A program made the position numbers and the translations under genes. A stretch of 64,000 nucleotides of DNA from Dermatophagoides farinae (taxonomy: Eukaryota; Arthropoda; Arachnida; Sarcoptiformes; Pyroglyphidae): contig NC_134686.1 of NCBI RefSeq assembly GCF_024713945.1, forward strand, positions 2,256,001 through 2,320,000. Direction: 5' to 3'. The notes beneath the pieces are model-generated. The model saw only the letters and a list, made by a program, of their open reading frames with translations, was not told where the DNA came from and searched no databases. Position 1 is the first letter of the stretch. Each line of letters opens with the position of its first letter. Shown piece after piece: positions 1 through 64,000 of this stretch.

Positions 1-3000
1 GAAAAAAAAATTGTTGTAAATCAAGGTTTTTGTATTTCATTTGCAAAAAAAACACACACACACAGACAGAAAAGGCATGCCCACCATTAACAGTGAACAT
101 TGACATTATGGGATTTTCTTTTTCCTTTTTTTTCAAGCAACAACAACAACAACAAAAAAAAGGATGCTGAAGATCACGATGATCAATGAATGAATGAAAA
201 AAAAAAATGTTTTCCTCAATTGAAATTCATCAATCAAGTATAAATGTGTGTATTTCTTTGAAGAGGCAAAAAAAAAATCTGCACCCTGATCAACAAACAT
301 CCTGATCAATCGGTCATCATCATCATTATCCTTCAGATAAATGAAATGAAATGAAATGCAATGCAATGCAAATGGTGAATAATTAAAAATTAAGATGAAA
401 AAAAAATTCAAATCCAATGATTAAGAATTCTATAGCAAATCATAATCCGTAGATTCAATTTAATTCAATAATAATAACAGATATAATTACCAAACAAACA
501 AAAAAAACCGACATTCTTGAATCATGTGATTAGTTAGTATGAAATAATCAGTAACAGCAGCAGCAGCAACAACAACAACAACGTTTTAGGTAATAGCCTA
601 ATTCCAGCCTAATTTACATTTATTTCAATCAATTTTTTTTCTCCGGTTATTCACAGACAAACAGAAGAAACATAAAACTTTATATTATATATATTCATCT
701 AATTTGTATGTAAAAAAAAATTAATTATTACATCGTCGATTGCCTATGGCTGCCAAAGTAAATAGCTGTTTATAAAAAAAAACACAAAAAAAGAATAAAG
801 ATTTATCAAAACTTAAAATAAGCATCAATCCATCCATCCATCTAGTCATTTTGTTTCATTCTGTACATCCAATTATTATTTCTGCATTCATTTTTGGTTG
901 ATGATTTTTACATTTTATTGGGTTAGTCTTTATAGTTTTTACAACAACAACAAAAATTGCCAAAATGTTAATTTGATATGATAAAAATCAAAATTTGTCA
1001 ATGAGATACATGGATATTAGTAGTACTCCTTTTTTTTCTTTATATCCATTATATTGTAATTAATGTTCAGAGAGAGACAAATTCTTGGCAATGGTTTTCA
1101 ATGAAAATTTTTTTTCGTTTGTTGTCTGGTTCATCATCATTTTGTATTTGTTTTTTTTATTATTTCTGCTGATGTTTTCAATTTTTTTCCATTCTATTTC
1201 AGGATTGTCGTTAGATTCTTTTTATTTAAATCTTGTATCATTTTTTTTTTTTTTGATTTACTTTGATAAATGATGATGATCATGATGATTTGATGGCGAA
1301 TAAAAAATAAAAAAACATGACATGTTGTGTCATGCACTTTTTCTATCTCTTTTCTTCACTGATTTATTTTTTTGTCGTTTGATATTGAAAACAAAATATA
1401 TAAACCTGCTTGCATATTAAAAATGAAGAATTATGAATTCTGATTCTGGGTGTTTTTTTACAATACAAATGCACATCCTATAAATATGTACAGGGCAGAC
1501 AATGAATTGTAACACAGTTATAGGAATACTGAAATAAAAAATCTGAAACAACAATAACAGTTTTTTGAATCTAAATATCAGATTCAGATTTTTGTTCTCT
1601 GATTGAAATTGTGTGTGTGTTTGTGTGTGCATGAATGAATCAAATGATAGATAAACAGTATATGAAAGATAATAGATAAATCGATGTACTGCAAAAAGAA
1701 ATGGCCACAGGACATATGTGTGTGTGTTTGTGGACCAGAAACAAAAAAATTCAAAATCTCACAGAATGTGGTTATAAACAAGCAACGCTAAAAATGAAAA
1801 TTAAAAATATGGAAAACAAAAATATGAAAATTGTTTATGTGTTGCACGTGGTCACGATCTCGTATATATAATGTCTATTTGTCTCTGTGTGTGTGTTTGT
1901 TGTTGGCAATAATAAATCCTGTTTTTTTTTTGGATTTCACGCAAGTTTTGAAACTTTTTTTTTCTTCTTCTTTCTTGCTTTTTTGGATGATAAATGACAG
2001 TTTTTTTTCAGTTCTATCGTCTTTGTTGTTGGAAATCATAAATGGTCACTGAACATTGTCAAACACTGTCGAACAGACAGACCAACACACACACACACAC
2101 ACACAAATTATTATGGAACATCAAAAAGAGAAAAAAAATGAAAGAAACAAACAAACAAACAATGAAATCGAGACATTATCTATAAATTTAGATCATTCAT
2201 TCATTCAACAATGGAACTATGTATGTATCAATTTTTTTTTTCGTTTTCGGGTACAGTTCATCATCATCATCATCATCAACATTACCGGCTACAATAATAA
2301 TAGCAAAGAATAAAATATTGGATCAATGAATGTGTGAATATTACAAATGGTTTTTTTTTGGCTGGCCATCATACAAACACCGGGGACATAGGAAAATGAC
2401 GATGATGATGATGATACCCAAAATGATAAGATAAATTATATACCACCACCATGGGTGTGAAGATGCACAAACCAATACACATTTTTCTGGCTAAAAATCC
2501 AATTCATTACTTTTATTTTTAGTAGTTATGATGTTCCATAATGATATAACTAATGATTCATCATTTTTTTTCAATATTTCATAAGTGACAATCAGCATCT
2601 TTTTGTTGTTGTTGTTGTTGTTGTTGTTGGAATTTAGTTTTGGTTCGTTTTTTTTTCTATTTCATCAATCGATTAACAATTGGTCATATATGACCATATC
2701 GAATCCAATTTTTTTTTTTGCTTCTGAATTCTGAATATTCACAATGTAAGCTCAATAACAATAACAACATAAAACATAAAAAAATTACCACAAAAAAAAC
2801 CCGAATCTAATTACAAAATATCATTGATCAGTGAGCAAAAAAAAATGAAATGAAACAAATCCAGTTATGATGATTATCCGGTGATGAATGAATGAATGAA
2901 TGAATGAAATAAATTTAAAAAGGCGGTGGCAACCAATAAGATGGAAAAAAAGTTGTTATTTTTTTTCCAAAAACTCCACCAAAACAAAATTATTGAATGA

Positions 3001-4532
3001 AAAATGAATGAAAAAAAAATAACTAAAATCCATTGAACTTATGGCAGTTTTTTTTCTGTGTGGAAAAGAATATATTCTTTTTTTTGTTTTGTTTTGTTTT
3101 AAACTGTTCATTTGATTCATTTTGTCGGTAAAAGTGGAAATATTAGAACAAAACAAAATGAAACAAAAAAAAAATCAAATGATCATTTACATAATAAAAC
3201 AATTAATCAAAATATTGTTTATATGGCTCCATGGAACAGTCATTGCATTTGTCGTGTGTGTGTGGAATTTTTTTTTTTTTTTTTGCAATTTACATATTAT
3301 CCATGCGGACATATAAGTGCTGTAAGTGATCATTATATTACAACATGTATCATGTGGGATTTTTTCTTGATTTTTTTTTCATTTCAACTAAAATCATCAT
3401 CATCATCATCATCATATGGATTATTTCCATTATTGAAAAACGTTAAGATTTTTTTTTTCATCATCATCATCATCTTCACACTTCACTCTACTACTATATA
3501 GTATCAATGAAGACAATGACACAAACCAAAGAAAAAAAAAGTGACCATTATCATGAATGTCACGGCTAATGATGATGATAATTATTATAATAATCAATCA
3601 AGGTTAATTACAGGTTATGCTATTTTCTTTTCCATAGTTTTTTTTTGTTCCTTGATCATTTCATTTCATTCATTTGATGTATTAGTTGTATGTAAGGAAT
3701 GTCATACTACCATCATCATCATCATTATCAAAAGTGACGAAAGAGAGAAAAATATGTCCGATCTCGTGACATTTAATCTTTCAGCCAGTGAAGATTTTAA
3801 TTGATTTTTCATCATCATCATCATCAACAGTCAAACACCTCGAATTCAAGTCCAATCATTTCGCACACATACACACATGTCAAATTCTAATCTTTTAAGG
3901 TTTTATTTTCATTACACATGGCTATAGTATATATCTGTCATCAACAAGAACAAGAAATAAGACAAATCAGTCACTTTATAAATCAGCATAATCCTTTCAA
4001 TTTTTCTCTGTGTTTTTTTTTGGTCATAGGAAAGATTTTGTCAATGAAAATCATACACAAAATACACACACACATGGTGATGATGGTGAAGAAAAAACTC
4101 GATGCACATAGTTATCTTGAAAACGAAAAAAAAATCATCTTATCTGTCAAAAAAAAAAAAAAATTCAGGAACAGACGATGTTTCCTGATTATCTCTTTGA
4201 TCTTGACTACTACTACTACTACTACTACTACCCACAAACATATCAGAATTTGATGAACAAGTCAAAAAAAACCAAACAATGTCTAGGTCCGGCTGGGTTG
4301 AAAAAAAAATGTTTCTCTTCAAAAAAAAAAAAAAATTCGTAGAGATCCTGTAGCCACAATGAACAATGAATAAACATCAGAATCATCAAGAGAAAAAAAA
4401 TAAACTCATAAAATCAGAAAACAAAGAAAGTTAATACGAGAATAACTGCATATATTTGTTGTTACACTGTAGCTTTCTTTTTTTTCCCCCCAGTGTAATG
4501 TATGTTTGTAGTCAACTCAAAAGAAAAAAAGA
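1..4532. other. Repeat-rich non-coding sequence upstream of Scr
   Basis: I see no coding exon or RNA gene. The stretch holds CAA, GAT/ATC and CA/GT tracts, many A or T runs, a GTT run near 2606 and GAATGAAT runs near 2885. A word AAAAAGGCGGTGGCAACCAAT at about 2918-2938 combines a GC-rich core with a CCAAT-like box and resembles promoter sequence, without further support. In other arthropods ftz and Antp lie on this side of Scr; no homeobox is visible. Confidence 0.6.
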
Positions 4533-4546
4533 TATAAAAGGCGGGG
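4533..4546 (+). promoter_or_regulatory. Candidate TATA-type core promoter upstream of Scr
   Basis: The sequence TATAAAAGGCGGGG starts at 4533. It is a consensus TATA box followed directly by a GC-rich element, which is rare in this AT-rich repetitive window. A transcript starting about 30 bp downstream (near 4563) would run to a consensus donor at 4744 and could splice to the acceptor at 7375 just before the Scr coding exon. The link to Scr is inference; the motif itself is seen. Confidence 0.4.
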
Positions 4547-4562
4547 TCAAACAAGATGTTTT

Positions 4563-4743
4563 TGATTGTTATTGTTGATAAACTATACCACTAGCTATCA
4601 ACTAAAAATATTTTAAGGCGGTCCTATATATTTTGATATAATATATGTGTAGATTATATTCAAAGTGGGATAGTACTAGAAAAAATTGTTGAAATTTAAA
4701 AACACACACACATACTGAAACAGAGAAAAAAAATTTGTAGAAT
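4563..4743 (+). other. Possible non-coding first exon of Scr
   Basis: This stretch lies between the inferred start site of the TATA promoter and a GTAAGTAG donor at 4744. It is less repetitive than its surroundings. It has no ATG in the phase that would continue into the Scr frame, where a TGA occurs at 4716-4718, so it would be 5' UTR. The partner acceptor would be ATATTGCAG at 7375. The exact start is uncertain. Confidence 0.3.
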
Positions 4744-6039
4744 GTAAGTAGCGAAAAAAAAAAATTTCTCTATGTGTATAGAATACATCCATCAGTAGTA
4801 GTCAAGATGGTAGTTAGTAAAGGAATTACACTTCACTGTTGAAATTGAATACACACACACACACCGCTATCTCCATCCTATGAAAATTGTATCAGACAAC
4901 AAAAAAAAAATGAAAAAAAATTCAGATTGATTCAAATTGTGGTAGTTGTAGTATTCAAAAAAAAAAAACATCGAAATGATCAAATTTATTATCATTATTA
5001 TCAAGAATGCTACCACCACCAACAACAACAAATATCAACAACAAAAACGGCTAAACATCGCCACTGCCATAAATAATAAAAAACTCTGTTAGTAATAATG
5101 TTGTTCTGTCCAATATATTTACCGCCTATTTATTTGTATTCGTATTTGGTTATCATCAAACTGATAGTGGTATGATCCTAATGAAACAACAACAACAACA
5201 ACAACGAACAAAAATTGATGCGTTACAACGCACGCGTATCAAATTGAATTTTTGAACCAATTGGAGAGATGTTTCTCTATTGGATGATGATTTGTATCCC
5301 GATAATATATTATACAATGATGATATAAATAAAAAAATATAGAAAAAAAACGTATAATTCATCAGTGTAGTTCCAGCAAAGGTTTGATCACAACCACAAC
5401 CACCACCACCACCATCACCACTACTACCGCCACCACCATCACCACCAATAACAACAAAATGAAAATCCAAACGCCACTATCAGATTTCTCTTCATTGGAA
5501 ATATCTTCACTACTACTATATGGATATATGTGAGAAAAAAAAAGAGAAGAATTTATTGTGTTCCAATGAAACAAACAAACAAAACAAACGAAAAAAAACA
5601 AAAAATCCGCCGCCGTCATATATTCATATTTATAGACTACTAGGCGCGATATAATTCACACACACACACACACACACATAGATAAATATTTGAATCCAAC
5701 ACATTCACTTGGTAAAGAATCTCGCGCGCCTTTTCTTCAGAGTTAAAAAAAAAATCAGAAATTCTCATTCATTCATTCATTATACTACTAGACGACAACA
5801 ACGACGACGACGACAAAATATTTTGCGGATATCACATTTTTTTTTATTTCATCGTCCGCAAAGAAATGAAAATCCAAACCAAAACTTTGGATGAATATTT
5901 TGAATTTCAAGATTGTTCAACAACAACAACAACAACAATAAACACCAACCAGTCACAATCATATCAAAAATATTGGTATATCAAACGATAACCAAACACT
6001 GAACCAAAACATTCTTGTCTTGACAATGGTCATGACTAG

Positions 6040-6088
<49 letters not shown>

Positions 6089-7375
6089 AGAAAAAAATTC
6101 TTGACTTTTGTTTGATTGTGAAAATAATAAAAAATAAAAATAAAATAAATTCTAGATCGATTCATAAAATCAACCAAGTTTTTTTTCTGACTTTGAAAAT
6201 TTTTTATTTTTTTCTCGGATTCATTTTTGATGCTGACGAAGAAAAAAAAAATTTCATTCACATACAATCAATGAATATATAATCAACACATCAACTTGAA
6301 CATCATCATCATCACATCACATCACATCAGTGTTTTGTTTGATTGTAATAAAAAAATTCATTTCAACCAACCGACCAATTCAACAATCAATCAATTTGTC
6401 ACATTGAAATTAATTTTATTTGTTTGCTCATCATCATTGTCATTTACACCAAACAACAAATTAAATTCAATTAAACGACAACGACGACGACGACGACGAA
6501 TAAAAAAAATTTCCGTTTTCATCATTTTGAATGGACCACTGTACTGTAAGTTGATTTTTTTGTGACCGTAAAAAAAAATCAATTTTTTTTCTCGTACGAA
6601 AATCAAAAAAAAAACGGAAATTCAAAAATTCGCGCCCATTTTTCTCTGTGTGTTGTTGTTGTTTTTTTTATGTGTTCCAGTCTAGTCCTCATTTATTGTT
6701 CCAACAAAAAAAAAATCCCAAAATTTGTGCAACAACAACAATCTCGAAACGAAAACAAAACCACGACGCAGAATCTAATGAAAAAAAAAGAAACACAACA
6801 CGCGGAATTTATGAATTGGATGAAAAAAATTTATAGGAAATCTAATCTTTACAGAAATATCGAAAAACAAAAAATCAAAAGATTTTTTTTCAGCGCCCAA
6901 ATAAGGAAAATTATTATTGATCATCAGACAGTTGGAAAAATGGTTGATTTATGACGGCCAAAACGACGACGACGACACCCTTGATCGACGGCCATAAAAA
7001 AAAAATCAGCTCGATCAACAGTGTAATTCCATATTTTCTTCGATGTTTTTTTTTTTGACGAGAAAATGAGTTCGAACTAGTTTTTTTTTGTCTTTTGATC
7101 ATCGGAAATTTTCATCATCAATGTGGTTATGTGTGTTTGTATGTGTGCGTGTGTGTGTTATTATGTATGCAGGTATTCGACAAATAAATTATCGATGACA
7201 AGCCTGATTGATGAACTGCTATTGAACACACACACACACAATCGATCTATTGAATGATCTGAATGACCTAAAAAATTAGTTTAGATCATCTCATTATTAT
7301 CATTTAATTTGTCGTTGTTGTTTTTTTTTTGGGATTAAATTGAAAATTCTATCAAAATTGCTTGGAATATTGCAG
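4744..7375. other. Possible Scr first intron, repeat-rich
   Basis: No gene is supported. Notable are a GGTGGT/ACCACC block near 5393-5450, GACGAC blocks near 5800 and 6480, and a (ATC)16 run at 6040-6087. It would be the intron between the candidate 5' exon and the Scr coding exon if the TATA promoter at 4533 is Scr's. Confidence 0.4.
6040..6087 (+). repeat. (ATC)16 microsatellite
   Basis: Sixteen uninterrupted ATC units. GAT/ATC triplets are the commonest repeat type in the whole window. Confidence 0.95.
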
Positions 7376-7521
7376 TCGAGAATTATTTCATTGATACCGG
7401 TACAGGTGATACCGGTAACATATCTGATTTAACAAACGAAAATAACGCAACAATAATAACCGGTGATATTGACAACAACAATAATACCATACCGATAACA
7501 AAAATAACCGGTTCTGATCCA
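7376..7521 (+). other. Scr: Probable Scr 5' UTR segment, open in the Scr frame
   Basis: The segment follows the possible acceptor TTGCAG (7370-7375) and reaches the Scr ATG. The Scr frame is open through it (back to 7339) but has no ATG. It carries repeated ACCGGT/ATACCGGT units (near 7396, 7410, 7460 and 7506), unlike the nearby triplet repeats. Most likely it is leader; a longer N-terminus from an upstream exon cannot be fully excluded. Confidence 0.4.
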
Positions 7522-10500
7522 ATGAGCTCGTATCAATTTGTCAATTCATTAAGCTCGTGCTATGGGCCGAGCCGTGGAGATAATGGTACGGCTGCAGCCG
7601 CAGTGGCAGCCGATTATTATTCACAACAAATGTATAATAGTTGGTCATCAAATCCGTCTGCGGCTGCTGCATCAGCGGCTGTTGTCGCTGCAGCCGCTGC
7701 TGTAGGTCAATCACCAACATCATCACCATATACGGCTTATTTACAACAGAATGGTGGTGGTGGTGGACCAGGACCAGGCCCAGGTGGTCAAGATCATCAC
7801 CATCAACAACATCATAATTCTCATCAAACATCACATCCATTATCTGCAACACATCATCGTGACATTTATAATACGGCCGCAGCAGCGGCAGCGGCAGTAT
7901 GTTCACAACAACAACAACAACAACAAACCCTAGTTGGTGGCCAACAACCAGTGGTAACAAATAACCGTTTGGCTAATAGTCATCATCATCATCATCATCA
8001 TCAAACAAATAATCAGCAACAACAACAACAATTAATGCAATCACAATTATCACAATTACAGCAACAAGCGGCTGTTGTTGCTGCTACGAGGCAATCAAAT
8101 ACATCACCATCATCATTAAGCTGTAAATTTGGTATTGGTGATCCATCACAATCACCACAAGATCTCAGTACATCAAGTGGTGGTGCTGGTCAATCACCGG
8201 AACCGCAAACACCAACACAGCCACCATCATCATCATCATCATCAATAAATATAGCACCATCACAACAACAACAACAACAGCAACAACAATCGACTGGTTC
8301 ACATCGTATTAATGCCGATAATCAATCGGTAACACGTGTTAATCATTCTAATCAAAATTCCAGTAGCTCAACAACCGGTAATAATGGATCTGGTGCAACA
8401 AACAACAACAACAACAATAACAGTCATAATAGTAAATTTAATTCAAATAATAGCAACAACAATAGCAATCCACCACATATATATCCGTGGATGAGAAAAG
8501 TACATGTTGGCCAAAGTAAGTTGAAAAATCAAAAAAACAGAATAATCTAATCCATCAAATCACCATTTAATTTATCTTTAGCGTGTGTGTGTGTGTGTGT
8601 GTTGACAAAAAATTTTTTTTTCGCACTACAAACATTTCTTGAAAACATGTGATTTCATTTCATTTCATTCAGAACATTTACAAACTAATTGTGAACATGA
8701 TGAATAAATTTTTGTTTTTTAAAGTTCACACTATACACACAAAATAACCACTGACCATGATTGGTGATTTTCACATCAGAACATTCTTTTTTACATATAA
8801 ATCTCTTGTATGACTCGGTGTTGTTTTTCAATCTTTTTTTTTGTTCATATTTCTACCTAGCTGATGTAATGTAAGATGTGTGTGCATGTGTGTGTGTGTA
8901 GCATCACTATTGAACTATTATGATGCACTTAAACATACTGCAAAAAAAACTTGACATACCTGTTTTGTTTTGTTTTCTTTCGATGATTTTGAAAACCATT
9001 ATTATGACATGAAGATGGTCGTGGCGGTGGTGGTGGTGGTGAATTTCGTATGACGAAAAGAATTTTTTTTTTATTATCCATACGAAAAATGATGATCGTT
9101 GGTTAGTTTGTTTTTTTGGTTGTAAACATGTTGTCGTTAAAAATTGCATGGATGATTGAATGGATTATTGTTTTTCTTTTTGGCCACAGAAAAACAAAAA
9201 TCAATCGATGAACAATGAAATTTTCATTAAATGAAGAAAAAAAATAAATTCTGGCAATTTGTTTGACCAAATGTAAACACTCGAATAAACAATCACAACA
9301 AATGTTCGTGTTATAAGATTTCAAGTTCCAACAGAAAAAAAAATCATCATCATTGATCAAATATTGGTGAATTAGATATAAGAAAAAAATAACTTAAACT
9401 ACAAACACTGAATGAACAATGATTATGATTATGATTATGGATGATGATGATCATCATCATCCATAATGATACATTTCTGTCTGGAACATATACCCTCCCT
9501 TATTTCTTTTTTTTTACTTTCTTTGTGAAATACAAATGTTATATATGGAGTTTGAATCCACATACAAAATGATCTGAGCTTTAATATGAAAGAAGAACAC
9601 TACCACCACCTCGAACCTCGAAGAAGGTCATGATTGTATGTAATGATTTGTTGTTGTTGTTGTTGTTGTTGAATATATATTTTCGACACACGAAAAAAAA
9701 AATATATAAATGATTTACCTGGCTAGAAATGAAATGAATGTTTTTTTCAATCAGAAGAAGAAAAAAAAATATGAATTATATTTGTTACAGTTATAATTAT
9801 TTACAACAACAGCAACAGCGATCCAAATACAAATCTTTCAGTTGTGTGTGTGTGTGTGTGTGTGTGCATGTCTTGCTAATGATTTTTTTTCCTCTTGTAA
9901 ATATTACAATGTTATACTATGTGAATATATTTTGCACCGTTTTTTTTTTTTTTTTTTTTGGTTATGGTTATATATTGTCATCCGGGTACCCAGGAAAAAA
10001 AAATGATATTAATGATCATTTTTATTTTTATTTTACTTGTCTTGTCACAACAGATGAGTATTATTAGTAGAGTAGGTGATTGTAAAGAAATTTTTTTTTT
10101 TCATACGTCATTTGATATTTGACAATTTTCGAAAAGAATTATGTTCGTTGATAGGAATTGTTGTGAATCAAGAAAAAAAAACCAGACCATAAAACTTGTC
10201 GCCATAATGCATTTTCAATGGTGGTGGTGGCGGTGTTGGTGGTGGTTGTCATCGCTATTTTAATGGTGAAAATCATTTTTTTTTTCGTTTATGACCCATA
10301 AAACACTTGAAAAACAAAATGTAAATGAAAAACACACGCTATTTGATTTTACATATGTGGTTAATATCGAATGAATGAATGAATGAATGAATATTTACAT
10401 AGCCTACCGCTAAAGATTTAACCATGGACCACAAACACACACACACACACAGAGAAAAAAAATCTTGGTTGATATATATGTCCAATAAGGAAAAAAAAAG

Positions 10501-13500
10501 ATGCCGAAGAAATGATAATATTTGGAACAATTTTTTATGTGTATACCCGTGTATTATTTTTTTTCTCTGGTGTTTCAAAGAATAAGAGTGATAAAATGAA
10601 TAGAAAGAACAGAGAACATGGACAGAAAAATCATTTATTAATATGACACTTACTGAACAGATCATTAATCTCAATACCTGGCTTGATTCGTTGTTTTTTT
10701 TCTGTGGTCACCTAGAAAAAAAAACATACATACCGATACCAGAAAAATAACAACAACAACAACAACAATGTCTTTTGTGTGCATGCTGTTGTTTGTAAAT
10801 GTTATGACATATGAAATTTGTAATAACCACCATAGATCACAATGAACATGTGATTTTTTTGGTTTTGGTTTTTGGTTTTTGGTTTTTTCGTTTTCTCATC
10901 CGGGCCACAAACATGTCAAACAAACCAGGTATTTTTCTTTTTTTACTTGATTCTGATTTCTGATGTGTGCAATGGAAAAGTGGGTAGAAAAACGGGGAAC
11001 AAGACGTCAGAATGAAGTGAAAAAAAAGTGAATATCACACACCACCACCACCAACAACAACCAGAAAGAAAAAAAAACAGCGGTTGTTATGAAGAAAAAA
11101 AAATCAGAAATGATCCAGGAGAAAAAAAAACTATTAATTTTAATTATGAAATGAGATGACACCTTTTCTGGATCGACATATGGGTGTTTGTTTGTTTGAC
11201 TGTCTTTCATTCAAACAAATTCTGTCAAATGGAACCCACAAATATAACAATGTCACCTTTATTTTGTTTTTCGTTTTTCTAATATTATTGATACATTGAA
11301 TAATCGAACTGAATAACACGATTTTTTTTTTTGGCCAATCAAACATGTGTATATATGAAGAAAAAAATCCTCACCATCATCATCATATAATTTTTATGCT
11401 GTCAATATTTTCATACATATTCAATATTCATTGGGTTTACCTTGGGTTTACCTTACAATGATGATCATGTGCAAATCAAAAAAATCAATTTAAATTGCAT
11501 ACACACACACACATACACACACATTAATTGATTATATTTTAACTGCAAAAATGATGATCATCGTCGTCGTTTTTCTCAGATCAACAACAGTAACAATGAA
11601 ACAAAAAAAAACCTTATTATTATTAATTGATGAATTATTTACATATAAAATTACATTCAATATATAATTAAAATGAACAAAAACAAAAACAAAATGATGC
11701 TTGTTTATATTACATTTCGATCGTTTGATTGATCGAGAAAACAAAAAAAGATTTATTGACATGGCCGCAATGATCGCGGCAACAATAATCGTTTTCAAAG
11801 AAAAAACTTTAAAAGTTTAATGATCCAAATTTAGCTTAAAGTGGATATATATGATGAAGAGAGTGAATAATTTTTTTTTTTCGTTTTGTTTTGTTTTGTT
11901 TACAAATTCAGACCGTAAGTTTTTCTTGCCATGAATTTTTCTTTTGTCGTTTCTTTGTTGTTTTTTTTTTGTAATATAAATATTTTCATCATTACAACGA
12001 ATGGGAAAAATCAATCAGAAAAAAAGGTTTGAAATTTCAATTTTTTTTCAGCAAAAAAAAAGTCCAATCTTGTTACGAAATGTCGAAAAACTGAAAATAT
12101 GAATCATTCAAAAATCATTATGAATATATGCTGATCATGGAAAGAAAATGAAACCGAAAAAAAACAAAACAAAACTTGTCTATCGTTTAGTCTCACAGTG
12201 TGTGTGTGTGTGTGTGTGTGAGTATATTTTTGACATGTTTTGATCGTTTCTTTCATTCATTCACAATCATTTTATTTTGATTTTGAAACACACATACATG
12301 CGAAAAATGTAAAAAAAAAAATTCTCGTGTAACATCCACACACACAAACACATCTATGGAAAAAAAATACTGCAAATCGCATTCACTTCATTTTTTTTTT
12401 CTATAATAATCTCATATATATGTGTGTATACTACTTATGTTTGTTAAGCAAAAAAAAATATAGTCAGTGAATGAATCCATGAATGAATGAATGAAAAGAA
12501 CAAAGAGGAGTCATACTCGAAAATGAAACGAAACGAAACGAAGAACGAAATGGAAAAAAAAATATATAAGAAATTCATTTTGATTGGCAGCTTGACAGTT
12601 TCTTCACATTCATCGTTGTTGTTGTTGTTGTTGTTGTTGTTGCTTTCTAATAGAATGGAGGGATGTCGAGTGAGAGACAGAGGCATTGAAAACAATGAAT
12701 GAAGGAATGAATGAATGAAAAAAAAACATTGAAACGATATGTGAGAAACTTTGAAAACTGCCAACCATGTATGATGATGATGATGATCCGCGATAATCAT
12801 AATGATGAGTTTTTTTTATCCACCAAAAAAAATCTTGTACTTTTTTTTCGGTATCTCAATTCTTTTAGTTAATCAAATTGATAGAAAAAAAAGAACATCT
12901 CATTATGTAATTCTGTTGTGTTCATCATCATCATCATCATATGATTGAAATTTCATCAATTTCATTTGCAGAATCTAACCATAATATTTAAAATGGAGAC
13001 AATCAGAATTGAATATATGTGTGTGTGTGTGTGTGTTTTCGAGAATTTTTTTTTGCAGAATTCAAAACTCATTTTATTTCGTTGTAGAAAAAAAAAATAA
13101 AGCAAATAAATTCCCTTTTTCAAACATTCTCGACAGATGATTCTTAGACTATCACAAAGAGACAAAAACGAGAGAGGGAGAGAGAAAATTCCTAGCCTGT
13201 TCATTTGTTCATTCGTTCGTTCGTTCGTTTTTATTTTTTTTTCTCGCCTTTCATTCCATTTTGGATAATATTCCGTTTCGTCGTATATGGAGCTGTCAAT
13301 TTGAGATTTAGTTTTTTTTTTTATTTCAGTTAGTTTGTCTTACCATTATATTATTATTATTATTTTCTTATGGATTTCAAACATTTCGTTGTTGTCATCG
13401 TTGTTGTTGTCGTAGTCGACGACGACGACGACGATGACGATGACGTCTTGTCTTTTTCTTTTTCTATTTCATTCATTCATTCATCCACTCATTCAGTCAG

Positions 13501-14646
13501 TCAATTCAGTATATAACAGTTTATAACGAGAAACATTTCAGTTTTTTTTATATATACACTAAAACTCTATCTATCTATCTATCTATGTATGTTGAGCTAC
13601 TCAAACATTATCCTAAGGCTTTCATTCAAAATTAGAATTGAGAAAAAAAAACGACAACAACAACAACAATAACAACAGCATTTAAGAAGGCACAGAATTT
13701 AGTTGATGATGAAAGTAAGAATAAAACTACACTACTATTGTCAAGAATTGAAACTGTCTGAAATCTGATGATAAAACAACAACAACAACGACAATAACAA
13801 AAAGAGAAAAAAGCTTCCAAAAGATAATACTTGGTAGGTCTATAATCCACACTATATAAGAATCATCATCATCATTATTTTGTAATGACAAAACAAAAAA
13901 ATGGAATCCATTTCATTCTCCAACAGCATCAGGTGTGTGTGTATGTGAAACAGTAATGGAAATTAAATTGGAAAATAATTTCAATTCCACACACACACAC
14001 ATGGACAAAATGAAAAAACAACAACAAACAAATACTAAAATGATTGAATGGAAATGAAACAAAAAAAAACAAACTTGATTTGATTGTAATTTGATCATGG
14101 TATTATATAACCTTAACACTATAGTCAAGTGTGTAATTTCAAAATAATTTATCCACCATCATCATCATTTGTTGTTATTCGTCTGTTTGTCTCTTGTGAT
14201 GTTTTTTTTTGTTTGTTTCTTCCATTTATTATTTTTTTTTTAAATCCAGCTGGAGTGAATTCAATGGGCGAAACAAAACGACAACGTACATCATATACCC
14301 GATATCAGACATTAGAATTGGAAAAAGAATTTCATTTTAATCGTTATCTAACACGAAGACGTCGTATTGAAATTGCACATTCATTATGTCTTAGTGAACG
14401 GCAGATAAAAATTTGGTTCCAGAATCGTCGTATGAAATGGAAAAAAGAACATAAAATGCAAAGCGTTATACCACCACAATTACCTCAAATGCTTGGCCCA
14501 ATTGATCATCATCATTTACATCATCATTTACATGGTGAAACAAAGGTAGAGAACAAAAAAAAAACTCCTGTGTTTGTTTTGTTTTTAATTCACACTCAAA
14601 TTTATATTTTTTTTCTCTGTTTCAGATATTTTCGGCTTTAAATTAA
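7522..14646 (+). CDS. Scr: Sex combs reduced (Hox5-class homeodomain transcription factor), three coding exons
   Basis: CDS join(7522..8515, 14250..14545, 14626..14646), 436 residues. Seen: the protein starts [10 protein letters not shown], the hallmark Scr N-terminus; SCKFG (residues 200-204) and SPQDLST (211-217) match the conserved internal Scr motifs; hexapeptide [11 protein letters not shown] at 320-330; homeodomain at 340-399 with the Scr-type arm [10 protein letters not shown] and end KKEHK. Runs of Ala, His, Gln and Asn fill the N-terminal half. Exon 1 ends in phase 1 at a GTAAGT donor (8516) and joins AG at 14249, giving the expected Scr linker with GETKRQRT. Known: Scr is a nuclear DNA-binding factor that specifies labial and first-trunk identity and uses YPWM to contact Exd/Pbx. 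The ATG at 7522 is chosen because homologues begin at this motif; the frame stays open upstream to 7339 without another ATG. AATAAA at 14664 may be a polyadenylation signal. Splice sites were read by eye. Confidence 0.95.
8516..14249 (+). other. Scr: Large Scr intron between hexapeptide and homeobox exons
   Basis: This 5734 bp phase-1 intron has a GTAAGT donor at 8516 and a T-rich tract ending in CCAG at 14249. An intron between YPWM and the homeobox is usual for Hox genes. The interior holds only simple repeats: CA/GT tracts at about 8581, 9841, 12200 and 13020, GTTGTT/CAACAA runs, GAT/ATC runs, a GACGAC block near 13416, and a perfect 34 bp palindrome at 9434-9467. I see no exon-like sequence. 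In other arthropods large Hox introns often carry enhancers; nothing here proves that. Confidence 0.85.
9434..9467. repeat. Perfect 34 bp palindrome
   Basis: The left arm ATTATGGATGATGATGA is followed without spacer by its exact reverse complement. The centre is between 9450 and 9451. It includes flanking non-repeat bases (ATTATGG/CCATAAT), so it is more than a GAT/ATC repeat junction. It lies in the Scr intron. Confidence 0.9.
14273..14452 (+). other. Scr: Scr homeobox (60-residue homeodomain)
   Basis: This segment encodes residues 340-399. The recognition helix contains [14 protein letters not shown], with the invariant W, F, N and R of Antp-class homeodomains (Gln50, Asn51). The N-terminal arm [12 protein letters not shown] and the ending KEHKM are diagnostic of Hox5/Scr. 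The helix 2 stretch reads [10 protein letters not shown] where most arthropod Scr proteins I know have AHALCLTERQ, so two positions match this window's Dfd instead. Confidence 0.95.
14546..14625 (+). other. Scr: Short 80 bp intron near the Scr C-terminus
   Basis: The donor is AAAG|GTAGAG at 14546, and the acceptor is a T-rich tract with CTGTTTCAG ending at 14625. Removing it (phase 0) changes a tail that reads like intron translation (many F, L and I residues) to a compact end, HGETK followed by IFSALN and a stop. Unspliced, the frame stops at 14639-14641. The short hydrophobic ending loosely recalls the usual arthropod Scr terminus (FAHLSA-like). I judge splicing more likely than read-through; an RNA read would settle it. 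Confidence 0.65.
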
Positions 14647-14663
14647 TGGAAATATTGGAATGA

Positions 14664-14669
14664 AATAAA
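14664..14669 (+). terminator. Scr: Possible Scr polyadenylation signal
   Basis: AATAAA occurs 18 bp after the spliced stop codon. The short distance and the high AT content make a chance match quite possible; further AATAAA-like words follow near 14750-14762. Confidence 0.25.
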
Positions 14670-17224
14670 TCAAAATTTGGATTTATTTATGCAAAAAAAA
14701 AAACCGGTCGGTCATTTTAGTCGTCTTCATCAATCAGAACTAACTAACTATAAATAAAAATAAATACACGTGGAAACAAATTGATAAAAAAAAACACACC
14801 AATTCATTTCATTTGCAATATCATTCATACATTCATTCATTGAGAGAAAAAAAAACACTGAACAAACACATTCACATGAAAATCATCAGACAGAAAAAAC
14901 AGCATCAATCTAATCCATTGTTAAATATCAAACATTCACCATTGTCATTCATTCATATTATCGACTATAAATTGTGCAACCAAAAAAGGTAGCAGATTTT
15001 AATTTGAAAATTTGAATTGAAAATTCATCAATTTTTTTTTTGCAATAGATCCCCAGCAACATGCAAACATCATGGTCTTTCGACAAATGATGGTTTTTTT
15101 ATGGATTATTGATTGGCCTGTTTTTTTTTATTGTCTCTTTTCTCAACTTTGACATTTTTTTTGAAACAAAATTTGATGTAAAAAATCGACACTATTTATT
15201 CATAATCATCACATCGTCATCATCATCATTTATTCATTGATTGTAATCACAAACAAACAAAAAAAAACAGACAGAGCTGAGAATTTCTAGCCAAATTTAT
15301 ATTCATAAATCGAATTGAAAAATTCGTTGATATTCACACATATGCATTTCATAATTTCTATTAATCAATCAACATTTTTTTTTGTCTTTTCTTGTCTTCT
15401 TCTTCTTCTTCTTCTTATAAATATATCGACACACACACACACACACATGCATATGTGTATTACAAACAAATTTTTTTTTTTGCTTCCTGATAATTCTAAC
15501 GATTCTGATTATCACGTATATATGAAAAAAACCTTTCTTCTTCTTCTTTTTTTCTGAATAATAATCATCAATCGATTTGATTTTAGTCATATCACAAATA
15601 CACAAACACAGACAAACAAACACACACACACACACACCTGTGGACTATTATATCGGCCAAACAAACAAAAACAACAATTTTCTCTCTCTTTTTCTTATAT
15701 AAATATATATTGATTTATGATCGATTCTGATAATAATTTAGTTTATTCAACAATAAATAAATGATTAACAAATGTAAAGGATTGACAAGAAAAACCTTCA
15801 TTTTTTCAACATCAGAACATGAACAAAAAAAACAAACAAACAAACAAAACAAAAAAATATTTAGCAAGATAAAAATAATGAGAAATCCGATCATCATTTT
15901 CTTATTGAATCACTATCATCCTATATAATCTCATTTGTCATGTTTTCATACCACAATTATTATAGTTTTCATCATCATCATCATTTTTTTTTCATTCCTT
16001 TTTTTCTGATTTTCATCCATTCATCATTTATTGACGAATCGTCTGAATGATTATTAATTTTTTTTTTGATTTATAAATTGTAAAATTAACAACAACAACA
16101 AAAAACAAAAGTCAAATTCAAATCAATTTGTGTATCAATTTTTTTTCCAATTTTTTTTCTTTCTTTCTTTGTTATTGGATATGATCCATTAAATGATCGA
16201 TTGAGTGCATGAGAATGGCAATGGATTCTCGTTTTTTTTATCGATGAAAAAATGAAAATTTGGTGACGTGGTCAATGACATTGGATTATAATTATCCGAT
16301 ATTCGGTAATGGCCAGAAGCGATGGTTGATCACCCATTACAGATCAATTCGAATGAATTTCTAATCTATTTTTATATTCATGAAACTAAAAAAAATTTGG
16401 CTGCCTGTGTTTTTAAATTTATGCAAATTTTATGGATAAAAAATTCATTCATTTGTGCAGAAATATTGCCAAGTAGAAAACAAAATAGAAAAAAAAATTT
16501 CCAATTCAAACAGGTTTTGTTTTCCTATAATTTCAATTCAATTCATATTCGATTGATTAATGATTGATTGTTTTGTTTTGTTGATCAACAAGAAACAAGG
16601 AAGCTTTTCAAGAGGAAAAATTTTCGCCAACAACAACAAAAAAACAGGTAAAGATTTCAAAAAGATTTTAATCACAAAACATTTTGTAGTGGCACAAAAA
16701 CAAAAAACAAAAAAAATGCAGAAAAGAAACAAAAATCTCACAAACCGACAAATGATAAAATCTTTCTTGTTTCATCAATCATGTCATCATCATTCTTCAA
16801 TTGATGATGTTTAAATTGTAATTTTTTGTTTTGTTTTTCTCCTGTTTTGTTGCTTATGTGCTTTTCCTCATTGATTGATTCATTGATTAATCGATTTTGA
16901 AATAGCTGCTATATAGATTTGATTAATTTTACGGTGCAAAAAAAAATACTTGATGATTAATTTTGTCATAGAAACAAAACAAAGATTTCCTTGAATCCTT
17001 GAAAATCTTCACTGCACAGGATATGCACGTGTTTTGTTTTTGTATGGTTGAAAAAATTTTTTGTGAATTTTGAATCTCAAACTATAGATGGAGTTTAGTA
17101 TTCAGTTTCATCAATGTTTTGTACGCCCAATTAATCCGGTTTTTTTTTATTTCTTGGTATTCGAAAAACACAATGAACAGATCCAAACCAGAAAAACAAA
17201 CCGAAGAAAAAATAATCATCAAAT

Positions 17225-17239
17225 ACAATGCGCATGCGA
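17225..17239. promoter_or_regulatory. NRF1-like motif
   Basis: ACAATGCGCATGCGA contains the palindromic TGCGCATGCG core resembling the NRF1/Ewg binding consensus. CpG-containing words like this are scarce in the window. No transcript is seen beside it. Confidence 0.25.
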
Positions 17240-20200
17240 TTTTTTCGTTTTTTACTTTTTCACAAACGATGATCCACCCACCCTCCTTTTAAGTTCACAA
17301 ACAAAAACAAAACTGTGCACAGTTTATATGAAACGAATTTTTTTTCGTTGATGATCGCGCATGATCATTCATTGAGTTCGTCATTTTTGTTTTTATTATC
17401 ATCAGCAACAACAATGACAAAAAAAAAATTTTTTGGGTAAGTTTTCAAGTTTTTTTTTTCAAACAAAATCGCTAATAATTTTAATCAATATTCATACACC
17501 CACAGGTTAATGAATTTTCCAAATCTACAAATGACCAGCTGATAATGATATATATTGTAAATGTGTCAAGCCATTTTCTGCAAAAATGAAATCAGTGTGT
17601 GTGTGTGTGTGTGTGGTATATGTTTATAATCAACCAATAATCATAAAAAATCTTGTGGAATGACAAAAACAATTTTTATGGCCATTGTCAATTGTCATTT
17701 GACACTAAGGTCTATGGACAATTTTGGTTGTTTAATAATTTTATGACCCATCAAATGACCAGAAAAAGAAAACATTTATTGATCATTGATCATTGATCAT
17801 CAGATGATGATGATATTTGTGAATGGTTTCAATTATATGAACGATTGTAATTTATTCGAAAAAAAACTGGCAAGTAAAAACATTTATTTATAACATCTTT
17901 ATTCTATTATTCTAAATGTTTTTTTTTTCATTCAATTTTTTCTTCACAGACACTCTATATGCTATGTAATTGACTTATTATTATCGAATGATCAATTGAT
18001 TGGTCATTGGAAGACCGACCTATAGCAGCCACAAGCAAGGCCACATGTTGTTTTTCAAGAAAAAAGAAAAAACAACGACAAGTTTATTGATTCATATTGA
18101 GAATTGTGAAATGAAAAAAAAACTAAGAAGAACAAAAATTCATTTTTCATCAAATGTCACATGTTTATTCATTCATTCATTTCTTTTTTTTTTGAAAATT
18201 CAACCTTCAACCTTTTTGTGAACAAACAATGTGACCTAAAATCAGCATTTGGTTTGCCAGATAATTAATGATTTTTTTTTATTGTTCATCGATAACTTCA
18301 TAACAACACAGAACCAAATAATTTGACAAATTGATACATCAACAAAAAATGTTCATTTTGCTTTAATTTACAAAAAAAAATTATTTTTTATCTTGTAAAT
18401 CTTCAAGAACAATACATAGATATACAACTGCTGCATATTTTATTCGTGGCCAAACAAAAAAAAAAATATGGAAATGAATTTTTATCGATTTTTTTTCCCA
18501 TTATTTGGATCCAGTTCCGAAAATCCAAAACACACAGACAGCCAGAGAGACCAACCCTTGTATAAATTGTGATCGTCATCAGTATTGTTGTCGGTAACAA
18601 ATATTCTGTAACCATTGGATAAGAACAAAAAAAAATGTGCGAGCCTAATATGAAATTCAAATTTTTTTTTCTCGTTCCAAATGGTTCCAAATGTTCGGAA
18701 AATGTCAAAAGGTGTCTATTTATATAGCAACGATATATATATATACCGAATCGTGTTCATTTCCATATTCATGTGTTTGTTGTGTATGGTCCGTGTATAT
18801 TTTTTTTTTTTTTTGCAAGATCAAAGATCCACACCATGTTCAAAAAGGCGAAAGAAAAAAAAACATTCGACAGAATCACAATGAAATCGATCGATTAACC
18901 AAAAACAAACAAACAAACAAACAGAATAAACGAATTCAAACATGCATACATCATTGTAAAATATTAGGGATGCTGCTACATTCACACTCGCACACACACA
19001 CAACACACACAAACTATATAGAATTGTATGCCATTCGAAAAAAAAACCAGTTATCACCAGAACACACCTAGCCGCATCATTACACACATACAACAAGATG
19101 TGAGTTTGCTCGAAAATTTTTCTTTATTCCTTGACGAAAAACATGGGGATGCCAATTCAAAAAGAAAAAAAATTCAAGCCAAAATTCAAAGAATTTTGTC
19201 TTTATTCACGAATTCAATTTTAAGATTAGCAATTCAATATATTATAATTCATTATAGAACTATTCAATTCTTCTTCTATACATGCATGGTTGTAATTATT
19301 ATTATTGTGGCGCAATGATTTTTTTTGTGTGCTTTTTGAAGGTATTATTCAGGTAGATATTTAAAAATTTCTTCTTTGTCTTTGCTTCTTGGTCATATAG
19401 GTGGAAAAAACTCGTTTTTTTACCTTTTTTGTTTTGTCTTAATTAATGATTTTTTTCTCTTTCTCTGCATCAACACCACACACACACAGACACACACACA
19501 CATCTGAATTACTTTGGAAAAAAATAGGAATTTCTTATAGCCATAGGTTTGGCTGATTATTTTAAACATTGATGAAAACCGAAAATCAGACAGACAGACA
19601 TTAATCGATTCTTTTGGAAGCCATGTCATGTTTGTGATGATGTGGATATATTGAATTTCATATTTTTCCTATTTTTTTTTTCGTTCATCGAGACATGTTT
19701 TTTTTTTTGGCGTCGGCGTCTACACAATATAACCACAAGCAAGCAGCTGGTATTTATTGTTTGGAATTTGGATTTTTTTTCGGTTTGTTTGTTTCATTTG
19801 CTTGCAAAATAATAATAATAATAATAATTGGCCTTAATTATTATTCGTTAGCCTTCAGAATAATCATTTGATCGTTCGTTCGTTCGTTCGTTCGTTCTTT
19901 GTTGATTAATTATAATTTGGCTATTTTTGGCGGTTTGTAAGACAAAAAAAAAATTTTTTTTTCTTCTTCTTGTCAAGTTGTTGTTGTTGTTGTTGTAGTT
20001 TTTTTTGCAATTTATGCATTTTTTCAGAGTAACAAACTTGATATCATCATCATTCATTTATTCAATCATTCAAAGTATAGATATGATGGATATTTGGATG
20101 TGATACGGTTCGATTATTTTCTCTACTGAATCTGAATTTTTTTTCTCGTTTTCTGGCCAAGCTTGAATACTGGCTACTGTGTTTTATGTATCAAATTTTC

Positions 20201-23200
20201 TCTCTGTCTCTCTCTCTCACTGAATCTTTGTTAACAGCAGAAAAAAAATGAGAAAAACAATTCTCCATGCTTTTCGAAGTGAATAACAACAACAACAACA
20301 CCATAATCATAATAATCTTAATGTCATATATGATCATCACGAATTCGTCAAAAAAAAAAAAAAAAAATGAAAAATGATACTCAATATTGATAACACAATG
20401 TACAAAAAAAAAAATTTAATAATCGATCGATTATCGTTTATACATGGATCCGGATATGGAATATTGGAAAAAAAATTAAAAAAGAAAAATACGAGAATGC
20501 CAGCAAAAAAAATAGAGTGTATCCATCATTCAGTATACATGTGTGTTTGTTTGTTTGCATTCATTCATTCGTTATTACCATATCATATGAATTGTATCAG
20601 CGCAAAAAAAAAGGATCCACAAGCACACGGGAATAAAAAAAATGTGTGTATATGCCGAAACATTGGACTTAACAACCAAAATGAATGCTTTGATATAAAT
20701 TATTATTTGGCGTTTGTGGGTATATATAGTCTCTCGGTGTGTGTGTGTTTTTTTTTATTCTTTTCATTTTGAGTTTTATTCCAGCCTGTGTCTCTCTATA
20801 TATCTGACATTATGTGTGTGTGTGTGTATTCTACACAAGACAAACATTGATGATGATTGATTACTTGAAAACAAAAAAAAATCCTGCCTGGTTTTTTTTT
20901 TGTTTTTTTTTTTTTGATTCATTCATTTTATAATATAATACTGTAATAATAAATGAGAAAGAAAGATGTTTTGATCGGTAGATATTTAGATATACGCATG
21001 CCATTGGATATATATATATATATATATGGCCAACCAATTTATAAGAATTTTTGTTGTTGTTGTTGTTGTTGATTCAAGATTGAACAAAACAAAACAAAAA
21101 ACAAAAACAAACGTCGGACTGCCATTTGATGTATTGTAAGTTTTTTTTTGTGTATGTGTGTGTGTCGGCCCAAAAACTACTATCAAAGTAAAGTAACAAG
21201 GTTCAGGAATGCTTGATTCTTACTTATTATTCTTTATTCTGTTAACATTCAAAAAAGAATTGTAGTGAAAAAAAACTGCACATATATAGTAAAATCATCA
21301 TCAACATCCATTATTTTCATTATTCATTTGCTGTTTTACCAAACGACGGTAAATATCATATGTGTGTGTGTGTGTGTGTGTGTTTGAGCATCGTGATTCA
21401 TTATTATTCCGGTTGTACCAACAACAGAATAATGCACAGAATACACATGCACACACACACATATACGGATATATTATTAATAATAACATTCTTTTTGGAT
21501 AAAGAATTTCGGTTCATTCATTCATTCATTCATCTTTGTATTCATTAATTCAGAATCTCAAAAGAAAAACAGAAAACAGAAAATGGAAAAAATTCTGGAA
21601 AAAAATTCCATCTCTTGAATTCGATAATCATGATGATGATGATGAGATTCTGTGTTATTATTGAAAAGATTAGAAATTTCACTTAGCAAGATTATGTTTC
21701 ATTTCGGATACGGCCGAAAAAAAATTATTCTTATGATTTGGAGATCAATTTCGTGCAAAGAATATCAAACATCGATGATTGTTGTTGGTATTACCAAAGA
21801 AACAAAAACAAAAAAAAATGGAAAAGATCGATTTTGGCATTCACATTTTTTTTCAATCAACTCGAATACAAACTATAAAAACCCCATGAGCATTCATTCA
21901 CCACTAGAATTCAGATTGTAGATAGATAGCTTAATAGCTTAAATGAAAATAGTTTTGGAGTAAGAGAGAGAGAGAGATGTTGAGAAAATCGATTCATTCA
22001 ACCATTTGGTATGATTGAATGGGCATAGAAATCGAATCAAAAAAAAAAAAAAAAAAAAAATCACCACCCCAAAATAAAAAGCGTCAAGCACCAAATTCTA
22101 ATAATTTCAAGATTTTTAAATTCATATCTATCGGTGGTTTGTTTTTCGGGAAAAAAAATTTCATAACTTAAAACACACACGCAGAGATAGCTAAACAAAC
22201 AACAGCTCACTGCTCTTCCTGGCCTGATAAAATTGATAAAAATGAGATTCAAATTCAAAATGAATCAAACAAACAAACGAACAAAACGAGAAAAGTGAAA
22301 AAATTCATCTTGATTGTTGTTGTTTCGACGCATTTGCCCTCTCTCTTTATATATACATTTGTATTCAAAATGACGAACAACAACAACAACAAAAAATTTT
22401 GAACAATTCACGATGCACATAGAGAGTAGTGAATCTGAAACTGAAAACAATAGATACCCTCCCCCAAAAAAAAGTGCCAAAGCCCCAAATGATGTGGAAA
22501 AACTTTTTCAGTTTTGAAAAAAATGTGTGCGTGTGTATGCTTTGTCAAGAGTAATACAAATATTTGTACCAGAGTCGTCTCAAGACCTAGAGACCTTCAT
22601 CATCGATTCATGAATGTCTTGGATATGAAAAAAAAATAAAATAATATCCTGATGCTCATGTATCCAATGGTGGATGATATTTGTTGTTATCAGCCATTTA
22701 TAGATATCTATAGGTGTGAAAAAAGAAAATCAATGGGCGTCCAATCGAAGAGAGAGAGAAAAAAAGGAAAAAACCCATTTCGTGTTCCAAATTTCAACAA
22801 CAACAACAACGACAGCAACAACAACAACATGGGTGTTGAAATAAACTATATTTTGGAACAAAGGCGTCATTTGATATATAGATAACAAACATGGACAGAC
22901 AAATGAACAAACAAATAAACTGGACAGAAAAAAATAATTGATTGGTCCATGTCTGGATGTCATTATTATCATTATTATTGTTATTATGATCATCATGGTG
23001 GTTGTGGACACAAGACAACCAATGATATAAACAAAACAAAACAAACCATAAATTATTGTTATTGGCTACAAATTTGTTTACATAACTCTCTCACTCTCTC
23101 TCTCTCTCTCGCTTTCTATCTTTTGGATTTTTTGTTGTGTCCATTATCGAATCGACTGGTAATTATATAATCCGTTTATAGCCGATTGATTCAATTTTCG

Positions 23201-23869
23201 GTTTGTGAATTCATTCGATATGTCATACATTGTTGGTTGTTGACCACCCACCCAATGATGTTTTTGTATTGTGTGAATACTATACTCGGTAATTAGCTTT
23301 TATACCGGATATTCAATACACACACACACATCGACACAAAAAAATTGTTATTGAATCGGGTTAATGAAATTGGTTGCAATAGGAAACAAAAACAAAAACA
23401 AAAAAAAGAGAGAAAAAACAACACAAAAGCCACACAACAAGAGATAATGCAAAAAAATCCTAAAATCCGTTATTATGCAGAAGTAAAACAAAACAAAAAA
23501 AATTCCATTTCGATTTTCGTTTCGTTCAAAACACGCTGACACTTATTATTATAACAATAACACAGAATAACACACATACAGAATTCACACATAGAGATAT
23601 ACGTATATAGTGAATTTGGCAGATCTTGTATAAATATTTATATAATAAAAATGGTACTCCAATCCAAACACACACACACACACATGGATTTTTTCGATTG
23701 TTTTTTTCTGGTTTTTTTTTTGTTTTGTTTTGATAGTTTGTGTTCAATACTGACGCATTGGTTCTGATATTTATCGCAATGAATCGTGAAAATGCCATTG
23801 TTTCGTTATTCTATTTTTTTTTTTTTTTTTTTGGCAGAAATTGTGTGTGATATGTTTGATTGGCAATAA

Positions 23870-23872
<3 letters not shown>

Positions 23873-23903
<31 letters not shown>
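23873..23903 (+). repeat. (AC)15 microsatellite
   Basis: An uninterrupted AC run, one of many CA/GT tracts in the window. Confidence 0.95.
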
Positions 23904-23904
<1 letters not shown>

Positions 23905-25059
23905 TTCTTAATGACTAAAAAGAAAAATACTAGAAAAAAAAACAATCAAACAATCAAAATATGTGCTGGTCGATGGATTTGATTTTAGCAATTTGATGGA
24001 ATTTGTTTATATTTTTAAAAAATTTTTTTTTCGGTGTGTGTGTGTGTGGGTTTTTCATTTCATTTCATATTGATATGATTGATATATGGTCCAAATTGGT
24101 AGAATTTCATATTTCTTTTGCGCAATATCACTAACAACAAAAGAATCAATGGAAAAAGATTCTTTACTAGCTCATAACAGCAAAGCAAAAAAAAAAAAGC
24201 GGGAATCCAATGATGAACCCTTCTTTGTTCGTTTGACGTTTGATTCTCACTATTTTTATCCATTCCTTTTTTTTCTCCTATATGCTGGATTCTTCATTCT
24301 ATGTATTCACTATTGTCATCCAAATTTTTATCATTAAAAATCTTCCAGAAAATTTTCTTGCAGCTGCTGCTGCTGCTGCTAAGTGTATGCGTACATTTAT
24401 ACACAAACATCAAAATAGTCTAGAAAGCAAAGCAAAGCAAAGAATATGTCACCCTCCTACCACATAACAATGTGTGTGTGTGTGTGTATGTATTATGTGA
24501 ATCTGTATCTATCCCCAAACACACATACACACACATCACATACACATACATATTTTTTTTGGAGAACATAGAAGCATAGGCTTAAGGTAAATTGCGTGTG
24601 TGTGTGTGTATGCGTATGAGATATATGAACAACAACAACAACACCACCTCTTTATTGGCGCTCATCATACACAACACTCACAGATATATACTGGACAGAC
24701 GTCGTTTGTTTCGATGTTTGGGTTGATCATGTGCGGCCAACAACCAGACAAGCGATTTTTTTCAATGATCAAAATAATTTTACCATTTTTTTTTTTTTTT
24801 TGGTTTGTTTGTTACCATCATCCATAATCAACATTGAATTCACATCCATTCTGAATGAGATTGTGGATACACACACACATACACACACATCTTCATATTC
24901 ATTGTTTCTATCGATTCATTGATTGTTAATTGATGTTTTTTTGGCGGTGATGATGATGATTTTTATGACAATGACAATGTTTTTTTCCAATAAAACAATG
25001 ATAATAACTACTATCAATGTTGATGCGGATCTATATCCACCATAAACAAAACAAAACGA

Positions 25060-25215
25060 AAAAAAAAATTTAAATCTGTGCTGTGCCAGTGTTATTTTCT
25101 GTGTATTTTCAATTTTGTGTGATATTTATTCCTGTTTATTGCTCGAGCAGTGATTATTTTGGTAATATCACAAAATGATAAATGGATCGACGGATCAATT
25201 GGCCCAAAAATTCAG
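25060..25215 (+). other. Exon-like island with a consensus donor
   Basis: This stretch lacks simple repeats, contains the palindrome TGCTCGAGCA (25140-25149) and an ATG at 25175 that opens MINGSTDQLAQKF before a CAG|GTAAAT donor at 25216. The start could instead be in a non-coding exon of a Hox-cluster transcript. I do not recognise the peptide. Confidence 0.25.
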
Positions 25216-25848
25216 GTAAATGATGCAATTTTTTTTTTGTCATACATTTTAAAATGTTTGAGAACTTTGACAATCAGTTCTGAAACATTTTAATAATGGC
25301 CAGAATCGTGAATTTATGAAATGTAAAAATTTATCTTATGAGCTGAAACAATGGCTCTACTTCTTTTTTTCTCGTTTTTCATCATGGTTGGAATGATTTT
25401 ACAAAAAAAAAATGAAATTGTATGAAAAAAAAATAAGTAAATCCTGAAATTCTTCAGTTTACTTCCACAATGATGATCACACACACACACAGAATCCATC
25501 GATAGATAATGGCTAACGAAAATGATGATGAAAAGTACATTATAAAATGATGATGATGATAATGATGATGATGGCTGACAATAATGTTATCTCACCGCCA
25601 CAAACGTATTGAGATTTTAGAATCCATGAAAACTTTTAGCTTCAAGCGTAGAAAAAGATTCATTTATTTTGTTTCATTTTCAATCCATTTTTTTGCACCA
25701 AATTCATTGAAAAATGTTTCCTGAAAACAATGAAATATAGAAGAATGAGAATTTGAAACATGATAAAATAATTTAATTGTTTTATTACTTGCAGTAGCAG
25801 TAGTAGTAGGTGGTAGTAGTAGAATGTGAATAGAATTCTGAAACTTTT

Positions 25849-25880
<32 letters not shown>

Positions 25881-26220
25881 ACTATGTGTACCACAAGGCC
25901 TTTGAACTGAAATTCACTATGGAATTTATATATACATTTATTATAGTAATTTTTTTTTTTTTTTTTTTGCTGGTCAGATTTTATTTTTGTTACATATAAT
26001 TCAAAGTTATTAATGATAAATGATAATTATTGTACTCACACACACACACAAACACACACATGGGGGATGTGAACAGAAAAAGGGCAAGAGAGTGACTGGG
26101 AGAAATGAAATGAGAACCAAATTCTGCGATTGTAGAATGTGAACTTCGTGTGTGTGTGTGTGTGTGTTTTTTCATTATTTTGGTACCAAGTTTTTTTTTT
26201 GTTTTTGGATTTCAGATTTT

Positions 26221-26224
<4 letters not shown>

Positions 26225-26264
<40 letters not shown>
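26225..26264 (+). repeat. (CT)20 microsatellite
   Basis: An uninterrupted CT run of 40 bases in T-rich DNA. Confidence 0.95.
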
Positions 26265-26268
<4 letters not shown>

Positions 26269-26618
26269 ATTCCAAGCTTTTAGTTTCGGTCTCAACATTC
26301 AGTGGGGCCCAAGAAAAAAAAAGAAAAAGTTTTTTTTTGGTGCTGCTGGTACAAGCATAGCCTATTTGCCATTTTTTTCTCTCTCTTTCTCTCTTCTTGG
26401 ATCATTATTATCATCATCATCATCATCATCATCATCATTATCTTTAATGTTTTTGGCTGGTTTGGATGGCTGATTCTTTCTCTTGGATCGGTCGTTTTTT
26501 TTCCATTTCTGGGTTCTTAAAGTCATTTATATTTATTCTATTCCGTTTGGTTTCTTTTTTTTTATTTTTTTTTTGGTGGGGGTTTGTATAAGGGGCCATA
26601 TATATATAGGCAGCAACC

Positions 26619-26762
26619 ATGGCCAGAGATATCTACGGTTTCATTCGTTTAATTCAACAACCTAAAATGATTTTTTGGTTGTTGTTTTTGAAGCCCGTAC
26701 CGACGACGATCATCAGAATGATGGTGATGATCATCATCAATATCGTTCAATTTTTACCATAG
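26619..26762 (+). CDS. Possible small ORF of 47 codons, unknown
   Basis: The ATG lies in a favourable context (CAACCATGGCC) after a low-repeat leader with TATAAGGGGCC at about 26587. The peptide begins MARDIYGFIRLIQQPK and continues with a strongly hydrophobic middle (Ile, Leu, Phe and Trp rich), so it could be a small membrane peptide. Its second half overlaps a GATGAT/ATCATC run, which weakens the case. Not recognised; chance is the leading alternative. Confidence 0.15.
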   Translation: MARDIYGFIRLIQQPKMIFWLLFLKPVPTTIIRMMVMIIINIVQFLP

Positions 26763-29362
26763 AATATAACGATGATAATGAAGAATGATGTTTTTCGTCT
26801 TTTTTACATTCTTACTTTTCTTCTTATTCTTTAAGATATAGATTTTTTTTCTCATTCCATTCTTAACGACAATATTATTCTGGCTTCTGGCCATTATTTT
26901 CGTGTGTGTGTGTGCGTGTGTGTGTGTTGGTTCGATAATCAATAGTGCCATTTAGGCATACAGGCAGTCTGGAAAACAAGACGATTAATCGTCTATACTA
27001 GAATTGATTGTCGATCTCTTTTCTCTCTCTCTCTTTTTTTTTTATATCTATCTATATCATTTCAAGAAGTTGTTGTTATATTGGCCAGAATTCACATTCT
27101 GTTTTTTTCGTTATCATTTTTTTTCTGGTTGTTTGTAACTCTATATATGTATGGTGAATAAATGAAACACAAGAATTCATTTATTACTCTGTTTATTGCG
27201 CCATCATCATCATCATCATCATTATCATTAATATCCAAACAAAAAGAATAATAGATTGACAAAATCAGCCATTCCAATCGTATTGTAGACAACGAAAAAC
27301 AAAATTAATCCATAGCAAGCATTCTTCATAAAAGTTGGGTTTGGTTCAAACAAGCAGTGAAGAATTTCGAATTTTTTTCACACACACACACACACACATT
27401 ATTATTATAGTCATAGTTTTTTTTTCAGTGATAATCAAATCAAATCAAATCATTTTTGTTGTTGTTGTTGTTGTTGGCCACTAATTTTTTTGATCATTTG
27501 AATTTTTTGATATTCATCGAAAGCTCATTGGCCTTTTTAATGTTTGTATATTTCTTTGCATTTTCAATCCACATCTGATGGCTAAAGATAAGAGAAAAAA
27601 AAAAGATTTTCGATCATCATCATCATCATCATCATTGTTGCTGTTGTCGAGGATCATTAATTTCCGATTCGTTTAGTAGGATTTTCTGTCGGACATTATT
27701 ATGTATATATCCAAACAGCATCAGCATGATTTTTTTTTTTTTTTTGTTTCTAGATGATAATTATAATTTTATGGACAAAAAAAAGATAAAATAAAAACCA
27801 TCTTTAATTGCAAACCATCACAAACCGGTTATGATCGTGGTCCAATGGTATACCATCACCGAAGTGATCATCATCATCATCATCATTATATATGTACTTA
27901 TCAAGGTAAAAAAAAATAATACGAATAATGAACATTCGGATCTATTTTTTTTTGTCTACTCTCGATTCGATTATCGATTGATCGATAGGTGAATACTGAA
28001 ACTTGATAGTAATCCTTTTTTTGTTTATCTCCACATTGATAATTACCATTGATGATTGGAAATGATTCTGATTGAAAAGTGTACTCTATATTTATGTATA
28101 TGTGTGTGTGTTTGGAAAATCTAAACTTGAAAAAAAAAATCTTAAATTCAATTTTTTTTCTCTCCTTTTTGCACCCAAAATGCATTCCCAAGAGTGTTTT
28201 TTGTTTGTTGTTGTTGTATAAAACAATGAATGAATGAATGAATGAAAGAAAGGAAAAGATTCGCATGTTTTCCAAGAGTTGAAACTTTCTTGAGTGTAAA
28301 CTTGTTTTTTTCTCAACTTTTTTTCGTTTTTTTTTTTGTTTGTTGATTTGAATAAATCGTCTCGGTTGATTTAATTTTTTTTTTCATCATCATCTTTTCG
28401 TTTTATTATTCAAAATGATAAATCTCACGAACTTTGTTTTTCATGTTGCTGTTGTTGATGATTGATTGATTGAATAGGGTATTCCCTTGCTTGTTCTTGG
28501 TGAGAAAAAAAAAGTATCCAAATCTAAACACACACACACACATACTATGCTGTACTCACTACAGAATGGGCGGTCTATTCTATTCTATCCAATTCAGGTT
28601 CCATTCATTTCAATGATTTAGTTGGATAATGTTTTTTTTTTTTTTTTTTTTTTTTGTTTGTTTTTTTTCGTAAAAGATAGCTAGTGAGAATCCTATAGCA
28701 ACCAGAATCAGATTGTATTCATGATTGTCAAATGGTAGAATCAGTAAAAATCGATTCGATCACTTGAACATGATAATAATAATAAAAAAAAAATAATGAT
28801 CAAAATGGATTCATCATCATCATATAATAAATTGATGATTCGAAATAAAATGAATGATAAATATTTTTTTATTTTCATGTTTGTAAATTTCAAATCGATA
28901 TTTCTTCTACATATATCTGTGTATGGGCCATTATTCATTTGATGGTGGTTATTCTATGGACTATGATAGTGAATAGAAAAAAAAATGATAATGACGATGA
29001 TGATGATGATGATGATGACGATTATGATCAAATAAAATAGAATAACATGGCCATCACATATCAAACGACTGATGATGATGATGATGATGATAACGACTGA
29101 CAACTGATGATGACTACTGGTTAAATGACATTGTTGATTGCATGATATACTGAAATTAGCTTGATTGTCATATTTTTTTTTTTTTTTTAATCGATTTACA
29201 ACCAGCCATTGGATTGTTTTATTATTATTATCATCATCAACGTAAAAAAAAAGAAAATCTAATTTATATGCACTATAAATGACGTTTTCTCTTGTGTGTG
29301 TGTGTGTGTGTGTGTGTGAGTTTAGAAATTATTATAGAAACAATAATGAGAGAGGAAAATTC

Positions 29363-29502
<140 letters not shown>

Positions 29503-30704
29503 AGATGAGATTTATAGCAATAATTTGACAGGAGAAGAAAAAAAAATTATACCATTTGATATTGTGTTCATCCATCAAAATGAAATGATCCAACAACAAC
29601 AACAACAATGTTTGATGGTTGTTGTTGTTGTATAGTTATATGTAATCTATTTTCGACATGCGTAAACATTATTATCTAATTGTCAAATTCTTATCATCAT
29701 CATCATCATCATCATTTATCATTTGTTTGTTTTTGTTTTTTTTTCGTTTTTTTTATTCTGTTCGTGATGTTTGTTTTGTTTTCAGTTTTTCTTCAAGTTT
29801 TTTTTTCTTTGTTTCAAAACTCTATATATATACTTGGACTTACCATTTTGTGTATGATATGATATTATGATGAATGTAAAACTAAACCATTGTGTTTCCA
29901 TTGTGTTGATGATGGCTACATTCCACACAAATATCACATTGGTAATTATTCAGTTTTTTTCTTTCTTTGTTTGTTTGTTTCTTAATTCTTTAATACTTCT
30001 TTATGGTGATTCTTTTTTTTCTGTTGTTTTGTTTTGTTTTAAACCACCACCACCACCACCATTACCAATGATGATGATGATTTGGCTCATTAAATATGGG
30101 CTTTTATTCTCTCATTTGATTCATAATTTACACATTTGTATTCAATGTTACAAGTTACACACACACACACACATGCACAAATAGGTTTGCCATAAAGAAT
30201 ATCCTTGAAATATCCATGAAAATGATGTGACAATATTAACCCTTTTATTTTCGCAACAAAAAAGGAGAAATTCAGTTTTTTTTTCTTCATGGATCATAAA
30301 ACGTTTAACGTTGTTTTCATTTTTTTTGTTTCTTTATTGAATTTTTTGTTTTCAATTTTCATTTTCATAGATCTTCATTTCGTCACCACCAGCAAACAAC
30401 CACCGAATACATGAAAAATACGTTGATCAGTTATTCACATATATTTATGGACCATAAAAGTGTCAAATGAATTTAGAATGACTAAGGAACAACAACAACA
30501 AAAAAAGTCAAAAATAAAAGACATTTTTTTTTGTTCTTGTTGGTGTCCACTTTGTCCAGTGTGTGTGTGCGTGTTTCAATCCAGATTCGATACGGACAAT
30601 CAACAACAACAACGAAAAAAAAAACGGTAGTCGACATATAACCACCATATATTGAATTCAAATGAAATCAGAACGCATTTATTTTTATTTGAGAGTTAAA
30701 AGTG

Positions 30705-30707
<3 letters not shown>

Positions 30708-30737
<30 letters not shown>
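30708..30737 (+). repeat. (GA)15 microsatellite
   Basis: An uninterrupted GA run about 1.2 kb after the CT array and in opposite orientation, followed by GA-rich sequence to about 30755. Confidence 0.95.
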
Positions 30738-30741
<4 letters not shown>

Positions 30742-31303
30742 CAGAGAGAAAGAAAATGAAATGAAGAGATTTATGGCCATGTCAAACGAGAAAAAAAAGA
30801 CCAATATAAGGCCGGTATAAGGTATATTTTTTGTCTATTTTGGAATGAATATTTTTGTGTTGTGTTTGCACATTACAAAAACTGAATATATATCCGACTA
30901 CAACGACAATGATGTTGTATGATGATGATTATATCTGCAAGTAGATCCAAAACAAAACTAAAACCAAAACCAAACCAAAAAAAAGCTTTCTCATTTTTTT
31001 TCTTTGTGAAAACAAAACAAAAAATTACATTCAGCCAATATGTTGGCCTGTTGTTTTTCCTATACAAAAAATTTTTTTTTTTGATTTCAAATTTTTTTTT
31101 GTAGCAAATGTTGACTGAATCAAAATGATATATGTCTGTCTCTGTGTGTGTGTGTGTGTGTGTGTCCATATGTGACCTCAGTACACATATTTTTATATTA
31201 TATATATGGATTGATGATGTTTGTATATACCATACTGTGCTGTGAATTTATTTTTTGTATCATAACGACATAATACCCTAATGGGTGTGTGTCTGTGTAT
31301 GTG

Positions 31304-31337
31304 TGGTGGTGGTGGTGGTGGTGGTGGTGGTGGTGGG
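31304..31337 (+). repeat. (TGG)11 array
   Basis: A G-rich triplet run ending in GGGG. Four or more closely spaced GG pairs could in principle form a two-tier G-quadruplex on the + strand. Confidence 0.9.
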
Positions 31338-33919
31338 GATCAGATGATTTATATCGGATGATTTTTCCATGCCATTCTATTTGGTTATTTTCGTTGATTC
31401 ATCGTTACTTTTATAATATCAAACAACGATGATGATGATGATGATGATGAAATCCGCAGTATTTAGATTTACATTTTTTTCACATTGTTTTCATCCATTT
31501 TTTTCATCCCATTCCATTCGATTTTTGTATTTTATTTTGAATCAATGTCCATCAATGTCCACTGTTGTTTGAATCTTTTTTTTTTTGTCAATCATTTCAA
31601 TTGAATTATTGACAATTTTAATCTATAATTTCTTTTTTTGTTTGTTTGTTTGTTTTTGTCGTGTATTTATGTGATTAGTAAAATTTGTTTCAATTTATAT
31701 TCATTCATTCATATGATCATATAAAAAATATGTGTATGGCCTATATGGTGTATCCCCCCCCCAAAAAAAAATACCAGAATATTCTGATGGAATGTAGAAT
31801 ATAGTTCTACACACATAAAAAAAACTAATGAATTCATCATTCATTACTGTACAAATTTATACACGAATTATTCCAATTGACCCATTCAAATTATGCAACC
31901 AACAACATGAATAATAGAAAAAAAAATCAAAGTATGAATGAAGAATAACAAAACCGAATAATGATTCTCTATCTCTCTCATTGCATAATCATTATTTTTT
32001 TTCTTTTTAACTTGTATTTTATGTTAATGTTACTAATGATGATGATGATGATCATCATGATCATCATCATCTAGAAATGATCATCATCATCATTTTTTTT
32101 TGATATATGGTTTATAATTTATTTGAAATGTTTTTCTTCGTCTTTTTTTATCTTGATGATGATGATGATGATTATCATCAACAATAATGATAATGATCAT
32201 AATGATGATGATGATGATGGCACATAATATCAAAAAAAAAAAAAAAATATTCATCCCGGAATATTCTTCTTCTTTTTTTTCTCTCGAATTCTATACTAAA
32301 CACAAATTGAGAGAATATTCTTTCATTTATATTCAAATTTTGTTTCATTCTGTGTGTGTGTGTATGATTCCATCATTTACTGGTTTTTTTTTTATTTTGA
32401 TCTTTATATGTTTTATGTGTATGTGTGTATATGTCATTGGTTTTCGTTCTTTTTTTTCTGAATGAATGATTTTCTTTACCATTTTGATCGTCTTCGTCGT
32501 TATGGTCGTTATCATCTGATGATGATGATGATGATGATGAATTATAATGGCCACATTTATTATATGGTTTGATGTATTCAAGATTTTCATTTTTTGTTTT
32601 TTTTTGCCATCCGAAATCATATTATAATAATGATGATAATTGTGGAAATGTGCTACATGAATCGAAATCTAATGTTTACCGGAAATGTTTAGTTTCATTT
32701 TTTTTTCTCCCATTGGAAACAAAAAGAAAATTTTGATACAATTTTTTTGTTTCTGCATTAGATTTTTGCTTGCTTGATGATGATGATGATTATTATCGTT
32801 TATTTCGTTTATTTAATTTTGCATATCATCATACAAATGAAGACAATCCTTATTTTTTTTTTTTTTTTGTTTCTGTTCACTACCAAATCATTACTATTAT
32901 TATTATTATCATCTCTCATTGTGATAAATGTGTTGAAGATTTAACAAACAAAACAAAACAAAACAAAAAATAACGAAATGATCATGGCATATATGTGTGT
33001 ATGTGCATGCATACATTAATCATGTTTTTCTTTTTGTTTTTCATTGAGCTCACTATAAAATGCATCATCTCATTTGAATTTGAAATCGTTAATGATGATC
33101 ATGATGATGATGATGATGATTTTCTCCTTCCAACGCTAAAATACACATACACACATTAATACGATTTTAAAAAGATTGTAAATTATTATTATCATCATCA
33201 TCATCAACATCATCAAAGAAATGGGAAATTCTTCTTTTTTTTTAATTTCTTTGATTACAAACTAAACAATACTATATAATTAAAAATGAATTCAAAATGA
33301 TACACACACAGACACACACACATACACACGCACATCAAAATGATAAAAAACCAAACCTACGTGAATGATTTCGGTTTTTTTTCTCATTTTTTTTTCTCCA
33401 CATTGATTATGTTGACAAACAAACAAACAAACGAAAAAAAAACAAACAAACTAGATGATGATTATAATTCTTTTGTTTTTCTTTGCGTGTGTGTGTGTGT
33501 GATTGGTAAGATTCTTTGACAATGATGACGATGATGATGATGATGATGGTGAATCTTGTCCCTATGTATAAAGAAAAGCTCCACCTTTGTTATTTTTATT
33601 CATTCGGTTTTTTTTTCTCGTTCATTCATCACAGTGTATTATAGTGTAAAGAATTTGTAATTGTAACGATATTGATTTTTACCTGTATTGCCACCTGGTG
33701 TTCTTGTTTGATAATTATTCATTTTATAATCGAAATTTTATCCGATAGATGTGGCTATATGCATGTAAACAAAACCAGTGGTAGTGGAAAAGAAATTAAT
33801 AACCGTCGTATTTTCTGTTTACAAATGGTAGTGGTGTAGTTGTGGTAGAAGCAAATAAAATAACCATTGTTTAGTTTGTTTTGATCATTTCAATTTGAAT
33901 GATTTATTCATAAACATTG

Positions 33920-33923
<4 letters not shown>

Positions 33924-33952
<29 letters not shown>
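33924..33952 (+). repeat. Poly-T run of 29
   Basis: A pure T run within the otherwise low-repeat island 33.65-34.8 kb. It could be the tail of an old reverse-strand retrocopy, but no body is recognised beside it. Confidence 0.95.
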
Positions 33953-36900
33953 GATTATGATTAACCTTTGTTTGATGAAAGTTTGGATTAATAAATGATC
34001 CTAAAAATGATGAATGTTTGTGATACTTTTTGATATATTAATTTATTAATCCAAATCAAAAAAAGAAAAAAAATAAAATTTTAGTTCCAATTTCCGAATA
34101 TAGAGGTCAACACTAACGCTGCATTTCAAATACCAATGATATTGATTTTCTAATTTCATAACATAGATGGCACCACAGGGTTCAGGATTTTTATTATTTT
34201 TTACTATTTTTTACTTTCAACAAACAATCCATTAATCAGAGACCACCATTTTCATTTGAAGTAATTTATCATTTTTTGATAATGATAATGATGATGACGA
34301 TGATGATAATGATGATAATGATAATGATGATGAGCTTTTTATTGTTTTCAATCTGTTACCATTTTCTTTTCAATACTTCCGCGTATTTATTTTTATATTT
34401 TTTTATTTATTTTTTTTTGATCACGTGATTTATTCTTTATTTAAACCAGATAATGAATAAAATTATTATTATTACTACTAACACAAAAACAATATCGATC
34501 ACGAATTTTTTTTCTTTGCTCGTTCTGTTTAATTAATTAATTAAATTAAATTAATAATTTTTTTTTTTTTTTTTTGGTTCTCATTTTATTTTCCGGTCAT
34601 AGGGTCATCAATGTGGATCGTGATCATCCAGAAAAAAAGTTGGATTCAACGATTTTTAAATTAAAAAATCAATGTTTTCAGTGTTTTTTTGTGTTTGTGT
34701 TTTTGTTTTTCAAGTGTATAATATCAGTGTTTTTTTTTTTGAAGCCCCAATGTTTTCAAAATGTAAATTGTCCAGTGTAAATTCATCAAAATTTTTATTT
34801 CAAGAAATCGGTAAGTAGAGTTTACATGTTTTTTATTTTTTATTTTGCATGCTTTGACCAATTACCAACTGAATGAATGTATGTTTTGTAAGTTTTCAAG
34901 TGATTTATTGCCCACGTGTTATTTATTTGCGAGATAGAGATAGAGAAAGAGAAAGAGAAATAGCTTGCCGAACAACAACAACGACGTAAAAAAAAATTAG
35001 ATCAACGAAAACAACAACCTAGACATTGAAGATAAGATATTGTTCTACTAGGATTCATTCATTTAGTTGCAAAAAAAAAGTTGTTTTAACATGATTTCAA
35101 CATAATAAGTTGTGATATTTGATTGTATGGCCCTTCGAATCACTAATAATTTGTTTTTGCCTGTTTGTTTCCATTATTATTTTTACAAACGATAACAAAA
35201 TGTTTTGATGCATCAACGACGACGACAACGATGACGACGGCTATGATCAAGTGTCAGTGAGATTTATTACCATCGATGATGATTAGAAGTAAAGAAAAAA
35301 AACTGACCAAAAAAAAAGGGTCATCATCAAGTAAATTTACACACGGATCTCGTGTTTGTGTGTGTGTGTGTGTGTCAGTTTTGAAAGTTATCCTTTTTTT
35401 TTGGCTGAAACATTTGTTTCATTTCTCTCTCTCTCTGTTGTAATGGCGATCGATCGATTGTTAGCCGCCACAAGAAAAGACATTAATCATTTTAAATTCA
35501 ATGTTTTTTTTTTGTTTTTTCTAACCGAAAAAAAAACTTTTTTTTTTAATGATTAACTCGTGTAAATGTAGGCGTGTTTGGTCGTTATTTTTTTTTTAAT
35601 TTCAAAATTAATGTAAAACTTGTAAAATTAATCAGAAAAAACTTCGGTTTTTTTTTCTCTGAAAACTCAATAAACTCAACAGAAAAAAAAACCAGAAAAC
35701 AAAAGATACAAAAAAAAACCGAAAGTTTTCCATTAACCGGCCATAAACAGACACACACACCGACACACACACACAGTACATGTGTCATCATTATAGGATC
35801 AAAAAAAAAACTACAACGACAACTATGACAACGAAATGACTGAATGAAATTTTTTCCAAAACAATCCAAAAGCGGCCAAAAAAAACAACAACAACAGAAA
35901 TAACAACAACAACAACAAAATGCTATCTGCTTTCTTGTTTCGATATTAGGTTCACGTTTGGTTGATCTACACACTGAACACTGAACACTGATGATGATGA
36001 TGATGATGGATTCGTGTGCATCTCATCATCGACATTGTTTTTTGTTTTGTTTTTGATTTGATTTGATTTTCTTCGATAGTCATCATCATCATCATTGTTT
36101 CATTGTGATCATGAATCTTTTGTTTTGTTTTTACGGATATATAAAGATGAACCATGTGTGTTTGACCGAGGACGGACGGCTGGCTTGATTGTTGCTGTCT
36201 CTCATCTGAAAATAATAATAATCTGTGGGTTTTTTTTTCTTAGTTATAATAAGAATAACCAAGATGGAGAACAACAACAAAAAAAAAATTGAAATTACAA
36301 ATCAAAACCACAACTGGAATATATACTAAGCAAAACGAGCAAAAAAATAAAAAAAAAACAATTGACAATTTATATGAATGGAAACAGATATTATATTTGG
36401 TCGTTGTAGTCATCATGATTGGTGTTTTTTTTTCATTTTGCTCATCATGATTTTTTTTTCTCTTCATCATCATCATCGTCGGTCATGATGTTGATGATAA
36501 TGATGATGATGATGATCATCATCATCAGTTGACGATTATGTCATACAAAGTTGCATATATTTTTTTTTTTCATTGAATTTATTGAAGGCTGGTTATTTTA
36601 CCATATTACTAATAATACTTATATATCTACATACATACCTGCCCTGATTATATTCTCTTGTGTGTGTGTGTGTGTGTTTCGAGATGTGTTTCGATTCGAT
36701 TTTTTTTTTTGCTTTCCATCCATTTTGCCCTATAGGATTTGTTGTTGTTGAAGTTGTTGTTGTTGTTGTTGTTGTTAATGTCCTTTTTTTTCTTTGCTTT
36801 TTAATTTTTTTTCCACCATCATCATCATCATCGGCGTTCGTCGTGTTCAAAAAAAAAAAAAGAAAAAAAAATAATGACAGGATGGACTAGCCAGAAAAAA

Positions 36901-37428
36901 AGCAGGTTTCATATATACCAAATCTTTCTCTCTCAAATATTGACCATTATTATATATATACCGACCCGAACAACAACAACAACAACAACAATGTGTGTGC
37001 TGGCATTAGTCTCTGTTGTTGTTGTTGTTGTTGTTTTTGACTATATTTTTCGTGCAAACTACTACACGATGATGATGATGATGGATTTTTGTGTTTTTGA
37101 AAGAAAAAAATTTGACTTGAAATCATTTTTTTGTTCACAACATTTGACGACAACTACCTTTTTTTCGAATAAAGATTGGTCGGTCGATTTTGATCGGTTT
37201 GGTTAGGTTTTGGTTAGGTTTGGTTGGTTGGTTGATTTTGTATATATGTGAATCTCTTGGCTTCGTGTCTAAATTTTTTTTTTCATTTTCATTTTTTTTT
37301 TTTTTTGAAATGAAAAAAATACTGACTGGCTGGATGACTTTTGGCATTGATGATGATCATGATGATGGTGATGGTGTGATGGCCAAAAAAAAAGCCTGAA
37401 TCAAGATTCAAATGTTAAGTGCAATAAA

Positions 37429-37454
37429 GAGAGAGAGAGAGAGAGAGAGAGAGA
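37429..37454 (+). repeat. (GA)13 microsatellite
   Basis: A GA run about 1 kb upstream of mir-10. Confidence 0.95.
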
Positions 37455-38085
37455 AGAAAGAAGACATCGCCCTACCCGCTTTTTTTTCATATGATATGCA
37501 TATATCGAGTGTGTTTGTGTGTGTGTGTGTATGTTATTTATTCAATCTGTGCAATTTTGTTGTTTGTTCGTTCATTTCGTTTGTTTGTTTGTTTGTTTGT
37601 TGGATTCAGCAATGAACAGATGAATTGAATGGAATTTGTTGATGATGAGAAAAATCCATATGCCTATGATTTGATTATGAAGAATTGAAAAATTTAAATT
37701 TAAAAAATTAAATTTTTTTTTTCTACCAACAAAGTATTAAAAAAAATTCTCATAGCCCAAAGATAATGGATGTGTGGTAGTGGATTTGTTTGAAAGTTGA
37801 CATTTTTATTTTTGATTGCTTGCTTGCTTGGTTTGCTTGATTTTTTTTTTTTTGCATGGTTAATTGAATTTAAGAAAATCTTCTGCTACTTTTTTTTGTT
37901 TGTATTTTTATTATTTCGTCACATAATGATCAAGATGATGATGATGATGATATGATGAATTCAGTGGACCTCGGAAATGAAATTATCATTTTCATATTTA
38001 TATGCCCAAAAAAATGGTGTTGATTACAAGCTTATTTTTTTTTCTTGAATATTTTCTCTCTAAACAAGACCATAATGATGATGAT

Positions 38086-38121
38086 GATGATCATGGTGAT
38101 CATGGTGATCATGGTGATCAT
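38086..38121 (+). repeat. 9 bp minisatellite GATCATGGT
   Basis: Three to four tandem copies of a unit that includes the palindrome TGATCA, about 280 bp upstream of mir-10. Confidence 0.85.
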
Positions 38122-38393
38122 GATGACCACAAGTTGTTTTTTTTTACCCACCTAAATTACATTATTATTATTATGGATTGGTTAGAAAAAAATTGTCAAG
38201 TTTCTGGTCATCATTTTAATCAGAATATAATTACATATATATAGTGAACATGTTTATAGATTGTGACAATAAAAATTTTCATCATCATCATCATCATCAA
38301 TGGAAATTATTATTATAAATTCATTACAACAACAACAAAAACAAAAACAACCAAATGGAACCAGATTAACAAAAAAAAAAAAAAAAAATCAGA

Positions 38394-38533
38394 TGCTTTA
38401 CTTTTACCCTGTAGATCCGAATATTGTCATTGAAAACAAAAAAAAAAAACAGCAACAAAATAAATTTGTAAATCAAAACCGGAAAAAAATTAGAAAGAAA
38501 CAAATTCGGATTTAGAGGGGAAAATGTAGAGTA
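38394..38533 (+). ncRNA. mir-10: mir-10 microRNA precursor
   Basis: The 5p arm carries TACCCTGTAGATCCGAAT starting at 38405, identical to the conserved first 18 bases of miR-10-5p. The 3p arm (38500-38520) contains CAAATTCGGATTTAGAGG, like miR-10-3p. The arms pair: GATCCGAAT with ATTCGGATT, then TTGT with ACAA after one A/A mismatch; basally TA, TCCC and TTTT pair with TA, GGGA and AAAA around single mismatches, and the stem continues through GCTTTAC with GTAGAGT. Known: mir-10 sits between the Hox4 and Hox5 genes on the coding strand across bilaterians, as here (Dfd begins 8.7 kb downstream), and fine-tunes Hox and other targets after transcription. Odd: the terminal loop is about 70 nt, much longer than the roughly 20 nt of insect mir-10, and the 5p arm reads AATATTGT rather than AATTTGT. 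Confidence 0.93.
38405..38427 (+). ncRNA. mir-10: Predicted mature miR-10-5p
   Basis: Positions 2-8 give the seed ACCCTGT, the canonical miR-10 seed. The first 18 bases are identical to the family. After that an extra A appears (AATATTGT), so the 3' end differs from the usual ATTTGT. The ends are set by homology; small-RNA reads would fix them. Confidence 0.85.
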
Positions 38534-41500
38534 TTCATAATGACATCTGTATATCTGTGTATCTGTGTTATTTGTTATTTGTTGTTGTTGTTGTTATTTA
38601 TTACGTCTATTACGACCATTTTTTTTTATAATGATGATGAATGTTAAATATGATAAATTGCAGTCATTCATTTTGTTTTCTCATGAATCAAATTAACCAT
38701 AGAATAGGAAAGAAAAGAGTTAATTTGAACAATGACACACACACACACTGTCTTTTTTCGTTATGATTTCATTTCATTTCATTTTTGTTTGTTTGTTTGT
38801 TTTTTGTTTAATTTATATTCCTATTCAATTTCCCTGTGTGTATGTATGTCTTTTTTTTTCTATTTATTATATATCATTTTAAATTCTCAATACAAAATAG
38901 TCAGTTTTGTTGTAATAAATGATAAATGTATCGACTTGTTTTACATTTGTTTTTTTTTTCGTGACAAATAATATTTTCTGCTATTGTAGTGATAGTAGCA
39001 ACAGTAATAATAATTAGTTATAGTAGTAGTAGTGGCAGTAGAATATTCTTGTAATGATGTGATTATTATTTTATTTGGATTTACTGTATGATCTGTATTC
39101 ACTTGATATGAATAATGAGAATTGTTTTTTTTTCACACTTTGGAAACAAAAACGATAAAGATAAGAACCATCTTGTATAGCAATTATTATTATCAATTTA
39201 AATGATGATCATCATCATGATCATAACCGTAATCAATCAATGGTGGTGGTGGTGATGGTACATTGTACCTTGTGATTTTGGTTTCTTGTACAATTGAATT
39301 ATTATTACATATTTTTTTTCCTGTTATACAATATAATAAATAATGATGATGATGGTAATCATAACGATTTTTTTTTTATTACCCACTTACACTATTCGAA
39401 CTTTATTTTCTAGAAAAAAAAATGGTGATGATGATGATGATGATGATCTTGTTTGTTTGATGATTTATAAATGGTGGTGATGATCCATGATGAGAACAGG
39501 AACAAGAGTTTGTTTTTCGATCATTTTTTATGATGATCTCTTTGGTTTGTTGTTGTCGCTCACTCGTTTATGATGATGATGATGATGATCATGATCGTTT
39601 TTTATGGTCATTACATATCAATTTTGGAGAATCAAAAGTACCATCATCATCATCATTAGTGATTGATAATGACATTCATGTTTTTTTTTCTTTTTGCTTT
39701 TTTTGGTTCAGATTTTCACTGTTTGGTTGCAAAAAAAAGGTCATTATTTTTTTCTGTTCATTTTCCGTTGAACCCTGTTGATTTAATTTGGATCATCATT
39801 GGTTTTTTGACCCAATTTTTTTTTTCTTGAATTTCTTTCAAAGAAACCCTTTTTTTTCCTTTGAAAAAAAACACCTAGAAACAATTGATTTGCAAAGCAA
39901 TTTGTTGCTCCAGATTTTTTTTTTTTAACACAAATGATGCTACATTTATCCATACGATCCATTACATTATTATTACTTGGCCTTGCACTTGAATTTCTTA
40001 AGTTTTTGTTTCCTATTACTACTACTACTTTCTCTCTCATCATTATCGTTGTTGTTGTTGTTGTTGTTGATTATCATCATCATCATCATCATTATCATTG
40101 AAAAGATTAATGAGAGAAAATAAAAATATAAACGACTCACATACATACACACACACATGTAATATGATGTAAAATATGCCGTTTAACAACCACAATTTGT
40201 TGACGATGATGATGATGATGAAGACTATTACATTAAGTTTTCACCATTCACTTTTATTTTCAATACACACCTGATTCTTGATGATGACGATGACGATGTT
40301 GACGATGGTGATAATTGTAAATTCTAAAAAAAAATTTCACTAATTAATTTGTGCAAAGGTTTTGTACCTTTTTCTACCATTTTTTTTCTAAAAAAAAAAT
40401 TTCCGTATAAATCCAAGATATCCGACAATCAAAAAACAAAACAAGAAAAAAAATGGATGTGTGATTCATGAAAAATCGTGTTGTTTAAATGTGTGTGTGT
40501 GTGTGTTTGTTTGCCAATGATAATTACTATTTTACAATCTATCTATCTATCTATTTATGGTGATGGTGAATTTAATCTGTCTGTTTGTAATCGATTCAAT
40601 TTAATTCACATACAGCTACTGGCTAGCTACTACTACTACTACTAATAATAATGAATGATTTGTTGTATAATGATGATAATGATAATGATATTGGCATGAA
40701 AAATTCATTTTGTTTTTGTTTTTTTTTTGGTAATTTTTTTTAATTTCATTTCATTTTTTTTGCACAATGATACTAACTGTAAATTGATAAATGAACAGAA
40801 ATCATTGATCAATTCATCATCAATCCATTAATAATGATGATGATGATTTAAACATCACCATCATCATCATCATTATAATCAATAGTGTGATAATAATAAT
40901 TAAATTGTAATTAATTAATCCTCGATTTAATATATTCACGCACACGCACACACACACACACACATTACATAACTCATTGGTGTCTATTATCAATCATATA
41001 TTTACTGATGATAATTCATTTTTCGATATACACACTGGTCATTTAAATCTCATATTTCATTTCATGTTTGTGTGTATTTCATTTTTTTGTTGGAAATGGC
41101 CACCTCTTTTTTCCTAAATAGTCTTTTTCCATTTTGATTTAAAATCTATAAAAAAAATGGACATGATCAAATGAATATAAACAATTTTGATATTTATGGC
41201 TCACATACTGTTTACTTTTTTTCAATTATTATTTTTCTGAGTGCAAGTTTTTCCATGTGTGTGTGTGTGAGTGTGTTTGTGTGCGAAAATCCAATCATCA
41301 CTGACCATAAAAAAAACAACTTCAAACATCAATTTCTCAGGACTTTTCTTGCCTTTTTCTTTGATAATGATTGAAAATAACTTTTGTCAATATATATGAT
41401 TTGTTTGGCCATATAGCCACATTTGATAAATTTTATTTCTGATTACAGTGCATGGCTGTTTGTTGTTTTTCATATATGAATGATTGAATGATGATGATAA

Positions 41501-43499
41501 AGAGGAAAAAAAAATTTGAAAATGAAACAGCAACAAATGTGACCACCTTTGTTGCACATGTTTTCCACAGTTACTGGAAATGTCATCAAAAAAATTTTTT
41601 TTTTTGCAAATGAAAACTTCATTCAACGATGATGATGATGATGATGTTTCTTTTTTTTCCGCCAATGACAATCTGCCGCATCCATTTACAATTCATTTAT
41701 TTTCACTATGTGTATGTGTGTGTGTGTAACTTATCAACAGTTGCATTTTACATTCATCCATCTATTCTTTTATATGATGTGTTTGTACATATGAACATCA
41801 AATACACACACACACACACACATCATCATCATAAACATCCAAGGTTGACCATTCTTGATAGTTTTTTTTTGTCGTTGTCGTTGTTGTTGAGTGGTGGTGA
41901 TTGCTGATGTGGATTGATTGACACAATGGATTGTTTTTTTTTTTTTTTTTTTTTGCTTCCAAAACGTAGGATTGATTGTGTCGATTGTTTTCTTCACAAA
42001 AAAAAACATTTTTTCAATCATCATAGATGATGATTATTATTAGGTTTTTTTTTTGCTGCCTTTTGTCCAAAAAAAATGAATTTCTGGTATTTTCATTTCA
42101 TTTTAGTTTAAAGGTCGACAATGTTTTTTTATTATTAGTTCAATATGAAAAAAAATGATTGCAATATCAATTGGAAATTATCGTCATTATCATGTTATAT
42201 AGTGATAAGATGTATTGATTTTCACCAGTGAATGAAAACCTATACTGAAGATGGATTTTTATTTTGGCCAAAAGAAAACAAAAATAATATCTACAATGAT
42301 GGATGGCTGCTGAAACACGCCCATATTTTTTTTTTTGCAATTTTAAAAATTCAATTTGGGTTTGGTGGTGATTCTGTGTCGGTCTGTGTGTGTGTGTGTG
42401 TGGAGGCTTTTTTCACCTTGTTGGGTTGTTTGGTTGATTGAAAAGTTTTTTTTTTTTTTTTTTTTGATGAATAAAAATTGAAAAAAAAATTTTTTTGTTG
42501 TTTTTTTTTCTTCATAATGACTTTTTGTTTGCATTAAATTAATCTCTCTCTCCTTCGTTTTCTGATACTCTGACTGTATTTATTATTATTTTTTTTTTGG
42601 TTCAGATTTCTAATGGCTAGGGTCAAGGTGTGTGTGTGTGTGGATCCATGGACGTTTTTTTTTTTTTTGATTATCTATCTGCTGGTTGTTGTTGTTGTTT
42701 TTATTGTTAAAACAACAAAAACAACAATAATAATAATTATGTCCCTGGAGAGAGAGAGATAAAGGTTAGAGGGCTAGGTTAAGCTGATACTGTCCTGTCC
42801 TGTCCTGTCCTGTCATCATCATCATCATAGTGGCTGGTTGGTTGATTGTCAAATGTGTTATTGATTCACATTTTTTTGTTGTTGTTGTTGTTGTCGGTTG
42901 ATGATTAGCTTCATTTTTGATTTTCCCTATTGGTTATATGGTGGTAATTCTTAGTTGTAACGCTAATTTTTATTTTTCGTTCATCTTTTTCTTTACAAGT
43001 TTCAAGGTTCACCATAGTTTACCAAATGGTTGTTGTTGTTTTTGTTTTTGTTGTTGTGTAATTACCATCTTGACCCGTGCATTTGAACAAAAATAAACAC
43101 CATAATTCATAATGGAATGATGATATGATCATTAATACAACAAACAATTGAGATACACAAACACACACACACGAAATTTCCATATATTTTGAATATAAAG
43201 AAAAAAAAATGTGCTCAGGTCCATTGGGACCAATAAATACCCGTGTGTGCCCGTGTGTATTGGCAATTTCAATTTTCATTTGTTTATGCTCGTTTCATTT
43301 GTTATCGATTTTTATTGCTTATTCCAAAATTAGTATGACAGCTTAATCCACACACTTTGAATGTTGAGTTATTCATTGAATTGAATTGATTGATTGATTG
43401 ATTTGTTCTCGGTATTTATTTATAGACAATAAAATGATTATTATTTGATTATGATGATGAGGATCATCATCATCCTTTTTTTTACAGGAAATCTTTGTA
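38534..43499. other. mir-10 to retroelement spacer, non-coding
   Basis: No gene is supported. It contains GAT/ATC, CA/GT and T runs, a TAGTAG/AGTAGT run near 39027, and four tandem TGTCC units (42791-42814). Confidence 0.6.
42791..42814 (+). repeat. (TGTCC)4 tandem repeat
   Basis: Four full pentanucleotide units and a partial one, an uncommon unit here. Confidence 0.9.
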
Positions 43500-43542
43500 A
43501 TAAAAAAAGAATAAAGTGAACATATCCTGTATGCGTTTTTAT

Positions 43543-43655
43543 ATGTATATAATACACATAATCACATTCATCATTCTAACAGCTGGATAAGCTAAGGTAT
43601 ATCTGTTAGATGTTATATACAGTGGGCGATTTCAAAATCCATCATTCTTGATAAA
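43543..43655 (+). repeat. Left flanking repeat of the retroelement (LTR-like)
   Basis: Bases 43543-43580 match 45368-45405 exactly over 38 bases. Similarity continues with gaps through an AAGCTAA word to CAAAATCCATCATT (ending near 43646). GTGGGCGATT near 43622 may correspond to a primer-binding region. LTR ends are not clear. Confidence 0.65.
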
Positions 43656-44159
43656 TTATTCAAATGACGTTACCAACGAAGGGCATTGCCGACGTTTTTT
43701 TTCATTCAATTTAACCTATTTTTTCGCGAATTTTTGAGAATTGTTGATGTGTGAATTGTAATTCTTTACATTGAAACAAGATGAACCTTTACGGTTAGTG
43801 GCAAATTTGGATGATTTTATCAAACATATTAATAGAATCTACCTTAAACAATCTCGACGGGATGCAAAAAATCGTCGATGAAATGATACACCGAGAAGCA
43901 TGATTCGTATGTCATCGAAAATGATTGTTGATATTGTCGAAATGGTATGCAGCCAGACATGGGTCAACATGCTCTGGACTCATTGAATTCTTGGTCCAAG
44001 AATAAAAATTATATGAGAAATCGGGACATAATGACAACAAACCAAGTTAAAACTGTGTCTTCTGTCACGAAATCACAAGTCCATTTTGCAACGACAATAT
44101 GACAAACAAAATGAAAAATATGAAATCATCAAAGCGATCAATGTAAATCAAATTATTCG

Positions 44160-44290
44160 TGCAAAAAATGTGGAAGACGTCATTCATTGTTATGTACCGA
44201 CAGCACCACCAAATCTGCAGAAAAACCATTCCAAAAAAACGTGCTTGGCGACCCAACGGCTTGATTTATTTTAAAAAATACGGGAGCCGA
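44160..44290 (+). pseudogene. gag zinc-knuckle and protease remnant
   Basis: One frame encodes CKKCGRRHSLLC, a CX2CX3HX3C knuckle; an upstream CVFC...PFC (about 44056-44091) may be a first damaged knuckle. In a shifted frame at 44277-44288 the retropepsin motif appears as NTGA, with Asn replacing the catalytic Asp of DTGA, followed by EITCISK. The protease would be dead even if expressed. Confidence 0.65.
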
Positions 44291-44893
44291 AATAACCTGT
44301 ATTTCTAAAAACTTGTTTTTTAAAATTACAAATAATTAAAAATTCAATCATTAATATCCGTCAACGAGAAAAATATTAAATTGAAACCCAGCTGCTGAGG
44401 AGAAAATCATGGCCATGTATATCATTCAATTGTCCAACCAAATAAAGACAACATTGATCGAAAATTTTCCAAAAAACTACAACGATTCTTAGGAATGGAA
44501 AATGTTTATTACATTCCAAATCATGCCTTATTAAGGAAACCGTGATTTATTGAAATTTGATGAATCAGCAAAGCATTGCGAAAATCAAAAGAACAAAAGA
44601 TTCAAAGAAAGGAAATTCTCAACGCTCGGTACACTGTTTGAACCATTTGGATATCAATGATACAGTGTTGGGGTTAGGGAAATAGGTTCACGAAAGAATT
44701 TGTTCATCATTTTTATTGCTTGGGTTTTTCATTCGTCAATTATATCGAAGTTCAGATGTTAAAATTCGAATTTTGTCTCGATGTCGAAGCGATACCAGAA
44801 AAAAGTAACAAATAAAGTTGACGTCGACGCAAAACCCATTTGAACGAATCAAGAATTGATGAAACGGTTGAGGTGTAAATTGCAAATTTGGGC

Positions 44894-45295
44894 GACATTA
44901 TTTACGAATATAATAATTCTCCTCATGAGGCAACTGGGTTTTCACCGGCATTTTTATTGTAATATGAGCAAAAAAGTGACAATTGATTAAAGTGAAGAAA
45001 CAATAATCGAAAATTTAAAAGACCACAATTTCAAGTTAATGATGATGTCCTTGTGGAAGGTGCATGGCATCAATAATGGCAAGTTGACTCCCGTTATGGA
45101 GGGCCCATACAAGATATTGAAAATCGTATCGGAATCAAATGTGGAAATAAATCGACCAAACCAACCCACAAAACGGGAAACGGAAATAATCAACGTCAAC
45201 AAATACGGTTGTATCATCACCCGGGAAAATCAAAATAGGGGCGGGGAGATTCACGACATTTCTGAAGGGGTCGTGAGCGAAAATAAAAAACACAA
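44894..45295 (+). pseudogene. Integrase C-terminal remnant of the retroelement
   Basis: The fragment from 44894 reads through a core end typical of Ty3/gypsy integrases (NNSPHEATGFSP) and stops at 44960-44962. After a frameshift, the segment from 45039 has KLTPVMEGPYKILKI and ends in a region like the family's NVNKYG. It overlaps no host gene. Confidence 0.7.
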
Positions 45296-45367
45296 CGGTT
45301 TTTTGAGTAACAGCAATTGTAAATTGATATAAAGAAGTGAATAAAATAAAATTATTTTTGTTTTGAC

Positions 45368-45453
45368 ATGTATATAATACACATAATCACATTCATCATT
45401 CTAACAACTTAAGCTAATATATACGGCGCAAAATCCATCATTCATTCAATGAT
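45368..45453 (+). repeat. Right flanking repeat of the retroelement (LTR-like)
   Basis: This is the second copy of the flanking repeat. It follows the integrase tail after an AATAAAATAAAA stretch. It shares CAAAATCCATCATT with the left copy, so it may run past the LTR edge into the start of a lost tandem copy. Confidence 0.65.
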
Positions 45454-47189
45454 TTTTTTTCTCTCTCTATCTAGCCAAAAACTAACGAATGAATGAATGA
45501 ATGAATGAAACAAAATGGATGAATCCAAACATGGCTGCCTTGCAATAATAACCATGATGATGATGATGATGATCATGTTGATGATGATCATGATGATAGC
45601 AGCAACATTGAAAGATACAACAAATTCTCAAAATGAATGGGAAAAGAAAAAAATCATGTTTCAATGTTCTTCGGCTGCTGCTTCTGCTGCTGCCATGATG
45701 ATGATGATGATGAGAAAAATTCTTTTTTTTTATTCATTTCAAAACAAAGATGAAAATGAAAGAAAAAAAAATATGCCAAAATGTTTGTGGCATGCAGGCA
45801 TGATTTTTTCTTCTTCTTCTTCTTCTTCTTCGTCTATTTGGTTATAATTTGGTTTGAAGTTTTTTTTCTGGTGTATTGCAAAATATATTTACAAATTCAA
45901 TTCAATTCAATTCACAACAAAAAAAAAATTAAAGTAAAAAAACAATGCGCATGCTCAAAAAAAAAATTTTTTTTTACATTAAACTAGAGATAGATATATT
46001 GAGATGGGCGGGACTGAAAAATGGGTGTAGTTATTATTCACAATTTTTTTCTTTCTTTCTTTCTCATTGTTGTTGTTGTCGTTGTTGTTGTCGTCGTTGT
46101 TGTTGTTGTTGTGTTATATTTGAATTTTCCCATTCGCATTTTTTGTTTTGTTTTTTTTTTGGTTCTCTATTTCTTTACGATTCATTTTTTTTTGTGATTC
46201 GTATCCACACTGTATTTGTGTATGTGTGTGTGTGTGTGTGACAACAACGAATAAAAAACAATTCATCACTGTCACACACACACACACACACTGACATGCC
46301 AACTTTCAGTATAAATGTATACCACTTCCATTAACATATACAACAGAAGCAATTTTTTTTGTTTTCTATTAAAAATAACTTGAAATAGTCACGTGTTTAT
46401 TCCATATAACTATTGATAATGTTGTTATATATCCAAACAAAAAAAAAGGCGGAGCTTTTAACTCTGACTAGCATACATATATATATGTGTATGTGTGTTG
46501 TGTGTATTTGGGCAATGAGTGTGTATATATGAATGAGTGAATAATAGAAAGATGGATGGATGGATGGATAGCAAGAGAAAGAAAGAAAGAGAGAGCGAAT
46601 GAGAGACAATCGAAAATACATCATTGATATCGAATGAAATCGACGACGAAGACGACGACAACAACAACAAGCAACGAATGATGATGATCATCATCATCAT
46701 CAAAAAAAAATAAGCCTGTATGGTGTTTGATATTGTTTTTTTTCCTTGTTTTTTTCGGAATCATATATATTCTCTGAGAAATGTTGTTATTATTGAATAC
46801 ATTTTTTTTTTTTTGATCATATGAATTCAAAATTGCAAATAAACAAAACAGTGACAAATATATATGATGAAATGGTGAATTGAAAAATTTTAAAATTCTA
46901 ATTCAAAAAAGAATTCATCTATGAAAAACAGATCTTTATCATCATGATGATGATTAACATTGAAAATGACCAATGACCTATGAACAAGAAAATTAATCAA
47001 ATGTTGTTGTTGTTGTTGTTATTATTGACGTTTTTATTTTTTATTTTATTTTCAAATATTTATTGTGAATCATTCCAATAATTTCATCAATAATTTGCTA
47101 TCATCGACATTAATTTTTATTTCATTTCATCATTAATTTTTATTATTAATTAAAATTATTGACTGTTGTTTGATTGATAAATCCTGATA
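45454..47189. other. Dfd upstream region
   Basis: No coding exon is seen. It holds GAT, GTT and CA/GT runs, the NRF1-like motif and GC box (about 45942-46011), and AAAGGCGGAGC at about 46445. The last 200 bp before the ATG are AT-rich with ATTAAT words and lack a convincing splice acceptor, so the Dfd leader is probably continuous with exon 1. Confidence 0.5.
45942..45954. promoter_or_regulatory. Second NRF1-like motif upstream of Dfd
   Basis: ACAATGCGCATGC is identical to the first 13 bases of the motif at 17225. A GC box (GGGCGG at about 46006) lies 50 bp downstream. Together they lie 1.2 kb before the Dfd start and could be part of its promoter region; this is inference. Confidence 0.25.
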
Positions 47190-49483
47190 ATGGTCATGAG
47201 TTCTTCGTTTATGATGAATTCTACGCCGGCGGCCTATCCAACGGCCGCCATCGTTGATCATAAACCATTTGTATCATCAATGAATTTGATGGATCCATTA
47301 TCATTAGATTATGGTACAGGTGGATTATCTACCACTACTGGTAGTAGTGTTATCGGTGTTAATAATAGTAATAATGGTAATGGTGGATTAATTGGTACCG
47401 GTGTCAATGGTATTGTTGTTGGTACACAGAATGGTAGTGTTGTCACACAGAATAGCCATCTAAATCATCTGACAAATTCAAATCATCCACATCATCATCA
47501 TCATAGTACACATCCTAATCATCATAGTTCATATTCATTATCTGACTATTATGGAAGCCATCATTCACATCATCATCATACGACACATCAATCAACGGCC
47601 GCATCAAATTCAATTCAATCAGCACTTGCGGCCGCTGCTGCTGCTGCTGCTCAATCACAAATGCCACCAATGGGCCTTGGCCAACATCATCATCTTGGTG
47701 GTGGTGGTGGTGGTGGTGGTGTCACAGGTAGTGTTGGTGGTGCTGGTGGCGGTCCAATTATATCATCACCACATACCCATCCAATGAATCATCAAATGAA
47801 TTCACACCATCATTATGGTTATCATTTAAATTATTCACCAATTGACCAAAACCCGGTACAAATAACACATCATCCACATGCATCTCATCATAATGCTGGT
47901 CATCCACATACACCACATCCACAACATCATACAACGCAGCATCCATCACAACAACATCAACAACAGAATCATCATTTAATATCATCTCATCATCATCCAT
48001 ATGGTGCACATTCAATGTCATCATCATTAGGTCAATCAATGGCCAATTCTTTATCAACATTAGGTGTGAATAATAATAACAATAGTAATGGCAATGGACA
48101 TCAATATTTTTCACCATGTTCTATGGGAAATAGTGGTGGTGGTGGTGATGTTTCACCACTTGGACCATTATCAATGTCTACTACAGGTCCACATCCATCA
48201 TTATCATTACAGAATTCAACATCAACACCAACAGCGTCATCATCGAATAATCCATCATCAACAACACCAAATAATAATAATCAAATATCACCAATAAGTC
48301 ATCAACATTCACCATTGGGTGGTACAAATAGCAATCTAAATTCTTCCGGTGATCCCGGTAGTTGTGGTGGTGGTGGACATTTATCATCACGTGTATCAAG
48401 TCCTTCATTAATTGGTCAACATTCACCACAATCACCTGGTAGTCGTTGTAATAATCAATCGATGGGTTTATTAATTGATCCACCATCACCAATGATTGAT
48501 GATTGTGCATTATCCACTGCATCTGGTTCTGATTCTGGTACTGGTGGTGGTGGTGGTAGTAGTAGCGGTGGTGGTGGTGGTCATCCAGTGATATATCCAT
48601 GGATGAAAAAAGTTCATGTTGCACCGGGAAAAGGAGGTAAGATAGATTGATTAGATTCATCATTTGAATTCAATTGATTCATCGATCAAGAATTCATTAA
48701 TTAATACTAAACAATTTTTCTTTTGTTTTCTTTGGAATATTCAATGTGTTTTTAGGAATTCAAAATGGTGGCAATAATTTTACTGGGGCCGAACCAAAAC
48801 GTCAACGAACTGCATACACACGTCATCAGATATTAGAATTGGAAAAAGAATTTCATTTTAATCGTTATCTAACCAGAAGACGACGTATTGAAATTGCACA
48901 TTCCCTTTGTCTTAGTGAACGACAGATAAAGATTTGGTTTCAGAATCGTCGTATGAAATGGAAAAAAGATAATAAACTACCAAATACAAAAAATGTGAAG
49001 AAAAAGAATCCACAGAATAATAATAATCAGAATAATTCGAATAATAATAATCAATCGAACAATAATAATAATAATTCCATAATTGGTGGCAATACAAATT
49101 CTGATTCGCCAACAGCAACAACACCAACAACAAATGCGGCTGCAACGACGCCGACAATAAATCATCAACAACAACAGCATCCAAATCAATCATCAACACC
49201 GAATCATTTGAATCATCTTGATCATCATCATCATCATCCTCAACATCATCTAAGTCATCATTTAAATCATCATCCATCAATGGGTATTGTACCACCACCA
49301 ACATCCATAACACCACAACCACAAGGTGGACCATTATCATTAGCAAATATTGGTCCACCATCACAACAACAACAACAACAACCACCACCACCATCATCGT
49401 CATCATCAATGTCATTGAATGATATTAAAACTGAATCTACTAATAATGGTCCACCGGGATTGTATGGTATAACCGAATTATGA
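47190..49483 (+). CDS. Dfd: Deformed (Hox4-class homeodomain transcription factor), two coding exons
   Basis: CDS join(47190..48636, 48756..49483), 724 residues. Seen: N-terminus [11 protein letters not shown], with MSSSFMM like the Dfd start MSSFLM; hexapeptide [12 protein letters not shown] at 467-478; homeodomain at 496-555 with arm [12 protein letters not shown] and ending KKDN, followed by [11 protein letters not shown], the Hox4/Dfd signature. The N-terminal 460 residues are rich in His, Gly, Ser, Asn and an Ala run; the C-terminus has Asn and Gln runs and ends [19 protein letters not shown], comparable to the Dfd terminus. Exon 1 ends in phase 1 before GTAAGA; the acceptor TTTTTAG is at 48755. 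Known: Dfd specifies gnathal segments, is nuclear, and binds DNA with Exd/Pbx through YPWM. Start: 47190 is the first ATG; 47196 is the alternative and fits the family start slightly better. Confidence 0.96.
48637..48755 (+). other. Dfd: Short 119 bp Dfd intron between hexapeptide and homeobox
   Basis: The donor GTAAGA at 48637 and a T-rich acceptor ending TTTTTAG at 48755 restore a continuous phase-1 frame (Gly split across the junction) into [17 protein letters not shown]. It sits in the usual Hox intron position but is about fifty times shorter than the matching intron in Scr. Confidence 0.88.
48794..48973 (+). other. Dfd: Dfd homeobox (60-residue homeodomain)
   Basis: Residues 496-555. 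[20 protein letters not shown] and the ending KWKKDN are diagnostic of Dfd/Hox4. The recognition helix holds the invariant WFQNRR. The middle reads HFNRYL and [10 protein letters not shown] where Drosophila Dfd has HYNRYL and AHTLVLSERQ; vertebrate Hox4 proteins also have HFN and LCL. From LELEKEF to KWKK the protein is identical to this window's Scr. Confidence 0.95.
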
Positions 49484-50252
49484 AATGAAATTATCGTTTA
49501 AATCTATCGAATTAAAATCATCTTTGATCATCATTTTTTTTCCTCATTATCTCATACAAATACTAAATATTTGTATTGCTCATTCGTTTCGCATTTTATG
49601 AGCAGAATATTGATTCTCAAATCATCATCATCATCATCATCATCATCAATTACTCTTGATTCCTAAAAAAAAATCTCACTTTCTCTCGTTCTCAGTGCAA
49701 CAAAACTCATCATCATCATCATCACCATCATTGACACACCCCCACACACACACAAACGAATTATTCAAGAACAAAAATTTCTTAAAAATTCATTCACATT
49801 TAGTCTGATTTTTCCATTTGAAAAATTTTTGGTTTTGTGTGATTGATATGGATGATATTAGTGATTCCAAAAATCGATGAAATGATTGATTGGAAAAATT
49901 TGGTGAAATTGAAAAGAAAAAATCTAAATGTTTTGTCCGTGTCCGTGTGTGTGTGTGTTTTTTTTTTTTTTTCCTGGTAGATTGAATCGCAATTATACAG
50001 AAAATTTTTTTTGTTCTCTTTCATTCAATGTAATTTTTTGTGATACACACCATTCAACTGAATCATCATCATCATCATCATCATAGCCATCATTTCAGAC
50101 AACAACCAAGAATCAAAAAAAAAAATTTTTTTCTCACCGAAATCTTATCAAATTTTTACCGATTTGTTTGATTTCAAACTGAACAAAACAAAATAAAATA
50201 AATAACCGAGTTCCTTGATTATGTTACATCGATATGATTAATCTGTTCGGGC

Positions 50253-50258
50253 AATAAA
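50253..50258 (+). terminator. Dfd: Possible Dfd polyadenylation signal
   Basis: AATAAA lies 770 bp after the Dfd stop, within a less repetitive stretch. Other AATAAA-like words occur at about 50191-50204. Chance is likely in AT-rich DNA. Confidence 0.2.
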
Positions 50259-52281
50259 TTTGTTTGATTTGGATTTGAAAACCAAACAAACAAACAAACC
50301 ATCAACAGACTCAAATTGGATCAACAAACGTGTGGCGAAATTGTTTGCATTCCAATGGCAAAAAGAAAATGTTGAAAAAAAACGGGAAAATTTGATTGCA
50401 ATTTAAAATATATTGATTATCGATTATCGAATGGAATTTGATTCAAATTGTTGTCGAAACAAAAACCAGTCAATCATCATCATCATCATCATCATCCATA
50501 ATCACCATCATCAGATTTTCATCATCACATTTTTTTTCCTTCTTCTTTCCAATTGCGGCATTGATATATACTTAATAACCGATTGATTTTCAACATAATT
50601 ACCGTTTGCTCATTTGAAAAAAAAAAATTTTCTCAACAAAAAAAAATACCGAAAAATTTCTGAAAAAAAATCCATGAATATCTGCTGTTGTGTGTGTCTG
50701 TGTATCATCGTTGAAGACAAAACATCAACAACAGGAGCAGCAGCAGCAGCAGCAGTAACAACAACAACAAACAAACAAGCTTAATTAATTAACATTCCAA
50801 AAATATCAGCATCATCATCATCATCATCATCATCATCAGTATCATCATCGTGAACGAAACAGAAAAAAACCACGATCATATTACAAGAAAAACAAAAACA
50901 AAATGTCTAAAAAAATGTTTAGTTTTCAACAACAACAACAACAAAAAAATATTCATAACAAACACGTTTTTTTTCCACTGTTTTGCTTTTTTTTCCCCCA
51001 AATCTGATTTGATTGATTTTCGTATGATAACGATGATGATGATGATGATTTTTTACATGATACAAACACACACCAGACAGAGCGAGAAAAATTTTCCCGA
51101 AAAAATAAAACGTAGAAAAACTTTCTGGAAATTTTTTTTTTTAATTTTATTCATTCACTTTTCGATTTTGAATTTGTATAAGATTCAAAACAAAAAAAAA
51201 ATTCTGGTTTGATTTGATTTGGTTTTTTTACCTAGTGTTTCAATTGAATAATTCACATAAGAATCTCACGCATACACACACACACACGTCAATCATCATC
51301 ATTACATTTTTTTTGTCTTTGTAAATTATTCTCACCAATCATATGCATATTCTGATTGATTGTAATAGAATCCTAGAGAATTACTTGATGATTTCTCATG
51401 TTCAACACACACACACACAGACAGACATATTCGAATCAAATTATAAATGGCCACAGCAATCATAATCATCATCACATCACATCACATCACATCATTTTGA
51501 TTTATATACACACACACAGACAGACAGACAGAAAACTTGATATAATTTAATTAATAAACATTTTAATTATTAAACTGTAATTCTTATCTGATCATCATCA
51601 TCATCATCATTATCATCACCATCTTTATCAATATGGAATAATAATAATAAAAAACCTAATTATCATACATACAACAACAGCGACATCATTATTATTATAA
51701 ATATATAACTTTAATATATATATAAATAGAGATTTTTTTCTTTTTCTTCTTTTTTTGGATTTATCAATAATCAATAATAATAATAAGAATATATCGATTA
51801 TAATCAATATATAATAGTTATTGACATTTTAAATCTGATGAAACTTGTTGTCTGTTTGATGTCTTTATATCAATAGTAATGATGACTTTTTTTTTGCCAT
51901 TTTGACATTAGTGGTAACTAGATTTGTGGAAAAAGAAAGAAAGAAAGAATCCATCATCATTCAATCATATTTTTTTCCCTTGACTATACATTATAGATCT
52001 TCATCTTTTTTTTAATATTAGCCACAACCTTCTTCGTTCTAGGTATCTTGTTCAGCTTGTGTTGTTGTTTGGTTGGCAAAATTTCCCCCCCTCCCAAAAA
52101 AAAAAAAATACTACGCAACGTATGACAAAATATACAATTTTGATAATCAAAACCAACCGATCAATCACAATCCATCATAATCACAATCGAAATTTTTTTC
52201 TTTTTTTTCGCCAGTGTGTTTTTGTGTGTGTGTGTTCATATCTTAACTTTGTTGAAAATATTGTCCCAAGTGACTGGATAT

Positions 52282-52307
52282 CTATATATCTATCTATAGA
52301 TATATAG
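52282..52307. repeat. Inverted repeat, 10 bp arms and 6 bp spacer
   Basis: CTATATATCT and its exact complement AGATATATAG flank ATCTAT. It could form a short hairpin; the AT-only sequence makes chance plausible. Confidence 0.7.
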
Positions 52308-55300
52308 TCCATTTTTTTGCTGGTGTGAGAAATATGTATCGTTTTTTGACTTTTGACTTTTATCATTCCATGACAAATAAAAAGTCATTATGCGAATTTC
52401 ATTTTTTTTCATTTTGGACTTTGGTCAAATCTCTCAATCTCTTTTTTTTATAGATAAAAAGCGTTAAATTTACTTATGTTGATGGTACTGTTGATATTAG
52501 ATTCATTCATTTTTTTGTGAATGAATAAAAAGACGCTGGACAATCAACGAAAAATGTCTTAATAATCTCAGAATATAGTAGGTCAATCTGGTCAATCGAT
52601 TTCTTGTTTGTTTTTCTCACCTATATGATCCAGATATTCATGAAAATTTTTTTTTTGTTTTGTTTTTCATCTGTTCCACATCCACACATTATTTTAAAAT
52701 TGTTATTATATGCAAATTATTTACTCATTAGAATATAACATGTTGATTCATTCATTTGATTTTTAGACAAAAAATTTTACAAATTATCATCATCATCATC
52801 ACAGATAATCAACGCGCGCGCATTCACACAAAAACAGTTTCAAGTTTAAAAAACTGATGATTTTTTTTCCTGTTTTTTTTTTTGAATGAATGAATAATGA
52901 ATGAATCGATGATGATGATGTTGATGACCACATTCACCATTGGCCATCATCATTATAATCATCAATGATCATTGGGTGTTGGCATCACTATCATCATCAT
53001 CATCATGATCATCATTATCATTCGTATTCGTAATTATTGATTTTTAAACAAAACAAAACAAAAAATTTCGTTTTGTTTTGTTTCATAACCTGTGTTGATA
53101 ATTTAAATGAATTCTTAGTCTAGTTTTTCTTGGTTTGTACAAAAAAAAATCAACAATTAAAACAAAACAAAAAAAAAACTAACCAAACAACTGCTTGTTT
53201 GTGTGTGTGTAATATTTGTTCGGTTCACCGACCGACCGGTTAGTTAGTTAGTTGATTTGTCTTGTTTGTTTGTTGTTTTTAGTTTCATAATTTCGCCTTT
53301 TTCTCCCCCCACCCCCCTCGCACACTCGCACACACACACACATTCTCTTTTTTTTTCTCCATGATCCGATCAATGTTCATCATGATCGAATGATTTTTTG
53401 TTTCGACTTTTTGATTCTTTCAATCTGTTTGTTGTGTTTATTCTCGGTCAATTCGTCATTTGAGACGATAACTACTTACCATATGTATAAAAAAAATAGA
53501 AGAAAATACAAAACAAAACAAAACAAAAAACTAGAGATGAAATTCATTTCAATTCAAACAAGTGTATTCAAGCCAGCGGCTAAAATAAATTATAAACACA
53601 CATAACACACATACATACACACACACACACACCAGGTGTATAATTAATCATAATCATCAACAACCAGATTACCATCATCATCATCATCAACCAGTGTGTA
53701 TGACTTTGATTCGATGGATCCATAGCGCGTTTATTTCGTTTTGATAAAATTCTTTTTGCTTTTCAGTTAAAATGTTGATGATGATGATGATGATGATGAT
53801 AATGAAAGGGCCAAAGGGTATGTTTATCATCATTATCATCCTTTTTTTATTTTGGTTTGGTTTGATTTGTTTGTATGTTGTTTCACAGATACAAACAAAC
53901 ATGAGATAATCAATTTTTTTTTTTGATTCACATCATCATCATCATCATCGATGGTGGTGGTAGTGTTTATGTTTTCTGGATGATTATTATTATTATTTTA
54001 TGCCGAAAAAAATATAACAACAACAACAACAACAACAACAATCCTGGTGACTACTCGAATATCATAATTGGTGAGAAGTGATTTGTTTGTTTGTTTTGAA
54101 TTCGAATATTGAATTATAAATGATGGAGAAATTTATGAAAAAAAAATTTCGTTTTTTTTACAAACGACCAAAAACGATCCATTTGGTACATTGAACATTT
54201 TTTTTTGTCTTTTTTTTTCATTTCATATCATTATCATATCATCACAGAATTTTGATATGATAATGCGATTATCGTTTTGTTTTTGCTCGTGCTCGTGTTT
54301 TGTCACCACCACCATCACCATCATCACTACCACCACCATCATCATCATCATCAAATTCGATTTGAATCGCGAACAAAAACAAAATCAAGTTACTGTCGGT
54401 TGAAAATCGGTCGCTAATGGGATCCATAAAGTGTGTCTCAGTGTATGTGTGTGTGTGTGTGTATGTGTACGTAGTAGTACAAAAGAATTTTCCTGTTTCA
54501 TTTTTGGTTCCAAAATTTTTTTCTTTTTTTTTCGTTCGTTTGGTTGATTGTCAATTTATTCCTCCCTATGTCATGATGTGTGTGTGTGTGTATCCATTTG
54601 GATATAGGATGATGGTGATGATGGCCGTATATATGATTCTGGAACACATACTGTCATTATTATAGAAATTTTTTTCCCCAATGCTTTTGTATGGCACGAT
54701 ATACACTTGCACATACACACACATCACTAACCATTTCATTCATTCATTTTTTTTGATTCCATTTCTATTATGGAACACTATGCTATACTCAAACTGTATA
54801 TTATTATGCTGTATAAAAACACACGCACATTGGTGGATTCCATTTTCTATTTCGTATTTTTTTTCTTCTTTGCATTTTCTAAAACGAAAAAACGAAAAAA
54901 ATATTCTACCATCACATTCAATATTGCAAATTTATATTGAACAAAAAAAAAAAAAAAAAGCGGATTCTAGATAAAAACAAATATACACAGTTGAGACACA
55001 ATGAAAGAATGAGAATCCAACAATCTATTCGGGTCCTAGCTTGCTTATGTTTTGATTCTATAATCAAATCCACACATACACACACATACACAATTTGCAC
55101 TTACAAAAAACCCGACAGACAAATAGATAGATAGATAGTGAATGAATGAATGAGTGAGTAAAGTGAATGAATGAATGAAAAGATGCGACGACAGTCATAG
55201 TCGTTGTTGTTGTTCATTTCAATGGTAATGACATCTTAAATTTAATTATACTAAACGTTCACTTTACTTTATACTTTTCAACATTTTCTATTTTATTTCG

Positions 55301-55625
55301 GTCGTTTGCCGTTTATTTTCGGTTCGTTTTTGATTTTCGGTTTTTTTTTTTTTTTGGTTTGATTCTTTTTTTTCTGCTGTTGTCTGCTGCTGCTGCATTC
55401 AAATACAACAGAATGTGACAATGAGAATGTTGTTGTAAACGTAACGTTTTCAGTGTTTTGCATGAATGCAACATTTTTTTTCGCTTGTTTTTTTCTGATT
55501 TTGATTTTCGATTGTTGAGTTTCTCTTTTTCTGAATTTTCTTTTTTTTTTCATCACATCCATTTTGTGATTTTTTTTTCTCTTTTCTCGGTTTCTGATTT
55601 GATTCATCTGATTTTCTGTCTGTCT

Positions 55626-55657
<32 letters not shown>

Positions 55658-56162
55658 CGAAAACTATTGTCCTTTTTTTATGCATGAAAAAAAAGTACAC
55701 ACAACTGTGTTCAGAATTGATCATCATAGTACTTATTTTTTGTTTGATGATGATCATCATGATGATTAAATATTGTCGAAATAAGCATTTTTTTGTTTTG
55801 TTTCTCATTTCCATCAATTCTTTTCATTTTTACCACTACTACGATTCTGGTGATATAAATATTTGTCGCATTCTCTTTCTCTCTCTCTCTCGTTTGTTTG
55901 TTGTTTGAGAATTTGAATTTCAATGTTTTTTTTTAATTCTGTTTTCAATTTTCTTATTCAATCATTATTCATTCATTCATTCATTTTTTTTTTTTTGAAA
56001 TGAATGATTCTATGGTTTTTTTCTTTTGTTTTTTTTTCTATGCTGCTCGAAAAACAGCCATACAGGAAAATACAAAGGAAAATTGCAACCACACAGGTAT
56101 AGCGGAAAAACGAATCAACCAACCAACCAACCAACCAACCAATCAAACATTGAAAACAAACC

Positions 56163-56190
56163 AAAAAAAAAAAAAAAAAAAAAAAAAAAA
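56163..56190 (+). repeat. Poly-A run of 28
   Basis: A pure A run after (CCAA)n units (about 56118-56145). Confidence 0.95.
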
Positions 56191-59100
56191 CAAACCACAC
56201 ATTGCGTGATATCTTCAGTGGTGGTTTTGGTTGCTGCTGCTTTTTGGTATTTTTTCATTTTTTTTTTGTTTTCTATTTATTATCAACATTGCATGTTGTG
56301 TATTTTATTTTGCATTTATTTTTTTTTCCAACCAAATATAATGGAAATACACACACACAATGTTTGCACTCTCGAATAAATATTTTTTTTTTTTTTTTTT
56401 TTTTGGATTCAGGTTGTGATTATCATCATCATTCAGTCAATTTGGATATGAAAAGTATACAACCTTCGTCATCACAAACGCACACACACACACACACACA
56501 TGGATTGATCTTTCTATCTATCTATCTATCTATGTTTGTGTGTGTGTGTTAGTATGTGCAAATATAATGGATTTTCATTTTTTTTTTACACTTGGTTTTT
56601 TTCCATGAAACAGAACAGTAAAGTTTGGTTTTTTTTTTCTCATATTCAATCAACCTAACCCAAATGCTAACACACACACACACACATACACCACCGAGTA
56701 TAGTTTTAATAATATGCTCTTATGAATTTATTATAAATGAGTGACCGATGACCAAATCCAAATTTCATTCGAAATGACGATGATGATGACGATGATGACA
56801 TTCGGGACGCCCAAATTGATTTTCAAATTACAAGAATGTTACGATTTTTATGAAAAAAACAAATGACAATGCAGAAAAAAAACGAAAGATTTTCTGGAAA
56901 TTGAATTTGATATTATTTCAAAATGATTAAATGTTGTTTTTCTTTTTTCCTTGTTTAGAATTGATTAATTTGTCGTTGTCGACGAAAAAATTATTGTCAT
57001 CGACAATGACATGTGTGTGTGTGTGTGTGTGGATGTAGATGTCACTATCAATTTAGATCGATTTTAACCAATCTCTTGTTGTTGTTGTTGTTGTCTACAT
57101 TGCCACAATTGCTTCTGATCATTTCTGATTCGTTTCGTTTGTCATTTGTGTAATGTTCATCAGTTTATCAGCTTGCGCGTGCTCGTTTTTCTTTTTTTTT
57201 CTCTCTCTCTCTCACTCTCTCTTTGTAATTTAGCCTGGTGTATGTGTAATATTTTTTTCGTTCAATTCCATTTTGGATTCTGATTTTTTTTTTTTTTTTT
57301 TTGGTTTCTCTTTCTGTTCCAAAGTTTATTTTATTATTGGACTGTATGTTCCAGAGTAAATTATTAATTTATCAAGAATAAAGATAAAGATAAAAACTAA
57401 AAACGAAACAATATGTGTCTAGTTCTTGTATTTTTGGGTGCTGATTTGTTGTTCCATTTTGGATTTATTTTTTTTGTTTTGTTTTTTTTCCCATTGTCGT
57501 CATTTGGCGATATTGGTGACCGGCAGATTTTTTTTTCGTTTTGGTTCCATAAAGACAAGAAACCAGAATAATGATATCATCATCAAACCAATACGATCAT
57601 ATAGAATATATGATTTTTTTTTCTTCCTTTGGTTCTACTGGTTTTTTGTTGTTGTTGTTTGGTTATCATCGATATTGGATCGAAATGTTTCTTCCTTTTG
57701 TTGTTGTTGTTGTTGTTGTTCTATCAACATGCACTGAATTTGTATTCGTTTGAAATGCAAACAAACAGAGAGAGAGAGAGAATGGAAAGAAAAAGAATTT
57801 AGCATCAAGAAGTTCAGTATTTTTTTTTTTTTTGTATTTATGTAACAATTCTTTGAACAACAATAACGATTTATCGATATATAACCGAAAAACATACACA
57901 CGCACACACACCAAAAACATAAAGAGTTGTAATAAATCAAAAAAAAAAAAAAAAAAAATAACAACAAAACGATAGATAGATACAAATACTATATTCTGAT
58001 GATTAGTATATATATTTCAATTGTGTATTCCATTTGGAACCAGTTGGATTCTCATTATTATTATCGATAGAACAACTACCATACTGTATGGTATGTGTAC
58101 GTCATTCAAAATATAATCGAAACGAAAAGAAATGAAAACGAAAGAAAAAATATCGGAAAAGGAAACGCAATGCCGGACATTCCTTTTTTTTCTTTTGTTA
58201 TTATTATTCTTTTTTTTTCGCCAGGGCATTTTAGCATTTTGTTTGTTTTTTTTTTTTTTTTTGTTTCATTCGCCCATGTATTTTAGCATTAGTTTTCATA
58301 TATTTTCCTCATACACACTACTCTTTGATTACTTTGTATATATGAATATATTTTGAATAACCGATTGAAATATTCAAGTTTTTCGTATTTGTATCATCAT
58401 CATCATTGGGCAGACAATGAATCAAACATGAAAAAAAAATGAAAAAAACTTTGAATAATGATCCGTTGAATGCGTAAACCACATGCTGATCCGGATTCGG
58501 TTATTTAGTGGCAAAAAAAATTTTTTTTTTTCGTTTCATTTCAATGTTACTGCCATCAATTTTCTCAACATTTTTTCATCATCATCATCAACATCGAATG
58601 TTCACTTAACCTCATTGCATATCATCGTGATTCAATTCATTTTATTCTTAAAAACTTTGTTAATCTTTGATTTTGCAAAAGAAAAAAGAAAAAAAAAACA
58701 AAAAACAAAACAAACAACTACTGGACACACTTATACACACTGAGTGATGAATCATTTTTGTTGTTGTTGTTGTTGTTGTTTCTTCATCATGATAATCGTA
58801 TTATCATCAAGATAGATAAAAACAACAACAATGATAACTGATATCTAGTTGTTGTTGTTGTTGCTGTTGTTGTTTTGGTGATGGTCATCTTCATTATCAT
58901 CATCATCATCGTCATTAATAATGACCTGGTTGATTATATAAACATTTTTTTTCGTGTTTGAGTTTACTTGTTGTTGGTATCCTGTGTCGACAGCAACAAC
59001 AACAAAAAAAAAAAAACATTGAGATAATCATAAGATGACGTATGATGATAATGACAGAATCTCATCCTTTTTTTTTCTTTCACTCACTCATTATCTCATG

Positions 59101-62100
59101 AGATTTTGTATACTGATTTCACTTTCATTATTATTCTCAGATTCAACATTTAACTGATTTATAAATTTATGAAAAAAAATTCTACTAAAGAATCTTGCAC
59201 TTGTTCCGAATCAAATTTCCTCGTTTCCAAACACACACACAAATTCATGAAAAAAATGAATAACCGAAATGAAAAAAATTTTACCGAACGGCACAAACAA
59301 ATAAGAATGGACGATAGAGAATGAATAAAAAAAAAAATCTTTCAAGTTTTCAATTTGATCTTATTGTGAAAAGAAGCAGCAATTTCATACAAAAAAAGCA
59401 ACAACAACAACAACAACAACATTTTGTGTGTGTGTGTGAGAGAGAATGCAAAAAAAACCGTTCGAATGATTAATTGTTTTTCATATCAAAACTTGACATG
59501 AGCTTTTGTTTATGTGTGTGTGTGTGTTGTTCATCACTGTATGCGTATAAATATATATACTATAGTCGTACCATGTTCAATCCAAATTCTAGTATATATT
59601 TTTTTTCTTCTACAATTTGGAACGTTGCACTGTGAGTTTTGTATTGTTGTTGTTGCGTGTGTGTGTGTGTGTGTATGTGAATATGATGATGATGATGATG
59701 ATGATGATGGTATATACCCGAATATTTTCATTTCATTTTTTTTCTTGATTTTCGAAAGCTTCAATTTTCTTCTTTTTATTTTTGGCTGACTGACTGGCTG
59801 CTTGGTTGCTTGGTTGACTGACTGGCTGGCTGGCTGTTGTTAGAGTTTGAATGTATGAGAAACATTTGATTTTTTTTTCTTTTTTTTTTTTGCTTCAAAA
59901 AAAAAAAATTATTGAACAATTTTTTGTTCATCATTTTATTTACAATATATTGATAATAACCATATTTTTTTTCCGTCATTATCATCATCATCATCAGAGA
60001 TATTCGTGTGTAGGAGTGGAATGAATTCCATTCCTCATGATGATAATGATAATGATTAGAAGATTTAGTGGTAGTAGTAGCGGTGGTGGTGGTGGTGGTG
60101 GTGGGTGTGTAACGAGAACAAAAAATTCCTTGAATAAAGCAATATAGATAATTTCATTCTATTCTTGTTCTATGATAAAATGATGAGCTCATTGGTGGAA
60201 AAAAAATTTGATTGAAAACTTGACTTTCGACACTTTTGTTCGACATTCTTTTTTCCTTTTTTTTTTTAATCGAAATAATTTATTCTCCATTTTCTATTTC
60301 ATATGAAAATATTTTCACGTTTTTGAGATTGAAGATTAATCATTTTTTTTTTTTTTTTTTTTTTTGGTTCGATCACATAAAAAAGGTGAGATTAGTGTTT
60401 CTGGTCAATTGTTTGACCAGACAAAAAAAACCCCTGGAAAAAGTCTAATTATAACACACACACACACACACACACACCACAAAACCCAAACACATTAGCC
60501 ATTTGGTCTCATAGGATCCATCATTTTTTTTTTTTTGAAATGAAAATATTCACATTGTACACTATAATCAATGATGGTGGTGTGTGTGTGTGTGTGTGTT
60601 TGATATGAGCCAATTGTGGAATCACATGGCTAGATTCTATTCAATTCATTCAATTTCGTTTGATGAATTCTCACTTTTTCGATTCGAATATATATACGAT
60701 ACTATAGTACCGAATATTTTTTTGTTGTTGTTGTTGTTGTTTTCCAAAAAACGACAACAACAACAAATAATAATAATGTTTAGATCCAATATCCACACAC
60801 ACACACACACACACACACGCAGATCATATCCAGAAATGAAAAAAGAAGAAAAAAACCACGCCACCATCAAACAACAACAACAACAACACTCATCATCATC
60901 ATCATTGTAATCATTCAACCGATACGATTCGGACAACTTTTGTGTGTGTGTGTGTGGAAATTCGTAAAGCCAATTCAGTCATACACGCCATAAGCTATTG
61001 TTGTTGACAATTTTTTTTATTTTCGTATTCATTGTATGTATGTGTACGAAGAAAGGGGATGGAAGGTTGTGGGGAGGTGGGGGAAAGAAATGACTATTTT
61101 TATTCGAATAATTTTTTTTTCATCAGAAAAAAAAATTCTGAAAACGTCGTCACATACACACACACACACACACACACTACGATCTGGTTGGATGATTTTT
61201 TTTTTCTCGAACAACAACGAATCAATGTCTGTGTGTGTGTGTGTGTGTGTGTGGTGTCGGCAATCTTTTGCCATCAACTTTTCATCATTTTACCATTTTT
61301 TTTTTCATTTCGTTTCGTTTCGTTTCAAATTCAATTCGTTTGTCGTTTGTTTGGTTGCCTATATCTTCTTCCATTTATAACTATAATAATAAGTTTCAAA
61401 TCAACTTTTTTGTTGTTGTTGTTGTTGTTGTTAGTTCAGGAAGTTTTCGTTTTTTTCTTTTTCTTCATTTCCTTTCTTTTTTTGTTTCGTTTTTTTTTTG
61501 AAAAAATGTAAAGAATTCTGCCGAAAAAAAAACTAGAGAATATTTTGACTCAACTCGTTCTTGGAATTTGCCAAACAATAACACGGTCATGATGTTTTTT
61601 TTGTCCTCTCAAAAGTCACAATTGTTGTCCAAGAATCAATGCTGTTGTTGGTGACATTTTTGTTTTGCTTTGCTTTGTTTTTTATGAAAAAAAAAATTTA
61701 CAGGAAATCAAGAAATTTACCGGCAACCAATATGAATAATCCGTATGTGAAAAAAAAAATAGGAAATCATCAAAAAAAAAAAAAAAAAAAAAATGTTGTT
61801 GGTTACCAGAAAAAAAATCAGAATGAAAATTACTGCAACCAGACACGAGTTTCAGCAAATTATTGCCAGTTGTTGTTGGAACCACATGGAAATTTTTTTT
61901 CCTTTTTTTTGACCGAAGAAAAAAAGGGGCTAGGCCGTTTTTTTGACTGTTTACTACTGCTTCTGCTGCTGCTGCTATATATGCAATTATCAATAATGCT
62001 ATATGTTGGATATTTGTATATTGCATATGTATATATAATGTATATGATGGATAGATAGGATGATTTTTTTTCAGTTTTTCTCTCTGTGTGTGTGTGTGTG

Positions 62101-64000
62101 TTTGATAAATGATCTTTCTGTCAAAATCGTTCTTGGTTGCTGAATTTTTTTTTTCTCTTCTTTTTTCATTTTTTTTTGCATTGTGGACAATGTCGCCAAT
62201 CATTGTGGGTTTTATTTTTGATGATGGCGGTAATGGGGGCTAGTAGATAGGGGTGTTGTGTTGTCAAACTAGAGAATGGGAAAAAAAATTCTTCATCATA
62301 ATATATTCAATTCGATCCAGTGGATGATTGGATCGAACAAACATAGTGATGTGTGTGTGTGTGTTGTGTGCTGTTTGTTGGTAGTGGTGATGGTGGTGGT
62401 GGTTGATAATCGGTGATAACAAATTTTTTTTTTAAAGATTTCTCGAAAAAAAATTCTAATCAAATCTATGGATAATGTAGGAATTTGTTTCTGGAACACA
62501 CACACATTAAATTCTGTTTTTTTGCTTTGCTTGGCGTTCACCAGATCTAATGTTTTGCAAAGAAAATATAATGAACCAGAAACCAAAAAAAAAAAAAAAC
62601 AGCGACAACAAAATGCGTGCTGCAAGTGTGTTCCTGGATCGCAAAAAAAAAACAACAAATGTTAAAAAAAACTCGCGCGCTTTTCTGTCTGCTGTTGTTG
62701 TTGTTGGTTGATTCAATCTATTTTAGAGCAACAAAAAAATGAATGAAATTATAAAAAAACGAACCAGAAAAAAAAGAAAAAAAAATCTTATATCTTGGGC
62801 CAATGTCGATCCTAATGCTTTTTTTTGTGTGTGTGTATTTGGGTGTTTCGTCGATATTTTCTTTCTTTTTTTCTATTTTTTTTTTTCGTTGTTGTATGCA
62901 TTGTTTGGTCTGGTATATATATATTTGGTTGGTCTTTTTCCGAGAGTTTGATGAACAAAAAAAAACCGAAAAAATTGTTCAAAGAAATAGAGAAAGAGAG
63001 AGAGAATGAGAGAGATTTGCTTTTCTGCCTATTCAGCTATTGAAGCCTATGTTGAGGTTCCATTTCTAGCCAGTATTCGTGTGTGTATGTATGTTTCATT
63101 CACTCTTTATATATGTCTGTAGTGTCTGCATGTGAGTTTTTGATTAATGATGTTTCACCATCAAACACACAAAAGCCTAGCAAGTGAGTGAGAGAGAGAA
63201 AATATCCAGAAAAAAAATACAACAGAAAGAAAGCAAAAAAAAAAAAAAAAAATGAAAGAAGAGTCGGACTTCTGTTGCTGAATGTTTTGAAAGTTGAATG
63301 CCGTTTGGTTGGTTGGTTGGTTGGTTGGATGATGAATCAAAAAAAAAAAAGATGAAGAAGAAGAAGAAAATTACAACCAGAAAATGTGTGTGTGTATGTG
63401 TATTTCGATGGAAAAAAAAACTAAACACAATTCGATTCATCGTCATCATCAACCACATCATCGTCAATTCGTCGTCGTCGTCTTCTAATACACATCGTTC
63501 TTAAGTAAAAAAAACGACGACGACGACGACGACGAAGACGAAAACGAAGAAGAATAAAAAATCAAACCATGGATGGAAATGGAAGGAATGATGAAGAAGA
63601 AGAAGAAGAAAAAAAAATTCAAACTTTGAATCACTGCAAAAATGAAAACTCTCTCTCTGTGTCTTGCTATTCTTTTATATTTTCATTCCATTCATTCGTC
63701 GTCGTCGTCGATGATGATTCTAACATCATCATTGTTGGTTTGGCGCTAAGGTTGATGCTAGATGTTGGCTGGCTGGCTGGCTGGCTATGAGAACGAGTTT
63801 TTGATTTTTTTTTGCTTCCATTATTTTACTTTGTTGTTTGAGATTTTTTTTTCTTTTCTTTCCTTTTTTTTATTATTATTCTCTCTGTTCATTCGTTGAT
63901 GATGATGATGATGATATTTTATACTTTTGTTTGCCATTCTTTTAGTCTGCTGCTGCTGCACATCTTTTTCTTTGTATATGTGTGTGCTATATTTCTACAG

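Follow-up and report, generated by a model that had tools for sequence, protein, structure and literature searches.

Canonical Drosha substrates combine a lower stem of about 11-13 pairs with an upper stem of about 22 nt. Arthropod Hox clusters are expected to carry mir-10 between Dfd and Scr, a place from which it is reported to have moved in the spider mite Tetranychus (PMC4862073), and its arm use is described as 5p in a spider and in Tribolium and as 3p in Drosophila (PMC4987109). For let-7, the longest group mean of loop length given in one comparison is 28.13 nt, in vertebrates, with loops measured between mature ends and thus slightly differently from the innermost-pair span used here (PMC4232593). 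Where the terminal loop is less stable, the Drosha of both zebrafish and fly, as well as fly Dicer, has been reported to cut better, a correlation given as not significant for zebrafish Dicer or with miRNA expression (PMC8761633). Fly Dicer-1 reportedly engages the loop through its helicase domain (PMC3521659). In Dermatophagoides farinae, one Drosha has been described, together with a Dicer-1 bearing an ATP-binding helicase domain that surprised the authors of that report (PMC5805368).

Here, the mir-10 locus of D. farinae was analysed in a 64,000-nt stretch of its Hox cluster (the window; Table 1). The hairpin at 38392-38535 is the mir-10 orthologue of the mite, located at its ancestral site, which is flanked by Scr upstream and Dfd downstream, and in the same orientation as both. 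The 16-base core of miR-10-5p, ACCCTGTAGATCCGAA, is present exactly and matches once in the 62,435,336-base genome (22 contigs; control 0). Compared with fly miR-10-5p, the 17 bases starting at ACCC show no change, and the only substitution among the first 18 is A for T at base 18; the 18 intact bases claimed in the initial annotation are therefore reached only when the U before ACCC is counted. The locus shares with the arthropod Hox-cluster mir-10 of Rfam (RF00104) the mature 5p and seed, the 3p arm, the Scr-Dfd place, the orientation, and the stem geometry, but differs in having a single bulged A within the 5p arm and in its score of 19.2 bits against a curated cut-off of 47.5, which is a detection threshold rather than a biological definition and which the ordinary-loop paralogue mir-993 also fails to reach (36.4 bits). 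We take the downstream gene to be Dfd from its place and from hallmark residues. As a possible target site, the 7-mer TACAGGG (5p seed) is present a single time on the + strand, at window position 1489.

Table 1. Features of the mir-10 locus (window coordinates) and of the other conserved miRNA genes located in the genome; the span is the number of nucleotides between the innermost arm pairs.
Feature	Position	Strand	Arm-to-arm span (nt)	Remark
mir-10 hairpin (pri-miRNA stem-loop)	38392..38535	+	72	MFE -36.1 kcal/mol, z -5.2
Lower stem of mir-10, 5' side, 13 pairs	38392..38404	+		pairs with 38522-38535
Predicted miR-10-5p, ACCCUGUAGAUCCGAAUAUUGU	38406..38427	+		unique 16-base core; putative ends
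Bulged A in 5p arm	38423..38423	+		unpaired in MFE; neighbours paired
Terminal loop of mir-10, 72 nt	38428..38499	+		A-rich (65% A), mostly open
Predicted miR-10-3p, CAAAUUCGGAUUUAGAGGGGAA	about 38501..38522	+		duplex with 5p -25.8 kcal/mol; putative ends
Scr homeodomain	14276..14455	+		best solved structure: fly Sex combs reduced, E 5.3e-33
Presumed Dfd: YPWM exon and homeodomain (48794-48976)	47181..48976	+		open reading frames; best solved structure: Antennapedia
let-7	L028 1501-1785 (G000:C1:3022095 onwards)		241	near-perfect star arm 241 nt away
mir-133	L029 2540-2811 (G000:C1)		229	1289 nt downstream of mir-1, same strand
mir-9	L030 1501-1645 (G000:C6)		101	101-nt loop
mir-1			59	
mir-125			47	
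mir-124			39	
mir-993			19	

As the initial annotation had proposed, the region folds into a single hairpin with a long open loop and well-paired arms. Its minimum free energy compares with a shuffle mean of -19.05 kcal/mol (0 of 200 shuffles equal), and the hairpin is real; the antisense strand gives a weak one (z -2.0, equalled by 7 of 200 shuffles). The two arms form 19 pairs, whereas the next-best partner for miR-10-5p within 400 nt reaches -10.2 kcal/mol and the best of 30 shuffled matures -15.4 kcal/mol; likewise, when partners up to 120 nt downstream were sought for 400 22-mers drawn at random from the window, no pairing matched the duplex energy, the closest reaching -25.3 kcal/mol. 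Pair probability in the lower stem rises from 0.52 at the outermost pair to 0.997 at 38398-38529, and the 13 lower pairs followed by 22 nt reproduce the geometry of a canonical Drosha substrate. The extra A of the 5p arm is present as described, but it is a one-base bulge, between the pairs U38422-A38504 and U38424-A38503, and not the A/A mismatch proposed. Because of this bulge and the large loop, the apical pairs are weak (the last four, with probabilities of 0.66-0.72 in the two tested), so ragged apical ends are possible.

The terminal loop is as long and as A-rich as first described, a composition equalled by 0.33% of the 72-nt windows in the stretch, although the lengths of its A-runs depend on the assembly. 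It is predicted to be largely open, with a mean unpaired probability of 0.79 and, when folded alone, a stability no better than that of shuffles (z +0.3; 100 shuffles). Because of this loop, the match covers 131 nt on the 74-position RF00104 model; the claim of a loop much longer than in insects accordingly stands as an excess of about 57 nt over the Rfam model, which, rather than insect sequences, is the basis of the comparison.

The initial annotation had allowed that a second intact mir-10 elsewhere might leave this copy silent. None was found in a genome-wide search, by the 16-mer, which is unique, or by an Rfam mir-10 search at E <= 0.001, in which 59 of 5897 candidates were scored; the sole match of the latter was mir-993, the window copy being absent from it because of its low score. 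The sequence CCCTGTAGATC occurs three times genome-wide against five for its backward control, which is chance level; the two matches other than the mir-10 hairpin (L004, L005) reach at best -15.4 and -10.0 kcal/mol, respectively, with any partner arm, neither of which is strong. A silent relic that has lost its function and whose loop is decaying could account for the 5p-arm bulge, the low Rfam score, and the A-rich loop; nevertheless, both arms and the lower stem are still paired, the 17 bases from ACCC still match fly miR-10-5p, and no other mir-10 was found to take over, which together render such a loss very improbable.

Conserved miRNAs of the same genome, chosen for their conserved matures or for nearness to them, were sought by mature sequence regardless of loop. 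Seven families were sought by pattern, of which mir-10, let-7, mir-1, mir-9, and mir-124 were each found at one place, mir-100 at none, and mir-2 at one; mir-993 was located through Rfam, and mir-125 and mir-133 through 49 matures scanned over 40 genome sequences (205,822 bases). The mir-2-like match (L027) was dropped from the survey, as its best partner (-13.8 kcal/mol) is no better than those that shuffled matures can find (best -18.9). For mir-100, AACCCGTARATCCGAAC has no exact match genome-wide, and allowing as many as two changes outside the seed likewise gave no match in about 10 kb on either side of let-7. Within the let-7 cluster, mir-125 lies 777 nt downstream of let-7.

In this survey of one genome and eight genes, five of the seven conserved precursors located besides mir-10 have spans of 47-241 nt. 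Over-long loops thus seem to be a habit of this genome and no quirk of mir-10. The relaxation is not universal, since loops are ordinary or nearly so in mir-993 and mir-124. As a paralogue, mir-993 (L002) shares with mir-10 the sequence CCCTGTAGA, the Rfam family, and the contig, on which it lies 197.8 kb further; it differs in its short loop and in its 3p arm, GAAGCUCGUUUCUACAGG. The let-7, mir-133, and mir-9 precursors resemble mir-10 in that an over-long loop joins conserved arms, although the loops of mir-9 and, somewhat, let-7 are folded relative to shuffles (z -2.9 and -1.8, respectively) whereas that of mir-10 is open.

The distant star arms agree with the fly stars at 15 of 21 places for let-7 and at 17 of 21 for mir-133. 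Their duplex energies (-27.5 and -23.9 kcal/mol) were reached within 300 nt by three and five of 400 22-mers taken at random from the window, respectively, so that duplex energy by itself is moderate evidence for these two. In mir-133, mir-9, mir-1, and mir-125, the mature duplex is followed by a lower stem; let-7, left to fold freely, favours a hairpin confined to its 5' flank, and its lower stem forms once downstream pairing is imposed on the 5' side (with longer flanks, such that the energies of the two folds are not comparable). The let-7 and mir-133 spans could each hold a small intron, and splicing might then yield precursors with ordinary loops; however, a pattern search for GT[AG]/[CT]AG, which differs from a trained splice model, found no pair restoring an ordinary loop in either, and the mir-10 loop has one GTAAAT with the next TAG about 25 nt on, such that introns of this kind are hardly to be expected. 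A search of the open-access literature with few terms brought up no report of mite miRNAs with long loops, although such loops may have been published before.

The hairpin, the only mir-10 located, is probably processed in the ordinary manner, and its loop is probably one case of a general relaxation of terminal loops. Drosha with Pasha would cut at a distance of about 13 pairs from the basal junction, after which Dicer-1 would measure about 22 nt from the Drosha-cut end; the 72-nt loop would be discarded after cutting. Terminal-loop length has probably become generally relaxed in this genome, presumably through weakened selection, with arms and lower stems kept while AT-rich sequence can accumulate in the loop.

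The initial annotation had instead suspected that the loop disturbs processing, and the long loop and bulged A might indeed alter that of mir-10 specifically, by making Dicer cuts less precise, moving the ends, or turning arm use towards 3p. The weak apical pairs, which may blur the apical cut together with the bulge, are consistent with such a change, as is a strong computed end asymmetry of the duplex (5p end -5.7, 3p end +3.4 kcal/mol), and arm use is reported to switch among arthropods (PMC4987109). The Drosha and Dicer distances are nonetheless canonical, relaxed loops are reported to be permissive (PMC8761633), and long loops also occur in other miRNAs here; a change specific to mir-10 therefore appears unlikely. 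As the 5' end of the 3p strand is much the weaker, the 3p arm is predicted to be favoured, an asymmetry that stems from the stem and not from the loop.

Returning to ordinary processing with generally relaxed loops, a broader proposal may be put forward tentatively, and with more doubt than conviction: that the usual upper limit on loop length was lifted in this mite lineage for many of the oldest animal miRNAs through a change in how Dicer-1 and its partners read the loop, with current annotation tools consequently missing the genes and reporting false losses. That an altered Dicer-1 permits long loops is a guess. If let-7, mir-133, mir-9, and mir-10 do work with loops of 70-240 nt, loop length would be much freer than in textbook pre-miRNAs, and mites would offer a natural setting in which to test the need of Dicer-1 for a loop close by.

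Genes of this kind can easily be overlooked, as only two of the eight conserved miRNA genes, mir-1 and mir-124, are called at Rfam's own cut-offs. Below the cut-off, matches at E <= 5 were obtained for mir-9 (163 nt on 78 positions), mir-993 (78 on 74), and mir-10, and let-7, mir-125, and mir-133 gave no Rfam match even at E <= 5. Loop length is not the sole reason for these failures, because mir-993, with its ordinary loop, fails too. In this regard, tools that expect short precursors would under-count ancient miRNAs in mites; a spider-mite study, for example, is reported to have required fold-backs of 60-80 nt for novel miRNA calls (PMC4822788).

Lastly, several features of the surroundings may be recorded. 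By homeodomains, the Hox order on contig 10 (G000:C10:2120947-2492235) reads Ubx-like, Antp-like, ftz-like, Scr, mir-10, and Dfd, all on the + strand, followed beyond Dfd by two homeodomain matches on the - strand (2432799 and 2447538) and then by mir-993 on the + strand. Between mir-10 and Dfd, an open reading frame of 113 aa (window 44991-45332, + strand) resembles by eye the terminal part of an integrase from a retrotransposon (GPYKIL). The placing of the host among acariform, astigmatan-like mites draws on a protein with a Der p 2 domain (L032), whose closest matches are Der p 2 (E 1.5e-30) and Der f 2 (E 2.5e-30), although it is clearly distinct from both.
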